Assembly: GCA_002483145.1 (NCBI GenBank) | Contig: DLHJ01000016.1 | Coordinates: forward strand, 515,564-579,563 | Direction of reading: 5' to 3' | Source: Cellvibrio sp. UBA7671 | Lineage (GTDB): Bacteria > Pseudomonadota > Gammaproteobacteria > Pseudomonadales > Cellvibrionaceae | DNA length: 64,000 bases | In this document: positions 1 to 64,000 of the stretch, in pieces | Position numbering within the stretch: the stretch's first letter is position 1 | How the letters are laid out: every line of letters begins with the position of its first letter | The notes under the pieces: generated by a model | What the model was told of the DNA's origin: nothing | Database searches by the model: none | Seen by the model: the letters and a program-made list of their open reading frames with translations, nothing else | Made by a program: the position numbers and the translations under genes

Positions 1-27
1 TGTGTAGGTTCTTGTTAGTGAGTTAAA

Positions 28-63
28 GCCGAAAACCGCACTAAGTATTAGCGGGTTTTCGGC
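28..63 (-). terminator. Hairpin after the first minus-strand operon
   Basis: GCCGAAAACCGC (28-39) pairs with GCGGGTTTTCGGC (51-63), with one bulge and a short A/T-rich loop. It sits 10 bases past the stop of the small minus-strand gene at 73. On the minus strand only a short T-run follows, so termination strength is uncertain. Confidence 0.5.
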
Positions 64-72
64 CAGATAGGC

Positions 73-267
73 TTAATTGCGGTTTTCGACATCAAAATAG
101 CTAGCCAGATCGTCTGGAGCGCTATTATTGGTGCTGTTTTCGGTATTAATGCGTTTTGCGGCATTTTGATCGCAATCCTTCAGGGAGCGCTCTATCTCCA
201 GTGCTTCACGGTTGTCTCTCCAGGCTTGCAGATCCATCTGATCGACATTGGCTTTCAAGTTGGTCAT
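73..267 (-). CDS. Small hypothetical protein, 64 aa
   Basis: I do not recognise this protein. It is soluble, charged, and rich in Asn and Asp, with no membrane segment or signal peptide. The ATG is preceded by GAGGA about seven bases upstream, a good ribosome site, which supports it being real. It is the last gene of a minus-strand run that starts with the relaxase at 2175, nine bases after the 277-744 gene, so it is probably co-transcribed with the mobilization genes. Confidence 0.5.
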   Translation of the reverse strand: MTNLKANVDQMDLQAWRDNREALEIERSLKDCDQNAAKRINTENSTNNSAPDDLASYFDVENRN

Positions 268-276
268 GACTGTTCC

Positions 277-744
277 TCATAAAAAGTGGCTGCTTACCAG
301 TAGAAATTGGTCGTCATTGATCTTTCCCTTATTCCTGGCTGCATTAAGGAATCCGTACAGTTGATCTGAGTCAAGGGATTTGGTTACTACAGCGGCAAGA
401 GCTAGAGCCGCTTGTGTCTGCTCGCACAGTGCAGCTTCCTCGCTTGGTGTTCCTCCTGCCGTGTAGATTTCTCCACAGCTTAAGGCAAATGGAATTTCTC
501 CAACTTTTGAGACTGTGATTCTTACCGCATATTTCTCCTTTTGGTTGTCGCCCGTGCTAAAACTGATAACAGAAAGGCGCATGCTTGTTGCAATATCATC
601 AAACACATCCTCCGGGTAGTGTGTCGAGGAATAAATTATGACTTGTAGTTCTCGGCCCAGTCTCTTTTGAAGCTCATCTACTTTTGCATGTACCTCTTGG
701 AGCCTTTCTTCCTGGGTGATTTTTTTCAAATCTATTGCTTTCAT
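277..744 (-). CDS. Hypothetical protein of the mobilization operon, 155 aa
   Basis: I do not recognise the family. The N-terminal part (residues 5-35) is charged and probably helical. The middle reads like an alpha/beta domain, and the C-terminal third is Ala-rich helical. I chose the ATG at 744; an in-frame TTG at 759, directly behind the relaxase stop, is possible, and neither has a strong Shine-Dalgarno sequence. The gene lies immediately downstream of the MobA/MobL relaxase in the same direction, so an accessory role in transfer is plausible but unproven. Confidence 0.55.
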   Translation of the reverse strand: MKAIDLKKITQEERLQEVHAKVDELQKRLGRELQVIIYSSTHYPEDVFDDIATSMRLSVISFSTGDNQKEKYAVRITVSKVGEIPFALSCGEIYTAGGTPSEEAALCEQTQAALALAAVVTKSLDSDQLYGFLNAARNKGKINDDQFLLVSSHFL

Positions 745-759
745 AATAGGTGGGCTCAA

Positions 760-2175
760 TTAGATATTTGGAGATTTTGAATTGTCGAAATTGCGGCGAG
801 TTTGCTGCTCGTCATTATCACTTTGAAAGTCATTGGCGTTATCAAATCGGTTGGTTTCCTCGTGTGCTTTATCCAGCTTTTCTGGAGCTGATTTAATGTC
901 AGAAGCCAAGCCATTTTGGGGCAGCTTTGGTTTGTATTTTTCCAGTTCTTCTGGGGTGGGTTTATAGCCCTGCACCTCTATGCCCATCATTTGCCCTTGC
1001 GCCCAAATTCGGCGGCGATATTCGTCATCACCGAAGGCTCGAATTTCTTTCCACTCACCCTTACGGAGCTTTCCTTGCGCAAGCTCAAGTTCGGCAGCCA
1101 GCGCCCACTCACTTATTGATTGGGAATAGATAGCTTTACCTGTATCTCTAAATGCTTCTTCGCCCTTTAATTTGCCTGCTCCCCAGCGATATATGCCTGC
1201 GTCGTCGGCTCGAAACATGTTAATTACACGACCCTTATTCGGATCAATTTCAACGGGTTTCCAATACTCCGCCAGCTCTTGCTTTTGAAGTTTTTTAATT
1301 GGTAAGTTCTGCGCTTTTTCGGCCTCTTCTTGGGAGCTTGCAACTCCGCCGTGATGAGGTAAAAGTTCAGTGTTAATTGCTGCTTTTTTCATTTTCAGAC
1401 TCCTAACGTCTTGGTGGGTTAAACCTATATTGATAATGTTGTTTGCTTGTTTAATTAACTCATTGGCCTGCCAGCGAGTTGCACGATCGATGTACCCCAT
1501 GCGAGCCAACTGTGTGTGAATTTTTCCAACGTGAATTTGAGGGATTTTATGGGTTATCCCTTGCTCTTTTAGGGATAGCTCACTGATGCGGATGTCAAGG
1601 CCTGCTTTTTTTAATTCTTCATTGACAATATCCGCCCATGTTTTCCTGATTTTTGATATTTGTTGGCTTCCTGTAGGCAAGCCATTTTTTCTTAAGCGGT
1701 CATCGCTCCAATTTAGTTTTATTTTTCCTTCTGAAAGTGTTCCATCGGCTTGCATTGATCTTGTTGTCATTAAAAGGTGAGCATGAATATTTCTGTGGTC
1801 GCCTTTCTTGCCTGGAGCGTGGACGCAAACGTCTATAGCTGCACCGTACTCGGTGATTAAATGGGTAGAAAATTCACTAATTATTCGCTGATGTGCATCT
1901 CTCATTAATTCGTGCGGAAGTGCAAGTTGCCATTCTCTGGCTACTCTTGCGTTAGATGCTTTTTCTGACTTCTCAGCTAAATTCCATAGCTCAGATCGAG
2001 AGAGTCCTGCATTGTTAAAAAGAAAGGTTTCTAAAACTCCGTACCGCCTAAAACGATTTATTTTGCCGGTTCTTTCATCAACAATAGTTTGTCCGGCTCT
2101 GTATGCCGCTGCCGCGGTTGCAGTGTCGCCTTTTGAGCGCGACATGTTTTCAGTTTGACAATAAAAAATTGACAT
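760..2175 (-). CDS. MobA/MobL family (MobQ) relaxase
   Basis: Conjugative relaxase that would nick its oriT and pilot the strand into a recipient. The N-terminal domain (about residues 1-210) has the MobA/MobL features: the start MSIFYCQTENMSRSKGDTA, the AAAAYRAG segment, and the metal-binding histidine motif HRNIHAHLL near residue 128. The C-terminal part (about 310-425) resembles the LPD7-type domain that often follows relaxases (EIRAFGDDEYRRRIWAQGQ). RSF1010 MobA continues into a primase domain; I see no such domain in these 471 residues. It heads a minus-strand operon of three genes, and the inverted-repeat-rich DNA upstream is the obvious oriT candidate. Confidence 0.9.
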   Translation of the reverse strand: MSIFYCQTENMSRSKGDTATAAAAYRAGQTIVDERTGKINRFRRYGVLETFLFNNAGLSRSELWNLAEKSEKASNARVAREWQLALPHELMRDAHQRIISEFSTHLITEYGAAIDVCVHAPGKKGDHRNIHAHLLMTTRSMQADGTLSEGKIKLNWSDDRLRKNGLPTGSQQISKIRKTWADIVNEELKKAGLDIRISELSLKEQGITHKIPQIHVGKIHTQLARMGYIDRATRWQANELIKQANNIINIGLTHQDVRSLKMKKAAINTELLPHHGGVASSQEEAEKAQNLPIKKLQKQELAEYWKPVEIDPNKGRVINMFRADDAGIYRWGAGKLKGEEAFRDTGKAIYSQSISEWALAAELELAQGKLRKGEWKEIRAFGDDEYRRRIWAQGQMMGIEVQGYKPTPEELEKYKPKLPQNGLASDIKSAPEKLDKAHEETNRFDNANDFQSDNDEQQTRRNFDNSKSPNI

Positions 2176-2197
2176 ATGAATGGCTCTTGATTTTCAC

Positions 2198-2370
2198 TTT
2201 TCGCGTAGCGAAAACGCATGACTCACTTGTGAGTCGTATATGCGCTCTTCATTCGGCAGAGGGCCTTGTGCGTGCCAGGCCATAACTACGTTCAAATATC
2301 CAAACTCTATTTTCTACGTGCAGTCAGGTTGCGCGTAGGAAAAATATTTTTCCGTGCTCCGTAGAAAATA
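2198..2370. other. Candidate oriT: cluster of inverted repeats upstream of the relaxase gene
   Basis: The roughly 310-bp gap (2176-2487) between the divergent relaxase and the 122-aa gene has no ORF of note but is full of symmetry. TTTTCGC/GCGAAAA lies at 2198-2214 and GACTCAC-TT-GTGAGTC at 2220-2235. TATTTTCTACG (2308-2318) pairs with CGTAGAAAATA (2360-2370), and inside that pair is a perfect 16-bp palindrome at 2338-2353. MobQ-family oriTs commonly lie right beside the relaxase gene and contain such repeats. I cannot identify a nic site. The same repeats may also serve as operators for the two divergent promoters. Confidence 0.5.
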
Positions 2371-2487
2371 TTTTCAAAATCATTTATTGGCAAAATAAAA
2401 GTTTAGAAAAGTACACTTTTTTCTTGTGTGGCATGTGCTAACCAATAAAACTGGATTGGTGTAATTAAAATTCAGTGGAGGTGAAAT

Positions 2488-2856
2488 ATGCATGCAAAGC
2501 CGTCTTTTATAACGGGCAAGGAATGGAAAGTTATTTGTGAAAAGGCAGATGGTGGGGATAAGGAGGCGATAGATTTCAAAAAATCTGTAGAACAGTTTGT
2601 GGCTAAAGCAAAAGGCTTTGCGCAACAGGAATCTGCAAAGGAAAAGAAAAATCGTAACCATGAGGTGTTTATTGTTGGTGGAGCGATTCTAAATGAGATG
2701 TCGAAAAATCCATCATTCAGGGACGTTATCAAAAAAGTGATTGATCGTAATGTGCGGAAGAAATCGGATATCCAATTTTTAACTGGCAGAGGCTGGAGTG
2801 TATATGAAAAAGATGATTCAGATAGTGGCGTTCATACTGCTAGCACTTCAGTCTAA
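2488..2856 (+). CDS. Hypothetical 122-aa protein, possible mobilization accessory
   Basis: Unrecognised, basic, Lys-rich soluble protein with no signal or membrane segment. A strong GGAGG lies eight bases before the ATG. It is divergent from the relaxase and starts right after the candidate oriT, which is where small DNA-binding mobilization helpers (MobB/MobC-like) are often found; this is inference from position and charge only. Its 3' end overlaps the next gene's start by 53 bases in a different frame, so the two are probably translationally linked. Confidence 0.55.
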   Translation: MHAKPSFITGKEWKVICEKADGGDKEAIDFKKSVEQFVAKAKGFAQQESAKEKKNRNHEVFIVGGAILNEMSKNPSFRDVIKKVIDRNVRKKSDIQFLTGRGWSVYEKDDSDSGVHTASTSV

Positions 2857-5116
2857 TGTTATTTTTGCCTCGATTACTGAGGTAAGCTCGACTGATAAAA
2901 GCGTGGAGTATCTGCGTTATATTTTCGGCAGTGTGGTGGACGTGATAAATGGAGGTACTGGGCCTTCCAGTCCGGACTCCATAATTGGCGCTCTCTCAGA
3001 AGTTTTGAATGCGGGAATGTTGATATTTACGGGGTTGATTATCGGCTATACATTTCTGACCGGTATTCTCAATTCAGCTCATGAGGGGAATCCTTTAGGT
3101 AAAGCTTACAGTACCATGTGGATTCCGTTGAGAATGGTGTTTGCACTCGCGCTTGTGCTTCCATTTGCTGGTGGATATTCGAGTATGCAAATTGGTGTTA
3201 TATGGGTGGCGGGGCATGGTATTGGGCTGGCGAATTCAGGGTGGAATAAAACGCTGGATTATATGGGTGCGTCAGGCACTTTATATCCGCCCCAAGTTTC
3301 AACGGATTTTGAAAAAATCGCCGCACAGATCCTTGAGTCTAGAGTATGTATGCATGGCATTAATACAGCGGATAGGCATGCCAATATCGAGGAAAAACCG
3401 ATTGAAATTGTTGATAACAATCAGGTGACTAATATCAAACAATCGGCTGTTGCTGAAGAATTGAAAATGCCTGTTCAGCATCGTGTCATGCAGCGCTATG
3501 ACAGTCGCTATGGTTTGGCTGGTGCAGGTGTTGCGTATGGTGCGGCATTTCTCTCGGGTTTCCCCAGCGGAATTCCGCGAAACTACGGATCAAATCCTTG
3601 TGGCTCCATCGAGCTGAAATTTTCTGAAATCGATGAGAGCATGAATATAGAAAACGACGTGCGTAATTTTCAGGTAGATATCATTTCTGCCCATGCAGAT
3701 TTGGATGAGGGTCTTGATCCGCTTGCTCGCGCAATTGTGCTTAAAACTGTTGACAATAATGCTCCAGATCCAGACCCGCTCGCATTCAATAATTCCGTAC
3801 AGATATACAAAGCTGCTTACATGAAAGCAGTAAACGACGCGATGTCGGCTATTGCTACTACACGCTTGAATAAATGGGATGGCGGGAATCCGGATACAGC
3901 ACTAACGACTTTAGGGGCACGTGACGCAGGATGGCTTACTGCAGGAGCTTGGTATTGGGATTTTCAGAGAATTAATGCGGAAACTCAAAAGATGGTGTCG
4001 GTAAAACCGGAATTGACGGGGCCGACATCTGATGTGATGGATAATAGTGATTACCAAAACTTCATAAACACATTGAGTAACTATCGCGTCAATATGAATG
4101 TCCCTGACTCCAATGGGAATATAGTTACTGCTTTGGAGCGCAGCAGCTATGCGGATGACAACAGCGGATTAAAAATAGTGCTGTATACAATCCAGCGGGC
4201 ATTAGATATTGCTCTGGCCGATCCTGATCCATTGTCGGGTATGGCTAATATAGGTCATTCGATCATTACCGGGTTTGAGGTTGCATATTTTGCGGCGCTT
4301 CCTGCCAGGGGGGCAGCTCGAACAGCGGATGATGTAGCCGAAGGCGTAGGCGGTTTGGCTGGAGGAGCAAGAACAGTGACATCCCCGATATTGTTCCTCT
4401 TGGAGGAGGCCAGCAAATTATTTTTGTTTGCTGCGTTATTGCTTTTGCCGCTGGCTTTGATGCTGGCCTTTTATCTCCCCGCCACACCAATAATTTTATG
4501 GATTATGGGTATTGCTGGTTGGTTTGTGCTTGTAATTGAGGCTGTGATCGCCGCGCCTATTTGGGCAGTTTCTCATGCAATGCCCGAAGGGCAGGGGTTT
4601 GTAGGGCAGCGAGCGCTTGCTGGCTATATGGTGCTTTTATCGCTTTTCCTGCGGCCGATTTTGATGCTGTTCGGATTTTTTGCTGCAATGGTTCTGATCA
4701 TTGTGATGGGGAGGGTTGTCGCTATTCTGTTTATTCCAGCGATGTCTTCCATGATCGGCGATTCCTTATCCGGAGTTGTTTCCCTCATCGCTATGCTTGC
4801 TATTTTTGTGGCTGTGATGATTCAAATTGCGCATAGGTGTTTTGGATTGATTCATGAGGTTCCAGACAAAGTTTTAAGATACATAGGGGGCGGTGCTGAA
4901 AATCTTGGTGAGAGCAATCAGGAACAGCAAAGTCGCAATATCTTTGTCGGTGGTGCCGCTAAGGTGGTTAGTAACGGCGAGCGTTCCATGCGGCAGGATG
5001 CCTCTTCTGCGGCCTCCAGTGTTGGGCAAAAAATGGGGGGAGGTTTTGGCAAAGTGGCTAACGCTGCAAAAGGTGGAATGAGCAAAATAGGTAAAATGCT
5101 TTCTACTTCCAATTAA
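2804..5116 (+). CDS. DotA/TraY family type IVB transfer membrane protein
   Basis: Inner-membrane protein of I-type (type IVB) conjugation and Dot/Icm systems. It has a signal peptide (residues about 1-24). An N-terminal block (DKSVEYLRYIFGSV, NPLGKAYSTMWIPLRM) is typical of DotA/TraY. After a large periplasmic region comes a cluster of hydrophobic segments (about 540-690) with the family-like AMPEGQGFVGQRALAGY and LFLRPILMLFGFF. The tail is Gly/Ser-rich. At 770 aa it is close to R64 TraY as I recall it (about 745). ATG at 2804 was preferred over GTG at 2798 because GGAG lies five bases upstream of it. No other type IVB genes are visible in the window. It may complement a helper apparatus or belong to a set lying to the left. 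Confidence 0.85.
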   Translation: MKKMIQIVAFILLALQSNVIFASITEVSSTDKSVEYLRYIFGSVVDVINGGTGPSSPDSIIGALSEVLNAGMLIFTGLIIGYTFLTGILNSAHEGNPLGKAYSTMWIPLRMVFALALVLPFAGGYSSMQIGVIWVAGHGIGLANSGWNKTLDYMGASGTLYPPQVSTDFEKIAAQILESRVCMHGINTADRHANIEEKPIEIVDNNQVTNIKQSAVAEELKMPVQHRVMQRYDSRYGLAGAGVAYGAAFLSGFPSGIPRNYGSNPCGSIELKFSEIDESMNIENDVRNFQVDIISAHADLDEGLDPLARAIVLKTVDNNAPDPDPLAFNNSVQIYKAAYMKAVNDAMSAIATTRLNKWDGGNPDTALTTLGARDAGWLTAGAWYWDFQRINAETQKMVSVKPELTGPTSDVMDNSDYQNFINTLSNYRVNMNVPDSNGNIVTALERSSYADDNSGLKIVLYTIQRALDIALADPDPLSGMANIGHSIITGFEVAYFAALPARGAARTADDVAEGVGGLAGGARTVTSPILFLLEEASKLFLFAALLLLPLALMLAFYLPATPIILWIMGIAGWFVLVIEAVIAAPIWAVSHAMPEGQGFVGQRALAGYMVLLSLFLRPILMLFGFFAAMVLIIVMGRVVAILFIPAMSSMIGDSLSGVVSLIAMLAIFVAVMIQIAHRCFGLIHEVPDKVLRYIGGGAENLGESNQEQQSRNIFVGGAAKVVSNGERSMRQDASSAASSVGQKMGGGFGKVANAAKGGMSKIGKMLSTSN

Positions 5117-5118
5117 CC

Positions 5119-5511
5119 TTAAGAAAAAAACCAACCCACCAATGAAAGGTATTTGAATGATTTTGAAGCCAACGCTTCCACCACCTCCGGTGGGAGCGTT
5201 GTGTTGATCCAATAAGCAATTAATCCCTCACCAAAAATTGCAGCATGCGTGAGCGAAAATACCAGTGCTGAAATAACAAAACTGGTTAAGCTGTGCATCG
5301 GTGTGACTGTTACTCCACTGAAGGTCGTCCAGCGTCGTCTGAGAGGACTAATGAATCCAATCAGGGCCAGCGATATAAATAAAAGCCAGAGCGCTATTAG
5401 CCCGCCGCTGAGAAAAAGGCTTTTCCAAACATTTAAGTCCCAGCCTGATTCAAGTTTATTAGCCCAGCGGATCATCTCACTAGTTCGCATACCCCAGTCA
5501 CTATTCGACAT
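5119..5511 (-). CDS. Small membrane protein, 130 aa
   Basis: Unrecognised. Two or three hydrophobic segments are visible: one about residues 30-55 (FLSGGLIALWLLFISLALIG), one about 72-92, and a short one at the C terminus. I chose MSNSDWGMRTSEM as the start because the upstream gene's stop overlaps it (ATG inside the last codons of the 5501-5803 gene), a sign of translational coupling. It is convergent with the DotA/TraY gene, whose stop is three bases away. Small membrane proteins beside TraY-like genes can act in entry exclusion; that is only a positional guess. Confidence 0.55.
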   Translation of the reverse strand: MSNSDWGMRTSEMIRWANKLESGWDLNVWKSLFLSGGLIALWLLFISLALIGFISPLRRRWTTFSGVTVTPMHSLTSFVISALVFSLTHAAIFGEGLIAYWINTTLPPEVVEALASKSFKYLSLVGWFFS

Positions 5512-5803
5512 AATTATTCTCCTGGAATGCTTTTGCCCAGCGGAAGCTGACCCATTTCGAAGCGAGCACCCAAAATGCAAACGCGATGAGCGTTACTTTT
5601 GCCAGAGTCTCGTAGTTTGGAATTACCGTAAGGGCTAACATGTAAGCGATTGTCAGGGCCACCACATATGTGAGACCACTAATTACCATGGAGGCTTGAA
5701 AGCGCTTTATTGCCGCTGGATTCGTATAACCTTTGTTTTTCATAAAACGGCAAAAATCGTTGTATCTCTTTTTTCGCAGTTGCATCAGATTATTTTGATT
5801 CAT
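5501..5803 (-). CDS. Small membrane protein, 100 aa
   Basis: Unrecognised. A basic N terminus (MNQNNLMQLRKKRYNDFCRF) is followed by two hydrophobic segments at about residues 39-62 and 67-85. It overlaps the downstream 130-aa membrane protein by 11 bases, so the two form a coupled pair that probably works as one unit in the inner membrane. The ribosome site is weak. An AAACAATTGTTT palindrome lies about 25 bases upstream (about 5825-5836) and could be an operator. Confidence 0.5.
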   Translation of the reverse strand: MNQNNLMQLRKKRYNDFCRFMKNKGYTNPAAIKRFQASMVISGLTYVVALTIAYMLALTVIPNYETLAKVTLIAFAFWVLASKWVSFRWAKAFQENNYVE

Positions 5804-5884
5804 TTCTGTCTCTCATCGAACGATAAACAATTGTTTGAATGGGTAACGTACAAGAACATCTGGCACTGTCAAATTGACTGGAAG

Positions 5885-6202
5885 TCACTCCTTTTCGTCC
5901 ATCTCATCCGTATTCGAGGGGGCTGCTTGCAGCATGACTCGTTCTTTGTTGAGCGCGCCCCAATCGCTGATTCGGTAGTATCCATGGCGACGGCCCTGTA
6001 CCCGTTCAATTACCATGAAATATTCTCGATGTAGCTTATCCAACATAGCGTGAATTGATCGCTCGGGAATTCCTGTATCGGTGGTGAGCTTTTTTAGGTC
6101 TGGCTTCTCGATTTTTTCAATTGCAACAATAAGTGACAGTACTCTGCTGAAGCTGCGGGCTGGGACTTCCTGATTTGAATATTCCAAGTCATTTGTAGTC
6201 AT
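5885..6202 (-). CDS. Winged-helix DNA-binding protein, 105 aa
   Basis: Predicted transcription or replication regulator. Residues about 18-80 read as a winged helix: three helices with LKKLTTDTGIPERSIHAMLD as the helix-turn-helix, then a beta hairpin (YFMVIERVQGRRHGYYRIS) as the wing. The start has a clear AGGAGA five bases upstream. It lies downstream of repC on the same strand with about 120 bases between, so it may be part of the replication operon or control the membrane-protein pair that follows. The exact family is not recognised. Confidence 0.6.
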   Translation of the reverse strand: MTTNDLEYSNQEVPARSFSRVLSLIVAIEKIEKPDLKKLTTDTGIPERSIHAMLDKLHREYFMVIERVQGRRHGYYRISDWGALNKERVMLQAAPSNTDEMDEKE

Positions 6203-6321
6203 AACGTTTCTCCTATAGGTAATTTATTGAGTTTTTTTGCCACTAAATTTTCTTTTTCTGGCTCGTGGTAAGGCTATGCCGACACGGCAAATTTGCCGCG
6301 CCTAGTGGATTATTTGGATAA

Positions 6322-7263
6322 TCATGGATGAGTTTCTCCATTCCCTCCCAAAGCTGCGCGAATGCTGCGATCTGGGTGGTTAGGGCGTGACAGTTGCCGG
6401 GGGGATTCGTGACAGTTATCGGGGGCTTTGTGACCGTTATCGTGGGTTGGTCTTGTGATCTCGAATTTTCCTTGGGCATATTCGGTCACCAGCCACCCGA
6501 TGCGGGATAGTTCTGGTAAGCAGTCTCTAGCACGTTGCCGCCGCTTACGCATGGTGCTGCTATTGGCTGGTTCTGGCCAGACATAAGAGCACAGTGTATC
6601 CAGCTCGATACGGCGGGATTTGCCGTGATCTATCCAGCCGCACAGGCGCTGATGAATTAGGCGGGCTGAGTCACTTTTGAGTGAGCGGACTTCCCAAAGA
6701 TCGATGCGGATGTGCTGTCCACCCATAACGGCTTGGGCAATCATTGGATTCAACGCAACAAATAATTTTCCTGCCACATCATCGCTGGCGTACTCGGCCA
6801 ATAATCGAAAGCCGCGACGTTTTCCGCCTGATAGCGCAATTATCGAAACCTTCCACAATCGTTCTATACAGTCCCGAATCGGCTTAGTGTCCTCGATATT
6901 GGCATAGCCAATTTCTCTTGCCAGTGCTCGATAACTACCTTTCACCACCATGGCATCTTGCTGGATTGCATCCCACTTTGGCTCCATAAACATCCGAAGC
7001 TGTAGTCCAACTTCAGTTTTTGGATCTGGCGACAGCACTAGACCAGCAGGGCCTGCCATAGCAACTAACCCCTGCAGAATGCGCAAATCGTCCGCACCTA
7101 ATGGTTCTGGGCCACTGAATTCAATTTTTTGGCCTTGACCAAATTCATAGACCACATCGAGCTTGCTGGTTTTTCGCTCACCCCGTTTTAAGCTACGAAA
7201 TAGCCCAGGTGCGAGACAGTGGGCTGGGTCATGCCGGGCGTGAGTTAAATCAAACTTCGTCAC
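6322..7263 (-). CDS. repC: IncQ-type replication initiator RepC
   Basis: Iteron-binding initiator of IncQ replicons. The protein matches recalled RSF1010 RepC along nearly its whole length: HVRHDPAHCLAPGLFR-like start (here HARHDPAHCLAPGLFR), FSGPEPLGADDLRILQG, AMVVKGSYRALA, CIERLWKVSIIA, STMRKRRQRAR and a C-terminal FEITRP. I chose GTG at 7263 because GAGGGG lies six bases before it; the longer TTG start (7293) lacks such a site. It overlaps repA by 14 bases. About 38 residues follow the point where RSF1010 RepC ends, and this extension is encoded by 21-22 bp direct repeats. Function as an initiator is inferred from family. Confidence 0.9.
   Translation of the reverse strand: MTKFDLTHARHDPAHCLAPGLFRSLKRGERKTSKLDVVYEFGQGQKIEFSGPEPLGADDLRILQGLVAMAGPAGLVLSPDPKTEVGLQLRMFMEPKWDAIQQDAMVVKGSYRALAREIGYANIEDTKPIRDCIERLWKVSIIALSGGKRRGFRLLAEYASDDVAGKLFVALNPMIAQAVMGGQHIRIDLWEVRSLKSDSARLIHQRLCGWIDHGKSRRIELDTLCSYVWPEPANSSTMRKRRQRARDCLPELSRIGWLVTEYAQGKFEITRPTHDNGHKAPDNCHESPRQLSRPNHPDRSIRAALGGNGETHP
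6387..6451. repeat. Three iteron-like 21-22 bp direct repeats
   Basis: Three imperfect tandem units begin at 6387, 6409 and 6430, each starting GTGACAGTT or GTGACCGTT and continuing with a G-rich run. They lie inside the 3' end of repC, in the part encoding its C-terminal extension, and translate as seven-residue repeats in more than one frame. RepC proteins bind about 20-bp iterons at oriV, so these could be iterons or a degenerate copy. No other tandem repeat of this period was seen in the element. Confidence 0.5.
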
Positions 7264-8092
7264 GGCGAGCCCCTCTTGTTTTTGTGGGCTCAAGGATTGC
7301 TGGCTTTAATATTCCGCCTTCGTGTTTGCGAAACCAGCGTTCTTTGAAAGGGGCGCCATAGTTGGCCTTAGAGATACCAAATCGGACGAAGTATGCACGT
7401 TGGGATTCATCGACACCCCAAGTCTCTGCCTCCGCTTGGGTCATACCCGCAAGGTAGGCTTGCCAGCGGACGTTATCGACCAGCACTGACGAGCCGCGGC
7501 TGGCTTGTTGCAAGTCCCCTGAGCCGGACATTGCTGCACCCTTGCTGGCATGATGTAAAAAAATAATGGAGCAGCCGGTGTCTGCTGCAATGGATTCCAT
7601 CGCGCCCACTACCTGGCTCATGGGGCCACTAGCGTTTTCCTCTTCAACGTGGAAGCGCCTCAGCGTATCGAGAACCATCAGGCGGCATCCTTGGGCGGCC
7701 TTGAGAAGCTCACTACGCCATTGTGACCCCATGATGTTTGGCAATACACCGATCAATGGGAATACCGCAAGCTTGCTAGCGATGAGCTGCTTTTGGTCTT
7801 CGCTCATATGTTTACCCATTGCATGCAAACGATGATGAATAGCGATAAGAGGATCTTCGGCGGGCAGGTAAGTTACCGTGCCTTGTATGAGCTCTCCTAT
7901 TTCTAGTAGGTCTGGCCCGCCCGCAATTTGCAGGGACAGCTGTAGAGCCAGCATGGATTTTCCGGCACCACCCGGGGATACCAGCGCACCAACTGTGCCT
8001 GCCACCATATTTGGCAGAACATAATCGACAGGTTCGGGTTCAAAATCGAACGCTTTTCCAATATCCAGAGCATTTCCAAGCAGTGAGGTCAC
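7250..8092 (-). CDS. repA: IncQ-type replicative helicase RepA
   Basis: Hexameric RecA-fold 5'-3' helicase that unwinds IncQ origins. It matches recalled RSF1010 RepA closely: DYVLPNMVAGTVGALVSPGG followed by Walker A (GGAGKSMLAL, about residues 40-48), YLPAEDP, LMVLDTLRRFHVEEENASGP (Walker B region), IIFLHHASKGAAMSG, QASRGSSVLVDNVRWQ and a C-terminal GGILKPAILE. Its 280 aa is the family length. The GTG start overlaps the preceding gene's TGA (GTGA), so translation is coupled in the order HTH protein, repA, repC, as in IncQ plasmids. Confidence 0.92.
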   Translation of the reverse strand: MTSLLGNALDIGKAFDFEPEPVDYVLPNMVAGTVGALVSPGGAGKSMLALQLSLQIAGGPDLLEIGELIQGTVTYLPAEDPLIAIHHRLHAMGKHMSEDQKQLIASKLAVFPLIGVLPNIMGSQWRSELLKAAQGCRLMVLDTLRRFHVEEENASGPMSQVVGAMESIAADTGCSIIFLHHASKGAAMSGSGDLQQASRGSSVLVDNVRWQAYLAGMTQAEAETWGVDESQRAYFVRFGISKANYGAPFKERWFRKHEGGILKPAILEPTKTRGARRDEV

Positions 8093-8292
8093 AGGAGGCC
8101 TCCGTTGCTTCTTTGCTCTTTTAGCCAGGAATGGAAGGTCGATTCGGGGAATAATCTTCTCCGGCCAATTTTCACCGAGGGTGGCATTGGCTCCCCTCTG
8201 CAGTGCCGGTTTCGGAGCCCGCCTGTTGTCATGCAGAGCAGTGATGCAGCTTGTTCGTAGGTGAGATATCGCTCTGATTGGTGAGTATCCAT
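8089..8292 (-). CDS. AlpA/excisionase-like HTH protein, 67 aa
   Basis: Small DNA-binding protein with a MerR/AlpA-type helix-turn-helix over almost its full length (YLTYEQAASLLCMTTGGLRN, then VKIGRRRLFPESTFHSWLKE). Such proteins act as excisionases or transcription regulators in integrated elements. I chose the ATG at 8292, with GGAG five bases upstream. It occupies the position that the Cac repressor (gene F) has in RSF1010, heading the repA-repC operon, but belongs to a different fold. It is divergent from the unknown gene at 8401, with an inverted repeat between them that it may bind. Confidence 0.7.
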   Translation of the reverse strand: MDTHQSERYLTYEQAASLLCMTTGGLRNRHCRGEPMPPSVKIGRRRLFPESTFHSWLKEQRSNGGLL

Positions 8293-8359
8293 CGTTACTC
8301 CATATGTCATGAAATAGTGTGGTGTGATGATGGATGATTGACTCTATGCGCGAGTGACT

Positions 8360-8397
8360 TTAAAGTGTCTTTTTATAATTATGAAAAGGCACTTTAA
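8360..8397. promoter_or_regulatory. Divergent operator/promoter inverted repeat
   Basis: TTAAAGTG (8360-8367) and CACTTTAA (8390-8397) form a perfect inverted repeat that extends inward with one mismatch. A TATAAT box (8374-8379) lies between the arms, pointing toward the plus-strand gene that starts at 8401. No convincing -35 was found at 16-18 bases. The arrangement suits a repressor site covering a promoter between the HTH gene and the unknown gene. Confidence 0.5.
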
Positions 8398-8400
8398 TTG

Positions 8401-9438
8401 ATGAGAGAGCAAGCCAAGTCAATATCGGCATTTGCTGCAAATCCTTTGCGTGCTCGCATGTTGATTCGCGAGCTTGAGCGCAAGTGCCTAGAAGTAAAGC
8501 CAGTTGATGATGGAGAAAGATTTGATCGCTTCGAACATCTAAACCATTTTATTGAGCGCCACCAAAAGACTTTTGTTTTACCAAGGCGACCATTTTTCAG
8601 GTGGCGGAATGGTGAGGCTCTTCCAAATCTAACCACCCGTAAGCTTATTGATGGCCTATTTTCCGAACGGATTGGGAGTAAGTGGGGTGGGCGAGGTATT
8701 GACGATCCAGAGCAAACTTTGATGGTAGCGCTGGATTTAATAAGTCTATCCAATGCACCAAATAATCACGAGACTCTAGCGGAAGCTGAAGCAATATTGG
8801 CGAAGGTTAACGCTGCTGTGCGAGATTTAATCCCAAAAATTCCTAACCTGGATAAACCAAAGTTTTCATCCTATAGAGGTGGTAAGGCCCTCGGTTCACT
8901 CGTTCAGCGAAAACCAAGCCGCTATGCGAATTTAGCGGGTAGGAGGGTTGTGGCTTATCCATATATCACTGATCGAATTAGTCCATACGACACTGTAAGT
9001 CCTTTATGTGCAGTGCTGATGTATCTGATAAAGCCAAATAACAAAACCGTGCTTCCGGCTGATCTTGCGCAAACGTTGCTGTTGGATTTTATCAGTGGTG
9101 TCATTGCTGCCTACATTTTAATGCTGCATCGCAATCCCACTGAATTTCAAACTGGTGGCTTGGTTGTGGATTTGTATCGGTTGGTATATCAGCTTTTTCT
9201 ATGCGGAGGTACAGAGTGGAATGTAAAAAAATCGGAATTGATAAAAGAGGTTTTTTACAATCGATTTTCTGGGCTTCCTGTTGAAACAGAGCAATTAAAA
9301 TCGAGAATTGGCTTATTGGAATCGTTGTTCGACAACCACATGAGGAAGGCTGGAATATCTTCGGCGGAATTAACAAAGTTTGTTGAATCAATCGATCCTA
9401 GTTCATTCAACAAGGTGATTAAATGGTGGTCAGGCTGA
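8401..9438 (+). CDS. Unknown cargo protein, about 345 aa
   Basis: I do not recognise this protein. It is soluble, with basic N-terminal helices (RARMLIRELERKC) and a W/G-rich patch (RPFFRWRNGEALP, then SKWGGRGIDDPEQ). A hydrophobic stretch around residues 205-240 is more likely a buried helix pair than a membrane anchor. The ATG at 8401 follows AAAAGG by about 12 bases. It is the only plus-strand gene between the replication and toxin-antitoxin modules and has its own divergent regulatory region, so it is probably independent cargo. Converging rnlB ends 18 bases after its stop. Confidence 0.6.
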   Translation: MREQAKSISAFAANPLRARMLIRELERKCLEVKPVDDGERFDRFEHLNHFIERHQKTFVLPRRPFFRWRNGEALPNLTTRKLIDGLFSERIGSKWGGRGIDDPEQTLMVALDLISLSNAPNNHETLAEAEAILAKVNAAVRDLIPKIPNLDKPKFSSYRGGKALGSLVQRKPSRYANLAGRRVVAYPYITDRISPYDTVSPLCAVLMYLIKPNNKTVLPADLAQTLLLDFISGVIAAYILMLHRNPTEFQTGGLVVDLYRLVYQLFLCGGTEWNVKKSELIKEVFYNRFSGLPVETEQLKSRIGLLESLFDNHMRKAGISSAELTKFVESIDPSSFNKVIKWWSG

Positions 9439-9455
9439 AGGGTTTGAAAAAACTT

Positions 9456-9794
9456 TTAATGTAAAAAATCACTTAATTCTGCGGGCGTCAAAACGCTGTC
9501 TTTAAGAAAGCTCGGGTCTTGCTTCATCAAAAAGTTTTGCTCCTCTCGGAGCAATGGATCAACAACTGATTCCACACTAAATGATTTACGATCAAAGGTA
9601 TGACCATCAAATTCCACGCTCACAAAACGATTGTCAGTGAGGCCATTTACTGACAGTAGATCAAGCAGGACGCTTCCCTTGAATCTTAATGATTCAAGTT
9701 CTTTGCTTAGCTGAGATAAATGGCGCAATGGGTTCATTTCGGCGTTAGCCGTCACTACGGCGATATTGCCCACAATGCGAATTCTATTAATCAT
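9456..9794 (-). CDS. rnlB: RnlB antitoxin of RNase LS
   Basis: Antitoxin that binds and inhibits the RnlA endoribonuclease. At 112 aa it is near E. coli RnlB (123 aa). It shares the pattern NPLRHLSQLSKELESL, then VLLDLLSVNG, NRFVSVEF and a C-terminal SVLTPAELSDFL, which parallels the E. coli protein as I recall it (NPLSSVNEIETKL, ILFDLLCANG, NRFVTLEM, SVLSPDDVRQVL). It starts three bases after the rnlA stop, the same gene order as in E. coli, so the toxin and antitoxin are co-transcribed. Confidence 0.85.
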   Translation of the reverse strand: MINRIRIVGNIAVVTANAEMNPLRHLSQLSKELESLRFKGSVLLDLLSVNGLTDNRFVSVEFDGHTFDRKSFSVESVVDPLLREEQNFLMKQDPSFLKDSVLTPAELSDFLH

Positions 9795-9797
9795 AAG

Positions 9798-10892
9798 TTA
9801 CATTCTAGCAGTGAGTAGACCATCAATAACTCTATATGCTTCTTTCGAGAGCCCAATCGCTTTCTCTAACGTGTCAACTGTTCTGCTGCCGTCAGCGAAC
9901 TCTTCCATATGAAAGAGGCCGTGCCGATGCTTGCAGAAGAAGCTATAAGCCTCATTAAATGCTTTCACCATACCGGCGTGAGCAACCGAATTAGAGTAGT
10001 CTTCTTTTAGCTTAAAACCTTCTTGTGCTTTGTCAAAAAAATCTCCAAACCCATTCTTTGCATCAGCTACAGACATGTTGTAGCCAATCAGCTCCTCTTT
10101 TAATACACCCTCAAGCGCTCTCAGATCAGGATATACAAGCATAGAGTAATCTGGCAGTTGCGGTGCCGCGAGTTTAACGCAGCAACCTGAAATTAATAAC
10201 CTTTGTACTAATCCGGGAAGTAGCTCGTAGCTGCGCGAAAAGAATTTTTTTAAATAGTCTTCTGCCATTTCTTTGCGAACTATCTCGGCAACTCCGTCGT
10301 CTTTCCTGCAGATTACTTGCTCAAGGCCGCCAATATCTAAAAGTTCTGAAAGCAAATAGACAATTCGGCGATAGCAGGAAAGTGGTTTTCCTTGAATCTG
10401 TAGTGTTCTGGTATTTCTATGATGAGTTATTACTAGTCGGTCCTGATGGGCTTTATTACAAATAGCTACCTGAAGCTTTTGAGCATCCTCATGGAGTTTT
10501 TCACATTCAATATCACCGGCCTCGCAAGCTTGGCTGAGGATTGATTCTATGTCACCAGAAGTAATTCCCTTGAGCGCTAGATTGACTTGCTCGAACTCGT
10601 TTGGATCAATCGTTGCTTTGAGGTGGTTTGCAAGCTCTTGCCCCAAGGGCTGATTTTTTCCGAGCATCCAATGAATAGTGGTTGTTCCATTTTTATTTAG
10701 ATATAGATCAACTGTTGCAAAGTCACTGCCTGCTCTTCCAAATTCTGCACGTTTTCCCTTTGGTTGTTCCTTTAGCTGCCCTCCATCAAGTGTCAGCCCA
10801 TTTTGTTCAATGAAAGCTTGGACATAAGAATTAAGATTCTCTCTGTTCAGATTAAGTTCCTTGTAATCAGACACTGGCGGCTCCTTTGTCAT
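9798..10892 (-). CDS. rnlA: RnlA toxin, RNase LS endoribonuclease
   Basis: mRNA-cleaving toxin that in E. coli blocks phage T4 growth when the phage lacks its Dmd antitoxin. Matches to recalled E. coli RnlA include YKELNLNRENL near the start, FATVDLYLNKNGTTTIHW, SLGQELADHL-like (here PLGQELANHLKATIDPNEFE), KLQIQGRPLSCYR-like (LQIQGKPLSCYR), the strongly conserved CCVKLAAPQLPDYSMLVYP and a HRHGLFHME tail motif. I chose the ATG at 10892, which aligns with the E. coli start; an in-frame extension to 11024 is less likely. The gene lies about 170 bases from the tRNA, the usual cargo position at the end of an integrated element. Confidence 0.9.
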   Translation of the reverse strand: MTKEPPVSDYKELNLNRENLNSYVQAFIEQNGLTLDGGQLKEQPKGKRAEFGRAGSDFATVDLYLNKNGTTTIHWMLGKNQPLGQELANHLKATIDPNEFEQVNLALKGITSGDIESILSQACEAGDIECEKLHEDAQKLQVAICNKAHQDRLVITHHRNTRTLQIQGKPLSCYRRIVYLLSELLDIGGLEQVICRKDDGVAEIVRKEMAEDYLKKFFSRSYELLPGLVQRLLISGCCVKLAAPQLPDYSMLVYPDLRALEGVLKEELIGYNMSVADAKNGFGDFFDKAQEGFKLKEDYSNSVAHAGMVKAFNEAYSFFCKHRHGLFHMEEFADGSRTVDTLEKAIGLSKEAYRVIDGLLTARM

Positions 10893-11063
10893 GTTTAATT
10901 TGTATTGGTCTATGTAACCCCAGTGTAACCCGAGGAAAGCGGCTTGAGTAAGTATGAATTGATTACGATTAAGCTCTTGCGTGAGGGTTACGAAGAAATG
11001 AACCCTTGAGTCGAAGCAAATCAAAAGCTACATTTTGTAACTTATTGAATTTTATAGTAAAAA

Positions 11064-11140
11064 TGGTGGGCCCAGCTGGACTTGAACCAGCGACCTGCCG
11101 ATTATGAGTCGGATGCTCTAACCAACTGAGCTATAGGCCC
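11064..11140 (-). tRNA. tRNA-Ile2 (anticodon CAT, lysidine-type)
   Basis: A 77-base tRNA with encoded CCA (11064-11066). The acceptor stem GGGCCTA pairs with TGGGCCC with one G-T pair. The D arm is GCTCAGTTGGTTAGAGC, the anticodon loop CTCATAA and the T arm GCTGG-TTCAAGT-CCAGC. A CAT anticodon can be Met or Ile2. The anticodon-stem start, GGTCGCTGG and T arm are close to E. coli ileX as I recall it, so Ile2 with C34 modified to lysidine by TilS is preferred over elongator Met. It is the integration site of the element to the left. Confidence 0.9.
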
Positions 11141-11167
11141 TTGAAACTCTTTTGCCCTTGACCCATT

Positions 11168-11208
11168 GATTATGAGTCGGATGCTCTAACCAACTGAGCT
11201 ATAGGCCC
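11168..11208 (-). pseudogene. Partial tRNA-Ile2 copy (5' half)
   Basis: These 41 bases are identical to the 5' half of the intact tRNA (11100-11140), from the first acceptor base through the anticodon loop, and are offset by 68 bases. The 3' half is missing, so it cannot fold. It lies upstream of the intact tRNA in the same orientation, separated by 27 unrelated bases. It may be a leftover of recombination at the anticodon region of the tRNA (an att scar) or of a tandem duplication with deletion. Confidence 0.85.
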
Positions 11209-11304
11209 CAAAGGAAACTGCAGAAACGCAGTGTGCGGCATTATAGTGAGTTGTGCTCTATGTGGCTAGGGTTAATTCTGTTGGATTTTTATCAAATTGT
11301 GATC

Positions 11305-11334
11305 AAAAAAAACCGCCAATCGGCGGTTTTTTTG
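11305..11334 (-). terminator. Intrinsic terminator of the esterase gene
   Basis: AACCGCC-AATC-GGCGGTT (11311-11328) is flanked by an A-run and a T-run, so it works in either direction. It lies 28 bases past the stop of the minus-strand esterase gene, which it most likely serves. Confidence 0.8.
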
Positions 11335-11361
11335 TATTTGCGCTATTGTTGGCGTGAGCCT

Positions 11362-12627
11362 CTAATTACACACGGTGCCGGATACCGCGGGTGTAATTGC
11401 GGTTCCGTTTGGTTTGGTGCCTTGGAAGCCGAATTCGACCGATTGACCGGGTTGAATGGTTTTATTCCAATCCATATGGGTGGTGGTATAGGGGTTACTT
11501 CCTGTCATCACGCCATTCCACAGGTTGGTTATGCGGGTCGCGTTAATGTAGCTCCAGCTTACACTCCAGCCATTAATTGCAGTCGCGCTGGTGTTGGTAA
11601 TTTTTATCGACGCAGTAAATCCGTTGCCCCAATCATTAGTGGTGGTGTAAACACATTTTCCAGTACTGGTCGCTCTGGACGAGCTTGAGGCACTTCTTGA
11701 GGTTGTAACGCTACTTGAGTTCCGTGACGAAACAGAAATGCTTGAGCGAATGGAAGAGCTGAGGGATGAACTGCGAACGCTGCTGGATGAGATGGAGCTG
11801 ACCACGCTGTTTCTATCAATCTTGTCGAGCATGATTTGCGCATAGCGCCTGCCAAATTCGCGATAGGACGCGGTGGTGAAGTGATACACATCCATTCCCG
11901 GCAGGCCCATCGCTGAAACCACGTGGGCATTGCTGATTAATCCGGGCAACTTTCTAACCTCGGCATTGTGCCAGTGACAGCAAGATCCATAATCCGCATA
12001 GAGCAATTCGCCAGCGAGAAAAGGCACATCGCCAATACCAAGATCTCTACGCAAATCCGTAACGATTTCTTTGACCTGGTTTTTCCAATTCGGGTCGCTG
12101 GTGTCGCTCTCACCCTGATGGAAAATAATGCCTTTAATGACACCGGCTTGTTGAGCTTTTTTGGCCATGTCGAGTAGCCATGCATAGCCGCCGTTGAACT
12201 GTGTTGGAATGTTTTGGTTATTTCGACCTATAGGCGCCGATTTTTGGTACAGCTCAATTGGAGTACCGGAGACCGCAGCGGGAACTAATCCAATGGTGAC
12301 AGAACTCGGCATGCCATCTGCCATGTTTTTTCCAAAATAATCACCAGGCCCCAGCCCGCTGTAGCATCGATTGAGTGGCGGTGATGCGACATACCAGTTG
12401 CCATAGGTGCGACCTAAATTGCCGCAGTTTAAGTCTGCCATTACTTTTACACGGGGATTTGTAACGCGATCCTGGTTTTCAATAGGGGCAGCGCCCTCCA
12501 TGTTGGATTGGCCAAACATCAAGTAAATATGAAAATTTGGATCTGGCGCGGCAGAAACTTGAGTTGCCGCCATCGAGAGCAGCATCGGGAAAAGCAATTT
12601 TCCCAGCATATTATTTTTATTGAACAT
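11362..12627 (-). CDS. Secreted SGNH carbohydrate esterase (CE6-like) with CBM2
   Basis: Predicted acetylxylan or related carbohydrate esterase. A signal peptide (about residues 1-28, ending QVSA-AP) is followed by a SASA/CE6-type catalytic domain (about 30-270) with the nucleophile motif FGQSNMEG, GIIFHQGESD, and a late His in DVYHFTTASYREFG. A polyserine linker (about 275-320) leads to a CBM2 domain (about 322-420) with the family's bounding cysteines (GKCVYTTTNDWGNGF and GTVCN) and several exposed Trp residues. I chose the ATG at 12627 because AAGGAG lies six bases upstream. The linker and CBM suggest binding to crystalline cellulose while deacetylating nearby xylan. Substrate is inferred. 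Confidence 0.85.
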   Translation of the reverse strand: MFNKNNMLGKLLFPMLLSMAATQVSAAPDPNFHIYLMFGQSNMEGAAPIENQDRVTNPRVKVMADLNCGNLGRTYGNWYVASPPLNRCYSGLGPGDYFGKNMADGMPSSVTIGLVPAAVSGTPIELYQKSAPIGRNNQNIPTQFNGGYAWLLDMAKKAQQAGVIKGIIFHQGESDTSDPNWKNQVKEIVTDLRRDLGIGDVPFLAGELLYADYGSCCHWHNAEVRKLPGLISNAHVVSAMGLPGMDVYHFTTASYREFGRRYAQIMLDKIDRNSVVSSISSSSVRSSSLSSSIRSSISVSSRNSSSVTTSRSASSSSRATSTGKCVYTTTNDWGNGFTASIKITNTSATAINGWSVSWSYINATRITNLWNGVMTGSNPYTTTHMDWNKTIQPGQSVEFGFQGTKPNGTAITPAVSGTVCN

Positions 12628-12878
12628 GGATAACTCCTTCATTGTTAAGTGGGGGGGATGGGTGTGTAGTCGTTATTTTTTGAACCACTAACTTCAAAGT
12701 TCGCGCGGATACTAGTCGCGGAAATGCCAAATGGCTTGATTGAATTGCAGGAATGCTTGATGGGTGCAGGAAGTTGAAGCTTTATTGTAAAAAGGAGAAG
12801 TGCAAATTTTGCGAGTGCTGATTTTGGGCGGCCACTCGACTTTGGTTGAGCATCAGGTTTTAATGAAGTGCATAAAAT

Positions 12879-12900
12879 AAAACCCGCCGAAGCGGGTTTT
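12879..12900 (-). terminator. Intrinsic terminator of rpoD
   Basis: AAAACCCGC-CGAA-GCGGGTTTT, 16 bases beyond the rpoD stop; on the minus strand it is followed by ATTTTATG. The stretch 12628-12878 between it and the esterase start holds no gene that I can support. Confidence 0.8.
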
Positions 12901-12916
12901 ATTGGGTGATGATCTA

Positions 12917-14773
12917 TTAATCATCCAGGAAGCTGCGCAGGTGATCAGAGCGCGATGGGTGGCGCAATTTGCGCAACGCCTTGGCTTCGATCTGACGGAT
13001 ACGCTCGCGCGTTACATCAAATTGTTTGCCTACTTCTTCCAGGGTGTGGTCGGTGTGCATGTCGATACCAAAACGCATGCGCAGTACTTTGGCTTCACGC
13101 GCAGTAAGGCCTGCTAGCACTTCGCGAGTCGCTTCCATTAAGCCTTCCATTGTCGCTGATTCCACCGGAGAAATAATGGTGGTGTCTTCGATAAAATCGC
13201 CCAGATGCGAATCTTCATCGTCGCCGATTGGCGTTTCCATGGAGATGGGTTCTTTGGCAATTTTTAGCACTTTACGTACTTTGTCTTCCGGCATTTCCAT
13301 GCGCTCGCCGAGTTCTTCCGGCGTAGGTTCACGACCCATTTCCTGCAGCATTTGACGTGATACGCGATTGAGTTTGTTGATGGTCTCAATCATGTGCACT
13401 GGAATACGGATAGTGCGCGCCTGATCGGCGATGGAGCGGGTGATCGCTTGGCGAATCCACCAAGTTGCATAAGTAGAAAATTTGTAGCCGCGACGGTATT
13501 CAAATTTATCCACTGCTTTCATCAAGCCGATGTTGCCTTCCTGAATCAGATCGAGGAATTGCAAACCGCGGTTGGTGTATTTTTTCGCGATCGAAATAAC
13601 CAGACGCAAGTTGGCTTCAACCATTTCTTTTTTCGCGCGACGTGCACGCGCTTCACCAATCGACATGCGACGGTTGATATCTTTGATGCTGGCGAGACTC
13701 AAGCCGCTCTCTGCTTCGATCTGTGCAAGTTGCTGTTGTGCAGTTTGTACATCGGGCAATACACGTTCGAGTTTGTCTGCGTGCTCAACTTTACCTTTGA
13801 GGAATTCAGGCAACCAGGCATCGTTGGTTTCGTTGCCGGGAAATTCTTTGATAAAGGTTTTGCGTTGCATCTGGGCTCTGCGGGTGCACAGATCCATAAT
13901 ATGACGCTCTTGTCTGCGGACGTTGTCGAGCATCTCGCGCGCTTTGGTGTAGATGGGGTCGAATTGTTTGGTCGGCAATTTGAAGAATTTGAACAGATCG
14001 CCCAAGGCGGACAATTCTTTCTCTGCTTGCTTGCTGCCGTAGCCATATTTGGCGAGGGTTTTGTTCACTTTGTCTTGCTGCTTTTGCAGCTCTTCAAAGC
14101 GAACGCGCGCTTCTTCCGGATCTACACCGGAAACCGCTTCTTCTTCGTCTTCACTTGCAGCTTCTTCTTCGTCGTCATCGCCAGCAGGTTTTGCACCAGC
14201 AACAGCCACAGGGATTTCTTCAACTTCAGCAAGTGTTGCAGGAATGTCCTCCACCGGATCAAGCCAGCCAATAATGACGTCAGCAAGGCGGCGTTCTTCT
14301 TTGGCGACCAGTGCGTATTCGTCGAGCACTTGCTGTACGGCACCTGGCCAGTAGGCAACGGCGTGCATTAATTCGCGCACACCTTCTTCGATACGTTTGG
14401 CGATAACAATTTCGCCTTCGCGCGTCAGCAACTCAACCGTACCCATCTCGCGCATATACATACGCACGGGGTCGGTGGTGCGGCCGGTTTCCGTTTCTAC
14501 GGCAACCAGTGCGGCGGCGGCTTCGGCAGCGGCGATTTCATCCGCAGCAGAGTCGCCATCGGTCATTAACAGGGTGTCGGCGTCGGGTGCTGTTTCATAG
14601 ACGCGGATACCCATGTCGTTGATCATCTGGATGATGTCTTCGACCTGATCCGGATCAGAGATGTCTTCCGGCAGGTGATCGTTTACCTCGGCATAGGTCA
14701 GATAACCTTGCTCTTTACCGCGGGCGATCAGTTCTTTAATACGGGACTGTTGCTGTTGGACGTCTTCAGACAT
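12917..14773 (-). CDS. rpoD: Primary sigma factor RpoD (sigma-70)
   Basis: Housekeeping sigma factor that directs RNA polymerase to most promoters. At 618 aa it is close to Pseudomonas and E. coli RpoD. Region 1.1 is at the N terminus. An acidic non-conserved insert ([18 protein letters not shown]) is near residues 195-215. Region 2 (about 385-455) has [20 protein letters not shown] and [19 protein letters not shown]. Region 4.2 near the C terminus has [20 protein letters not shown]. It is the last gene of the rpsU-yqeY-dnaG-rpoD macromolecular-synthesis cluster, about 150 bases after dnaG. Confidence 0.98.
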
Positions 14774-14922
14774 TCGAAACCCTATTTAAAACCTGATGAG
14801 TGAAATGCAAAGCCCGAAATTATACTCCACTTGTTTGTGTGGATTCTAGGCGATTGGGTGGTGAGGTAATATTCTTCAGCCAGATAGCACCAAATTGTGC
14901 ATGTTTTGACCAGTTTTACGGT

Positions 14923-16971
14923 TTATGGTTGCACTTTTGTGGCCAGTGCGGCGCGCACCAGCTGATCGCGCTCTTCTTTGGTGAGTTGAGTTAAGTCGGC
15001 ATTTTTGAGTTTTGCCAAGGATTCTGCCGTTTTTTTCTGCTTTTGTTGTTGGCGCAGTTTTTCCATGGCATCGCTAAATGCCGCTTGGGTGTCGTAATCG
15101 GCTTTGGCCGGTTTATCTTGTCGGCTTTGGGTTAGGGCATTTGCTGCTTGTAGCAAATCGTGCCCTGCAACGGCTGCCAGTCGTTCGGTATTTTCTGCAC
15201 CGTAAATGCCGCGCCAGTAACCAATCAAATGCGAGAGGTTGTAGTGCGGCCGTTCATGCAACACCTTGAGCAAGCGACCGAGCATCAGGCAGTCGAGATC
15301 TGTTTCATCAGCCAGCCATTCCTCATAGTTGTGCTCAAGGTTCGCCAGTGTTGGATAGGTGAGCAGTAGTGCCAGGGCTTTGCGCACTGGCGGCATTAAA
15401 TATTTGCTTGCCGCGCGCGCCTGCAATTCTGGCTGATAAGCCGTATTGATGGCTTTGCGTTGCGCGCGCGGCTCTTCATAAAATTCGTGATAATCCGTTG
15501 GTGGCAGCTCTTGCGGAAAATCGCCGTACTCCTCGTAAATTGCTAGCGGTGGGTGATCCCATTCCGGCTCATTTTTTCTCGGCAATACAACTTTTGGTAT
15601 GGTTTCTTCTGGTTTGGCTGGTGCAGGCGGCACTACAAAAAGCGGTTGCATCTCGCCTTTGCTTTGCTGTTCCTGAATCAATTCCTGCAGGATGTTGCGA
15701 TTGAGCCCAGTACGAGTTGCCAGGCTTTCAAACATCAATTCGCGGAATACACCTTTGGGTAAGCGTTCCAGTAGCGGCGCGGCACGCTTGCTAAAGGTGG
15801 CGCGGCCTTCCATGGTGCGGATGTTTAATCCCTCCGCCACTGCATCAAATAGGTAATCCTCAAACGGCACTGCCAGCTCGATCATGCGCTCGAATTTGTC
15901 CGGGCCGATCTGGCGCACCAGGGTGTCCGGATCTTCACCTTCGGGCAGGAACAGGAATTTCACGGTGCGGCCATCGGTCATGGTGTCGAGTGATGCTTCT
16001 AATGCTCGATGAGCGGCACTGCGTCCGGCTTTGTCACCGTCAAAACAGAACACCACCTCATTAGTGTATTTGAAGGCGCGATCGAGATGGTCTGGGCCGC
16101 AGGCGGTGCCCAGGGTTGCGACGCCGTAACCGATCCCGAATTGCGCGAGGCTGACCACATCCATATAGCCTTCAACCACCAGCAATCGCGGTAGCTCGCG
16201 ATAGGCGAGGCGCGCCTCATAGAGTCCGTAAAGCTCGTGTCCTTTATGGAAGACTGGTGTCTCGGGCGAGTTGAGGTATTTGGGTTTGTCGTCACCTAGC
16301 ACCCGTCCGCCGAAACCAATGACGCGCCCGCGGGTGTCGCGGATGGGGAACATAATGCGATGGCGGAAGCGATCGTAAAGTTTCTTTTCCTGCTCTTGAT
16401 GAATCAGCATGCCGCCTTCGATCAGCAGGTGTTTGTCTTCATCATTGCGCGCGAGGCTTTTGAGTAAATTGTCCCAACCGGGTGGTGCAAAGCCGACACC
16501 ATAGACTTTGGCGGTTTTGCCATCCAAACCACGATTTTTTAAATAATTTACTGCCAGGTGTTTACTGGGGTGATGGCGCAATTGCTGCTGATAAAAATTA
16601 TCTGCTTTTTCCAGCAGGGTGTAGATACTGCGTTTTTCCTGCTCACGTTTTTCCTGCGCTTCGGTTTGCACCTCGCGCGGTACTTCCAATCCGGTCAGGC
16701 GAGCGAGTGATTCAACGGCTTCAGGGAAGCTGAGTCGCTCGTAATCCATCACAAAGCCCAGCGCATTGCCGCTCGCGCCGCAGCCGAAGCAGTAATAAAA
16801 CTGTTTATCCGGGCTGACGGTGAAGGAGGGGGTTTTTTCGTCGTGGAAAGGGCAGCAGGCGCTGTAGTTTTTACCGGTTTTCCTGAGTTTAACGCGACTA
16901 TCGACCACATCGACTATATCGAGGCGGTCGAGCATGTCATCAATAAAACTTTGTGGGATTAAACCGGCCAT
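14923..16971 (-). CDS. dnaG: DNA primase DnaG
   Basis: Makes RNA primers for replication. The N-terminal CHC2 zinc finger (about residues 40-65) is intact (CCPFHDEKTPSF, YYCFGCGASGN). The TOPRIM core has VVEGYMDVVSL and FCFDGDKAGR with the metal-binding acidic residues. The C-terminal part beyond about residue 430 is the DnaB-binding region. At 682 aa it is longer than E. coli DnaG (581), with the extra length in the linker before the C-terminal domain (PPAPAKPEETIPKVVLPRKN). It lies between yqeY and rpoD on the same strand. Confidence 0.97.
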   Translation of the reverse strand: MAGLIPQSFIDDMLDRLDIVDVVDSRVKLRKTGKNYSACCPFHDEKTPSFTVSPDKQFYYCFGCGASGNALGFVMDYERLSFPEAVESLARLTGLEVPREVQTEAQEKREQEKRSIYTLLEKADNFYQQQLRHHPSKHLAVNYLKNRGLDGKTAKVYGVGFAPPGWDNLLKSLARNDEDKHLLIEGGMLIHQEQEKKLYDRFRHRIMFPIRDTRGRVIGFGGRVLGDDKPKYLNSPETPVFHKGHELYGLYEARLAYRELPRLLVVEGYMDVVSLAQFGIGYGVATLGTACGPDHLDRAFKYTNEVVFCFDGDKAGRSAAHRALEASLDTMTDGRTVKFLFLPEGEDPDTLVRQIGPDKFERMIELAVPFEDYLFDAVAEGLNIRTMEGRATFSKRAAPLLERLPKGVFRELMFESLATRTGLNRNILQELIQEQQSKGEMQPLFVVPPAPAKPEETIPKVVLPRKNEPEWDHPPLAIYEEYGDFPQELPPTDYHEFYEEPRAQRKAINTAYQPELQARAASKYLMPPVRKALALLLTYPTLANLEHNYEEWLADETDLDCLMLGRLLKVLHERPHYNLSHLIGYWRGIYGAENTERLAAVAGHDLLQAANALTQSRQDKPAKADYDTQAAFSDAMEKLRQQQKQKKTAESLAKLKNADLTQLTKEERDQLVRAALATKVQP

Positions 16972-17016
16972 GAAATCGTCGCCTGGAGGGGATAGCTAGA
17001 AACTAGCAGCTGACGA

Positions 17017-17472
17017 CTAATTGCTCAACTTGGCTTTAAGCAGCTTGCTCACTTCGCCCATATCAGCACGACCTTGTACCTGGGGTTTGATCAATGCCAT
17101 TGCTTTACCCATATCGCGCGCCTCAGTCACAGCAGCGTCGGCTAATGCTTTGGTAACAATAGCATCAAGCTCGGCAGCGCTGAGTGCAGCGGGCAGATAG
17201 GCTTGAATTTCAGTGATTTCGTAAGCTTCTTGCTCGGCGAGCTCCGGGCGATTGGCGTTGCGATACTGTTGTTCGGAGTCGCGGCGCTGCTTGACCATTT
17301 TGTCGAGCACGACCAAGGCGCGGGCGTCATCAACTTCGATGCGCTCATCTACTTCGATTTTTTTAAATTCCGACATCACAAGACGCAAAACCGCGACACG
17401 CTCTTTTTCTTTAGCGCGCATCGCGGTCTTTAAGGCATCATTTATGCGGTCTTTTAGCGTTGGTTGACTCAT
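17017..17472 (-). CDS. yqeY: GatB/YqeY domain protein
   Basis: A 151-aa protein of the YqeY family, which resembles the tRNA-binding tail domain of GatB. Recognised by LKDRINDALKTAMRAKE at the start, VLRLVMSEFKKIEVDERIEV, the ITEIQAYLPAALSAAELD segment and MGKAMALIKPQVQGRADMG. Its precise function is not established; a role in tRNA amidation or mistranslation control has been suggested for the family. It sits between rpsU and dnaG, a common gammaproteobacterial arrangement. Confidence 0.93.
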   Translation of the reverse strand: MSQPTLKDRINDALKTAMRAKEKERVAVLRLVMSEFKKIEVDERIEVDDARALVVLDKMVKQRRDSEQQYRNANRPELAEQEAYEITEIQAYLPAALSAAELDAIVTKALADAAVTEARDMGKAMALIKPQVQGRADMGEVSKLLKAKLSN

Positions 17473-17607
17473 GAATCACCGCTTATTGAGTAATCAATTT
17501 GGGTACAGGAGTGGAACGCACAACTCGTTAGTTGACAGATGCAAACAGGCTAACGAGCGGAACCGATCAAAACTAACTATTACTACCGACAGAGTCGGCG
17601 CAATAAC

Positions 17608-17823
17608 TTAGTACAGACGGGTAAACTTTTTAGATTCGCGTTGTACCTTTTTAGCATGACGCTTAACAGCGGCAGCAGCATCACGCTTACGAACGGTAGT
17701 TGGCTTCTCGTAGCATTCGCGAGCGCGAACGTCAGCCAAAATGCCTGCTTTTTCGCAAGCGCGCTTGAAACGACGCAGAGCTACGTCAAAGGGTTCGTTT
17801 TCTTTAAGTTTTACTGAAGGCAT
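17608..17823 (-). CDS. rpsU: 30S ribosomal protein bS21
   Basis: Small-subunit protein needed for initiation on mRNAs. At 71 aa it has the standard length and sequence ([49 protein letters not shown]). The start at 17823 is the conserved MPSVK; an upstream in-frame ATG (17841) would add six unconserved residues. It heads the rpsU-yqeY-dnaG-rpoD cluster and is divergent from tsaD, with about 220 bases between them for both promoters. Confidence 0.97.
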
Positions 17824-18046
17824 GCTGTTACCTGTAATCAAAGAGAGCTAATAAATGATGTCTTGTGGATAGGCGCCAGAGTGTAAACACAGTGAAGTAT
17901 CCGAGGGGTGCGGATTCTATACGCTTCTTATGGCAGCCGCAACCTTGCGCGCGTGAGAGTGCTGGGTTTTCGCGATGCCAGCCTTTATCATAGCCGCCCT
18001 GTGTTGGTGATCGCCCCTGAAAATAAGGGCGGCAAGAGGTTGGTTT

Positions 18047-19075
18047 ATGCGTGTATTGGGTTTGGAAACGTCCTGTGATGAGACAGGGGTGGCAGTTTAC
18101 GACAGTGAGCGCGGCTTGCTGGCGCATGTCCTGTATACCCAAATCGCACTGCACGCGGAGTATGGCGGTGTAGTGCCGGAACTTGCGTCGCGCGATCATG
18201 TGCGCAAATTGCTGCCGCTGATTAATGAGGTAATGGCCGCGAGTGGCTCTACTGCTGCCGATATAGATGGTATTGCATACACCTCGGGCCCAGGCCTTAT
18301 CGGTGCCCTGATGGTCGGCGCGTCTATGGGGCGCTCACTGGCTTATGCATGGGATGTTCCGGCGATTGGCGTTCATCATATGGAGGGCCATTTGCTCGCT
18401 CCCATGCTGGAGGCCAATCCGCCTGCATATCCATTTGTGGCCTTGTTGGTATCGGGCGGTCACACCCAGTTGGTAAAAGTCGATGCGCTGGGTGAGTACG
18501 AATTGCTAGGCGAATCGATTGATGACGCGGCAGGCGAGGCGTTTGATAAAGCCGCCAAAATGCTCGATCTGGATTATCCCGGTGGCCCGCAAATCGCCAA
18601 ACTTGCCGACCAAGGTAATGATGGTCGATTTAAATTCCCGCGCCCAATGGTAGATCGTCCCGGTTTGGATTTCAGTTTCAGCGGATTAAAAACCGCAACA
18701 CTCACGACGGTTAATGCCAACAAACAAGCGAATGGTTTGCCCGATGACCAAACCTGCGCCGACATCGCCAATGCATTTCAAGCTGCCGTTGTTGATACGC
18801 TTGTGATCAAATGCAAGCGCGCACTAGAACAAACCGGCATGAAAACGCTTGTAATTGCCGGTGGCGTTTCGGCTAATAAAAAGTTGCGCGCTGATCTGGA
18901 TGCAAGCCTCGCCAAAATTGGCGCAAAAGTATTTTATGCACGCCACGAATTCTGTACTGACAACGGCGCCATGATCGCCTACGCCGGTTGCCAGCGTTTG
19001 CTTGCGGGCCAACACGAAGGTCTCGCCATTAATGTCAAAGCGCGCTGGCCACTCAATACACTCTCTTCACTTTAA
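18047..19075 (+). CDS. tsaD: tRNA N6-adenosine threonylcarbamoyltransferase TsaD
   Basis: Transfers threonylcarbamoyl to A37 of ANN-decoding tRNAs as part of the TsaBDE complex. The 342-aa length is normal. Visible motifs: [15 protein letters not shown] at the start, the metal-binding HMEGH (about residues 111-115), [26 protein letters not shown] and [13 protein letters not shown]. It is divergent from rpsU, a widespread arrangement, and 11 bases upstream of folB, with which it is probably co-transcribed. Confidence 0.97.
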
Positions 19076-19086
19076 AAGAAGTTTTT

Positions 19087-19446
19087 ATGGATATTGTCTA
19101 CATCCGCGATTTGCGTATCGATACGATTATCGGCATTTACGATTGGGAGCGCGAAGTGCGCCAGACCGTGAGTATCGATCTGGAAATGGCGAGTGATATT
19201 CGCAAAGCCGCCGAGACTGACGATATCCAGTATGCGTTGAATTACAAAGCTGTCTCCAAACGCTTGATTGCCTACGTTGAAAACCGTAATGCGCTATTGG
19301 TGGAAACGCTGGCAGAAGAAATTGCGCAGGTGATTCGTACGGAATTTAATGTGCCCTGGTTGCGTTTGCGGTTAAGCAAACCGGGTGCAGTGCGCGGTGC
19401 GCGCGATGTGGGTTTGCTGATCGAGCGCGGGGCAAAACCCGAATGA
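19087..19446 (+). CDS. folB: Dihydroneopterin aldolase FolB
   Basis: Converts 7,8-dihydroneopterin to 6-hydroxymethyl-dihydropterin and glycolaldehyde in folate synthesis. The 119-aa protein has the family signature: DIVYIRDLRIDTIIGIYDWE at the start, DIQYALNYKAVSKRL, LVETLAEEIAQ and a late RLSKPGAVRGARDVG with the active-site Lys. Its TGA overlaps the folK start (ATGA), so the two consecutive pathway enzymes are translationally coupled. Confidence 0.95.
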   Translation: MDIVYIRDLRIDTIIGIYDWEREVRQTVSIDLEMASDIRKAAETDDIQYALNYKAVSKRLIAYVENRNALLVETLAEEIAQVIRTEFNVPWLRLRLSKPGAVRGARDVGLLIERGAKPE

Positions 19447-19955
19447 CGGCGATTTATTTAAGCTTGGGCAGTAATGTTGATCGCCATAACAATATTACGG
19501 CGGCGCTGGATGCGCTGGCGGAGTTGTTTGGTGAATTGCAAATATCGTCGGTTTACGAAAGTAAATCGGTCGGTTTTGATGGCAGCAACTTTTTTAATCT
19601 GGTTGTTGGCGCCAATACGGTTTTGTCGCTTATTGAATTATCGGAAACACTAAAACGCATTGAAGATAATAATGGCCGCAAGCGTAACGGGCCAAAGTTT
19701 AGCCCGCGAACTCTGGATATCGACATTTTGACCTACGGCGATTTCGTCGGGATTGAAAACGATATTGAATTACCGCGTGCCGAAATCACCAAAAATGCAT
19801 TTGTACTTCTGCCGCTAGCTGAAATTGCGCCGGACGTTTTGCATCCGCAATTGCAAAAAAACTATCGTGATTTATGGTTGGAGTATGATCAGGCCTCACA
19901 GTCCCTGTGGGCGATTGATTTTAAGTGGAGTGGCAAGATTATTTCGGTCGCCTAG
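19443..19955 (+). CDS. folK: 6-hydroxymethyl-7,8-dihydropterin pyrophosphokinase FolK
   Basis: Transfers pyrophosphate from ATP to the folB product. Signatures: IYLSLGSNVDRHNNI at the N terminus and FSPRTLDIDILTYGD, which holds the two Mg-binding aspartates; NAFVLLPLAEIAPD follows. At 170 aa it is normal length. The overlap with folB keeps two sequential folate enzymes in one unit. It is convergent with the CorA-like gene, whose stop lies two bases past its own. Confidence 0.95.
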   Translation: MTAIYLSLGSNVDRHNNITAALDALAELFGELQISSVYESKSVGFDGSNFFNLVVGANTVLSLIELSETLKRIEDNNGRKRNGPKFSPRTLDIDILTYGDFVGIENDIELPRAEITKNAFVLLPLAEIAPDVLHPQLQKNYRDLWLEYDQASQSLWAIDFKWSGKIISVA

Positions 19956-19957
19956 CT

Positions 19958-20923
19958 TTATAGCCACTTCTTAAACGCAACAATTCCAAACCCTGCTGCA
20001 ATTACCAGCATTCCCCCGAGTGTATAAAAATAACCGTAGGGCATGTGCAGCTCGGGCATGTTGTCAAAATTCATCCCGTAAATTCCGGCGATAAAGGTAA
20101 GTGGCACAAAAATCGCGGTAATAACTGTCAGTACGCGCATGGTGTTGTTTAGCTGGTGCGAGCTGATTGATAAGTAGCCGTTGATTAGATCCCCGCAAAT
20201 TTCATAGTACATGGTGCACAAGCCGTGCAGGCGTTCACAGCGCTCGAATAGATCCTGCAAGCCGTGTTCTATATCTCCGTCTTCGTCAATTAATCGCTGC
20301 GGAATATCTTTTAATAAATTGGTGACAAGTTTTTCGTGGTAGCTAAAAATCCGTTTGAGTTTGCGTAGTCGCGATTGATAACTGATTAATTCGCGCATAA
20401 CTTCGTCGTTGGGTTTTTCTTGCATTGCATCTTCCAGCTCATTGAGTGAGGTTTCAAATGCAAGGATTGACTCCAAATAGCGCCCGACGGAAAAACGCAT
20501 AATGCGCGACGCTAACAAGCCGGGGCTGACTAATAAATTCTCATGATGGGCATTTTCCCAATAATGCGTAACGCCCAATGAATGACGCGGATGGCAGCTA
20601 ATCAGGCAGCGATCACCAGCAAAAAGTGCAATGGTCATTTGCTGTATGGTGAGGTCTTTATTAAATTCGGTGATGCCGCGATATAAAATTAAGGTGTAGT
20701 TATCGAATGTTTCCGTTTTAGGTGGGTGACGAAAACGCTGTACATCCTCGACTGCTAGCGGATGGCACTGCATAGATAACAAAAATTGCTTTTCTGCGTG
20801 CGGCTCTTCATTAATCAAATCTATCCAGATATAGCTGCCATAGTCGCATCGCCAGCGCTCAATTAATTCGGCATTACCTTCAATTCGTTCACCTGCTGCG
20901 GTTAATAATTGTGTTCTTATCAT
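19958..20923 (-). CDS. CorA/ZntB-family divalent metal transporter
   Basis: Inner-membrane Mg2+ or related cation channel of the CorA superfamily. It has a long cytoplasmic N-terminal domain, an extended coiled helix (about residues 155-245) and two C-terminal membrane segments. The signature YGMN follows the first (TAIFVPLTFIAGIYGMN). The family's selectivity loop is here FDNMPEL rather than MPEL directly. I chose the ATG at 20923 over one at 20971 because it matches the usual family start (MIRTQLLTAAGERI); its ribosome site is weak. It overlaps no gene and may be co-transcribed after folM. CorA versus ZntB cannot be decided here. Confidence 0.85.
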   Translation of the reverse strand: MIRTQLLTAAGERIEGNAELIERWRCDYGSYIWIDLINEEPHAEKQFLLSMQCHPLAVEDVQRFRHPPKTETFDNYTLILYRGITEFNKDLTIQQMTIALFAGDRCLISCHPRHSLGVTHYWENAHHENLLVSPGLLASRIMRFSVGRYLESILAFETSLNELEDAMQEKPNDEVMRELISYQSRLRKLKRIFSYHEKLVTNLLKDIPQRLIDEDGDIEHGLQDLFERCERLHGLCTMYYEICGDLINGYLSISSHQLNNTMRVLTVITAIFVPLTFIAGIYGMNFDNMPELHMPYGYFYTLGGMLVIAAGFGIVAFKKWL

Positions 20924-20945
20924 GCGTTTCTCATGGGTATAAAGA

Positions 20946-21707
20946 CTAAATCGTAATCGTACGACCGCCATCGACGGTGAGTATTTGCCCGGTAATATAA
21001 GGGGATTGCGTCAAAAATAAAATTGTTCGCGCTATGTCCTGTGCTTGGCCGCGCTGCTGCAGTGGGATTTTGGCGAGCATTTTCTCTTTGTTGTCGTCCG
21101 ACAATCGGTCTTCCGGTTTTTTGTGGCTATCATCTGGCCAGAGGATAGCGCCTGGTGCAATACCGTTCACACGTATCATTGGTGCCAGCTCTTGTGCCAA
21201 TGTTTTGGTGAGCATCGCATTGCCCGCTTTGGCGATAGAATAAATGCTGTGTTTCTTGAGCGGCTTGTCCGCATAAATATCGGCAATGTTAATGATACAG
21301 CCGTGATATTCACCCAATTTTTTAGCGAGCGCTTGCGCAAGGAAAAACGGTGCTTTGAGATTGGAGTTAATTAACTGGTCCCAATCCTCTTCACTGGTTT
21401 CGCCAATAGGTGTGGGATAAAAACTGGAGGCATTGTTGACGAGTAAATCCAGGCGTTGCCAATGCTGCTGTGCTTGCATGGCGAGATTATTGATTTGCTC
21501 CATATTATTGAGGTCTGCAGCAATGCAGTATGCAGAATTTTCACGCTCTTCATTTAGTTCATTGGCAAGTTCTTTTGCCGCTTTATCCGACTGGTGATAG
21601 TGAATCACTACATTAAAATGCTCTTTGTGTAACTGCCGGGCGATTTCGGCACCTATGCGTTTGGCGGCACCGGTTACCAGTGCCACTTTGGTGGTGGTTG
21701 CGGGCAT
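20946..21707 (-). CDS. folM: Pteridine/dihydromonapterin reductase FolM (SDR)
   Basis: Short-chain dehydrogenase reducing pterins with NADPH. It has the FolM/PTR1-type cofactor motif VTGAAKRIGAEIA (Arg in the TGxxxRxG pattern), LLVNNASSFYPTP, the catalytic Tyr-Lys in YSIAKAG, and IRVNGIAPGAILWP. The 253-aa length fits the family. Its position beside folB-folK strongly supports a pterin role rather than a generic SDR. It lies just upstream of the CorA-like gene on the same strand. Confidence 0.88.
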   Translation of the reverse strand: MPATTTKVALVTGAAKRIGAEIARQLHKEHFNVVIHYHQSDKAAKELANELNEERENSAYCIAADLNNMEQINNLAMQAQQHWQRLDLLVNNASSFYPTPIGETSEEDWDQLINSNLKAPFFLAQALAKKLGEYHGCIINIADIYADKPLKKHSIYSIAKAGNAMLTKTLAQELAPMIRVNGIAPGAILWPDDSHKKPEDRLSDDNKEKMLAKIPLQQRGQAQDIARTILFLTQSPYITGQILTVDGGRTITI

Positions 21708-21755
21708 GTGCTTATCTCTCGATAACCGCTGCGTTACTTATAGGTGAGGTTATAG

Positions 21756-22997
21756 TTACGCTGGGGGTGGGGTTGAAATGCTGTTCTTCAATTGAACCAG
21801 ATTTTGCAGGCGCTGGCGATTAACTTCATCACCAAATTCTTTGCCACTAAAACCGCCGCGCTGGATGGCGGTAATATCTACGGCTTGTGCTGCCTTGAAC
21901 GCAGTGCGAAAAAAATCTGCCTGGGGGTAAGCGCGATTTTCAAAACCCGTACGTCCTCGTGCATCGGCCTCACAGCACAATAAAAATTGTTCAAAGCGTT
22001 CGGGGCGACGAAACGCATCATTGGATTGCAATACTTTTAATATCGTTGCCGGTTTTAATTCCAATGCGCGATGACAGTGGGTATGCCATTGCGCCACCAT
22101 CATGGCCAGGTCTTTGTAATCTTTGGGGGCTGCGATACGTTCGCACAATTTTTTGACAAGCGGCAGGCTGCGATCTTCGTGGGCGATATGGCGCGGCCAT
22201 TCATCGACCGGTGTCGCCGCTTTACCGAGATCATGCAAGAGCGTAGCAAAACGCACGCAGGTGCTGGGCGACAGTTTTACTGCTTGTTGCAGACTCATCA
22301 ATGTATGGGTGCCGGTATCAATTTCCGGATGATGCACTGCCGTTTGTGGTACCCCAAAAAGTGCATCGATTTCAGGAAATAAACGCGTTAGTGCGTGGCA
22401 CGCACGCAACACTTCAACAAAAATTTCAGGATGCGGTTCGCCAAGTGCGCGTTCAGTTTCTTTCCACACACGTTCCGCCACCAGATGATCTACCTCGCCG
22501 TTGGCGACCATGGTTTGCATTAATGCGATAGTTTCATCGGCTACGCGAAACCCTAATGTGTGATAGCGCGCAGCAAAACGGGCGATGCGCAGTATGCGCA
22601 CCGGGTCTTCGGCAAAAGCGGGCGATACGTGGCGCAGGAGTCGGTCGGCGAGGTCCTGCTGACCGTTATAGGGGTCGATAATCTTGCCGTTATCATCTTC
22701 TGCCATGGCGTTGATGGTGAGGTCGCGGCGGATAAGGTCATCTTCCAGTGTCACTTCATCGCCACAGTAAAAACTGAAGCCGCCATAACCCTTGCCGGTT
22801 TTGCGCTCGGTACGGGCGAGCGCGTACTCCTCTTTAGTGTGCGGATGCAGAAAGACAGGGAAATCTTGACCTACTGGAGTGAATCCATTGGCGACCATTT
22901 GCGCGGGGCTACTGCCCACTACCACCCAATCTCGTTCAGTGACGGTGCGGCCTAATAATTTATCGCGGACAGCGCCGCCAACCAGATATGTTTTCAT
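21756..22997 (-). CDS. cca: CCA-adding tRNA nucleotidyltransferase
   Basis: Adds or repairs the 3' CCA of tRNAs. The N-terminal class II nucleotidyltransferase fold has VGGAVRDKLLGR, RDWVVVG and RRDLTINAMA. An HD domain follows (RFATLLHDLGKA, about residues 225-240), as in E. coli Cca, giving phosphohydrolase activity. At 413 aa it is the bacterial multifunctional type. The upstream gap toward 23423 holds a hairpin and terminator described separately. Confidence 0.96.
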   Translation of the reverse strand: MKTYLVGGAVRDKLLGRTVTERDWVVVGSSPAQMVANGFTPVGQDFPVFLHPHTKEEYALARTERKTGKGYGGFSFYCGDEVTLEDDLIRRDLTINAMAEDDNGKIIDPYNGQQDLADRLLRHVSPAFAEDPVRILRIARFAARYHTLGFRVADETIALMQTMVANGEVDHLVAERVWKETERALGEPHPEIFVEVLRACHALTRLFPEIDALFGVPQTAVHHPEIDTGTHTLMSLQQAVKLSPSTCVRFATLLHDLGKAATPVDEWPRHIAHEDRSLPLVKKLCERIAAPKDYKDLAMMVAQWHTHCHRALELKPATILKVLQSNDAFRRPERFEQFLLCCEADARGRTGFENRAYPQADFFRTAFKAAQAVDITAIQRGGFSGKEFGDEVNRQRLQNLVQLKNSISTPPPA

Positions 22998-23166
22998 TTC
23001 GTTTGGTCATTACTTTTTTGCATTAAAAAGGAGGGCACGAGTATAGGGTAATTAATTGAATAAAAAAAATGCAAAAATGACTTGTGGCTGAACAGAAATT
23101 AAATTAACCTCGCTTCAGTTTTCAAAAACCTTATAACCTTAGATCAATTAATTATGTATCCAATTT

Positions 23167-23241
23167 ATTCCGCCAAGCATATCGCCCGCGCACTACGACC
23201 AATGATTTGGTTTGTGGTCTGCGCGCGTTGCTTGGCGGAAT
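23167..23241 (+). ncRNA. Candidate small structured RNA (long hairpin before an orphan terminator)
   Basis: ATTCCGCCAAGC (23167-23178) is the perfect reverse complement of GCTTGGCGGAAT (23230-23241). Between them a second imperfect inverted pair continues the stem (CGCGCAC...GACCAA against TTGG...GTGGTCTGCGCG), with a TGAT tip. The roughly 75-base hairpin is followed after about 30 bases by an intrinsic terminator on the plus strand. Neither cca (minus, starting at 22997) nor the EamA gene (plus, starting at 23423) would use that terminator. No clear promoter was found, and it could instead be a palindromic repeat element. Apart from this unit, nothing else was seen in the 425-base gap. Confidence 0.45.
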
Positions 23242-23272
23242 TTGTTGATTAGTTGAATAATCGTTATAAACA

Positions 23273-23305
23273 AAGGCCGCAGCATAAAAACTGCGGCCTT
23301 TTTTT
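23273..23305 (+). terminator. Orphan intrinsic terminator
   Basis: AAGGCCGCAG (23273-23282) pairs perfectly with CTGCGGCCTT (23291-23300) and is followed by a T-run. No plus-strand gene lies within 3 kb upstream, so it points to an unannotated plus-strand transcript or to a terminator protecting the downstream gene from read-through. Confidence 0.75.
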
Positions 23306-23422
23306 GTTTTCGGGTTTCAGTTTTTTTACTTTCAGTTTGCTGATTTTTACAGGCAGTCTTGCTGATTGTTTGCTGCGGTCATTCTCTCGTCAGTTGCTCA
23401 TTGGGCAATAAGGAGTTATGCC

Positions 23423-24421
23423 GTGGCTGTGTTATTTGCGTATTTTTCGGTAGTGTTAATTTGGGCTACCACCCCACTCGCTATTCAATGGAGTAGCGAT
23501 AGCCTGAGCTTTATCGCCGCCGCTGTGGCGCGCATGTCAATTGCGTTGGCGATTGCATTGCTCGTGCATGGATTACTGCGAAGATCCCTTGCTACCTATT
23601 GGCAGCACCGTCACATTTATTTTGCGGCGTCGATTGGTATTTTTCCCAACATGCCTGTTGTGTATTGGGGCGTGCAATTTATTCCATCGGGTTTAGTGGC
23701 GGTGATTTTTGCGATGTCACCTTTCGTCACGGGTTTGATGACCTTGTGGCTGCTAAAACAAAATCCTTTCACGTTCAGAAAAGTAGTTGCCTTGGTGTTG
23801 GCGCTCGCTGGTCTGGTTGTTATTTTTTATCACCAATTACAATTTAATATTCGCTCGGTATATGGCATCGTCAGCATTTTACTTTCCTGTGTATTGTTTA
23901 GTTTTAGCAGTGTGTGGGTAAAAAAATTAACCCAGCAGGAAACGGTGAGCCTTGATGCATTTCATCAAGCCAGCGGTGCACTACTTTTTTCGCTGCCGGG
24001 ATTAGTGTTGAGTTGGTGGCTAATGGATGGCGCTGTACCGCAGCAAGTGTCGGTGAAATCCGGTGCATCGATTATTTATTTATCGATCATGGGGTCGTTA
24101 GTAGGAGCAGCGCTGTTCTTTTATATTTTGCAGCGAATGTCTGCGAGCGCGGTGTCGCTCATCACTTTGATGACACCGATATTGGCGATTGTGATTGGTA
24201 AGACCTTGGCGGATGAGGTTTTATCGTCGCAAACGTTAATCGGTGTGGCCATTGTGCTCTTTGCTTTGTTGCTCTATCTGCCTTGGTCATTCAGTGCTGC
24301 AGTGGCGTCGCTAAACGCATGGTTGCTGCGCAAGTTGACTGAGCCTTCATTGGAAGAGGGTGAAACCAGCGCGCAACAAGAACTGCAAAAGATTAAAGAG
24401 TACGTTATTCGCTTTAAATGA
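23423..24421 (+). CDS. EamA/DMT-family transporter
   Basis: Inner-membrane drug/metabolite transporter with ten predicted helices in two EamA repeats. The first repeat begins AVLFAYFSVVLIWATTPLAI and the second SILLSCVLFSFSSVWVKK. Substrate unknown; relatives export amino acids or metabolites. I chose the GTG at 23423 because AAGGAG lies seven bases upstream; the longer TTG start at 23366 has none. The C-terminal tail after the last helix is about 45 residues and ends charged (EEGETSAQQELQKIKEYV). It is a single-gene unit with its own terminator. Confidence 0.85.
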   Translation: MAVLFAYFSVVLIWATTPLAIQWSSDSLSFIAAAVARMSIALAIALLVHGLLRRSLATYWQHRHIYFAASIGIFPNMPVVYWGVQFIPSGLVAVIFAMSPFVTGLMTLWLLKQNPFTFRKVVALVLALAGLVVIFYHQLQFNIRSVYGIVSILLSCVLFSFSSVWVKKLTQQETVSLDAFHQASGALLFSLPGLVLSWWLMDGAVPQQVSVKSGASIIYLSIMGSLVGAALFFYILQRMSASAVSLITLMTPILAIVIGKTLADEVLSSQTLIGVAIVLFALLLYLPWSFSAAVASLNAWLLRKLTEPSLEEGETSAQQELQKIKEYVIRFK

Positions 24422-24432
24422 GTTGTTTTGGT

Positions 24433-24460
24433 GCGCGCCAGGGTGGCGCGCCGGGTTTTT
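24433..24460 (+). terminator. Terminator of the EamA gene
   Basis: GCGCGCC-AGGGT-GGCGCGC followed by CGGGTTTTT, 12 bases after the stop codon. Confidence 0.75.
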
Positions 24461-24650
24461 ATGCACCATGCTTGTGCTTGAGTCGGTTTTGTTTAGGGTA
24501 TGCAATCTTGTATTCAACTCATAACACAATGATTTAAAAGACAAAAATAAAACTGGCGTGGTATCTGCAATATTGCGATCAAGCTAGTGTGAATTATCAA
24601 TAGCTGCCTCAAAACTAACTAGTAAAGACCATTAAATAGAGGAAGAACTC

Positions 24651-25325
24651 ATGAAGATGAAACAAAAATTAATCGCTGGTGCTATCGCTCTCTCTGCTAT
24701 GGCGGGTTTTGCTGTTCCAGCGGCGCACGCTGAAGTTTCTGCAGCTGTTGGCGCGGCCAATATGTACTACTGGCGCGGTCTGGATTTGGGTGAAGGCGAT
24801 CCACAAATTTGGGGTGACTTGAAAGTTAGCGGCGCTGGTTTCTATGGTGGTGTTTGGGCAGGTTCAGGTGATGCGGTGATGGGTCAGGAGTATGACCTTT
24901 ATGTTGGTTACGGCAATGCTTTTGGTGATTTCAAATTTGATATCAGTGTTTGGTCATACAGCTACCCAAAACCAGCTAGCGCAACTGAAGTTGTGGATGG
25001 CGAAAGTATTGATGTGACGCCAGAGGCATTAAGTCCAGGTGACTTGGTTGAGGCGGTTGCAATGATTGGTTACGGCCCAATCGCATTCACCTATTATGAG
25101 AACCTGGAAGGCGCTGACGATTACAACTACATGACATTAGCCGGTACATTTGGTGCATTCACCGTTAAATACGGCGTTCATGAAGATGATTTGTCTCACG
25201 TTGATTTGACCTATGCCTACAACAGCAAGCTGAGCTTCACTGTTGGTAAAGTTGTGGACGATGTGGATGGCTCTTACAACGACGAAGCTAAATTCGTAGT
25301 GGGTCTCGCTTTACCAATCGAGTAA
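24651..25325 (+). CDS. TorF-type putative outer-membrane porin
   Basis: Outer-membrane beta-barrel of the TorF/Gcw_chp (TIGR02001-like) family, common in gammaproteobacteria and of unknown substrate. A signal peptide (residues about 1-27, cut after AAHA) leads to YYWRGLDLGEGDPQIWGDLK, the family's opening motif. Alternating strands rich in Gly, Tyr and Phe follow, ending in KFVVGLALPIE. The 224-aa length is typical. GAGG lies upstream of the ATG, and a strong terminator follows, so it is monocistronic and probably well expressed. Confidence 0.8.
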   Translation: MKMKQKLIAGAIALSAMAGFAVPAAHAEVSAAVGAANMYYWRGLDLGEGDPQIWGDLKVSGAGFYGGVWAGSGDAVMGQEYDLYVGYGNAFGDFKFDISVWSYSYPKPASATEVVDGESIDVTPEALSPGDLVEAVAMIGYGPIAFTYYENLEGADDYNYMTLAGTFGAFTVKYGVHEDDLSHVDLTYAYNSKLSFTVGKVVDDVDGSYNDEAKFVVGLALPIE

Positions 25326-25351
25326 GTTTTAGCTGCCTAAAACTTGGCACC

Positions 25352-25380
25352 AAAAAGGCAAGCCTCGGCTTGCCTTTTTG
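25352..25380 (+). terminator. Terminator of the TorF-type gene
   Basis: AGGCAAGCC-TC-GGCTTGCCT, preceded by an A-run and followed by TTTTTG. Confidence 0.88.
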
Positions 25381-25507
25381 CTATTAGTTACTTAATAAAA
25401 TAATAATTATATGATTTAATAAAAGATTCTTTCCAAGCCCTTATGCTGTCGCCCGAACTCTGGTTCAATGCGTGCGCAATGGCTTACATCTTTATAAGGA
25501 ATCTTGC

Positions 25508-26536
25508 ATGTCCCGTTCTCCTATTCTTGTTACTGGCGGTGCCGGTTTTATCGGCAGCCATGTCTGCGTTGAGCTGATCAATAGCGGCTATTTGCCGGTG
25601 GTGGTCGATAACCTGTGCAATAGCAGTGCTGAATCACTCAAGCGTGTAGCCCAAATTACCGGTGTTGAGCCTCTGTTTTTTGAGGTGGATATCAATGATA
25701 AGGACGCCCTGCGCGATGTATTCCGCACTTACGAGATAGAGGCGGTAATGCACTTTGCCGGTTTGAAGGCGGTGGGGGAGTCCAACCAGATTCCGATGAA
25801 ATACTACCGTTACAACGTGGCGGGTAGCCTATCGCTCACCGAGGTGATGGAAGAGTTCAAGGTGTGGAAGCTGATCTTCAGCTCCTCGGCCACCGTCTAT
25901 GGTGATCCGGTGTCGGTACCTATCGAGGAGGATTTCGCTACCTCTGCCACCAATCCTTATGGTCGCAGCAAGCTGATTGTTGAGGAAATATTGACCGATA
26001 TCGCCAAGGCGCCCAACAGCCAGTGGAATATCTCCCTGCTGCGCTACTTCAACCCGGTTGGGGCGCATGAAAGCGGTCTGATTGGCGAAGATCCAGCCGG
26101 AATCCCGAATAATTTGCTGCCGTACATAGCGCAGGTGGCAATTGGCAAACTCAAAGAATTAAGCGTATTTGGAGACGATTACCCCACGGTGGATGGCACT
26201 GGTGTGCGCGATTACATCCATGTGGTTGATCTCGCTCTCGGCCATGTCGCGGCGCTTAAGAAGTTGGATCGGGCCGGCAAAGGCTGCCGCGCCTACAATC
26301 TGGGTACCGGCTCTGGTTATTCGGTCTTGCAGATGGTCAAGGCATTTGAGCAGGCGAGTGGCCGCGCTGTGCCCTACAAAATTGTGCCGCGCCGAGCGGG
26401 GGATATCGCCAGCTGCTACGCCGATCCGATCAAGGCCAAAGCGGAGTTGGGTTGGACTGCAAAATACGATCTCGCGCGGATGATGAAAGATGCCTGGCGC
26501 TGGCAGTCGCAAAATCCCAATGGCTACAACAACTGA
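25508..26536 (+). CDS. galE: UDP-glucose 4-epimerase GalE
   Basis: Interconverts UDP-glucose and UDP-galactose for polysaccharide and LPS synthesis. It has the NAD-binding [23 protein letters not shown], and the catalytic Tyr-Lys in [12 protein letters not shown]. Later come [13 protein letters not shown] and [11 protein letters not shown]. From the ATG at 25508 the protein is 342 aa, close to E. coli GalE (338); AAGGA precedes this ATG, while the longer start at 25472 adds unconserved residues. It stands alone with its own terminator. Confidence 0.96.
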
Positions 26537-26562
26537 TCGTTCTGTTTAATCGTTTTACCAGA

Positions 26563-26600
26563 ACAGCCGATGGAAGCGATTCCATCGGCTGTTTTTTTTA
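26563..26600 (+). terminator. Terminator of galE
   Basis: ACAGCCGATGGA-AGCGAT-TCCATCGGCTGT followed by eight T residues: a 12-bp perfect stem. Confidence 0.92.
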
Positions 26601-26661
26601 GGACGGTTTCGATGTAATTGGTTTTCCGCACAGTTGCGGTGTGACCAGTTATACACAAATC

Positions 26662-26831
26662 CATCTCACTTTTTACAGAGGCAAGTGAGATGCCCCATCT
26701 TTAAGCAGTTTTCCAAAAGTGAGAAGAGAAAGTCCGGCTAATAGTTGAAGCTTACTAGTGTGTTAGTTCATCAACACACCACCACAATTCCAATAAAAAT
26801 TTTGGCGTGACAGTTGTTGTTTTCCAAAAGT
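26662..26831. promoter_or_regulatory. Repeats in the leader of the di-heme protein gene
   Basis: The 360-base gap between the galE terminator and the di-heme gene holds a perfect 10-bp inverted repeat, CATCTCACTT (26662-26671) and AAGTGAGATG (26683-26692). It also holds a 13-bp direct repeat, GTTTTCCAAAAGT, at 26708-26720 and 26819-26831. These could be regulator sites for the downstream secreted protein. No ORF and no confident -35/-10 pair were found. Confidence 0.4.
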
Positions 26832-26954
26832 CGCGCTTAACGGTAAGTCAAAACAATCAGCTAATTCCCTTGTCCGGTCAGCGCATTCAATAACGATAAG
26901 ATCTCGTCAGAGGCGTGAATGCCAGTGGCTGGAAAGGAACCAGTGGAGACAATT

Positions 26955-29900
26955 ATGCAAACCATCACCCTGGGCAGGATGCTATTTCTGCTCTGTTCAC
27001 TGCTTATTAGTCACAATCTCTTTGCCCAAACGAATCTTGCGCTTAATAAGACGGCTACGGCCAGCACGTCGCTCACCTCTGCGCTCAATGCGGTGGATGG
27101 CAATGGCGGTACCCGTTGGGAATCTGCCCATGGTATTAGCCCGTCATGGTTGAGTGTCGATCTTGGCGCCAGCTATAACTTGTCTTCAGTCGTTATCGAT
27201 TGGGAGGCGGCCAATGCAGCCAACTATGAGGTGCAAGGTTCAATCAATGGCACGAGTTGGAATACTATCGCCAGCCGTACCGGCGGCACTTTTGGTACGC
27301 GTACCGATACAGTCGCGGCCAGCGGTTCCTATCGCTATGTGCGCATTAATTGTACCCAGCGCAGTACCGGCAATAACTGGGGCTATTCGATCTGGGAACT
27401 GAAGGTGTATGGCGCGGTACCTGTGAGTAGCAGCGCCGCCAGCATCCCCGCGAACCTGAATCTTGCGACCGGTGCGATAGTGGCGGCCAGCAGCCAGCAG
27501 CAACCCGCCGCGTTGGCGATTGATAACAACCCCGGTACCCGCTGGGAGTCAACCCACGCCATTGACCCAACCTGGATCAGCCTGGATTTTGGCTCAGCTA
27601 AAACCCTGAATTCGGTGGTAATTGATTGGGAGGCAGCCAATGCCGCCAATTACCTTGTGCAAGGCTCGAATAACAATGCAACCTGGACCGATCTGGCGAG
27701 CCGTACCGGCGGTACTTTTGGTGCACGCACCGATACGCTTGCCGTAACCGGCTCTTATCGTTATTTGCGTGTGTATAGCACGGCGCGCAGTGCAGGCAAC
27801 CAATGGGGCTATTCGATTTTTGAACTGAAAGTCTATGGTTCTGGCGGTACAGGTAGCAGCGTCGCCAGCAGTGCTACGCCTGGCAGTGTTGCTCCCAGTA
27901 GTATCCCTGCGTCTTCATCGAGCCGCTCATCGACACCGGCAGTGCCTTCATCCAGCAGTGTGGCGGCCAGTATTCCCGCCAATGTGAACTACAAGCCGCT
28001 GTTCCCGACCCAGTTTTCGCAAGAAGTATCGCGCAACTGGCGCATTGAGCCAGACGGCACCATCGTCACCTTCGGCAGCGGTCGCGCGCGGGCGCGTCAT
28101 GAAGCTGAAACTATCTTCTACACCTTTCCATCGTTCTATCACGAGCACCGCACCTTCAAGTTTGAGGTGCATGATCACACCCCGAAAGGTGAATCGCGCG
28201 TAGAGATTTTCTATGAACCTGAATACGCCAACTTTAATGATATTGGCTGCCGCAAGAGTTTGTTTAACCCTTACCGTTCCTACTTTGGTGATAACGGCGG
28301 CTTCACTCGTATTGCGACTGCTGATCCGGCGACTGGCAAGGGCGAGCGCTGGCGCTGTGTGGGAACCCGTTTTGTGCCGGGTGAACGCGAAGGTCAAACG
28401 ACTTTGCGCACCGGTGAGTTCTATGACTTTGAATTCCAGCAATGGTTAGGTTTCACCGAGACTGATCCAAAAGTCAGCGCCCAGCGCGTTTACTACACGG
28501 ATACCTTCCGCATCAAACTGGGCAGCCCGGGTTTGTATATCGTCAACAATGATGAGCTGAATGCGAAACTGTCTGCCGGTGGCGCCGCTACGGCAGCACC
28601 AGTGCGCGCGTTTAAAGGAATCGCGCAAGCGGATGTCATCAGCACTTCCGGTGTGTTGGTGGATTCCAGTGGTCAGGGCTATATGCCGGTTCGTTCGCCA
28701 CAGGGTATCGCCAAGGGCTACCAAAAGCCGTCTTATCTGGTTACCAATCCGGCCAACAATGCGACAGTGACTTATCGTGACGGTGGCCAGATTTTCACCG
28801 ATCCGGTACTGGAATATGCGCCTACTGCAGCAAGCCCTTTTATTGTTGATCGCCATGATTACCTGTGGACTTCCTTCTTCCGCGAAGCCCTGAATACCCG
28901 CTGGGAAACCCACAATGGTTTCTTGAATGGCCGCCGCATTTTCCACACGGATTTTGTTAATGGTAAGCACTTTGAGCCGGGCAATCCGGATTTCCCCGAG
29001 CTGGCGAACCTGTCTACCGGCCTGACAATCAATAATTCCTGCGTGGGTTGCCATACCAATAATGGTCGCGGTTTGGCGCCAGTCGCGGGTCAGTTGCCCA
29101 ATACCATGGCGGTAAAAGTCAGCTCCGGCAGTACCGATGCCCAGGGTAATGCATTGCCTCACGCGTATTTCGGCAAAGTATTACAGCCGCAATCGCGCAA
29201 TGGCGGTGTACCGGCGGAAGCGACTACAAGCCTGAGTTACAGCACTGTTTCCGGTAATTTCAATGACGGCACAGCTTATCAACTGCAAGCACCCAGCTAC
29301 TCGGTGCAAGTATTGGATCAGGCTGGCGGGCAAGTGAATTTCTTCTCGCCGCGCATGGCGCAAACCATTGTCGGACTGGGCTTATTGGAAGCGGTACCTG
29401 AAGCGACTTTGCTACAGCGCCATGATCTGAATGACAGCAACGGCGATGGTATTTCCGGCCGCGCGGTGCAGGTGACTGATGCCAAAACCGGTGACCAGCG
29501 TATCGGCCGCTTTGGCTGGAAAGCGAATATCGCCACGCTTGAGCAGTTCACTGCTGATGCGCTGCATGAAGATATAGGGGTAAGCACCAGTATCTTCCAG
29601 GGCCCCGCTTGTGGTGCCAACCAAACCGCCTGCCGCAATGCAGGGCCAGCGGGCGTTGAGTTGAGCGATGCGCGCGTCAATCTGGTTGCTGTATACATGC
29701 AGGCGCTGGGCGCACCGGCGCGTCGTCCCGAAACGGTCAATAACGCCGATGTCGTACGCGGTGAGCAAGTGTTTGCCAATCTCGGCTGCGGCGGTTGTCA
29801 TACCCCGAGTATGACGACCGATTACGGGCACCCATTGGCAGAATTGCGCGGTCAAACCATCAAGCCCTACACCGATTTGTTGGTGCACGATATGGGTGAT

Positions 29901-30146
29901 GGCCTGGCCGATCGCCTGACCAGCAATGCCGCGCTAAACCGCGAGTGGCGCACGCCGGCGCTCTGGGGCTTGGGTCTGACCGAGGCCGTCAATGGCCACA
30001 CCCGCTTGTTACACGATGGTCGCGCACGCACTATCAACGAAGCGATTTTGTGGCACGGTGGTGAAGCGAGTGCGAGCCAATCCGCGTACAAAGCGGCGAC
30101 GGCGGCGCAGCGCAATGATTTGATTAAATTCCTCGAATCCTTGTAA
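26955..30146 (+). CDS. Secreted F5/8C-domain protein with C-terminal di-heme oxidoreductase domain
   Basis: A signal peptide (about residues 1-24, from the ATG at 26955, with GGAG six bases upstream) leads to two F5/8 type C (discoidin-like) carbohydrate-binding domains (about 25-155 and 165-297), nearly repeats of each other. A Ser/Thr/Pro linker (about 300-345) follows, then an unrecognised beta-rich region (about 350-530), then a DUF1111-type di-heme domain (about 560-1060). Two c-type heme motifs are seen, CVGCH (about residue 700) and CGGCH (about 944). DUF1111 proteins resemble di-heme peroxidases. Anchoring such a domain to polysaccharide suggests extracellular redox chemistry, for example feeding lytic oxygenases; that is inference. 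The gene is alone and ends in a bidirectional terminator. Confidence 0.85.
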   Translation: MQTITLGRMLFLLCSLLISHNLFAQTNLALNKTATASTSLTSALNAVDGNGGTRWESAHGISPSWLSVDLGASYNLSSVVIDWEAANAANYEVQGSINGTSWNTIASRTGGTFGTRTDTVAASGSYRYVRINCTQRSTGNNWGYSIWELKVYGAVPVSSSAASIPANLNLATGAIVAASSQQQPAALAIDNNPGTRWESTHAIDPTWISLDFGSAKTLNSVVIDWEAANAANYLVQGSNNNATWTDLASRTGGTFGARTDTLAVTGSYRYLRVYSTARSAGNQWGYSIFELKVYGSGGTGSSVASSATPGSVAPSSIPASSSSRSSTPAVPSSSSVAASIPANVNYKPLFPTQFSQEVSRNWRIEPDGTIVTFGSGRARARHEAETIFYTFPSFYHEHRTFKFEVHDHTPKGESRVEIFYEPEYANFNDIGCRKSLFNPYRSYFGDNGGFTRIATADPATGKGERWRCVGTRFVPGEREGQTTLRTGEFYDFEFQQWLGFTETDPKVSAQRVYYTDTFRIKLGSPGLYIVNNDELNAKLSAGGAATAAPVRAFKGIAQADVISTSGVLVDSSGQGYMPVRSPQGIAKGYQKPSYLVTNPANNATVTYRDGGQIFTDPVLEYAPTAASPFIVDRHDYLWTSFFREALNTRWETHNGFLNGRRIFHTDFVNGKHFEPGNPDFPELANLSTGLTINNSCVGCHTNNGRGLAPVAGQLPNTMAVKVSSGSTDAQGNALPHAYFGKVLQPQSRNGGVPAEATTSLSYSTVSGNFNDGTAYQLQAPSYSVQVLDQAGGQVNFFSPRMAQTIVGLGLLEAVPEATLLQRHDLNDSNGDGISGRAVQVTDAKTGDQRIGRFGWKANIATLEQFTADALHEDIGVSTSIFQGPACGANQTACRNAGPAGVELSDARVNLVAVYMQALGAPARRPETVNNADVVRGEQVFANLGCGGCHTPSMTTDYGHPLAELRGQTIKPYTDLLVHDMGDGLADRLTSNAALNREWRTPALWGLGLTEAVNGHTRLLHDGRARTINEAILWHGGEASASQSAYKAATAAQRNDLIKFLESL

Positions 30147-30165
30147 TTAATTTGTGGCAAAAAAA

Positions 30166-30191
30166 ACTCCCGTCAGGCAACTGGCGGGAGT
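30166..30191. terminator. Bidirectional terminator between convergent genes
   Basis: ACTCCCGTCAG-GCAA-CTGGCGGGAGT, preceded by an A-run and followed by TTATTGCTTTT; it lies between the convergent di-heme and DegV genes. Confidence 0.8.
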
Positions 30192-30230
30192 TATTGCTTT
30201 TAAATTTTTGTTCTGTACTAACTAAAAAAA

Positions 30231-31178
30231 TCACACCAAATCTTTATCTGTAGCAAATGACAATGCAAAAGATTTTGGCCCTACATTAATCGCACCGGTC
30301 ATGCTCATCATCGACAGCATGGTTTTAACGTTGTACTGCTTACAGAATTCACGGAATTCCACGAGGATCGGTTCGTCTTTAATATCTTCCAACAAACCGC
30401 CATAACTCATCGCAACGACTTCGCTAGTCAAACCCTGTTGGATTTGTTTTTTTACATGGGCAAACAATTTTTCCAGCGCACCTAAAAAGCCTTTGCCGGT
30501 ATCGATTTTATCGGTTGCACCGCGGTGCAATTGCACAATCGGGCGCAGGTTTAATGCGCTTGCCAATTTAAAATTAATCCATGAAATATTGTTGTCGCCT
30601 TTGCGCAGATGACGGCGTTCACGCATATAAGACAAATCATTTGGAATTAAGTAGCCGTACACCTGATCGCGCATGTTATCGATTTCGCGAATGGATTTAT
30701 TCAGGGGCAAATTATCCACATGGATGCGTTTTACTAATTCATATACCAGCAGCGCGTGGCCGGTAAACATGGACATGGAATCGTACAAGCGAATGCGGAA
30801 AGGTGCGCGGCCTTCAGTTCTTTCCATCTCGCGGAATTTCGGTTCGTTTACCAGAGCCGCTTCAGACACGCGTTTGAATACATCGCTCTTTTTGCTGTTG
30901 ATGGTGACGACTTGCACCAAATCGTATTTCGGCAGCAAACGCTCCCTGAGGATATCGGTCATGTCGTTGACGGAGAGTGGATCGGATTGCGCCAAACCAT
31001 AGACATCGCGTGAATGATTTTTGTAAAAATTCAACATGGTTTGAGGATCACGATAATCCAGCTCCTGCCCTTTGGAGTGGTTGATATAAATGGGCAGCAC
31101 TTCAATGTTGTGTTGTTGAATAAACTTTGCAGGCAAATCGCAAGTCGAATCTACGGCAATACACGTCCTGGATGACAT
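30231..31178 (-). CDS. DegV family fatty-acid-binding protein
   Basis: DegV proteins bind fatty acids; in Firmicutes they (FakB) present them to a kinase. The start SSRTCIAVDSTCDLP, then IEVLPIYIN, is the family's N-terminal signature. At 315 aa it is typical. I chose the ATG at 31178 because GGAG lies eight bases upstream and family similarity begins there; the 74 in-frame residues before it look non-coding. No FakA-like kinase is in the window, so the pathway here is unclear. About 280 bases upstream, to 31455, hold no gene I can support. Confidence 0.83.
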   Translation of the reverse strand: MSSRTCIAVDSTCDLPAKFIQQHNIEVLPIYINHSKGQELDYRDPQTMLNFYKNHSRDVYGLAQSDPLSVNDMTDILRERLLPKYDLVQVVTINSKKSDVFKRVSEAALVNEPKFREMERTEGRAPFRIRLYDSMSMFTGHALLVYELVKRIHVDNLPLNKSIREIDNMRDQVYGYLIPNDLSYMRERRHLRKGDNNISWINFKLASALNLRPIVQLHRGATDKIDTGKGFLGALEKLFAHVKKQIQQGLTSEVVAMSYGGLLEDIKDEPILVEFREFCKQYNVKTMLSMMSMTGAINVGPKSFALSFATDKDLV

Positions 31179-31455
31179 TTTCTTTCTCCACTGGATTACA
31201 GCATTGTTGTAAGAATGGTTGGCGCCCTCCTTGGCATGTTGGTCCTTGTCGCTCCCGCTGTGTTTTTTGGTATACAGCCGTTGAGCAGATGGTGCCAGTA
31301 TCGATCTTGGGACGATAAAGCAGTAGTCGCATAAATCACCGCGCTTTGTGAGGAATCGCGGAAGTTGTTGTGCGGTCAGGACGACAAGCGTGTAAGCCAT
31401 GGCTTACAAAAGGTGGGCGGAAATCTGCAAAACGGTTATAAGTGAAGGAGGCTTT

Positions 31456-32865
31456 TTAACTGCTGATGGGAAGAATGGGTAGGCAGACGCTAAAACGCGC
31501 ACCACCAAGTTCCGAGCGGTGGATGCTGATGTTGCCCTCGTAGCTGCGCACAATTTCGGCGGCGACGGCAAGGCCAATGCCCTGCCCGGGAATGGTGGTA
31601 TCCAGCCGCTGGCCGCGCTCCAGAATCCGCTCAGTCTGATCGTCGGGAACACCGGGGCCGTCGTCTTCAATATCAATGCGCAGTTGGGTATCTTCAACGA
31701 ACGAGCGCACGCGAACTTGTTTATTGCCGTATTTAAAGGCGTTTTCCAGCATATTGCCGAATAATTCCATTACATCCTGTTCATCGCCTGCAACTATCGA
31801 GTTGGGCGCCAAATCCAGTTCCTGCTCCATGTGTTTATGTGCATAGACTTTCTGCAGTGCGGCAAATAGCCGCTGCGCGATGGGCTCAAGGCGGGTACGA
31901 CGGAAGGTGCCTTTTTGCTGGCTGGAGACCGCTCGCTGCAATTGGTAAGTCACGACCTGGTTCATGCGCGCCACCTGTTCGCTGGCAATTTGCTGCAGCT
32001 CGCCGTCGGATTCCACACCTTCAACCAGCTTGCTTTGCAACACGGCCAGCGGTGTTTTCAGGCTGTGGGCGAGGTCGGCCAAGCTGTTGCGGTAACGCTG
32101 GCGCAAGGCCTGTTCGCGCTCCAATACCTGGTTGAGGTTATCGACAATTTTTTGTAGTTCTCTGGGGTGTTCGCCAGCGATATTGCTGGTGTCGCCGCTC
32201 TGCATCGCTTTTAGCGCCTGTGCCAATTTCCCCAGCGGGCGAAGGCCCCAGCGCAGGATCAGCGTTTGCGCGATCAATAAAAAAATCCCTGCCGCGCCCA
32301 GCCAGCGCCAGAGTTCATTGCGGTAGGCTTTGAGTTCGGCGGTGTATTCATCGGCACTGTGCGCAACAACAAAGTGGAATGGAGTGGGGGTGCCGCGTGC
32401 ATCTTCCCACTTGACCGTGTAGCGCGCGATAAAGTGCAGGTTGCCGCCCAGCAGTTTCTCGCTGAACAGCATTTTGCCGGGGGTGTTGCTTTTGGCGATG
32501 CGTTTGTAGTCCGGCGGGTCGCTCAGGGCTGCCGAGTTGGAACGCCAGACCAGCTTGGATTGGTTGTCGAAAATGTAGCTATAGAGTCCGGAATTGGGAT
32601 GTTCAAAGTCGGCGTCGCTGAGGGTGACGGGCATGCGCAGACTGTGGATTTTCTCGTTTTTGGTGATGGGTTCAGCCACGCTCATTAATAGGTTGACGTG
32701 GCCGCGCAAGCGCGAACGCTCGGCCACCTCCAAACTGTTTTCAAACGCGCGGTCAAGGAAGAAGCCGGTCAGCCCCAAAAACAGTGGCAGCAGCAGCGCC
32801 GATGCCAGCAGCAGGCGCGAGGCAATCGACGAGAAGCGGGCGATCACGGGCTTACTGCTTATCAA
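31456..32865 (-). CDS. PhoQ-like sensor histidine kinase
   Basis: Membrane sensor of a two-component system. It has a TM segment near residues 15-38, a periplasmic sensor domain (about 40-180), a second TM (about 187-206), a short HAMP-like region, and a phospho-acceptor His in DLAHSLKTPLAVL (about residue 270). The ATPase domain follows, with NMLENAFKYGN, DDGPGVP and GQGIGLAVA. The H-box with SLKTPL and the overall layout are PhoQ-like. Its start overlaps the response-regulator end by 14 bases, so the two are coupled. The signal is unknown; Mg2+ or cationic peptides would be the PhoQ precedent. Confidence 0.9.
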   Translation of the reverse strand: MISSKPVIARFSSIASRLLLASALLLPLFLGLTGFFLDRAFENSLEVAERSRLRGHVNLLMSVAEPITKNEKIHSLRMPVTLSDADFEHPNSGLYSYIFDNQSKLVWRSNSAALSDPPDYKRIAKSNTPGKMLFSEKLLGGNLHFIARYTVKWEDARGTPTPFHFVVAHSADEYTAELKAYRNELWRWLGAAGIFLLIAQTLILRWGLRPLGKLAQALKAMQSGDTSNIAGEHPRELQKIVDNLNQVLEREQALRQRYRNSLADLAHSLKTPLAVLQSKLVEGVESDGELQQIASEQVARMNQVVTYQLQRAVSSQQKGTFRRTRLEPIAQRLFAALQKVYAHKHMEQELDLAPNSIVAGDEQDVMELFGNMLENAFKYGNKQVRVRSFVEDTQLRIDIEDDGPGVPDDQTERILERGQRLDTTIPGQGIGLAVAAEIVRSYEGNISIHRSELGGARFSVCLPILPISS

Positions 32866-33529
32866 GGTTGAACCGGTAGCCGAGGCCGCGCTGTGTGCTG
32901 ATCAAATTCAAGCTGCCATCCGGATCGAGTTTTTTACGCAAACGGCCGACAAATACTTCGATCACGTTGCTATCGCGGTCGTAATCCTGCGCATATAGGT
33001 GTTCAGTCAGCTCGCTTTTGGAGATGTTCTTACCAGCGTGTAGGGCGAGATAGGTGAGGGTGTTGTACTCAAAGCTGGTGAGTTCAACTTCGGTTTCATC
33101 GCGGTGCACACGTTTGGCGCTGGTATCAATCGTGATGGGTCCGTAGCGCAAGACTGAGGAGGCATGGCCGCTGGCGCGACGCAACAGAGCATGGATGCGC
33201 GCGCGCAACTCTTCCGGGTGGAAGGGTTTGGTCAGGTAATCGTCGGCACCGGCTTCCAGGCCACTAACTTTGTCCTGCCAATTGCCGCGTGCGGTCAGAA
33301 TCAAAATGGGGAAGTTGCGCTCTTTGGCGCGCAGTTCGCGGATCAGTTGAGTGCCGTCTAGCAGCGGTAGCCCCAAGTCGATGATCGCCAGATCGTAGTC
33401 ATATTCGCTGCCGAGGAACAGGCCTTCGCGGCCATCGGCGGCGGCATCACAGGCATATTTTTCGGTGGCCATCAGGCTGAGAATTTGTTCGCGCAGGGGT
33501 TTTTCATCTTCAACGATCAAAATACGCAT
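32852..33529 (-). CDS. PhoP-like OmpR-family response regulator
   Basis: DNA-binding regulator paired with the downstream kinase. The receiver domain has the acidic pair in VEDEKPLRE, the phospho-accepting Asp in AIIDLGLPLLDG, Thr in ILTARG and Lys in LTKPFHPEEL. The C-terminal OmpR winged helix has NVIEVFVGRLRKKLDPDG and TQRGLGYRF. At 225 aa it is normal. It precedes the kinase on the same strand and follows the PepSY gene by about 55 bases. Confidence 0.93.
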   Translation of the reverse strand: MRILIVEDEKPLREQILSLMATEKYACDAAADGREGLFLGSEYDYDLAIIDLGLPLLDGTQLIRELRAKERNFPILILTARGNWQDKVSGLEAGADDYLTKPFHPEELRARIHALLRRASGHASSVLRYGPITIDTSAKRVHRDETEVELTSFEYNTLTYLALHAGKNISKSELTEHLYAQDYDRDSNVIEVFVGRLRKKLDPDGSLNLISTQRGLGYRFNLDKQ

Positions 33530-33585
33530 GGATCGGTCCTGGATTTATTGATGGATTAAGTGCAGTGGTTAAATCGAGAGAATTA

Positions 33586-33963
33586 CTAGTGGTTGAGCAA
33601 TTGACCAGTTTGGCCATCGACATTAATAACGCGCATGCGCCCGGCGTTGAGTACTTTAACACCATAGACCACGCGGGTATCGTCTTGCTGCGTATTGACG
33701 CTCATGACTTGTCCACCCACTTTGTTGCGCACCAATTCGGCGGCTTCAGCGGGCGAGAGTTTGGGTTCCGGGGCAGTCGGGGCAATGGTATCAGTATCGA
33801 TCAGGCTGTTATCTGGTTCACTGGAGGGAAGCCCCATGTCACTGCCGATCAAGTCATTGGACTGGGCAATACCCAGTTGGCAGCTCAATAGCAGCGTTGC
33901 CAACAAAAGGAATGTTTGCAGAAAAGGGCCGGGGCGCACGCGGAAGGTTTTTGAGTACAGCAT
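33586..33963 (-). CDS. PepSY-domain secreted protein
   Basis: Signal peptide (about residues 10-35, cut after GIAQ) followed by one PepSY domain (LSPAEAAELVRNKVGGQVMS, then VYGVKVLNAGRMRVINVDG). PepSY domains are thought to inhibit peptidases or modulate signalling in the periplasm. Lying just upstream of the PhoPQ-like genes on the same strand, it probably belongs to their operon and could act on the sensor's periplasmic domain. I chose the ATG at 33963; an earlier in-frame start exists. Confidence 0.8.
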   Translation of the reverse strand: MLYSKTFRVRPGPFLQTFLLLATLLLSCQLGIAQSNDLIGSDMGLPSSEPDNSLIDTDTIAPTAPEPKLSPAEAAELVRNKVGGQVMSVNTQQDDTRVVYGVKVLNAGRMRVINVDGQTGQLLNH

Positions 33964-34063
33964 GACAAATTCCAACAAGAAGGCATTCAAATAAATTCTA
34001 CGCCTTCACTATCGCCCGTGTTTTGGCAAAGGTCAATTTGACCTTTGCCAATTCGTTGAGTGA

Positions 34064-34624
34064 TTAATGACGGCCTCTCACATGCACAATGCGGGCGCCG
34101 GGGTGATGACGGGTTTCTGTGTGATAGATACGGTCATCGTAGGCGTAGGTCACATCATAACCGACTAGCTGGCGTTCATATTCGGTGCGGTAACGCGTGT
34201 TGCAGACCTCGCGGTCTTCATAGCGCGTTACACGGCGGCTGCCGCCAGCAACATCGTTGCCAATGGCTGCACCAATTAGGCCACCGGCAGCAGTTGCGTG
34301 GTTGCTGCGGCCAACTTCATGGCCAATCGCCGCACCGATCAAGCCACCCACTACGGTGCCTTTAAAAGAATCGCCGCCGCGTTGACGCTCGCTGTAGGCC
34401 ACCGTTTCGACATGGCAGGAATCCATGGGTACTTCTACAGCGACGGTGCGGTAAATCGGTCTGCTCGACACCACGCGCGCATATTCGGTGTACTCAACCA
34501 CGTGGTAAGAATGGCGATGGTGGTCGTGGTGTTTGTGCTTATGGTGACGGTCGCGATCAGCCAGGGCGTTGTTAGCCAGCAACAGGCTGCTGGCCAGGGT
34601 GCTGATTAATAACAGGCTTTTCAT
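34064..34624 (-). CDS. His-rich glycine-zipper 2TM-domain protein
   Basis: Secreted envelope protein of the glycine zipper 2TM class (related to SlyB/17-kDa antigen repeats). A signal peptide (about residues 1-22) is followed by a histidine-rich stretch (DRDRHHKHKHHDHHRHSYH) that could bind metal. The duplicated zipper comes next (GGLIGAAIGHEVG and GGLIGAAIGNDVAGG). The C terminus is Tyr/Arg-rich and also has His pairs. I chose the ATG at 34624, which directly starts the signal peptide. It is about 100 bases downstream of the proA promoter region and upstream of the PepSY gene, but in its own unit. Confidence 0.8.
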   Translation of the reverse strand: MKSLLLISTLASSLLLANNALADRDRHHKHKHHDHHRHSYHVVEYTEYARVVSSRPIYRTVAVEVPMDSCHVETVAYSERQRGGDSFKGTVVGGLIGAAIGHEVGRSNHATAAGGLIGAAIGNDVAGGSRRVTRYEDREVCNTRYRTEYERQLVGYDVTYAYDDRIYHTETRHHPGARIVHVRGRH

Positions 34625-34868
34625 GATGTATATCTCGTATGGTTGATGGTGACTCCCGGTTGGTTGGGAGTGGAACCAGACTAAGCCTTTTAAGATGAAC
34701 GAAAACTGAAATGTCACCGAGCAATCTTGTGCGTTCCGTCGCAATCCGGATAAACCGCGTTAAAGAGTCTGAATCGCGGAAATAAAGCCAGCTTCAGCGC
34801 CAAAAGTGTGCGCAACTCGGGTTATAATCGCGGCCATTTTTTCTGAATTGCCCGCAACAGGTTGTTTC

Positions 34869-36131
34869 ATGTCTGAATTGAACGTTAAAGAGTACATGGC
34901 CGAGCTTGGCCGCAAAGCGCGTATCGCCTCCCGTGTGATCGCTGCTGCCCCCACTGCATTGAAAAACAAAGCGCTGTTGGCGATTGCCAATGAATTGGAT
35001 AAATCGCGTATTACGCTGGTGTCGGAAAATCAAAAGGACCTTGCAGCTGGCAAAGCAAATGGCCTAGATGCCGCCATGCTCGACCGCTTGGCTGTTAAGC
35101 CAGCGACGATCGACGGCATGATTGAAGGCTTGCGCCAGGTCGCGGCGCTCGCTGATCCCTGCGGTGAAATCACCGGTATGAGCTATCGCCCGAGCGGCAT
35201 CCAGGTGGGCAAAATGCGCGTGCCTTTGGGGGTGGTGGGGATCATTTACGAATCGCGCCCCAACGTGACTATCGATGCGGCGAGTCTGTGCTTAAAATCC
35301 GGTAACGCGGCAATTTTGCGTGGCGGCAGTGAGGCTATCCATTCCAATCGTGCCATCGCCAATTGTTTGCAAGCTGGTCTGAAAGCGGCTGGTTTACCTG
35401 CCGATGTGGTGCAAGTGGTGGAAACCACAGACCGCGCAGCTGTGGGTGAGTTGATCACCATGCCGCAATTTGTGGATGTGATTGTTCCTCGCGGTGGTAA
35501 AGGCTTGATCGAACGTATCAGCACTGATGCAAAAGTACCGGTGATCAAACACCTCGATGGTATTTGCCATGTGTACATTGACGATAAGGCGGATCTCGAC
35601 AAAGCCTTCACCATTTCCATGAACGCCAAGACCCATCGCTACGGTGTGTGCAATGCGATGGAAACCTTGCTGGTGCATGAGCAAGTTGCCGCGCAAATTC
35701 TGCCGCGCCTCGCTGCGGCTTACGCTGAAAAAGGTGTTGAGCTGCGCGGCGATGAAAAGACCCGCGATCTGATCAGTGCCAATGTGGCGACTGAAGAAGA
35801 TTGGGCGACCGAATATCTCGCGCCAATTTTGTCGATCAAAATTGTGTCCGGTTTGGATGAAGCCATCGCGCATATCAACCAATACAGTTCGCAACATACC
35901 GATGCAATTGTCAGTGAAGACTACACCCGCGCGCGCCGCTTTATTACCGAGGTAGATTCAGCGTCGGTAATGGTCAATGCCTCAACCCGTTTTGCTGATG
36001 GTTTTGAATACGGTTTGGGCGCTGAAATTGGGATCTCCACCGACAAAATCCATGCGCGCGGCCCGGTTGGTCTTGAAGGCCTGACCTCGCAAAAATGGGT
36101 GGTGTTTGGCGATGGACACATCCGTGCGTAA
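34869..36131 (+). CDS. proA: Gamma-glutamyl phosphate reductase ProA
   Basis: Second step of proline synthesis: NADPH-dependent reduction of gamma-glutamyl phosphate. From the ATG at 34869 it has 420 aa, as expected (about 417). Features: [45 protein letters not shown] and the catalytic Cys in [14 protein letters not shown]. It ends six bases before nadD, so it heads the cell-elongation operon here; proB is not in the window. Confidence 0.97.
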
Positions 36132-36137
36132 CCCCTC

Positions 36138-36773
36138 ATGCGCAAGCGCATAGGTATTTTCGGCGGTACGTTTGATCCGATCCATATCGGACACTTGCGC
36201 ATCGCACTGGAAATAAAACAACAGCTGCAATTGGATGAAATGCATTTGCTGCCGTGTTATTTGCCTCCGCATCGTCCAACACCCGGGGCGAGTGCAAGCC
36301 AGCGCGTGGACATGCTGGAGATAGCGTTGCAAAGCTGCACGGAATTGCGAATAGATAAGCGCGAATTGCAGCGCGATAAACCTTCCTATACTTACGACAC
36401 CCTGCATGAATTGCGTGCTGAAGTAGGCGAACACAACAGTTTGTGTTTGTGTATGGGAATGGACAGTTTTGCGACGCTCGATACCTGGCATAACTGGATG
36501 CAATTGTTGCAGTTGGCACATATCGTAGTCGTTGCGCGTCCGGGTTGGTTTTTGCCGGAGTCGGGAGCAGTGGCCGATTTGTTGCAATCCAATCGCGCTG
36601 ATAGCACGGTGATTTCGCAAAAGTCAGCGGGTGCGATTGTGTTGTTGGAGCAGCGGTTACTGCCCATCTCCGCTACTGATATTCGCGCGCAAATTCACGC
36701 CGGAAATTCGCCGCAGTTTTTGGTCCCCGATGGAGTGTGGAATTACATTCGCAGCAATGGTCTTTATCAATAA
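36138..36773 (+). CDS. nadD: Nicotinate-nucleotide adenylyltransferase NadD
   Basis: Makes nicotinate adenine dinucleotide in NAD synthesis. It has the nucleotidyltransferase signature GIFGGTFDPIHIGHLRIALE (with HIGH) and the C-terminal ISATDIRAQI. At 211 aa it is normal. It follows proA by six bases and precedes rsfS by about 60, the standard gammaproteobacterial order. Confidence 0.96.
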   Translation: MRKRIGIFGGTFDPIHIGHLRIALEIKQQLQLDEMHLLPCYLPPHRPTPGASASQRVDMLEIALQSCTELRIDKRELQRDKPSYTYDTLHELRAEVGEHNSLCLCMGMDSFATLDTWHNWMQLLQLAHIVVVARPGWFLPESGAVADLLQSNRADSTVISQKSAGAIVLLEQRLLPISATDIRAQIHAGNSPQFLVPDGVWNYIRSNGLYQ

Positions 36774-36836
36774 GCCGCGCTCTTGATTAATCTTTTTTAC
36801 ATTTTATTTTTGAATTTTTTATTAATAGGTAACTGA

Positions 36837-37184
36837 ATGTCAGATTTAAACAAAGCGATCATTAACGCCCTTGAAAACCTCAAAGGCAAAGACATAGTGA
36901 CGCTCGATGTGCACGAACTCACCGATGTGATGGACACCCTGATTATTGCCAGCGGTACCTCCAGCCGTCACTCGCGTTCATTAGCTGAAAACTTGGTGGA
37001 AGAAACCAAAAAAGCCGGCTTTCGCGCTTTGGGCATTGAAGGTTTGGAAACCGGTGATTGGGTTTTGGTGGACTACGGCGATACAGTGGTGCATGTGATG
37101 CAACAGGAGGCGCGTGATTATTACGAGTTGGAAAAACTCTGGTCGATGAAACCGGCCAATCGTGACAAACCCATTAGCGGTTGA
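36837..37184 (+). CDS. rsfS: Ribosomal silencing factor RsfS
   Basis: Binds uL14 on the large subunit and blocks subunit joining when nutrients are low. The 115-aa protein has LKGKDIVTLDVHELTDVMDT, IIASGTSSRHSRSLAENLVE and VLVDYGDTVVHVMQ, the family pattern. It lies 12 bases before rlmH. Confidence 0.95.
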   Translation: MSDLNKAIINALENLKGKDIVTLDVHELTDVMDTLIIASGTSSRHSRSLAENLVEETKKAGFRALGIEGLETGDWVLVDYGDTVVHVMQQEARDYYELEKLWSMKPANRDKPISG

Positions 37185-37196
37185 TAAATAGTCGCT

Positions 37197-37673
37197 ATGC
37201 GCATTCGCATTATCGCTGTTGGCACTAAAATGCCCGACTGGGTTGAAGCTGGCTATGCGGAATACGCCAAACGTATGCCGCGCGATGTCACGGTAGAAAT
37301 GGTGGAATTGCCGCTCGCCCAGCGCAGTAAAAATAGCGATATTGCCAAGGTGATGGAAAAAGAAGGCGAGGCCATGCTCGCGGTGATTGAAAAAGGCGGC
37401 AAAGACGAACAAGTGATTGCACTTGAGGTCAAAGGCAAGCCTTGGAGCACCGAACAGCTCGCGGAAAATCTCGCGGGCTGGAAAATGAGTGGATCAAATT
37501 ATTCATTGCTGATCGGTGGCCCTGATGGTTTGGCGCCGGCGTGCTTGGCGCTGGCAACAATAAAGTGGTCGCTCTCACCGCTCACCTTACCTCATCCTTT
37601 GGTGCGCATTTTGGTGATCGAGCAACTTTATCGAGCCTGTACGATTTTGCAAAATCATCCATATCACAAATAA
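37197..37673 (+). CDS. rlmH: 23S rRNA pseudouridine-1915 N3-methyltransferase RlmH
   Basis: SPOUT methyltransferase acting on helix 69 of 23S rRNA. Features: [20 protein letters not shown] at the start, [10 protein letters not shown], and the knotted C terminus with [17 protein letters not shown]. Its 158 aa is near the usual 155. Confidence 0.96.
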
Positions 37674-37746
37674 TGATATCGCCAAGGCCAGGTTAAAAAA
37701 CCTACAACACTATCAACCTTGATTTATACGAGTTCCCGACCCGAAC

Positions 37747-39792
37747 ATGCAAGAATCCCAACAGTTTAAAGATCACCAGCGCGAGGCAAAAATATTTCGC
37801 AGCCGCGTAGTGGTGATGGCGGTATTTATGCTGCTGTTGGTGTCAATCCTGGTGTATCGCTATTACGATTTGCAAATCGTCAATTACGAAGAGTACGCCA
37901 CCCAATCTGATCGCAATCGCGTACACGTGCAGCCGGTTCCACCAACCCGCGGTTTGATCTTTGACCGCAATGGCGAACTGCTTGCCGATAATAAAGCGAG
38001 TTTTACTCTCTCGGTTGTCAGTGCTGATGCCACCGAATTGAACAACACGATTGAGTTGCTTAAAAGCCTGATTGAAATTAGCGCGTCGGATTTGGGTAAG
38101 TTCTATAAAGCCCAAAAACAGCGTCGCCATAAACTCGACCCAGTTCCCCTGCGCTATCGTCTCACTGAAGAAGAAATTGCGCGCCTTGCGGTAAATCAGC
38201 ATTTACTGGACGGTGTAGAGGTCAATGCGGAGCTGGTCCGCAATTATCCGCACAAGGACATGTTTGCCCATGTGATTGGCTATACCGGGCGCATCAGTGA
38301 AAAGGAGGTGGATGCGTTCACGCCTGAGCAATTGCAGCGTTATTCCGGTACCCACGCCATCGGTAAGATTGGGATCGAGGCGAGTTACGAAGATGTGTTG
38401 CTGGGTGAAGTTGGCAGCCAGAACGTGGAGACCAATGCACGCGGTCGTGTTATGCGCATTCTTGATCGCATAGATTCCAAGCAGGGCAGCGATTTGCGCC
38501 TGCATTTGGATGCGCGCATGCAGGAGACCGCCGTCGCTGCCATGCGTGGCCGGCGCGGCGCAGTAGTGGCGATTGATGTGAAAACCGGCGGCGTTTTAGC
38601 GGCGGTGAGCTACCCCGGTTTTGACCCTAATTTGTTTGTGACGGGCATTGGCTATCGCGATTACAAAAGTCTTAATGAGGACATAGATACCCCGTTGTTT
38701 AACCGCTTTTTACAGGCTCAATACCCGCCCGGTTCAACTATAAAGCCGGTGATTGGTCTTGCTGGTTTGCATACGGGGTTTACCGATGTCAATCGCGCCA
38801 TTTCGGACCGCGGCGTATTTACCTTGCCCGGCAGTTCACGTCTCTATCGCGATTGGGTGCTGGCCAGAACCGGTGGTGGCCATGGCCGGGTGGATCTCAA
38901 AGCGGCCATTTCCCAATCCTGTGATACCTACTTCTGGGATCTGGGCAACCGCATGGGGATCGACAATATCAGTAGTTTTGGCGGGCATTTTGGCCTCGGT
39001 AACCTCACCGGCATAGATATTCCCAGCGAACGCAAAGGCCTGTGGCCCTCGCGCGAGTGGAAGCGTGCGGCACGGCGCGAAGCTTGGTACCCGGGCGATA
39101 CGGTCAATATTTCGATTGGGCAGGGCATGGTGCTGGCGACCCCCATGCAATTGGCGGTGATGACTGCCACTATCGCCAATCGAGGTGTCCGCTATCGGCC
39201 GCAATTTATCCAGAAAATTGGTGATCAGGTGCATGAGCCGATTGTCGATGAGATATTCGAAACCAAACCCGAATATTGGGATGCGATTATCGGTGGCATG
39301 GAAGAGGTAATGCACGGTGCACGCGGCACGGCGCGGCGGGTATCGGAGCGCTCTGAATATCGGATGGCGGGCAAGTCGGGTACGGCGCAGGTAGTAGCGA
39401 TCGCCCAAAACGCCAAATACAACTCAGCGCTGCTGAAAGAGCGCCATCGCGACCACGCCCTGTTTGTGGCCTTTGCGCCGGTTGAGGCACCGCAAATTGC
39501 AGTGGCGGTGATGCTTGAAAATGCCGAAGGGGGATCGAGCCAAGCCGCACCAGTTGCGCGCGCGATGATGGATGCCCATCTCTTGGGTTATTACCTCAAA
39601 GCTGACGAATTTGTTCCACCTGTAGGATTCCACCACGCTGCCATTATCAAGCGCGCGAACAACTACATCGCCGAGCGCAAAGCCGTGCGGGTGGCTAAAG
39701 AGGCGGAATTAGCTGCGAAAGCGGCCGTGCAAGCTGTAGATACTTCTTCATCAGCTGCGTCTGCTGCGGTTCTGGAGACCACTCATGAGTAA
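37747..39792 (+). CDS. mrdA: Penicillin-binding protein 2, elongation transpeptidase
   Basis: Cross-links peptidoglycan during rod elongation, with RodA. An N-terminal membrane anchor (about residues 20-42) is followed by the dimerization/pedestal domain and the transpeptidase domain. The latter has SxxK in PPGSTIKPVIG (about residue 330), SxN-type SQSCD, and KSGTAQV. At 681 aa it is slightly longer than E. coli PBP2 (633), with extra Ala/Ser-rich residues at the C terminus. Its last eight bases overlap rodA. Confidence 0.96.
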   Translation: MQESQQFKDHQREAKIFRSRVVVMAVFMLLLVSILVYRYYDLQIVNYEEYATQSDRNRVHVQPVPPTRGLIFDRNGELLADNKASFTLSVVSADATELNNTIELLKSLIEISASDLGKFYKAQKQRRHKLDPVPLRYRLTEEEIARLAVNQHLLDGVEVNAELVRNYPHKDMFAHVIGYTGRISEKEVDAFTPEQLQRYSGTHAIGKIGIEASYEDVLLGEVGSQNVETNARGRVMRILDRIDSKQGSDLRLHLDARMQETAVAAMRGRRGAVVAIDVKTGGVLAAVSYPGFDPNLFVTGIGYRDYKSLNEDIDTPLFNRFLQAQYPPGSTIKPVIGLAGLHTGFTDVNRAISDRGVFTLPGSSRLYRDWVLARTGGGHGRVDLKAAISQSCDTYFWDLGNRMGIDNISSFGGHFGLGNLTGIDIPSERKGLWPSREWKRAARREAWYPGDTVNISIGQGMVLATPMQLAVMTATIANRGVRYRPQFIQKIGDQVHEPIVDEIFETKPEYWDAIIGGMEEVMHGARGTARRVSERSEYRMAGKSGTAQVVAIAQNAKYNSALLKERHRDHALFVAFAPVEAPQIAVAVMLENAEGGSSQAAPVARAMMDAHLLGYYLKADEFVPPVGFHHAAIIKRANNYIAERKAVRVAKEAELAAKAAVQAVDTSSSAASAAVLETTHE

Positions 39793-40939
39793 ACAGGATT
39801 TCCTGCGACGCATGCCGGAGGCGGCGAGTGCTTTCAGCCGCCGCGCGCGTCTCGCCGAGCGTCTGCATATCGATTTTTTCCTGCTGCTGCTGTTGATGTT
39901 GCTGACAGTGATTGGCCTGACTGTGCTCTACAGCGCCAGTGGGCACAACTTGCCGAGCGTGGAAAAGCAGGGCACTTTTTTTATGATTGCCTACGTCACC
40001 ATGTTTATAGTCGCGCAGATTCCGGTCGAGTTTATGCGGCGCATGGCGCCCTTCGCCTATGTGGGTGGCGTCTTGTTATTGCTGGCGGTGACTATTTTTG
40101 GCGATATTTCCATGGGCGCCCAGCGTTGGCTACAGATCGGCAGCTTCCGTTTCCAGCCATCGGAAATCATGAAACTCGCCATGCCCATCACCATTGCGGC
40201 CTACCTCAGCCGTGGCTTTTTACCGCCGCGATTCACTCAGGTCATCATAGTGCTCGGGTTGATCGGTCTACCCACAGCCCTGATTATCGAACAGCCCGAC
40301 TTGGGCACCTCCATCCTGGTCGCCACTTCGGGCATTATGGTGTTGTTTTTCTCCGGCCTGCTCTGGCGTTATATCGCTGCTGCCGTGGTGGTGTTTGGCG
40401 CAAGTCTCTGGCCAATCTGGCATTTTATGCTGCACGATTACCAGCGCCAGCGGGTGCTGACCATGCTTGACCCCACGCAGGATCCACTGGGAACCGGGTG
40501 GAATATAATCCAGTCGAAAACGGCAATTGGCTCTGGTGGCCTGTCGGGCAAAGGCTGGATGGAAGGCACCCAATCGCGCCTGGATTTCCTGCCTGAAGGC
40601 CACACGGATTTTATTATTGCAGTTATGTCAGAAGAGTTTGGCCTACTCGGGGTGATACTCTTATTGGCCATTTACGCGATGGTCATTATTCGCGGCTTGA
40701 TGATTGCGGTGAACTCGCAAAGCAGTTTTGGCCGTCTGCTCGCTGCGGCTGTGAGTTCAACGTTTTTTGTTTATGTGTTCGTCAATATGGGTATGGTGTC
40801 AGGCATAGTGCCGGTGGTCGGTGTACCCTTACCCCTGATCAGCCAGGGCGGCACGGCGATTGTTGCGCTCTTTGCCGGTTTCGGTTTGTTGATGGCAATT
40901 GCCACTGAGAAAAAACGGGTAATGACCCCCCAGTCTTGA
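39785..40939 (+). CDS. rodA: Rod-shape peptidoglycan polymerase RodA
   Basis: SEDS glycosyltransferase that polymerizes lipid II during elongation. It has about ten membrane helices, with conserved LQIGSFRFQPSEIMKLAMPI, QPDLGTSILV, FLPEGHTDFIIAVMSEEFG and the late GVPLPLISQGGTA. The N-terminal 30 residues are basic and cytoplasmic. It overlaps mrdA (ATGAGTAA), so the partner proteins are made together. Confidence 0.96.
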   Translation: MSKQDFLRRMPEAASAFSRRARLAERLHIDFFLLLLLMLLTVIGLTVLYSASGHNLPSVEKQGTFFMIAYVTMFIVAQIPVEFMRRMAPFAYVGGVLLLLAVTIFGDISMGAQRWLQIGSFRFQPSEIMKLAMPITIAAYLSRGFLPPRFTQVIIVLGLIGLPTALIIEQPDLGTSILVATSGIMVLFFSGLLWRYIAAAVVVFGASLWPIWHFMLHDYQRQRVLTMLDPTQDPLGTGWNIIQSKTAIGSGGLSGKGWMEGTQSRLDFLPEGHTDFIIAVMSEEFGLLGVILLLAIYAMVIIRGLMIAVNSQSSFGRLLAAAVSSTFFVYVFVNMGMVSGIVPVVGVPLPLISQGGTAIVALFAGFGLLMAIATEKKRVMTPQS

Positions 40940-40988
40940 TCCATATACCGCCGGTTAGTGGATAGGAAAATGCGTTAAACGAGGTTTT

Positions 40989-42029
40989 ATGTTGTCTTTC
41001 TGTTATAGCGTTTCAAAAAAATGCCTGAGTATTCTAGCGGGTGCAAGCCTGAGTGTTATTGCGGCGGCGGATTACAGTCAGCATCCACTGGCGGCTGGTT
41101 TTGTCGATGAAATGGTAAAGCAGCATGGCTTTACCGCCGAGGAAATTACTCAATGGTTGAGTAAGGCAGAAAAGCGTCAACCGATTTTGGAGGCGATTGC
41201 GCGCCCGGCAGAAAAATCCAAAACCTGGAAAGAATATCGGCCGATTTTTATCGTGCCTATGCGCATCACCAATGGTGTTGCGTTTTGGAATGAGCATCGC
41301 GCCGCACTGACGCGCGCCGAAAAAGAATATGGTGTGCCCGCCGAAATTATTGTGGCGATTATCGGTGTGGAAACTAACTACGGCAAAAATACCGGCAGCT
41401 GGTATGTGATTGATGCGCTCACCACCCTTGCGTTTGATTATCCGCCGCGCGCGCCATTTTTCCGCTCTGAATTGGTGAATTATTTTATTCTCACGCGCGA
41501 GCAAAAACACAATCCGCTGGAGTTCAAAGGCTCTTATGCAGGTGCCATGGGCTATGGTCAATTTATGCCGTCAAGCTACCGCAATTTTGCTGTCGATTTC
41601 AGCGGTGATGGTTTTACCGATATCTGGAATAACCCCACCGATGCGATTGGCAGTGTCGCCAACTATTTCAAAAAGCATGGATGGCAAACCGGCAAAGCAG
41701 TTGTGGTTCCGGCTAGGTTGACCAAAGCGCGCGATACTCTGTTGGCCAACGAGTCTTTCAATAAAGTAGAACCACCCAGTATTAAAGTGAGTGAATGGAA
41801 AAAAGCAGGTATCGCATCCGCCAAAAAAATTGCCCGCAACACACCGGCGATCGCGCTTGAATTTGATGGCGCCAATGGCTTGGAATATTGGCTCGGTTTG
41901 CAGAATTTTTACACCATCACCCGCTACAACCGCAGCCCCATGTACGCCATGGCAGTGTACGATTTAAGCCTTGATATCAAACAAGCGATGCGTAACATCG
42001 ATAAACCATCTGCGGGAGCAGCCCACTAA
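40989..42029 (+). CDS. mltB: Membrane-bound lytic transglycosylase B
   Basis: Cleaves peptidoglycan glycan strands (GH103). The catalytic Glu is in IIGVETNYGKNTG (about residue 122), followed by YAGAMGYGQFMPSSYRNFAV and WNNPTDAIGSVANYFKKHGW. The N terminus looks like a signal sequence. There is a Cys at residue 15 (KKCLSILAG), but it precedes the hydrophobic core, so a classic lipobox is not evident, unlike E. coli MltB. Its stop overlaps the rlpA start by one base. Confidence 0.92.
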   Translation: MLSFCYSVSKKCLSILAGASLSVIAAADYSQHPLAAGFVDEMVKQHGFTAEEITQWLSKAEKRQPILEAIARPAEKSKTWKEYRPIFIVPMRITNGVAFWNEHRAALTRAEKEYGVPAEIIVAIIGVETNYGKNTGSWYVIDALTTLAFDYPPRAPFFRSELVNYFILTREQKHNPLEFKGSYAGAMGYGQFMPSSYRNFAVDFSGDGFTDIWNNPTDAIGSVANYFKKHGWQTGKAVVVPARLTKARDTLLANESFNKVEPPSIKVSEWKKAGIASAKKIARNTPAIALEFDGANGLEYWLGLQNFYTITRYNRSPMYAMAVYDLSLDIKQAMRNIDKPSAGAAH

Positions 42030-42937
42030 TGCTATCAATGCCCCGAACTGGCTCTGCCAATAAAATACAAAAAAGAAATATCGCACTGGTATTCATTTGC
42101 TGTGTTTTATTGGCGGCCTGTTCAGGCAATAAACCCAAGTCCGGTAAGCCCACTAAATCCTCTGAGCCATACAACCCCAATGATGGCCGCTACGAACACG
42201 ATAAGGATTTTGGGCCAAGCGAAGACATTGATATGTCGCACGTGCCCGATGCTGTGCCGCGCTATGAAACACGCACCCGGGCAGGCAATAAAAATCCTTA
42301 CACTGTGCTCGGCAAAACCTATCACCTGATCAAAGATGAAAGTTCCTATCGCGAGCGCGGTTACGCTTCCTGGTACGGCAATAAATTTAATGGACACAAT
42401 ACGTCCAATGGCGAACGCTACGATATGTACGCCATGACCGGTGCACATAAAACCTTGCCGATTCCCTCTTACGTGCGCGTGACCAATTTGGATAATGGCA
42501 AAAGCGTCGTTGTGCGTATTAATGACCGCGGCCCTTTTCACCAGGGACGCATTGTGGATTTGAGTTACGCCGCAGCGCAGCGCATTGGTATCCATAAAAC
42601 TGGCACTGGCAGGGTCGAAGTAGAAATTGCATTGCCTGGTGATGCGGCGCCCATCCCGCGCCGCGCCGATAGCAAAACGCCAAAAAATCTTGAGCCGGCA
42701 TTACCAGCGGGTACTTATTTACAGTTGGGTGCATTCAGCCAAAAAGATTCTGCACAGCAATTTGCGGCGAGTGTAGGTAGCAAACTGACTTATCCGATCA
42801 TCATTAAATCTGCGGCACAACCTAAACAGGTACACCGCGTGCGCGTTGGCCCATTTAAAGACGCAAAAAGTTTGCAAGATGCTCGCGACCAATTAGCGCG
42901 GATTAAAATTTTTGAAGCGCATGTGGTTTATCAGTAA
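42029..42937 (+). CDS. rlpA: RlpA septal-ring lytic transglycosylase lipoprotein
   Basis: Cleaves denuded glycan strands at the septum in Pseudomonas. It has a lipobox LLAAC near residue 31, a double-psi beta-barrel domain (about 108-200) with ASWYGNKFNGHNTSNGERYD and VRINDRGPFHQGRIVDLS, and a C-terminal SPOR domain (about 228-302, TYLQLGAFSQKDSAQQFA) that binds denuded glycans. A second in-frame ATG lies at codon 4. Translation is coupled to mltB. Confidence 0.94.
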   Translation: MLSMPRTGSANKIQKRNIALVFICCVLLAACSGNKPKSGKPTKSSEPYNPNDGRYEHDKDFGPSEDIDMSHVPDAVPRYETRTRAGNKNPYTVLGKTYHLIKDESSYRERGYASWYGNKFNGHNTSNGERYDMYAMTGAHKTLPIPSYVRVTNLDNGKSVVVRINDRGPFHQGRIVDLSYAAAQRIGIHKTGTGRVEVEIALPGDAAPIPRRADSKTPKNLEPALPAGTYLQLGAFSQKDSAQQFAASVGSKLTYPIIIKSAAQPKQVHRVRVGPFKDAKSLQDARDQLARIKIFEAHVVYQ

Positions 42938-43051
42938 ATCCGGTAGCGCTTGCACTTGAGATTCAGGTTTGATTCACGCCGCTGCTTTACTGTTACAATT
43001 CGCGAATTCAAATTTTCTTTTTTATTTCGTTTTACAGAGTGTTAATCCACC

Positions 43052-44266
43052 ATGATTAAAAAATTATTAGCCAGTGTCCTGCTGGTCAGTTCAGGCCTCA
43101 CCTTTGCACAGCAGCCAGCTGCACCAGTTCCATCTGCCACTTTGCCTACGCCGACTCCTGGACAGGTTGTCGAACAAAAGCCAGTGGTTATTCCTGCAGC
43201 GCCCCAATTGGCTGCGACCGGTTTTATTTTGGTTGATGCTACTACTGGCAGCATTGTGGCCGAGAGCAATTCTGAACAGCGTTTACCTCCTGCGAGCCTC
43301 ACCAAAATGATGTCCAGTTATTTGGTGGTTGATGAAATTGAAAAAGGCCGCATCACCGAAGATGCTATGGTGAACATCAGCGTAAAAGCCTGGAAAATGG
43401 GCGGCTCACGCATGTATGTAAAAGAAGGCACACAAGTGTCAGTTATCGATTTATTGCGCGGTGTGATTATCCAATCGGGCAACGATGCAACCGTAGCGCT
43501 CGCTGAATATGTGTCCGGCAATGAAGATGCCTTTGTCGATAAAATGAACCAAACTGCAGCGCAGTTGGGTATGGTCAATACCCATTTTGAAAACTCAACT
43601 GGATGGCCGGCAGAAGGTCACTTGACTACGGCAAAAGATTTGGCGGTGCTTGCGCGTGCGATCATTAATGATCATCCAACTCACTATCCGATCTACGCCG
43701 AGAAATATTTTTTCTATAACAACATTCGTCAACCCAACCGCAATTTATTGTTGAACCGCGACGAGACTGTTGACGGCTTAAAAACCGGCCACACGGAGGA
43801 AGCGGGTTATTGCTTAGTGGCATCGTCTAAACGTGAAAACACCCGTTTTATTGCTGTGGTGATGGGCACCGAAAGTGAAAGTGCGCGCGCTGCCGAAACA
43901 CAAAAATTACTGGCTTATGGATTCCGCTACTTCCAGACCACCCAACTTTATCAAGCGGGTCAGCAGGTGAGTAGTTCGCGCGTGTGGGCAGGTAAAACCC
44001 AGGAAGTCACACTCGGCATCCCTAATAATATTGTGCTGACCTTACCCAAAGGCCGCGAGCAATCACTGCAAGCAAAAATGCATATCAATGAAATCATTAA
44101 AGCCCCGATTGCTGTCGGACAGGAGTTGGGCAACCTCACCGTTGAGCTGGATGGCCAATTGTTGGTGAATACCCCGATTGTTGCGCTGCAAGCAGTCGAA
44201 GAAGCCGGATTTTTTGCGCGTCTACTCGACAATTTGAAATTATTCTTTCGCAATTTATTCAGCTGA
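43052..44266 (+). CDS. dacA: D-alanyl-D-alanine carboxypeptidase DacA (PBP5/6)
   Basis: Trims the terminal D-Ala from peptidoglycan stem peptides. It has a signal peptide (about 1-19, cut after FAQ), SxxK in PPASLTKMMSSYLV, SGN in IIQSGNDATVALAE, and KTG in GLKTGHTEEAGYC. The C-terminal PBP5 domain ends in an amphipathic helix (FARLLDNLKLFFRNLF) for membrane attachment. The 404 aa fits. It ends the elongation cluster here; ybeD-lipB-lipA, which usually follow, are about 11.5 kb further on. Confidence 0.95.
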   Translation: MIKKLLASVLLVSSGLTFAQQPAAPVPSATLPTPTPGQVVEQKPVVIPAAPQLAATGFILVDATTGSIVAESNSEQRLPPASLTKMMSSYLVVDEIEKGRITEDAMVNISVKAWKMGGSRMYVKEGTQVSVIDLLRGVIIQSGNDATVALAEYVSGNEDAFVDKMNQTAAQLGMVNTHFENSTGWPAEGHLTTAKDLAVLARAIINDHPTHYPIYAEKYFFYNNIRQPNRNLLLNRDETVDGLKTGHTEEAGYCLVASSKRENTRFIAVVMGTESESARAAETQKLLAYGFRYFQTTQLYQAGQQVSSSRVWAGKTQEVTLGIPNNIVLTLPKGREQSLQAKMHINEIIKAPIAVGQELGNLTVELDGQLLVNTPIVALQAVEEAGFFARLLDNLKLFFRNLFS

Positions 44267-44501
44267 TCGCTAGAATCAATCCGTTGGTAGTTGCTCTGTT
44301 TGGGTGCGCAGGCAACTCCCGGAACCTCTGAATCTCTCTCCTCCAGTTCGTTAAGAATTGATCGGCTTCAGCAATTCCGACAATACAGGTATTGCTGTTC
44401 CAGTTGACTCCGGTATTGTTTTGATTTGTTGATGTGCTGCGGTGAAGCGGCTCAGATGTTCACATCAACTTACTCAGAAATAACAAATCAAGGAGCTTTT
44501 T

Positions 44502-45227
44502 GTGTCTACTAATCCCTACCAAACCCCCGAAGGTCAATTGACCACTGATGATCAAGCCGTTGGCGAGATCAAGTTTTTCTCTCCTTCCTCACGTATTAAC
44601 CGTCTGCGCTATTGGGCTCACGGTGCATTATTTGCGATAGGCTTTTACGCAATTTTAGCTGTGGGTGGCGGTCTGTTTGCATTTGTGTCTCCATGGGTGG
44701 GCGTGCCTATTATGGCTGTTGCCTATATTGGATTGTTGGTGTTCAGCGTTATCGTGATGATCCAGCGTTTGCATGATTTGAATAAAACCGGTTGGATGTG
44801 GTTGCTTGCGTTAGTACCTTTTGCAAATATTTATTTGCTCATTATTTTGATCTTCTTCAAAGGTACTCCCGGCCGCAACAATTACGGCCTGCAAACTCCG
44901 CCGAATAAAACCTGGCACTGGGTTGTAGCACTTGGTTTCCCTGTAGTGGCATTGGTGTTGATTTTGGCTTTCGCGTTACCAGCGTACAACCAATACATGC
45001 AAGCAATGCAACAGGATTTCAGCGGCCAGTACGACCAATCCCAAACTGATGCTTACCCAACTGAATACACAGAAGAGGGGGCAGTTGAAGACACCACTTA
45101 CAGCGAGGAAACCGTCGAAGAGGGTGTGTCATATGAATCTGTAGAAGACGAAGTAATCGAAGATGACGCGATTGATGCTGCGGAAGCAGAAGTAATCGAA
45201 GCAACTGAATCCGAAACACCGCAGTAA
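44502..45227 (+). CDS. DUF805 membrane protein with acidic tail
   Basis: Inner-membrane protein of the DUF805 family (start motif FFSPSSRINRLRYWAHG), with four hydrophobic segments between residues about 40 and 170 and MIQRLHDLNKTGWMWLL between the middle ones. Beyond residue 170 is an unusual 70-residue tail, strongly acidic and Thr/Glu/Val-rich. Function unknown. The GTG start has AAGGAG six bases upstream. The 235-base leader after dacA contains small inverted repeats (for example CAATAC-AG-GTATTG near 44381) but no gene. Confidence 0.8.
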   Translation: MSTNPYQTPEGQLTTDDQAVGEIKFFSPSSRINRLRYWAHGALFAIGFYAILAVGGGLFAFVSPWVGVPIMAVAYIGLLVFSVIVMIQRLHDLNKTGWMWLLALVPFANIYLLIILIFFKGTPGRNNYGLQTPPNKTWHWVVALGFPVVALVLILAFALPAYNQYMQAMQQDFSGQYDQSQTDAYPTEYTEEGAVEDTTYSEETVEEGVSYESVEDEVIEDDAIDAAEAEVIEATESETPQ

Positions 45228-45247
45228 ATTACTTCTGGTTTAAAAAT

Positions 45248-45272
45248 AAGGCAGCTTCGGCTGCCTTTTTTA
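45248..45272 (+). terminator. Terminator of the DUF805 gene
   Basis: AAGGCAGC-TTCG-GCTGCCTT followed by TTTT, with a stable TTCG tetraloop, 20 bases after the stop. Confidence 0.9.
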
Positions 45273-45426
45273 TAGGGAAATTTACAGGTATCTAAGTGAG
45301 CACAATGAGTCAGCAATATTACTTGCAATAATGGCTTGTCGGTTTTCTAACTCCATAGTTCGCTAGCTATTGAAAAAATATAATTATTCGCATTGAGACT
45401 CGAAGGTAACTCATCCTGAGTGGATT

Positions 45427-46098
45427 TTAGTTATCTGGTTTTTCTGGCAGTAATGTGAAAATTCTGAAGTTGAATATTGTTAATAAAATAGCAAATAGTG
45501 ATTCTGCTGCATGGTATAGGGCGATAGTGATGGGATTCCAAAAGTCCATGTTATAAAAGGTTCTCTTAATAAACCAAAACGGAACATTTGTCGCGAGCCA
45601 TATAATGATAAAACCGGCGAATATTATTCCCTGATACTCTTTAGTTGCTTTCCAGCTCAATCTAAAAGCATCAACTGGTGATCTTTTATAAAGAATGCAA
45701 TAAAACTCCGAAAATGAAATACGAATCATGACAATAATGGCAGGGACTATAAGTAGTAAAAGTCCAGTTAGGATCGCGATTGTCGCAATAATATAAAGCC
45801 CAACAATAGGAAGCCAAAGTTTAAGTGCTAGTTGGTAGTATTGTTTTCTCTGTAAGAATTCACCACTTATTACAGAAGACATGTAAAGAATAAATACGCA
45901 TTGGTATATGGGGAATGTCAACATGTATGGAAGCATGGCGAGATATTCAATGTATTCAATATCTCTCGCGTAGTGAGCGATAGCAGCAGAAAAAGTGCTA
46001 ACGGCCATTATTAATGGCATGATTAGGGCAATAATACTAGCCAAGTTGTTTTTGAAAAAACGCCAAGCGTCCGCGATAAGTGGTAATGAATTATTCAT
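45427..46098 (-). CDS. YciC-like integral membrane protein
   Basis: About 223 aa with five or six hydrophobic segments. The layout (LIADAWRFFKNNLASIIALI at the start, then RISFSEFYCILYKRSPVDAF and SWKATKEYQG in the later half) recalls the YciC/UPF0259 and DUF7847-type families. Function unknown. I chose the ATG at 46098 over a TTG at 46149; neither has a good ribosome site. The gene is noticeably A/T-rich compared with its neighbours, which may mean recent arrival. It lies downstream of the DUF58 gene on the same strand, with about 90 bases between. Confidence 0.65.
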   Translation of the reverse strand: MNNSLPLIADAWRFFKNNLASIIALIMPLIMAVSTFSAAIAHYARDIEYIEYLAMLPYMLTFPIYQCVFILYMSSVISGEFLQRKQYYQLALKLWLPIVGLYIIATIAILTGLLLLIVPAIIVMIRISFSEFYCILYKRSPVDAFRLSWKATKEYQGIIFAGFIIIWLATNVPFWFIKRTFYNMDFWNPITIALYHAAESLFAILLTIFNFRIFTLLPEKPDN

Positions 46099-46190
46099 AT
46101 TTTCTGTGTTAATTCTTAGGTCTTTTGTTGTTAAATTTTCGGTAAACAATTAGCGAAATGAATTGCTGGGTAGTATTCTTGTGAGTATGT

Positions 46191-47525
46191 CTACAAAATC
46201 CCAGTACTCTTAATTTCCAAATACGCATTCGCGACACGCACTGCTAATTCGTTGGCGGTGCAGTCAATTGCATAAACACCAGCGGCAGTGAGTTTGCGGT
46301 GGGAATCGCGACGTTCATGTAAAAAACGACGGACACCGGCATAATTGAGGGAATCATCAAAAGTTTGCACTGGAGCGTCATTGAGTTGGTCGAGCACTTG
46401 TTCGCGGATGTTGGCGACCATTACCAGATGGCGTTTCTTGAGCAGGTTGACGGCAAGCAACAATTCGCTGTTGTCTTCATCGCGCGAGTTGGTAACTAAA
46501 ATGATCAGCGAGCGTTTTGGTTGGAGGCGGGCGAGTTTTTCTGCGGCGGTAATGTAATCCGCAGTGGATTGGTTTGCGTGCAAATCGTAAATGCCGTTGA
46601 GCAATACTTTGACTCGTTCAACTCCTTTTTGTGGCGGAATCCAGCGGTGTTGGTTGCCGAAACTCATCAGGCTCACGTTATCGCCTTGGCGCAATGCGAT
46701 GTAACTCACCAATAGCATTGAGTTGAGCGCGTGGTCGAAATGGCTGAGTTCATCATCTTTCGCACGCATACGACGGCCGCTGTCGATCATCAATACAATT
46801 TGTTGGTCGCGTTCATCTTGATAATCGCGTGCAATTAATTTCTGCCGACGCGATGTCGCTTTCCAATCCAATTGGCGCAAACTGTCGCCCTGGCGATATT
46901 CGCGCAGCTGGTGAAATTCCATGCCCGCACCACGGCGCTGTTTCCTTTTAATACCAATTTGGCTGGTGTGATTTTCGGTGGCGAGAATGGCGTAGTTGGC
47001 GATGGCGACAAAATCCGGAAATACTTTGGCGGTAGTTGTCTCACCGGCCCAATAACGGATATGCCATAAACCCAATGGGCTTTTAAATTGGATATGGGTT
47101 TTATCCAATTGCAGTGAGCCCCGCACCAGTGGACGCAATGAGTAATGGTTGGTGCTGATTTTGTTGGGTTCCAACTCAATGCGCAGCGGTAAGTTTTCGT
47201 AGTTGGCATCTGCAGGTACGCCATCAAAAATCTGGATGTTTACCTTGTCGGTAAATTGATGGCGAATGCGCAGTTTTACTTCGGTCCATTTATCAACCGC
47301 AAGGTTGCCGGGTAATTCGCGCGTAATTTCTACCGGCGGCAAGCGGCGTGATAATAGCCAGTCGAGTAATGCGATAACTGTTACAGCAATAAATAATCCC
47401 TGCGGCAAATACGCAGCGGCGCTCCATTTAAAATAATGGGCGCTAAAGGCGTTGATAAATACCAGCGCTGCAAGCAGCGCGAAGGCAGTTATCAAACGTG
47501 TACTGGGAATCCATGTTCTGCGCAT
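46191..47525 (-). CDS. DUF58 domain protein, MoxR partner
   Basis: Membrane-anchored DUF58 protein with a von Willebrand A-like fold. Two N-terminal TM segments (about residues 10-28 and 34-52) precede the signature RRGAGMEFHQLREYRQGDSL followed by LDWKATSRRQ. The C-terminal half has the MIDSGRRM motif (a MIDAS-like DxSxx variant with G in place of S at one position). DUF58 proteins are usually co-encoded with MoxR ATPases and thought to act with them on protein complexes. I chose the ATG at 47525. It lies 22 bases after the moxR stop in the same operon. Confidence 0.87.
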   Translation of the reverse strand: MRRTWIPSTRLITAFALLAALVFINAFSAHYFKWSAAAYLPQGLFIAVTVIALLDWLLSRRLPPVEITRELPGNLAVDKWTEVKLRIRHQFTDKVNIQIFDGVPADANYENLPLRIELEPNKISTNHYSLRPLVRGSLQLDKTHIQFKSPLGLWHIRYWAGETTTAKVFPDFVAIANYAILATENHTSQIGIKRKQRRGAGMEFHQLREYRQGDSLRQLDWKATSRRQKLIARDYQDERDQQIVLMIDSGRRMRAKDDELSHFDHALNSMLLVSYIALRQGDNVSLMSFGNQHRWIPPQKGVERVKVLLNGIYDLHANQSTADYITAAEKLARLQPKRSLIILVTNSRDEDNSELLLAVNLLKKRHLVMVANIREQVLDQLNDAPVQTFDDSLNYAGVRRFLHERRDSHRKLTAAGVYAIDCTANELAVRVANAYLEIKSTGIL

Positions 47526-47547
47526 AATATTTTTTTCAGTAAGGGAA

Positions 47548-48576
47548 TCAATGTCTCGGAGCTTCAACCTGCAACAAAATATTATGCAGAATCCGCTCGG
47601 CAGCGATGCCTTCAATCGCCAATTCCGGTGATAACAAAATCCGGTGACGCAGTGCCGGGATAAACATTTTTTTCACATCATCCGGTGTTACAAACGAATT
47701 ATTGTTGAGCAGAGCATATGCGCGGGCTGCAGAGAGCAGGGCGATACAAGCGCGGGGGCCAGCGCCGCGTGAAATACCAGACCAGCTGCGTGTAGCGCGA
47801 ACCAGTTTTACTACGTATTGCAAAATTTGTTCGTCTACGGTTATTTGCTCGGCAATTTTTTGCAGGCTTAACACATGTGCTGGTTTTAATAATGTGCGGA
47901 TATGCTCCAGACCAAAACCGCCTTGTGATTGTGAAGTTACCTGGCGCAACATAAATTGCTCATCGCTCTCACTTGGGTAATCAATAATCACCTTCAACAT
48001 AAAGCGATCAAGTTCTGCTTCCGGCAGCGGATAAGTACCTTCCTGCTCTATCGGGTTTTGTGTTGCGAGCACCATAAAAGGTTCACCGGTTTTGAATGAT
48101 TCGCCTTCAATAGTGATTTGTCCTTCTTGCATTACCTCAAGCAATGCCGCTTGGGTTTTTGCGGGCGCGCGGTTGATTTCGTCAGCGAGTAATAAATTAG
48201 TAAATGCAGGACCTTTGCGGATTTCAAATTCTTGTTTGGCCATATTAAACATCGCATGGCCAGTGACATCGCTGGGCATTAAATCGGGCGTAAATTGCAC
48301 GCGTGAAAATTGCCCGCCAAAACATTTGGCAAGGCTGCGTACCAAGAGCGTTTTACCCAGTCCGGGTACACCTTCAATTAATACGTGGCCGCGTGCGATC
48401 AGAGCAATCAATACTTGTTCGATTACAGCATCTTGGCCAATCAAGACTTTTTTAATTTCATTCAGTAAATTGTTGGCAACGGTACTTGCCTGCTGCAAAC
48501 GATTTTGCAAACTCTCATCGGCGTCCGTTGCTTTGTTGGTTTCAATGCTGTCGTTGTTGCTAATTGACTCAGTCAT
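47548..48576 (-). CDS. MoxR-family AAA+ ATPase
   Basis: Chaperone-like AAA+ ATPase of the MoxR class. Walker A is GVPGLGKTLLV (about residue 77), Walker B LLLADEINRAPAKTQAALLE, sensor region LATQNPIEQEGTYPLPEAEL, and ISRGAGPRACIALL nearer the C terminus. ATG at 48576 has AGGAAG six bases upstream. It overlaps the DUF4350 gene by eight bases and precedes DUF58. In other bacteria MoxR with DUF58/VWA partners helps metal insertion or complex maturation, often in envelope stress; the target here is unknown. Confidence 0.93.
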   Translation of the reverse strand: MTESISNNDSIETNKATDADESLQNRLQQASTVANNLLNEIKKVLIGQDAVIEQVLIALIARGHVLIEGVPGLGKTLLVRSLAKCFGGQFSRVQFTPDLMPSDVTGHAMFNMAKQEFEIRKGPAFTNLLLADEINRAPAKTQAALLEVMQEGQITIEGESFKTGEPFMVLATQNPIEQEGTYPLPEAELDRFMLKVIIDYPSESDEQFMLRQVTSQSQGGFGLEHIRTLLKPAHVLSLQKIAEQITVDEQILQYVVKLVRATRSWSGISRGAGPRACIALLSAARAYALLNNNSFVTPDDVKKMFIPALRHRILLSPELAIEGIAAERILHNILLQVEAPRH

Positions 48577-50110
48577 AATTGCTTCCTGAAAGTTGCTTTC
48601 TGATAGTTTGCAAATGTGCAATCGCTGCGGCAAATTCCTGGGGATGGTGCAGGCCGTCGGCGAAAAGAGCTTGTTTAATATCGGCTTGGGCAATGCCGGT
48701 TAGTTGGTGTAAAAATTCAAGGCGCTGTTCACCTGATGCTTGATCCAGATTGGGATGCTGCTCATCCAACCGCTCCAGAATTTCTTTGCGCAATACATTG
48801 AGTAGTTGCGGGTGCTGCTGTTTGCGCCAGAGCAGCATGGCGCTGGCATAAATATGTTCGGCAAGGCTGCGGCGCCCGCTTTGTTCAATAACCAATACCG
48901 GACCAAAACGCACGCTGAGTGCCCAGAGCCACAAAACCAGTGCAATCATTCCGGCGATGACACCGTAGCTGGCATTGCGCCATAAAATCGCGGCGAGCGA
49001 TGGGGCATCCTGATTAATTAAAAACCATACACGGCCATCTGGATTTACCAACCGCCATAACCCATAGGCGTGGTCGTGACAGTCAATGCGCTGGTTTGCC
49101 CAAATAGTGTTGTCACTGGTGATGGTGACTGAGCCTTCCCCTATATCAAAGTAGAGCAGGTGCTCACGTTTTTCATCGTAGTGATGATCTTCCTCATCCG
49201 TTTCTTCTGCATCTACAGCTTCAGTATCTTCCTCAACCTCAACGGTGAGGTCTTCTTCTGATGGTGTTTCACTGCTCTCTGTATCTTCCTCTGCATCGTC
49301 GTGCGCGATATAGGCATAATAGATAAATTGGCTGCGGCGACTGAAATCAAAATTCAATGGTTTTTCTTCGTCGGCAAACTCAATTGCGGTAGGTGTTTCT
49401 TTCATGCTACAGCGATAATAGTTTTCCGGTTTTTCGTCTTTTTTGGCTTTCCCATTTTTCTTGTTGGTTTTTTTATCGCTCGATTTTTCTGCTAGTGTTT
49501 TTTCTTCTGTATCTTCAGTTGGTGGTTTTTCAAGAGATGTGTCCTGCTTGTCATCCGCTTTTTCTGTATCAGAATTTTCATCATCGGATTCGTCAGTTTC
49601 CTCGTCAAAACCGTCTGCAAGCTTCTCCAGCAGGTCACGGGTGTCAGCATCAGTTTCTTCTGGTTCCAGCTCGATATTAAAATCGTTGAGCAACAAATCT
49701 TCTTCACTGGTGTGGGTGCCGATAAACGGATTTTGTGTTGAGGTAATCAGGGTGCCGCCCGCTTCCACCCATTCATAGAGCGAGTCGTAACGTTCCTGAG
49801 TCAGCGTTTTATAGCCGTTGATAATCACAATGGTGTCTTGTGCACCCAGTTTGAGGTTGCGCCAGGAATGTTTATCCAACAGGCTCAGGTTTTTTACTGT
49901 AGTGGCTTGCACGCCCTGTTTACGCAAGAAAATTTCAGCGGCAAGAAAATCGTTTTGGCGCGCTTCTTTTGAATAGCCTAGATCGATTTCATTCTCTTCC
50001 CACTCCAGTGTGGTGTACCACCAATAGCCCAAGCCGGCCAAGACAGTAGCCAACGCACCGATTATCAATCCGCGCTGCATAGGGGTTAGCGATTTTTTTG
50101 CGTCACTCAC
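48569..50110 (-). CDS. DUF4350 domain membrane protein with long acidic insert
   Basis: 513-aa protein with an N-terminal TM segment (about residues 13-32), a DUF4350-type domain (about 45-135: AAEIFLRKQGVQ, IVINGYKTLT, GGTLITSTQNPF), and a second TM (about 385-405) with a cytoplasmic tail (RRSLAEHIYASAMLLWRKQQ). Two strongly acidic, low-complexity stretches lie at about 150-215 and 275-320 in the region between the TMs. Such inserts are unusual and may bind cations or keep a flexible spacer. It overlaps the DUF4129 gene by four bases. Function unknown, but linked to MoxR. Confidence 0.82.
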   Translation of the reverse strand: MSDAKKSLTPMQRGLIIGALATVLAGLGYWWYTTLEWEENEIDLGYSKEARQNDFLAAEIFLRKQGVQATTVKNLSLLDKHSWRNLKLGAQDTIVIINGYKTLTQERYDSLYEWVEAGGTLITSTQNPFIGTHTSEEDLLLNDFNIELEPEETDADTRDLLEKLADGFDEETDESDDENSDTEKADDKQDTSLEKPPTEDTEEKTLAEKSSDKKTNKKNGKAKKDEKPENYYRCSMKETPTAIEFADEEKPLNFDFSRRSQFIYYAYIAHDDAEEDTESSETPSEEDLTVEVEEDTEAVDAEETDEEDHHYDEKREHLLYFDIGEGSVTITSDNTIWANQRIDCHDHAYGLWRLVNPDGRVWFLINQDAPSLAAILWRNASYGVIAGMIALVLWLWALSVRFGPVLVIEQSGRRSLAEHIYASAMLLWRKQQHPQLLNVLRKEILERLDEQHPNLDQASGEQRLEFLHQLTGIAQADIKQALFADGLHHPQEFAAAIAHLQTIRKQLSGSNYD

Positions 50111-51726
50111 TCGGCAGCTCCCTGTGTGTTTGCGTTGTTGCTTTGCTGTAGCCAGCAGCTATTCCAATTCACACATAAATATTGCGCCTTCTCTGCCGTA
50201 GGCAATAAATGGCCATAGGCCAGCCGCTGCCATTCACGGGTAAGCGCAACAAAATAAGCAACGCGTGTTTGCGCAGCGCTATTCTTTGCAAAATATTCAC
50301 GCATTAGTTCAGCGCATTCGCGCTCGGTATGGCCATCGTGAATATCCACGCCGCTATGAACCAAATGAAACAAGCTGGCGCGATAGAGCAGGGCGAGTGC
50401 TGCGCGCATATCGCCTGCTTGCAGAAGTTTGAGTGCATTGGTACTGATATCTTCCGGCAGGGATTCGCGGGTCACATCCATCCCGAACAGGGTTACCGGT
50501 TTTGCTTTGGGAGCGGGTGTAGGTTTAATCCGTACAAACTGCGCGGCCAGCCAATGACGATAGCGATAAAAAACAAAACCGATCAAGGCAAGTACGGCGA
50601 GCCATAAGAGTATCTCCAGTAAACTGGCGGCGGCGACAAACCCTTCAAAATTGGCCAGAAATTTAAAAAACTTTTTCCAGAAAGTTGATGTTTCTTCATC
50701 CTCTTCTGGTTCATCGAATTTCAATGTGCGCTGCATTTCCTTGCGGCTGAATTCAGTTTGTTGCAATACGGCTTTGATGGATTCCTGCGCCTGGTTGCGA
50801 TCAATTTCAGTGAATTCACCGAGCGGTTTATCGATCACTGCTTCGCCGGAGTATTCCTCACTGGTTTCTACAGATTCCGCTACCGCCGGCAATTGTTCAT
50901 CAGCATAGGCGATGCGCTGCGCATCGAAGGCAAAAATACTTAGCCCAAGCGCCAGCGTCAAAAGTAATGAGGGCAGAATGTTAACCTTGCTGCGTTTGTT
51001 GGCAATGCGGCGGAAAGCAATATCAATATCCCAAGCCTCTAATTTAATGCGGCGATTTAAATAGAGTGCAAATCCACAGGCGACATAAAAGGGCGCTGTG
51101 AGGCTGAGTGCGAGATACCAGATGGATAATTGCAGCAGATGCAAGTTGGAAGATTCCTGATCAAAAAAGAAATTCGCCCATTCGATATCAATTTCACGCG
51201 GGATCAGCGCCCAGATAAAACTGATAATGCCGATCCATAAAAATATTTCCAACGCGAGCCCCATAAAACTCATCCAGCTGGCAGGCGATGAATCTTCGCG
51301 ATGCAATACTCCCAAACGATCCTGACGGCGGGCACCACTTAATCCTTCCAGTTGCAAGACCGGTAAATCCATACTGCGGGTTGGACTGAGTCTTCTCCAT
51401 GTCAGGCTGGAAAAAATTTGCTTCAAGGCGAGCGATGGAAATAATTTGAAGGTGCTGCGTGTATCCGGCAGGTCATTAAATACCGCGTGGCTGAGGATAT
51501 GTAATAGCGGGCGTTCCAAAACTGGTTTGAGCCACCACATAAAGAGTGCTCCCACCCAAAACCAATTGTCGGGAATCAGCAGCGTAAATATAAAAAAGGG
51601 AAAACTCACCAGCAGCCAGATTTTTATCATCGGCAGCCACCAGCGTTTGGCCATCAACAAACCGAGGTCAACCGCTTCCCATGCACTGCGCGGGCGAATT
51701 TCCAATGTGACTTGATCCAGATTCAT
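50107..51726 (-). CDS. DUF4129 domain membrane protein
   Basis: 539 aa with several TM segments (around residues 30-60, 155-215 and 240-280), then a soluble region, a TM near 375-395 and a C-terminal DUF4129 domain (about 440-510: NALKLLQAGDMRAALALLYR, then HDGHTERECAELMREYF). DUF4129 is a helical domain found in transglutaminase and MoxR loci; its role is unknown. It overlaps both neighbours by four bases (ATGA junctions), so the proteins are made in step. Confidence 0.82.
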   Translation of the reverse strand: MNLDQVTLEIRPRSAWEAVDLGLLMAKRWWLPMIKIWLLVSFPFFIFTLLIPDNWFWVGALFMWWLKPVLERPLLHILSHAVFNDLPDTRSTFKLFPSLALKQIFSSLTWRRLSPTRSMDLPVLQLEGLSGARRQDRLGVLHREDSSPASWMSFMGLALEIFLWIGIISFIWALIPREIDIEWANFFFDQESSNLHLLQLSIWYLALSLTAPFYVACGFALYLNRRIKLEAWDIDIAFRRIANKRSKVNILPSLLLTLALGLSIFAFDAQRIAYADEQLPAVAESVETSEEYSGEAVIDKPLGEFTEIDRNQAQESIKAVLQQTEFSRKEMQRTLKFDEPEEDEETSTFWKKFFKFLANFEGFVAAASLLEILLWLAVLALIGFVFYRYRHWLAAQFVRIKPTPAPKAKPVTLFGMDVTRESLPEDISTNALKLLQAGDMRAALALLYRASLFHLVHSGVDIHDGHTERECAELMREYFAKNSAAQTRVAYFVALTREWQRLAYGHLLPTAEKAQYLCVNWNSCWLQQSNNANTQGAAE

Positions 51727-52712
51727 CCCTGACCTCGCTCACCACGCAAACTGCGCCCGCTGAAAACCAGGTAGCCAATCACCAGCGCCCACAAAAATCC
51801 GCCGACCAAATATTTTTGCCAGGGCATAAGGATGTTATTGGACGACCAAAAAGCTTCGATAAAAGCGGCGATCACTAGCATGATAATCACACCATACACC
51901 AGTTGGATGGCGATGAGGCTGGCGCGTTTGAGCGATTCTTTGCGCGTGAGGTTGCCTGGTGCCAGCAATGCGTAGCCGAGTTTTAAACCCGCGGCACCGG
52001 CGATGCAAATAGCCGTCAATTCAAAACTGCCGTGACCGACGACAAAGGTAAAAAAAGTTTGCGTGAATTCGGCGTTGGTCAAATGCCCAGCGACTGCGCC
52101 CATTAACAAGCCGTTGTAAACGAGAAAAAAAATCGAGCCGACACCAAATACAATTCCCGATGCAAAGGTGCGGAACGCAACGCTGATATTGTTGCTGATA
52201 TAAAAACCAAACATCTGCACATTGGTGTCGGATTCCCGCGCGCTGCCGAGCGTGCGATTTTCCGGATCGTACATGCTTTCAAATGAACTGACTTGTTCGG
52301 GCGCGGTGACCGTGTAGACCAAATCCGGCTGCCACAGGATTGCCAAAAACATCAGCAGCCCCGGAACGTAAAGTAATGCAGTTGCCCACCAAACGTAGCG
52401 TTGTTGCTCGCGCACCAAGCGCGGAAATCCCGCCACAATAAAACTGGTGAATTGCTGCATAAAGGGTTGTTTGCGGCGATACAACTGCTGGTGGCCGCGC
52501 ACGACTAAATCGCCGAGTTTATCCACCAAATGACTGGAGTAGTGGCGATCTTTTGCGAGCGCGTGGAAATGGCAGAGGCGACGATAGCGGCTGGCAAAAC
52601 TCGCCAGTTCACTGCCCTTGAGGCGGCCGTCGGGTTTTTCCAGCTCGATAATTTCCAGCTCCATCACATGCCAGAGTGGTTGGTAGAGTTGTTCGAATTG
52701 TCCTTGTTTCAT
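51723..52712 (-). CDS. SpoIIM/DUF95-family membrane protein
   Basis: Stage II sporulation protein M family; in non-sporulating bacteria it is part of MoxR loci. The N-terminal half is cytoplasmic and basic (FASRYRRLCHFHALAKDRHY). The C-terminal half has about five hydrophobic segments with SNNISVAFRTFASGIVFGVG and VVGHGSFELTAICIAGAAGL, the family's conserved core. I chose the ATG at 52712, with AAGGA eight bases upstream. It follows the RDD gene by 10 bases. No sporulation role is expected here. Confidence 0.88.
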   Translation of the reverse strand: MKQGQFEQLYQPLWHVMELEIIELEKPDGRLKGSELASFASRYRRLCHFHALAKDRHYSSHLVDKLGDLVVRGHQQLYRRKQPFMQQFTSFIVAGFPRLVREQQRYVWWATALLYVPGLLMFLAILWQPDLVYTVTAPEQVSSFESMYDPENRTLGSARESDTNVQMFGFYISNNISVAFRTFASGIVFGVGSIFFLVYNGLLMGAVAGHLTNAEFTQTFFTFVVGHGSFELTAICIAGAAGLKLGYALLAPGNLTRKESLKRASLIAIQLVYGVIIMLVIAAFIEAFWSSNNILMPWQKYLVGGFLWALVIGYLVFSGRSLRGERGQG

Positions 52713-52722
52713 GTCATCGTCC

Positions 52723-53406
52723 TTACTGCTTGCCAACCATAGTGTTGGCCATTTGTTTGATGGCAATCACCGGATCTTTGCTGCCGATAACGGGTAAAAG
52801 AATTGTTGCCAATTCACTTCGGCGCTCGGCCGATAAATATTTACTGCGCTCGGCAAATGCGAGCAGGGCGCGCTGTTCGTCGGTGGAAAAGTCGGCGGGC
52901 ACTGGCAACTGACCGCGCACTTCAAAACTGGGTTCACGCGCAGGCGGCGCCTCGTAAATCACCATGCTGCCAGCGGCCAAATCGCCCAAACGTTTGAATT
53001 GGCGGTTGCACAGGCTGGCGACAATACCGGTGAGGTAGAGCATGGGCAGGAAATCGACAAAGCGTAATAAATTGCGCAACAGCGAGGGGCCGAAGGTGAT
53101 GGGTGTGCCATCGTCGTTAACTACGCGAATGCCCATCCATTTTTTACCGGGGGTGCGGCCCTGGCGGGTAACTTCAAAGAAGACGGGATAAAACCATTCG
53201 AGCAAAAACGCGAGTATCAGCGCTATGCCGGTACCCATGCGCCCAAGCAGGGACAGGGCGATAAAAATCACGGTGACTATGCCGTAGCGGATCAGGATAT
53301 CCAGCAATTGCGCCAGTACTCGCACGCCAAAGCCAGCGGGTGTCAGTGGGAGCAGGGCGCCTTCCGGGGTTTCAAGTGATTGGCGGGTATCGAGTAACAA
53401 ATCCAA
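52723..53406 (-). CDS. RDD family membrane protein
   Basis: First gene of the MoxR operon. The RDD signature is seen in GFGVRVLAQLLDILIRYG (Arg, then Asp in TM1), with RQGRTPGKKWMGIRVVNDDG between TM2 and TM3. A soluble C-terminal tail of about 80 residues follows. RDD proteins have been linked to Na+/H+ transport in one case; mostly their function is unknown. Its presence with SpoIIM at the head of a MoxR-DUF58 operon is a recurrent arrangement. Confidence 0.88.
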   Translation of the reverse strand: MDLLLDTRQSLETPEGALLPLTPAGFGVRVLAQLLDILIRYGIVTVIFIALSLLGRMGTGIALILAFLLEWFYPVFFEVTRQGRTPGKKWMGIRVVNDDGTPITFGPSLLRNLLRFVDFLPMLYLTGIVASLCNRQFKRLGDLAAGSMVIYEAPPAREPSFEVRGQLPVPADFSTDEQRALLAFAERSKYLSAERRSELATILLPVIGSKDPVIAIKQMANTMVGKQ

Positions 53407-53669
53407 CTGTCCTTATGCTGCGACGAGTCTGGCGTGATGCCGGATTATGTCGCTTAAATTATATTTTCTGGGGTGTTTGGTAATTGGCGAGAATAGCGGA
53501 TAAGGCTATTTATGAATAGAAAATTTTCCTATCGGAGATGCTGCTTGAAGTTCGTCAAATGATATTCCAGAAAAGTATTTCTACCCTCTTGCTTAAGCCA
53601 TGTATTATTTCGCGCCATTTTGTGTGACCTATGTAACAGTAAAATTAACTTAATACTGAGGAAAGTAAG

Positions 53670-55640
53670 ATGTTAGGAGTGTTTAACGGATGTGGATCCC
53701 GGACGATATCCAAAGGGATTGTGGTGATGGCGACGTTTATGCTGTTGTCAGCATGTGGCGGGGGCGGTGGCGGTGGAACTCCACCAGCAGCAAGTAGTTC
53801 TTCAATAGGTGCGCAACTGACGGCCAACGCCGGTCCAGATCGCACTGTCAATGCAGGTGACAGGGTTGAGCTGGATCCAGGAGTTACCTTGGTTGGTGCC
53901 AACGGATTTAGTTTGGGTAATGGTGCCTTGGAGGTAACTGGGACATCAACGGTCTCTACCGATGTTGTAAAGATTCAGTGGACTAAAATGGAAGGCGCGA
54001 GCGTTGCGCTTTCAACTAACGATACTACCTCTGGTAAGGCTTTTTTTATCGCCCCTGACGTTGGCATTGAGGCTAATGTAAAAATTGTTTATCAATTAAA
54101 AATAACCAATGCAGCGGGGAAAACTGCTGAGGACACCCTTACCATAACGGTTAACAGGCTTAATAAAAAACCTGTTGTTGATGCAGGTGCTGATATATCG
54201 AGTAATGCCGATCTACCTTTAACTCTGACGGGGGTTGCATCGGATGAAGATGGGCAGGTAGTGAAATATCAATGGAAGCAGATATCGGGGCCGACAGTAA
54301 CAATCAATAATGCATCGTCTGCAGAAGCAAATTTTGTCGCGCCGACTACTGACGTATCTGTGGCGCTGATATTTGAACTGACGGTCGAAGATAATGACGG
54401 TGCAGTCGCCAAGGATCAGATAACTGTGTCTGTAGCGGCTGGAGGTGCTCCTCGACTGGCTATTCATTTTCCAAGCGCATTTGGCATTTACGGAAAAAAC
54501 ACAATTTCTGCCTTTGGTAGCGCGAGCGCAGTAGATGGCACTCTTGCGAGCGTTACCGTTGACGCTGGCACCGGACCACTCAATGCAGTTGTTGATGCGG
54601 TTGGTAATTGGCGCCTTGAAAATATCACAGTCTCTGCTGGCGACACTTTTACGGTAACAGTGGAGGCGTTAGATAGTTTCGGGCGTAAAACCTCCCAATC
54701 TCGTACGCTCAATCAGACAGGCTTTAGCGTGGGTAGTGGAGATGACTGGGATGAAACTGTCGGTATAGGTATTGATAGTGCATTAAATAAATTGTACGTG
54801 TTGACTTCCGGCTTCCTTCTGGAGGATGTGACGCTGCTTTCCGTCGACTTGAGTAATGGCAATCGTAGTCAGCCTATATCGAGTTTTGATAAAACCTCAC
54901 AAGGATTGAATGACTCTGCGTTAACCACTATGGCTTACGATCCAATAGGTAAGATGGTGTATGCAGCGACTGCACCGGCAGTTGGAACTCCCAAAATTAT
55001 CAGTATTCACCCGGTAAACGGCACGCGTCGATTAGTGTCCGACAACACACGTGGATCAGGTGCGACCATACAGTACCCCACTTCGCTTGCGTTGGGGCGC
55101 AACTCTGATTCGCTCTATGTCGCTGATGTTAACGCAAGTCGTCTGGTTGAAGTCACTGTTGCCAACGGAAATCGGTCTACAGTTGCCGATGCTAGTTTGC
55201 AGACGGTTCCGGTTGATGCTCCCGCAACAATTGCCTACCTCCCGGGTAATTCCCAGTCCTCTGGACGTCTTTATTGGGCGCCTAACCTCGTTGGCGATAA
55301 TGTCGTTGTAGATACTTTATTAAGCGTCACCCCGAGTTCTTCATTGTTGTCTAACAGTTTTGATTTTTTTCAGGGCACTGGTATTAAAAACATGCTCAAA
55401 GGAATGGTTGTAGATTCTGCACGCAACTCAATCTATCTGGTCGATGGGAACGATGATTTATTCACGGTTGACCTAACTACCGGTTATCGCACCCGATTGG
55501 CGATTTTTACGGGATCAACACGAATCGCCTTTGATGATACCAAGGGGCTTCTTTACTTGGTTGAGGATTTAAATGGCGGCCCAGTTGTATACGTCGTAGA
55601 TCCTGTTACCGGCAATAAAATTCAGCTAAGTAATAAGTAG
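53670..55640 (+). CDS. PKD-like/beta-propeller secreted lipoprotein
   Basis: Predicted surface or periplasmic lipoprotein. The lipobox LLSAC lies near residue 28, followed by a run of seven glycines and a Ser-rich spacer. Two PKD/REJ-type Ig-like domains follow (about 50-160, TANAGPDRTVNAGDRVELDP, and about 167-257, VDAGADISSNADLPLTLTGV). The next part (about 258-350) is another beta-rich domain. The C-terminal 300 residues contain repeated blades with patterns such as NKLYVLTS, DSLYVADVNASRLVEV and NSIYLVDGNDDLFTVD, read as an NHL/SMP-30-like propeller. Function unknown; such proteins bind ligands or partners. GAGGA lies upstream of the ATG. Confidence 0.78.
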   Translation: MLGVFNGCGSRTISKGIVVMATFMLLSACGGGGGGGTPPAASSSSIGAQLTANAGPDRTVNAGDRVELDPGVTLVGANGFSLGNGALEVTGTSTVSTDVVKIQWTKMEGASVALSTNDTTSGKAFFIAPDVGIEANVKIVYQLKITNAAGKTAEDTLTITVNRLNKKPVVDAGADISSNADLPLTLTGVASDEDGQVVKYQWKQISGPTVTINNASSAEANFVAPTTDVSVALIFELTVEDNDGAVAKDQITVSVAAGGAPRLAIHFPSAFGIYGKNTISAFGSASAVDGTLASVTVDAGTGPLNAVVDAVGNWRLENITVSAGDTFTVTVEALDSFGRKTSQSRTLNQTGFSVGSGDDWDETVGIGIDSALNKLYVLTSGFLLEDVTLLSVDLSNGNRSQPISSFDKTSQGLNDSALTTMAYDPIGKMVYAATAPAVGTPKIISIHPVNGTRRLVSDNTRGSGATIQYPTSLALGRNSDSLYVADVNASRLVEVTVANGNRSTVADASLQTVPVDAPATIAYLPGNSQSSGRLYWAPNLVGDNVVVDTLLSVTPSSSLLSNSFDFFQGTGIKNMLKGMVVDSARNSIYLVDGNDDLFTVDLTTGYRTRLAIFTGSTRIAFDDTKGLLYLVEDLNGGPVVYVVDPVTGNKIQLSNK

Positions 55641-55664
55641 CGGAGAATGAATTAATGTCGTTTC

Positions 55665-55690
55665 AAAACGCCCCCCTAGGGGGCGTTTTT
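55665..55690 (+). terminator. Terminator of the lipoprotein gene
   Basis: AAAACGCCCCC-CTA-GGGGGCGTTTTT, a very stable stem followed by a T-run, separating this gene from ybeD. Confidence 0.92.
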
Positions 55691-55744
55691 TATTTGAGCT
55701 GTTAAAGCTTTATACTGGCGTTTATCTACAGCGAGTACTGATTT

Positions 55745-56017
55745 ATGTCCCAACAACAACCCCCCAAAATCGAATTCCCCTGCGAAAACTATCCCATCAA
55801 AGTATTGGGTGAAGCCGGGCCTGAATTGCATACCTACGTGGTTGAGATCATGGAGCGCCATGCGCCGGGTTTCGATCAAGAGCGCATCACTGTGCGCGAA
55901 AGCAGCAAAGGTCGGTATCACTCAGTGACTGTGTGGATCACCGCTACCGGTGTTGAACAGTTGACCGCAATCCACGAGGATTTGCGTGTTAATACCAATA
56001 TCAAGATGGTGATGTAA
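55745..56017 (+). CDS. ybeD: YbeD/DUF493 family protein
   Basis: A 90-aa ACT-like fold protein ([20 protein letters not shown], then [19 protein letters not shown]). The family regularly precedes lipB; its role is unresolved but may be regulatory for lipoate synthesis. It ends one base before the lipB start, so they are translationally coupled. Confidence 0.92.
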
Positions 56018-56018
56018 A

Positions 56019-56693
56019 TTGTCGTCAGCTCGCGTTTTGGAGGTGATCAACCTCGGCCTGCAGGATTACCAAACCAGCTGGCAAGCTATGACCGACTTCA
56101 CCAACCAGCGTACGCCCGAGACCATCGACCAACTGTGGTTGGTTGAGCATCCTCCCGTCTTTACCCAAGGGCAGGCGGGCAAGGCGGAGCACTTGTTGTT
56201 CCCCGGCGATATTCCAGTAGTGCAAAGTGATCGCGGTGGGCAGGTGACTTACCACGGGCCTGGTCAGTTGGTGGCTTATCCACTTCTCGATTTGCGCCGC
56301 TTGAAGATCGGGGTGCGCGAGCTGGTGACTTCAATCGAGCAAACTATTGTCGCGACCTTAACGCATTACGGGATTGAGTCGGCGGCCAAGCCGGATGCTC
56401 CCGGCGTTTACGTCAATGGCGACAAGATCGCCTCGCTCGGGTTGCGCGTGCGCCGTGGCTGCAGTTTTCATGGCTTGGCGCTGAACGTGGCGATGGATCT
56501 TGCCCCCTTTCAGCGGATTAATCCCTGTGGTTATCAAGGCTTGGCGATGACGCAGATGAAAGACTTATTGCCCAATCCCCCCGCTCTGGAGGATGTACAA
56601 ACCCAACTTGTCGCAGAATTTGCGCGGAAATTGGGCTATGAAACCTGTACAATGCGCGCCATCGAATCTGGTCGGGAGCCGGGCAAGGGCTAG
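56019..56693 (+). CDS. lipB: Octanoyl-[ACP]:protein transferase LipB
   Basis: Transfers octanoate from ACP to lipoyl domains. It has [20 protein letters not shown], the catalytic Lys in [11 protein letters not shown] and Cys in [13 protein letters not shown]. The 224-aa length is normal. The start is TTG, one base after the ybeD stop; no ATG or GTG lies near the conserved N terminus, so initiation probably depends on coupling to ybeD, which would keep expression low. Confidence 0.95.
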
Positions 56694-56818
56694 TGCGACA
56701 CGCCGTAAATCCATCCCTGGAGGCTCGGCACCACCATCCATGGTGGCGCACGGTCGCACAATCCCTTACCCGACTCCCTCTGTGCCTCCAATGAGGTCGA
56801 AAAAGCAAAGAGCTTCTT

Positions 56819-57850
56819 ATGTCTGATCTGCCACCCGTATCTACCTTCGTACCCGAACTGCAACCGGTCAAACGCACCGAGCGTTACAAGCAGGGCGAAA
56901 AACTGCGCGATGCCGACAAGGTCGAGCGCATTCCGGTAAAAGTTATCGCCAGCGACCGCGAAGAAATCCAACGTAAACCCGATTGGATTCGCGTGCGTAT
57001 TCCCGCATCGCCTGAAGTGGATCGCATTAAATCGATTTTGCGCAAAAATAAATTATCGTCCGTGTGTGAAGAAGCTAACTGCCCGAATTTGGGTGAATGT
57101 TTCAGTGGTGGCACCGCGACCTTTATGATCATGGGCGATATCTGCACCCGTCGCTGCCCCTTCTGCGATGTTGGCCACGGCAAACCCAATCCGCTCGACG
57201 AGCAGGAGCCGCGCAAACTCGCTGAAGCCATTGCCGAAATGCGTTTGAAATATGTGGTGATCACGTCAGTAGACCGCGATGACCTGCGCGACGGTGGTGC
57301 ACAACATTTTGCCGACTGTATCCGCGAAGCGCGCGAACTCAGCCCTAAATTACAAGTAGAAGTCTTGGTGCCGGATTTCCGCGGTCGCATGGAAATCGCA
57401 TTGGATATTCTTGAAAAAGAAGCGCCCGATGTATTCAACCACAATATGGAAACTGTCTCGCGTTTATATCGTCAGGCGCGTCCCGGTGCGAACTACGAAT
57501 GGTCGCTGCAATTGCTCAAGCAATACAAGGCGCGTCGCCCCGATGTATTGACCAAATCGGGTTTGATGGTTGGCCTTGGCGAAACAAAAGAAGAAATTAT
57601 CGAAGTGATGAAGCACATGCGTGAGCACGATATCGACATGCTCACCATCGGCCAATATTTGCAGCCATCCAAAGATCACTTGCCCGTAGAGCGCTACGTG
57701 CACCCCGATGAATTTGCCGAGTACACCAAACTCGCTGAAGAAATGGGTTTCAAACACGCTGCCTGTGGCCCGCTTGTTAGGTCGTCTTATCACGCTGACA
57801 AGCAGGCGCACGGCGAAGAGTTTAATATCAACAACTTCGCCAAGGCTTAA
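56819..57850 (+). CDS. lipA: Lipoyl synthase LipA
   Basis: Radical-SAM enzyme that inserts two sulfurs into octanoyl-lipoyl domains. The auxiliary cluster ligands are in [12 protein letters not shown], the SAM cluster CxxxCxxC is in [13 protein letters not shown], and the third auxiliary ligand Ser is in [11 protein letters not shown]. At 343 aa it is slightly long (E. coli 321), with extra N-terminal residues. The 125-base gap from lipB contains CCACCAT-CC-ATGGTGG, a perfect short hairpin near 56728-56743, which may affect expression. Confidence 0.97.
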
Positions 57851-57872
57851 TCATTTCATCCTGCTAAAAGAA

Positions 57873-58523
57873 TCAGGGTTGCACCGCGCAACCCTTGTCC
57901 CCTTCCGGTAATTTTTCCAAACGAATATTGGTGATACTCACGGTGAATTTGCCATCAGTTGCAATGGTAAAAGGGCCGGTAATTTTGCTTAAATCAAAGT
58001 TGTCACTTTTGAAACAATTGAGCGGTAGCGGCAACGAGAACCACTCGCCCTTGGGCATTTTTTTTATCATGCCATTAATGGTGATATCCGCGCGGCAGGG
58101 GTAGCCACAATCCAGTCCAATTTTCACGTCTTTGTCTGGTTTTACATCGACACGCATATCGATTGTCAGTGAAGCTGCATCTTTAAATTTAGATAAGTCG
58201 ATGGCGTTGCCATAGAGACCGAAATTACCGACAACTTTTTTGCGCGGCGCCCAGGTAAGTTGGATGGCGTCACCAGAAGCTTTGAAGTCGATGGGGGCAA
58301 CTTTGATTTTCTCTCCGGCTGATTGGCCTTCTCGCCCTTGTATCATCGTAGACCAGTTGCTGGGGTCGCCCAGTGAAATACTACGACCGATTAATTCACC
58401 TTTAACCAGATAAAAATAATTGGGATTTAGTGTGTTTTGCGCATGGCTGTTCAGCGGTGCAATCAGGCAGATGCTGGTGATTGCGGGCAATAGTTTCAGC
58501 AGCTTGGTGATGAAGTTGTGCAT
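57873..58523 (-). CDS. Secreted protein resembling the ExoP C-terminal carbohydrate-binding domain
   Basis: 216 aa with a signal peptide (about 1-29, cut after SHAQ) and one jelly-roll-like domain. Phrases such as DAIQLTWAPRKKVVGNFGLY, DLSKFKDAASLTIDMRV, a CGYPC pair and DLSKITGPFTIATDGKFTVS resemble, from memory, the C-terminal galactose-binding-like domain of ExoP-type GH3 enzymes (Exop_C), here without a catalytic domain. Four cysteines are spaced to form disulfides. It may be a free carbohydrate-binding protein for the adjoining xylan block. It is convergent with lipA. Confidence 0.6.
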   Translation of the reverse strand: MHNFITKLLKLLPAITSICLIAPLNSHAQNTLNPNYFYLVKGELIGRSISLGDPSNWSTMIQGREGQSAGEKIKVAPIDFKASGDAIQLTWAPRKKVVGNFGLYGNAIDLSKFKDAASLTIDMRVDVKPDKDVKIGLDCGYPCRADITINGMIKKMPKGEWFSLPLPLNCFKSDNFDLSKITGPFTIATDGKFTVSITNIRLEKLPEGDKGCAVQP

Positions 58524-58641
58524 GGGGGTGATCTCGCGGGATAGTTATTATTGGGGTTTAATACACCACGAATAAAATGATTAATGGCGCGCAAACAATA
58601 TTCACTCAAGCCAGATAAAAGTCAATTTCCCTATGAAAATA

Positions 58642-58676
58642 AAAGCCCCCGAGAGCTGTGCGCTGACCGGGGCTTT
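58642..58676. terminator. Terminator between the GH43 gene and the ExoP-C-like gene
   Basis: AAAGCCCCCG (58642-58651) pairs with CCGGGGCTTT (58667-58676), with one extra base in the left arm, and T-runs flank it in both directions. Its position 29 bases beyond the GH43 stop indicates that it ends the minus-strand GH115-ManD-GH43 run. Confidence 0.8.
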
Positions 58677-58704
58677 TTTAATTTTACCGTTATTACATGC
58701 AGGT

Positions 58705-59835
58705 CTAGTCGAGGTAAGTGTCAATGGTGTTGATTGTGCCATCGTCATTGTGCGTTAGTTCTGTCACTTTCACATTGCGCAAATGGGTTTGACCGCCAGA
58801 GAGTTGTGAGTCGTGGTAGAACAAATACCACTTGTCGTTGTGTTGCACTATGGAGTGGTGGTTGGTCCAGCCGAATACGGGGGTGAGCACTATGCCTTTG
58901 TGGGTGTAGGGGCCGTAGAGGTTGTCGGCAATGGCGTAGGCGATAAAGTGGGTGTCGCCGGTGGAGTAGGACAAATAATATTTGCCGTTGAATTTGTGAA
59001 CCCAGGCGCCTTCAAAAAAGCGGCGATTGGTGTCGGTGCCGAGCAGGGGGACGCCAGCGCCATCGAGGATTTGAATATCCTTGGGTGGCTCTGAGAATTG
59101 CAACATGTCATCGCTCAACTTGGCGATTTTAGGGCTGAGTGCCGGCTCATTGCTGGCGGGGTATTTGTCTTCAGCGACGTAACTGCCGCTCGCCCAGCGC
59201 TGCAATTGTCCGCCCCAGATGCCGCCGAAAACCATGTAGTGAGCGCCGTCGTCATCTTTAAATACAGTTGGGTCGATACTAAAGCTGCCTTTGATAGGTT
59301 CTGGTTCTGCTTTGAACGGGCCGGTGGGTGAATCGCTGGTGGCGACACCCATTTGGAATATTCCTTCTTTGTTTTTCGCCGGGAAATACAAAAAGAATTT
59401 ACCGTCTTTTTCTGCTGCGTCGGGTGCCCAGAGTTGGCGGCTGGCCCAGGGTACGTCTTTTAGATTCAGCGCTTCGCCGTGGTCGATAGTTGCGCCTGTG
59501 GCCGGATCATAGGACAGCACGCGATAGTCTTTCATATCGAATTTATCGCCCTCGCCATCGGTGGTGACACCGGTTTCAATATCATGCGATGGATAAATAT
59601 AAATTTTGCCGTTGAACACGCGCGCTGATGGGTCGGCCGTGTAGATGTCGGTGACCAGCGGCTGGCTGATAAATAACGCTGGGTCAGCCGGTGTAGGCGC
59701 AGGCGCAGCTGCGATTGAGCTTGCGGCTGTCGATGTTGCTGCGGTATCGGCCGGAGCGGATTTGTCCTGGCAGCCTGCGATTAGCAGGCTGCCAGCGATA
59801 ACACTGGCGGTCAGGAATTGGTGTTGGTTTGTCAT
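58705..59835 (-). CDS. GH43-family arabinofuranosidase/xylosidase lipoprotein
   Basis: Predicted outer-membrane-anchored glycoside hydrolase with lipobox LLIAGC (Cys about residue 22) and an Ala/Ser/Pro-rich spacer. The five-bladed propeller has the base Asp in YTADPSARVFNGKIYIYPS, the pKa-tuning Asp in SIDPTVFKDDDG and the acid Glu region in FFEGAWVHKFNGKYYLSYS. At 376 aa it is a single-domain enzyme. Its place after GH115 and ManD suggests removal of arabinose or xylose from glucuronoxylan fragments; specificity cannot be read from sequence. Confidence 0.88.
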   Translation of the reverse strand: MTNQHQFLTASVIAGSLLIAGCQDKSAPADTAATSTAASSIAAAPAPTPADPALFISQPLVTDIYTADPSARVFNGKIYIYPSHDIETGVTTDGEGDKFDMKDYRVLSYDPATGATIDHGEALNLKDVPWASRQLWAPDAAEKDGKFFLYFPAKNKEGIFQMGVATSDSPTGPFKAEPEPIKGSFSIDPTVFKDDDGAHYMVFGGIWGGQLQRWASGSYVAEDKYPASNEPALSPKIAKLSDDMLQFSEPPKDIQILDGAGVPLLGTDTNRRFFEGAWVHKFNGKYYLSYSTGDTHFIAYAIADNLYGPYTHKGIVLTPVFGWTNHHSIVQHNDKWYLFYHDSQLSGGQTHLRNVKVTELTHNDDGTINTIDTYLD

Positions 59836-59886
59836 AGTTATTGTCTCGTTATGGGTTGTGTCGTTGTTATCTTGCCAACCCGGATC

Positions 59887-61095
59887 TTACCAGTGCCAGA
59901 GGGTTCCGTCTTCCAACCGATTCACAGGCAGGCACGCACGCTTGTAGGGATATTTCGCGGCGAGTTTTTCATCGATGTCTACACCGTGACCGGGTGTGTC
60001 ACCCGGTGTAAAAAAGCCGCGCTCGAATTGATAGGCGTGTGGGAAAACTTCATCCATTTGCGCGCTGTGCGCCATATGTTCCTGAATACCAAAGTTGGGG
60101 ACCCAATAATCAAAATGCAGTGCGGCGCCCATGCATACAGGCGATAAATCCGTTGCGCCGTGGAAGCCGGTGCGCACATGAAACAGGCTGGCAAAATCGG
60201 CGATGCGTCGCACGTGGCTAATACCGCCAGCGTGAACAATCGTGGTGCGGATGTAATCAATCAGTTGGTTCTGAATAAGTTCGCGGCAGTCGTGAATTGA
60301 ATTAAATACTTCGCCCACCGCGAGGGGCGTAGTGGTGTGCTGGCGAATTAATTTAAACGATTCCTGATTTTCTGCAGGTACTGCATCTTCCATCCAGAAC
60401 AGGCGATAGGGTTCCAAATCTTTACCCAAGCGCGCGGCTTCAATCGGTGTTAAGCGATGATGCACATCGTGCAGCAGATGAATCTCGCTGCCAAATTCTT
60501 TGCGCACTTGTGCAAATACTTCGGGGATAAAATTCAAATATTTTTCGGTTGACCAAACTTCTGTGGACGGCAAATCCGAATCCGCAGGCTCATAACTTTT
60601 TTCGCTTTTGGCAACGCCGTAGGTTTTTTCGATGCCCGGAATACCGCACTGTACGCGAATCGCTTGATAGCCTTTTTCTTTCGCTTTGCGCACCGCATCC
60701 AACGTGGAATCCAGATCTTTGCCGTTGGCGTGGGTGTAAGTCAGGATGCGCTCGCGGCTTTTTCCGCCGAGCAATTGATAGAGTGGCATATTCGCCAGTT
60801 TGGCTTTAATGTCCCAGAGTGCTACATCAATTGCTGCAAGTGCCGTCATGCCCACTGGCCCGCGACGCCAATAGGCGCCGCGATAAAAAAATTGCCAGAT
60901 GTCTTCAATTTGTTGCGGGTCGCGACCAATAAGCGCGGGGATTAAATAATCCTCCAGATAAGAGACCACACTTTTTTCGCGGCCGTTGAGAGTCGCATCG
61001 CCGATGCCATAAATTCCTTGATCAGTAGTAATCTTGAGTGTGACAAAATTTCTGCCGGGGCAGGTGACAATCACTTTCGCATCAACAATTTTCAT
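59887..61095 (-). CDS. manD: D-mannonate dehydratase, ManD/RspA enolase superfamily
   Basis: Converts D-mannonate to 2-keto-3-deoxygluconate. At 402 aa it matches the ManD length. Metal ligands are visible as Asp in [11 protein letters not shown], Glu in [12 protein letters not shown] and Glu in LAVGEVFNS. The Arg and Tyr of the first active-site loop are present ([16 protein letters not shown]). The late [12 protein letters not shown] and NFGIQEHM supply His and Glu. It lies about 40 bases after the GH115 gene and links released glucuronic acid to central metabolism; the preceding isomerase and oxidoreductase are not in the window. Low-activity members also exist in this family. Confidence 0.9.
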
Positions 61096-61133
61096 TCAAC
61101 GGCATCTCTACTGCTGGTGGTTATTAAAAAGTT

Positions 61134-63986
61134 TTAATATCGTCGGCTCTCCTCTGGCCCCAAATAGCTGGGCAAAAGTCCGCCGGTATCAATCAGAATT
61201 TTTTGCAAGGTTACGCCGGGGTCAAGGCTGTAAATTCGCAATCTATGTGCGCCGGATTTATCGATCCTATGTTTGGTAATGCTGCGGCGTACGTCACTGC
61301 GCACACTTTCTTCCCATGCCGGTGCGCTCATATCAGCGGTCAGGTCCACAATTTGCGCAGGCTCGCTATCAATCGCAACTGCGTAACGCAAACCGCGCCC
61401 GGGCATTAATGGCCAGCTGGGTGCGAATAATCCCTCTATCTTGAGCTCGCCGCTGCTCTGGCTATAAAAATCGTATTCAAGATAGGGTGCTCTCGTTACA
61501 TTGCTAAAGCTTTTGTCGGTAATCGGGTAAACCGACATGGATGACAAGGTGCGCCCGTGTTCGGGGATTTTTTCCCAGCGCAATTCACGGTTGTTACCCT
61601 GGCGTTGGAAGTGCTCGGCTTCAATGGCGATATAGCCATCGGCCTCCACAAAACCTTTCAGCGCGCGCTTATCCAGTTGCGGTTTTATTGCCTTTACTGC
61701 AATGCTTGCGCCACCCCAGCCAGTTCCGATTATCTGTACCGACCCGGTCACCTCGCCCTTAACATCAGGGACTTTGTCCCAATCGATGGAAACCAAAAAT
61801 GCAGCAGCAACATCAACTTGTACACTAGTATGATTTAGTATAATCCAAGGTGCACTCACTTTGGCAGTAGCTGTGAACGATTCTTTACCTTTATTGAACA
61901 CTTCAATGGTTCTTTGTTGTTTGCCGAGCGGATCAAAACGCCCCAATTGATAGTTACCCGGGCTTGGCCATGCAGCCGCTATACCTTCAACTGCTATCCC
62001 CATTTCGGCACCTTTATGCGGTTCATAGTGATGGGTCACCGGCAATGTATCCTCCGGCGGGTTATTCCAGTTGCTGTAGCCGATATGGGGCTGTGACATA
62101 AAATGATTCCACTTGCCGCTATTTAACTGGTGGTATTCCTGTTCGAGCGCTGCATCTGCGGCAAATAATTCGCGCACTTTATCGGCGTAGTCATTGGTGT
62201 TGGCGCGCGCTTGTTGTGCATAAAGATGGTTCTTTGCCTGTGCATCGTACAGCCCGGTAATAATCGCACTCGCCTTTGCAGGGAATAGCACCAGTTGATA
62301 AAACGCATCGCGTTTTTCTGTGGGCAATTGAGCATAAATTTTTTCAGCACGCGCAGCGTAGGATTTTATTTCCGCGGCCACACGATTTGCTTCGTCGTAA
62401 TTTAATTGGCTGTAAATATTGGCTTCTTGCAGCTCGGGTTTGCGGCGCAAATTGTGGCGTGTGTAGCCCGTCATAATCGCGGCAATTTCCTGAGCGTGCT
62501 CTTTACCAAATTCGCGCTCAGCCCAGAGAGTTGCAAATTCAGGAATACGTTCTTTCGGCCAGGCTTCCGGATTCCAGGCCATATTGAGGAAGAACTCAAT
62601 TGGATATTCCATGGGTTTTAAATCGCCCACATTTACAATCCAGATCTGGTTGGCTTCATAAGTGTAAGCCAAGTGCATCTGCTCCCAAATTTTGGCGATG
62701 GAAACGGTATTAATCCAGCGATAGGAACGCGGCCCGCCGACATAATCAAAGTGATAATAAACACCTGCACCGCCCGCGCGCTTTCGCTCTTCGGGTGTGG
62801 GCAGTCTGCGGATATTGCCCCAGTTGTCATCGCACCAGAGCAAAATTACATCGTCAGGTACGCGCATACCACGCTCATAAAACCCTTGCACCTCTTTATA
62901 CAGTGCCCACACTTGTGGCACTTGTGTGAGCTGGTTTTTACCAAAAACATCACCGAGAATTTTGCGTTGGTCGTTAACAATTTTTTCGAGTAAATCGATA
63001 TTTTCACCTTCGCTCATGGGCTCATCTTGCTGGCCGCGCATACCAAGGGTGTAAATACTTTCGTAGGGTTTATTGCGCTTGGCGCCATCGACCCAGAAGT
63101 TATATAAATTTTCCGGATTTTTTGAATACTCCCAAGGGCCTTTGCCATAGCGATTCCATTCCTTATCGGCGCGCATCATCGGCTCGTGGTGCGAGGTACT
63201 CATCACGATTCCATATTCATCGGCAAGGATCATATTGTGCGGATCATCATCGGCAAAGGCGTTGTTCCACATCGCTGGCCATAAAAAATTGGCTTTCAGA
63301 CGCAGGAGTAATTCAAATACTTTTTCATAAAATTGGGCGTTGTAGTTGCCGTATTTTTCGATGACCCAATTGGTAAGTGCCGGGGCTTCATCATTCAGGA
63401 ACATCCCGCGATATTTCACTTTGGGGATTTCGGTAAGCTGCAGTTTCTTATCGATATATAAAGCAGATTGTTTTTTCACTGGCACATCGGCCCACCAGTA
63501 CCAGGGCGATACGCCTATCTGTTCGCTTAGGCTGTAAATGCCATACATAGTGCCGCGTTTATTGGCTCCGACTATGACCAGTGCGCGCTTTACCTGTGGA
63601 AAGGGCTCCTCGATAACAGCTACCTGGTAGGCATCCCATTGATCGCGTATTTTGCTTACGTCGATTTTTTTAGCAGCGATAAGTTGATCAAGAATTTTGC
63701 TTTTTCCCAGGGTGCCAACAATTACTAGTGGATTATTGTTGTTGCTAATCGCGTTGCTGAGTGTCAGTTTCTTACCGCTGACTTTTTCAATATCCATTTG
63801 CAGGTTTTTAGCGGCGCGCAAGACACCTGGGAATTCACCGGCATCGATAATCAAATCGGCGCTGGTATTTTTATCGACTAATATCAGGTTTTTGCTGGCA
63901 CTTTTCACGAGCCAGGATGCCTCGCCCAGTGCGAGGCAGGTGGGTGCAAGCAATAAAAAAGCCCAGAAGAAAAAAAGTCTGTGCAT
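61134..63986 (-). CDS. GH115 xylan alpha-1,2-glucuronidase
   Basis: Removes (methyl)glucuronic acid side chains from xylan, acting on long chains. It has a signal peptide (about residues 1-19), an N-terminal alpha/beta domain (about 20-170), and a barrel domain with KANFLWPAMWNNAFADDDPH, MSTSHHEPMMRADKEW, ILLWCDDNWGNIRRLPT and NQIWIVNVGDLKPMEYPIEF. Long C-terminal beta-rich domains follow (LEYDFYSQSSGELKIEGLFA, then RLRIYSLDPGVTLQKILID), which are typical of GH115. The 950-aa length is normal. Its start at 63986 is 14 bases from the window edge, so its promoter is not visible. Confidence 0.93.
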   Translation of the reverse strand: MHRLFFFWAFLLLAPTCLALGEASWLVKSASKNLILVDKNTSADLIIDAGEFPGVLRAAKNLQMDIEKVSGKKLTLSNAISNNNNPLVIVGTLGKSKILDQLIAAKKIDVSKIRDQWDAYQVAVIEEPFPQVKRALVIVGANKRGTMYGIYSLSEQIGVSPWYWWADVPVKKQSALYIDKKLQLTEIPKVKYRGMFLNDEAPALTNWVIEKYGNYNAQFYEKVFELLLRLKANFLWPAMWNNAFADDDPHNMILADEYGIVMSTSHHEPMMRADKEWNRYGKGPWEYSKNPENLYNFWVDGAKRNKPYESIYTLGMRGQQDEPMSEGENIDLLEKIVNDQRKILGDVFGKNQLTQVPQVWALYKEVQGFYERGMRVPDDVILLWCDDNWGNIRRLPTPEERKRAGGAGVYYHFDYVGGPRSYRWINTVSIAKIWEQMHLAYTYEANQIWIVNVGDLKPMEYPIEFFLNMAWNPEAWPKERIPEFATLWAEREFGKEHAQEIAAIMTGYTRHNLRRKPELQEANIYSQLNYDEANRVAAEIKSYAARAEKIYAQLPTEKRDAFYQLVLFPAKASAIITGLYDAQAKNHLYAQQARANTNDYADKVRELFAADAALEQEYHQLNSGKWNHFMSQPHIGYSNWNNPPEDTLPVTHHYEPHKGAEMGIAVEGIAAAWPSPGNYQLGRFDPLGKQQRTIEVFNKGKESFTATAKVSAPWIILNHTSVQVDVAAAFLVSIDWDKVPDVKGEVTGSVQIIGTGWGGASIAVKAIKPQLDKRALKGFVEADGYIAIEAEHFQRQGNNRELRWEKIPEHGRTLSSMSVYPITDKSFSNVTRAPYLEYDFYSQSSGELKIEGLFAPSWPLMPGRGLRYAVAIDSEPAQIVDLTADMSAPAWEESVRSDVRRSITKHRIDKSGAHRLRIYSLDPGVTLQKILIDTGGLLPSYLGPEESRRY

Positions 63987-64000
63987 TATTCTGCCCTCGC

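Follow-up and report, generated by a model that had tools for sequence, protein, structure and literature searches.

The channel gene dotA/traY lies on an integrative and mobilizable element

The locus analysed here, within a window of 64,000 nucleotides from the soil bacterium Cellvibrio, raises the question why a DotA/TraY protein, the VirB6-class channel protein of type IVB (MPF_I) systems, is encoded next to a MobQ relaxase. The earlier note had suggested, by analogy with SGI1, that this protein may replace TraY in an I-type helper, for example to escape entry exclusion, and that two coupled small membrane proteins beside it could be the matching exclusion device.

The gene belongs to an integrative and mobilizable element (IME) of 15.9 kb (C18:510770-526673), whose right-hand 11.1 kb, as delimited by a terminal repeat and the open reading frames (ORFs), occupy window positions 1..11110. 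The ends of the element are a 47-bp direct repeat: attL (L001:15207-15253) starts the IME to the left of the window at C18:510770, and attR (11064..11110) forms the 3' part of a tRNA-Met gene on the minus strand (11064-11140). Left of MobQ, and outside the window, lie an integrase (L001:15399-16634; PF00589, 2e-13; Arm-DNA-bind_3, 3.5e-11) and a DUF2290/helicase cargo (L001:16869-19752; DUF2290, 3e-11), followed by the chromosome, with a gene that is parC-like by reading of its translation. The earlier note had named a complete type IVB operon on this side as the finding that would make the element an ordinary ICE. Since integrase and cargo are located there and the search for further type IVB genes gave none, we rejected this possibility. 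The whole element was read and holds no complete conjugation apparatus, but it does have its own relaxase and a putative oriT. Further genes of the element within the window, all on the minus strand, are a small conserved gene directly 3' of MobQ (277..759; homologues adjoin MobQ in L040, L019 and L009), an HTH_43 winged-helix regulator kept in sister elements (5885..6202; PF09904, 5.6e-10, and homologues), a RepC-type replication initiator (6322..7293; PF06504, 3.3e-141), a RepA-like AAA_25 ATPase (7250..8092; PF13481, 9.3e-31), an HTH_17 excisionase-like protein (8089..8310; PF12728, 9.8e-6, just under the cutoff) and an RnlA/RnlB toxin-antitoxin cargo (RNase LS; 9456..11024; PF15933, 1.2e-20; PF19034, 1.6e-28; PF19417, 3.2e-24).

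DotA/TraY is conserved within a mobilization operon

The MobQ relaxase (760..2175, minus strand) has a C-terminal LPD7 domain and was recognised by PF03389 (2e-45, over the cutoff) and PF18821 (1.1e-11), while its match to the NCBIfam MobQ model NF041496 (E 7.6e-50, 169 bits) remained under the 200-bit cutoff. To its right lies a putative oriT core (2216..2250, plus strand), identified by motif match, in which an inverted repeat precedes a conserved stretch that we take to be nic-like; the motif occurs between MobQ and mobC in 4/4 elements of the sister set, and both arms of the repeat co-vary. The MobC-like relaxosome accessory gene (2488..2856, plus strand; 30% identity to the G006 gene), whose Hahella homologue weakly matches an Acinetobacter 'mobilization protein' (E 0.004), overlaps the start of dotA in all four elements. 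This core of MobQ, oriT motif, overlapping mobC and dotA, and one small convergent membrane gene is kept in three sister elements, so that four elements in all share it. One sister is located on a short contig, on which neither an integrase nor a repeat was visible.

The dotA ORF is open from a GTG at position 2798 (2798-5116, plus strand), with an ATG at 2804 as the likely start (2804..5116). Its product scored 427 bits with the curated model TIGR04346 (cutoff 100; E 1.8e-127), aligned over practically the full model length (2-656 of 656 positions) and is the single match in the genome; it also matched the solved chain 9ngy, named DotA (E 2.9e-39). The structure predicted for it was too poor to use (mean pLDDT 38). 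In the one usable pair, Hahella versus G421, dotA showed a dN/dS of 0.024, the lowest among six genes, and is thus under purifying selection in this pair. DotA, TraY and TraG are all placed in the VirB6 class by a published table (PMC12624023), a class assignment supported for DotA/TraY also by PMC12857230, and TraY/DotA is a VirB6-class exclusion target.

Ten small elements were compared with a set of 76 type IVB proteins, drawn from four systems of which two were represented by partial sets, and homologues were limited to TraX, TraY/DotA, Exc or the partner described below, and a short nuclease patch. In the Cellvibrio IME, DotA/TraY and the partner alone matched this set. Together with the TIGR04346 match and the reading of the left-hand region, this confirms the earlier observation of a TraY-type protein standing without other type IVB components. 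The sister elements that were to be surveyed likewise conserve DotA, with no other tra genes found; G421/L040 was covered by ORF comparison, outside the ten-element test. DotI (PF11393) had no match in the Cellvibrio genome, which is 99.85% complete, although this is no proof on its own, as further genomes with DotA were likewise missed by this model. The DotB search of the same genome is not diagnostic because we interpret its 8 matches as ATPases of pilus and type II systems.

One small membrane gene travels with dotA

The partner gene (5119..5511, minus strand) encodes a predicted inner-membrane protein of 130 amino acids and is a candidate entry-exclusion factor. Homologues adjoin dotA in three sister elements and in Teredinibacter, and a scan of the order, in which ten candidates were scored in each genome, found the partner in 2/391 genomes, each of which also has the IME dotA. 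Its putative role in exclusion is suggested by position, size and co-occurrence. It is not uniquely variable within the IME set, mobC and HTH43 being equally divergent, and its predicted structure was too poor to use (mean pLDDT 62). The neighbouring gene for a 100-aa membrane protein (5501..5803, minus strand), recognised from the sequence, overlaps the partner by 11 bases, in agreement with the proposed coupling, but conservation is limited to the 130-aa protein: its 100-aa neighbour was found in 1/144 genomes of the family, that of Cellvibrio alone, and ORF comparison did not find it in the Hahella and G421 sisters (L019, L040). We therefore rejected it as the conserved half of an exclusion pair. 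Nor did it resemble the second membrane gene at the Teredinibacter locus. The reading of the pair as a possible exclusion device is supported in so far as a homologue of the partner adjoins dotA in a type IVB system, whereas no homology of the partner to ExcA was detected (hhalign, A3 vs A4, probability 0.2%). For a convergent small gene beside DotA on the P. aeruginosa plasmid L055, no homology to the partner was found.

TraY and an ExcA-like gene recur on unrelated small plasmids

A similar arrangement was found on eight unrelated plasmids of 14-40 kb from Burkholderia, Xanthomonas and Pseudomonas, which carry TraY and an ExcA-like gene, in 4/8 cases together with TraX, and on which other type IVB genes were not found; L057 was assessed outside the ten-element test by ORF comparison over 38,226 of its 40,085 bases. 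The gene order traX-traY-exc is that of IncI, IncL and IncM plasmids. In R64 and pOXA-48, however, the traX-traY-excA block is part of a complete transfer region, whereas here it stands alone on small elements. Between pOXA-48 and pCTX-M3 this block is reported to diverge more than other genes, for which the authors suggest gene exchange (PMC12365149). As a control, we counted plasmids below 45 kb, a limit chosen after the small TraY plasmids were known, among the 60 best matches of each protein: TraY had 8/60, whereas TraU, TraO and TraW had 0/60 apiece (Fisher p 1e-5), with one TraO match at 47,286 bp. NZ_CP082179 (X. fragariae, 20,157 bp) was left uncounted. A tree of 26 TraY rows excluded L052, whose TraY match is split in two, as well as L021, L010 and the more remote DotA relatives of L042-L045; in it, TraY/DotA with a neighbour gene appears in at least two groups at separate places.

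An alignment of the proteins in Exc position from 6 small and 8 larger plasmids matched R64 ExcA (hhalign 95.7%, E 1e-8). Individually, 2/5 small-plasmid proteins matched the ExcA model NF033891, under its cutoff (E 7.7e-5 and 1.2e-3), the other three missed it, and tblastn of R64 ExcA against the small plasmids gave no match. The identity of the orphan TraYs to TraYs of full systems drops most near residues 200-240 and 354-550. R64 ExcA is described as recognising TraY in its central region (PMC12365149). Exc divergence shows no clear excess, since it follows that of TraY (r 0.88). On five of the small plasmids the annotated relaxase is MobA(P), a class other than MobQ. For the other three (one from P. 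orientalis, two from the P. syringae group), no relaxase is annotated and mobilization is therefore less sure.

A candidate helper

The closest DotA found (62-63% identity) is encoded on the 249-kb plasmid NZ_CP060093 of Teredinibacter purpureus, where a convergent homologue of the partner gene follows dotA at a distance of about 0.9 kb. In difference to the IME, this plasmid has a large type IVB gene set comprising TraU/DotO, DotG, DotI, DotM, DotB, DotD, IcmW and TrbC-type genes, most of which scored below the curated cutoffs. Judged by its genes, it is the closest candidate helper. The I-type helper of the earlier note is thereby retained as a type IVB plasmid of the Teredinibacter kind, but the nearest candidate is not IncI. 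Teredinibacter is another genus than Cellvibrio, and the Cellvibrio genome itself showed no helper with DotI; both points weigh against the explanation given below.

The element may evade the exclusion system of its helper

On balance, we consider it probable that this IME uses type IVB helpers and that its own DotA/TraY, placed in the helper pore, evades helper exclusion. Once a type IVB helper has entered the cell, the IME oriT would be nicked by MobQ/MobC, and DotA/TraY would be made from the mobC-dotA operon and take the VirB6 position in the helper's channel. Since the central region of the IME DotA differs, the helper-encoded exclusion protein of the recipient is proposed to miss this pore. 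The IME could thereby enter cells that already contain the helper, from which it can move on, and the adjacent small membrane protein might act as the matching exclusion factor, blocking a second copy that uses the same DotA. The occurrence of a similar arrangement on unrelated small plasmids suggests that such parasites swap this subunit to defeat the helper's self-exclusion lock. Altogether, the interpretation given in the earlier note is partly supported.

Two published systems offer parallels, and the Cellvibrio IME looks like their type IVB counterpart. SGI1 is likewise a mobilizable island carrying a VirB6-class exclusion target of the pore of its helper (IncC): its TraG is 37% identical to that of the helper, and exclusion is reported to be evaded through TraG substitution (PMC5389848). 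The IME carries such a target in DotA/TraY, and the common VirB6 class of DotA, TraY and TraG (PMC12624023) strengthens the analogy. SGI1, however, is an MPF_F case in which TraH and TraN are also at work, whereas the IME is of the type IVB kind, with a partner gene and no other pore gene found. As Pfam matched none of the main proteins of the element to a TraG, TraH or TraN family, the IME may work like SGI1 but is not a member of the SGI1 family. GIsul2 and an IncP island (TrbJ-TrbK-TrbL) likewise combine a VirB6 homologue with an entry-exclusion gene on a mobilizable island, the exclusion gene being a proposed one on the IncP island; the latter also has its own relaxase and RepA (PMC5704250). 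Both differ from the IME in being IncP-type MPF_T, in having VirB5 (TrbJ) too, in a MobP or no relaxase, and in lacking DotA/TraY.

The location of dotA in the mobilization operon, overlapping mobC in 4/4 elements, would also fit a DotA that tunes the helper pore to the MobQ relaxosome of the element or makes it more efficient for it, giving a transfer advantage over the helper and leaving exclusion secondary or irrelevant. Relaxosomes normally dock via the coupling protein, but what accompanies TraY is a gene of the ExcA-like or small membrane type and no coupling protein, and five small plasmids carry TraY despite a relaxase annotated as MobA(P). We consider this explanation rather unlikely, even though TraG/TraH of SGI1 are reported to increase SGI1 transfer independently of exclusion (PMC5389848).

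It is improbable that the cassette acts against incoming type IVB plasmids, with the partner excluding them and the foreign DotA poisoning their pores (fertility inhibition). IMEs with surface exclusion as a defence are known, such as IEVchAut1 (PMC11493245), and the cargo here also includes RnlAB and DUF2290/helicase, but defence alone needs no DotA under purifying selection in an operon beside oriT. The same selection, in the one usable pair, disfavours DotA as the leftover of a decayed conjugative element. Although the transition of plasmids from conjugative to mobilizable is documented (PMC11389934), the IME genes form a defined mobilization operon, the same gene with a neighbour occurs in at least two groups at separate places in the tree, and the TraU, TraO and TraW control has no plasmid below 45 kb among the matches listed, which makes such a remnant quite doubtful. 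For a role of DotA outside conjugation we found no supporting point and regard it as extremely improbable, as dotA adjoins the relaxase and the oriT motif in 4/4 elements.

Returning to exclusion evasion, we tentatively propose, with somewhat less confidence than an even chance, that hitchhikers of F-, T- and I-type machines each acquired the VirB6-class subunit on their own, for the T and I types along with its exclusion gene, as a portable exclusion-group cassette that in type IVB includes TraX, and that the Cellvibrio-type partner represents a new entry-exclusion family unrelated to ExcA. If this is true, swapping of the exclusion target would be a general strategy extending to type IVB machines and to both integrated elements and small plasmids, and the small elements would supply natural TraY/Exc variants for specificity mapping. 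TraX, to which PMC12365149 assigns no known part in exclusion, would gain a testable role, as it accompanies TraY and Exc on four of the small plasmids. In two larger plasmids, TraX is fused to TraY.

Anatomy of the element and its left border

The window (C18:515564-579563, on a contig of a 5.04-Mb, 19-contig source genome, which from its genes we take to be a Cellvibrio) had been noted to begin with a MobQ relaxase, a DotA/TraY protein and two small membrane-protein genes, and all were found where the earlier note put them. The relaxase (760-2175) matches PF03389 (E 2e-45) and also carries an LPD7 domain; its NCBIfam MobQ score is below cutoff. The DotA/TraY frame covers positions 2-656 of 656 of TIGR04346 (E 1.8e-127), as the sole match to that model in the genome, and matches a solved DotA chain (E 2.9e-39). 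The small genes on the minus strand (5119-5511, encoding a 130-aa predicted inner-membrane protein termed the partner, and 5501-5803) overlap by 11 bases.

For the left flank, 40 kb was taken, and ORF calling over the 20 kb closest to the window gave an integrase, a DUF2290 protein and a helicase, followed by chromosome with a parC-like gene. A type IVB operon directly to the left, which would make this an ordinary ICE, is not present: in its place stand integrase, cargo and chromosome. Since the flank lacks such an operon, the element has no homologue of the type IVB test-set proteins except DotA/TraY and the partner, and a search of the genome for DotI gave no match, this alternative fails. 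The element is bounded by a 47-bp direct repeat within the 3' part of tRNA-Met (L001:15207-15253, in the stretch left of the window, and window 11064-11110) and measures 15,904 bp from first to last repeat base; we regard this anatomy as solid.

A second tRNA-Met 5' half (window 11162-11208; 43 of 47 bases alike) lies upstream of the intact tRNA-Met, as if it were the remnant of an earlier event, and a partly similar stretch (25/47) lies beside the tRNA-Met of G006, a genome of the same genus. RnlA/RnlB (window 9456-11024) and the DUF2290 protein plus helicase (L001:16869-19752; PADLOC models matched, helicase 7.2e-109) are likely anti-phage cargo.

Sister elements and their conserved core

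The survey of sister elements proposed in the earlier note yielded a DotA-bearing core in three further elements. DotA matches occur in 3 of the 21 genomes of the genus, namely the source genome, G006 and G005, the DotA of the last having a shorter frame and being of another type. This relative (L010:9701-14751) lies near a gene that by eye is transposase-like, and part of its first residues is repeated beyond that gene. The G006 element, which adjoins another tRNA-Met, comprises integrase, an AAA_25-type Rep gene, partner, DotA, mobC and MobQ. A genome scan with a DotA alignment gave three loci, one of them a 15-kb Hahella ganghwensis contig with the same core, on which neither an integrase match nor an att copy was seen; this contig holds a different PADLOC-type cargo (PDC-M68B, 1.3e-53). 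Across the order, TIGR04346 matched in 10 of 391 genomes, the source genome included (7 above cutoff), and one of these, G421, carries the fourth element, sited at tRNA-Met. The att copies match the 47-bp repeat at 45/47 positions in G006 and 39/47 in G421.

All four elements share an oriT motif between MobQ and mobC, the repeat arms of which co-vary (GACTCAC/GTGAGTC in the window, GACTTG/CAAGTC in the other three), and in all four dotA starts inside the 3' end of the mobC-like gene. The mobC name comes from the gene's location and from the Hahella homologue, which weakly matches (E 0.004) proteins that carry the annotation 'mobilization protein'. Identity between the window and the other three is 64% for DotA, 57-59% for MobQ and 82-92% for the integrase (two of three), and 31-32% for mobC, 32-33% for HTH43 and 33-39% for the partner; the partner is thus variable, yet mobC and HTH43 are equally so. 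The Hahella and G421 elements are near-identical in DotA (99%) and partner (97%), and DotA has the lowest dN/dS among six genes, 0.024 (dS 0.25), a value from this one pair, its synonymous sites being saturated in the other two. In this pair, identity is 96-99% across the MobQ-mobC-DotA-partner-HTH43 block and 75-79% for the Rep proteins, a pattern that suggests block exchange.

The partner protein and a candidate helper

The partner has homologues in the three sisters and in Teredinibacter purpureus, where the gene is the next annotated one, about 0.9 kb after dotA. In a plasmid search the Teredinibacter record was the sole match at E up to 0.01, and within the order the partner occurred in 2 of 391 genomes, both with the IME dotA (ten first-look candidates scored per genome). 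No relationship between the partner and ExcA-type proteins was detected.

The 249-kb Teredinibacter plasmid encodes a homologue of TraU/DotO with 31% identity to TraU of Stutzerimonas (E 4e-154), IcmW and DotI above cutoffs, DotG, DotM, DotB, DotD, TraQ and TrbC-type matches below curated cutoffs, and DotH-family genes by annotation; in PLSDB it is classed as non-mobilizable. The DotAs of the four elements share 62-63% identity with that of the plasmid. As this plasmid shows, a DotA and partner of the element type occur as members of a large type IVB gene set. The plasmid or a relative may mobilize the IMEs.

Proposed pore remodelling and its precedents

TraY, DotA and F TraG are placed together in the VirB6 class in a table of PMC12624023, and DotA belongs to a central pentameric assembly that has been suggested to make up part of the channel (PMC12857230). 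Transfer of R64 and pCTX-M3 requires traY (PMC6112013), and pOXA-48 exclusion requires ExcA (PMC12365149). SGI1 disables IncC exclusion via TraG substitution (PMC5389848), and GIsul2 and an IncP island carry TrbJ, TrbL and TrbK or a TrbK-like gene (PMC5704250, a 2017 review). Beside these, the present elements fit as a type IVB counterpart, and lone TraY/DotA elements are a variation on already known pore-subunit-carrying islands. From sequence and this analogy we infer, on good grounds, that the element would remodel a helper's pore and so escape exclusion, as the earlier note had supposed. In the open-access literature, no report of TraY/DotA on mobilizable elements was found among the titles and abstract openings listed.

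TraY on small plasmids

Searches by tblastn with DotA and TraY queries gave eight TraY-bearing plasmids of 13.7-40.1 kb, from B. multivorans, X. axonopodis, X. fragariae, X. vasicola, P. viciae, P. orientalis, P. syringae and P. syringae group genomosp. 3. By PLSDB typing, four are mobilizable and the other four non-mobilizable. In the non-mobilizable set, p11K1 of P. viciae carries a relaxase annotated as MobA(P), and for the other three an incomplete gene table lists no more than a small mobilization protein called MobA. A collection of 76 proteins from four type IVB systems, two of which (P. aeruginosa and Teredinibacter) were represented by partial sets, was searched by tblastn against ten small elements (three IMEs and seven plasmids); 65 had no match, R64 ExcA among them. 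The 11 matching queries comprised four for TraY/DotA, three for TraX, three for Exc or partner and one GIY-YIG nuclease, the last over a short stretch only. In the eighth plasmid, matches were limited to TraY and Exc.

Because a DotA/TraY query could overlook small plasmids on which a different tra gene stands alone, a control was run with TraY, TraU, TraO and TraW of one donor system (Stutzerimonas). Among the best 60 of more than 3,000 records per query, plasmids below 45 kb numbered 8 for TraY and 0 for each of the others. The Fisher p of 1e-5 (8/60 vs 0/180) is only a guide, since the limit was chosen with the small plasmids already known, one TraO record measures 47.3 kb, only the best 60 records were taken and records are related. 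The recurrence of TraY on small elements is striking, with search bias controlled once.

In R64 the gene order is traX, traY, excA, and in the small plasmids the gene after traY encodes a 167-174 aa product. An alignment of 14 proteins from this position (8 from larger, 6 from small plasmids) matched R64 ExcA at 95.7% in hhalign. The NCBIfam ExcA model matched those of P. viciae (7.7e-5), P. orientalis (1.2e-3) and a Stutzerimonas plasmid (8e-8), each below cutoff, and left three other small-plasmid proteins unmatched. TraX homologues occur in four small plasmids. In X. vasicola (L025:6435-6779) and P. orientalis (L026:2571-2897) the TraX position is occupied by short membrane proteins, 114 and 108 aa long respectively, which resemble each other by eye and are not matched by the TraX profile. 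TraX is fused to TraY in Bordetella and Citrobacter plasmids (HMM E 5e-33 and 1e-20), the products being about 905 aa (L053:3464-6184 and L054:3416-6130, respectively).

Divergence and phylogeny of TraY

Comparing six orphan TraYs, those of small plasmids, with five from full systems, mean identity among full plasmids was 0.74 for TraY and 0.51 for Exc, and between orphan and full 0.57 and 0.20, respectively. The fall in TraY identity was largest at about residues 200-240 and 354-550 and lesser near 630; around residue 431 it went from 0.86 to 0.56, and around residues 120 and 550 from 0.86 to 0.82 and 0.79. The part of TraY that is recognised is the central region for the ExcA of R64 and the C-terminal region for that of R621a (PMC12365149). 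Since Exc identity tracks TraY identity (r 0.88), the pattern is co-divergence, not proof.

In the tree, in which rows were called full by neighbouring tra genes (L020 by Teredinibacter-like neighbours, L055 mainly by MPF_I typing), the IME DotAs cluster with Teredinibacter (support 99), the four grouping together at 92. Long branches, which call for caution, lead to R64, L055, Cupriavidus, Citrobacter, L020 and Bordetella. As the IME DotAs lie far from the plasmid TraYs, with TraYs of type IVB systems on both sides, at least two captures of DotA/TraY are the simplest reading. Among the plasmids, three placements are suggested, the separating branches having support of 80-91.
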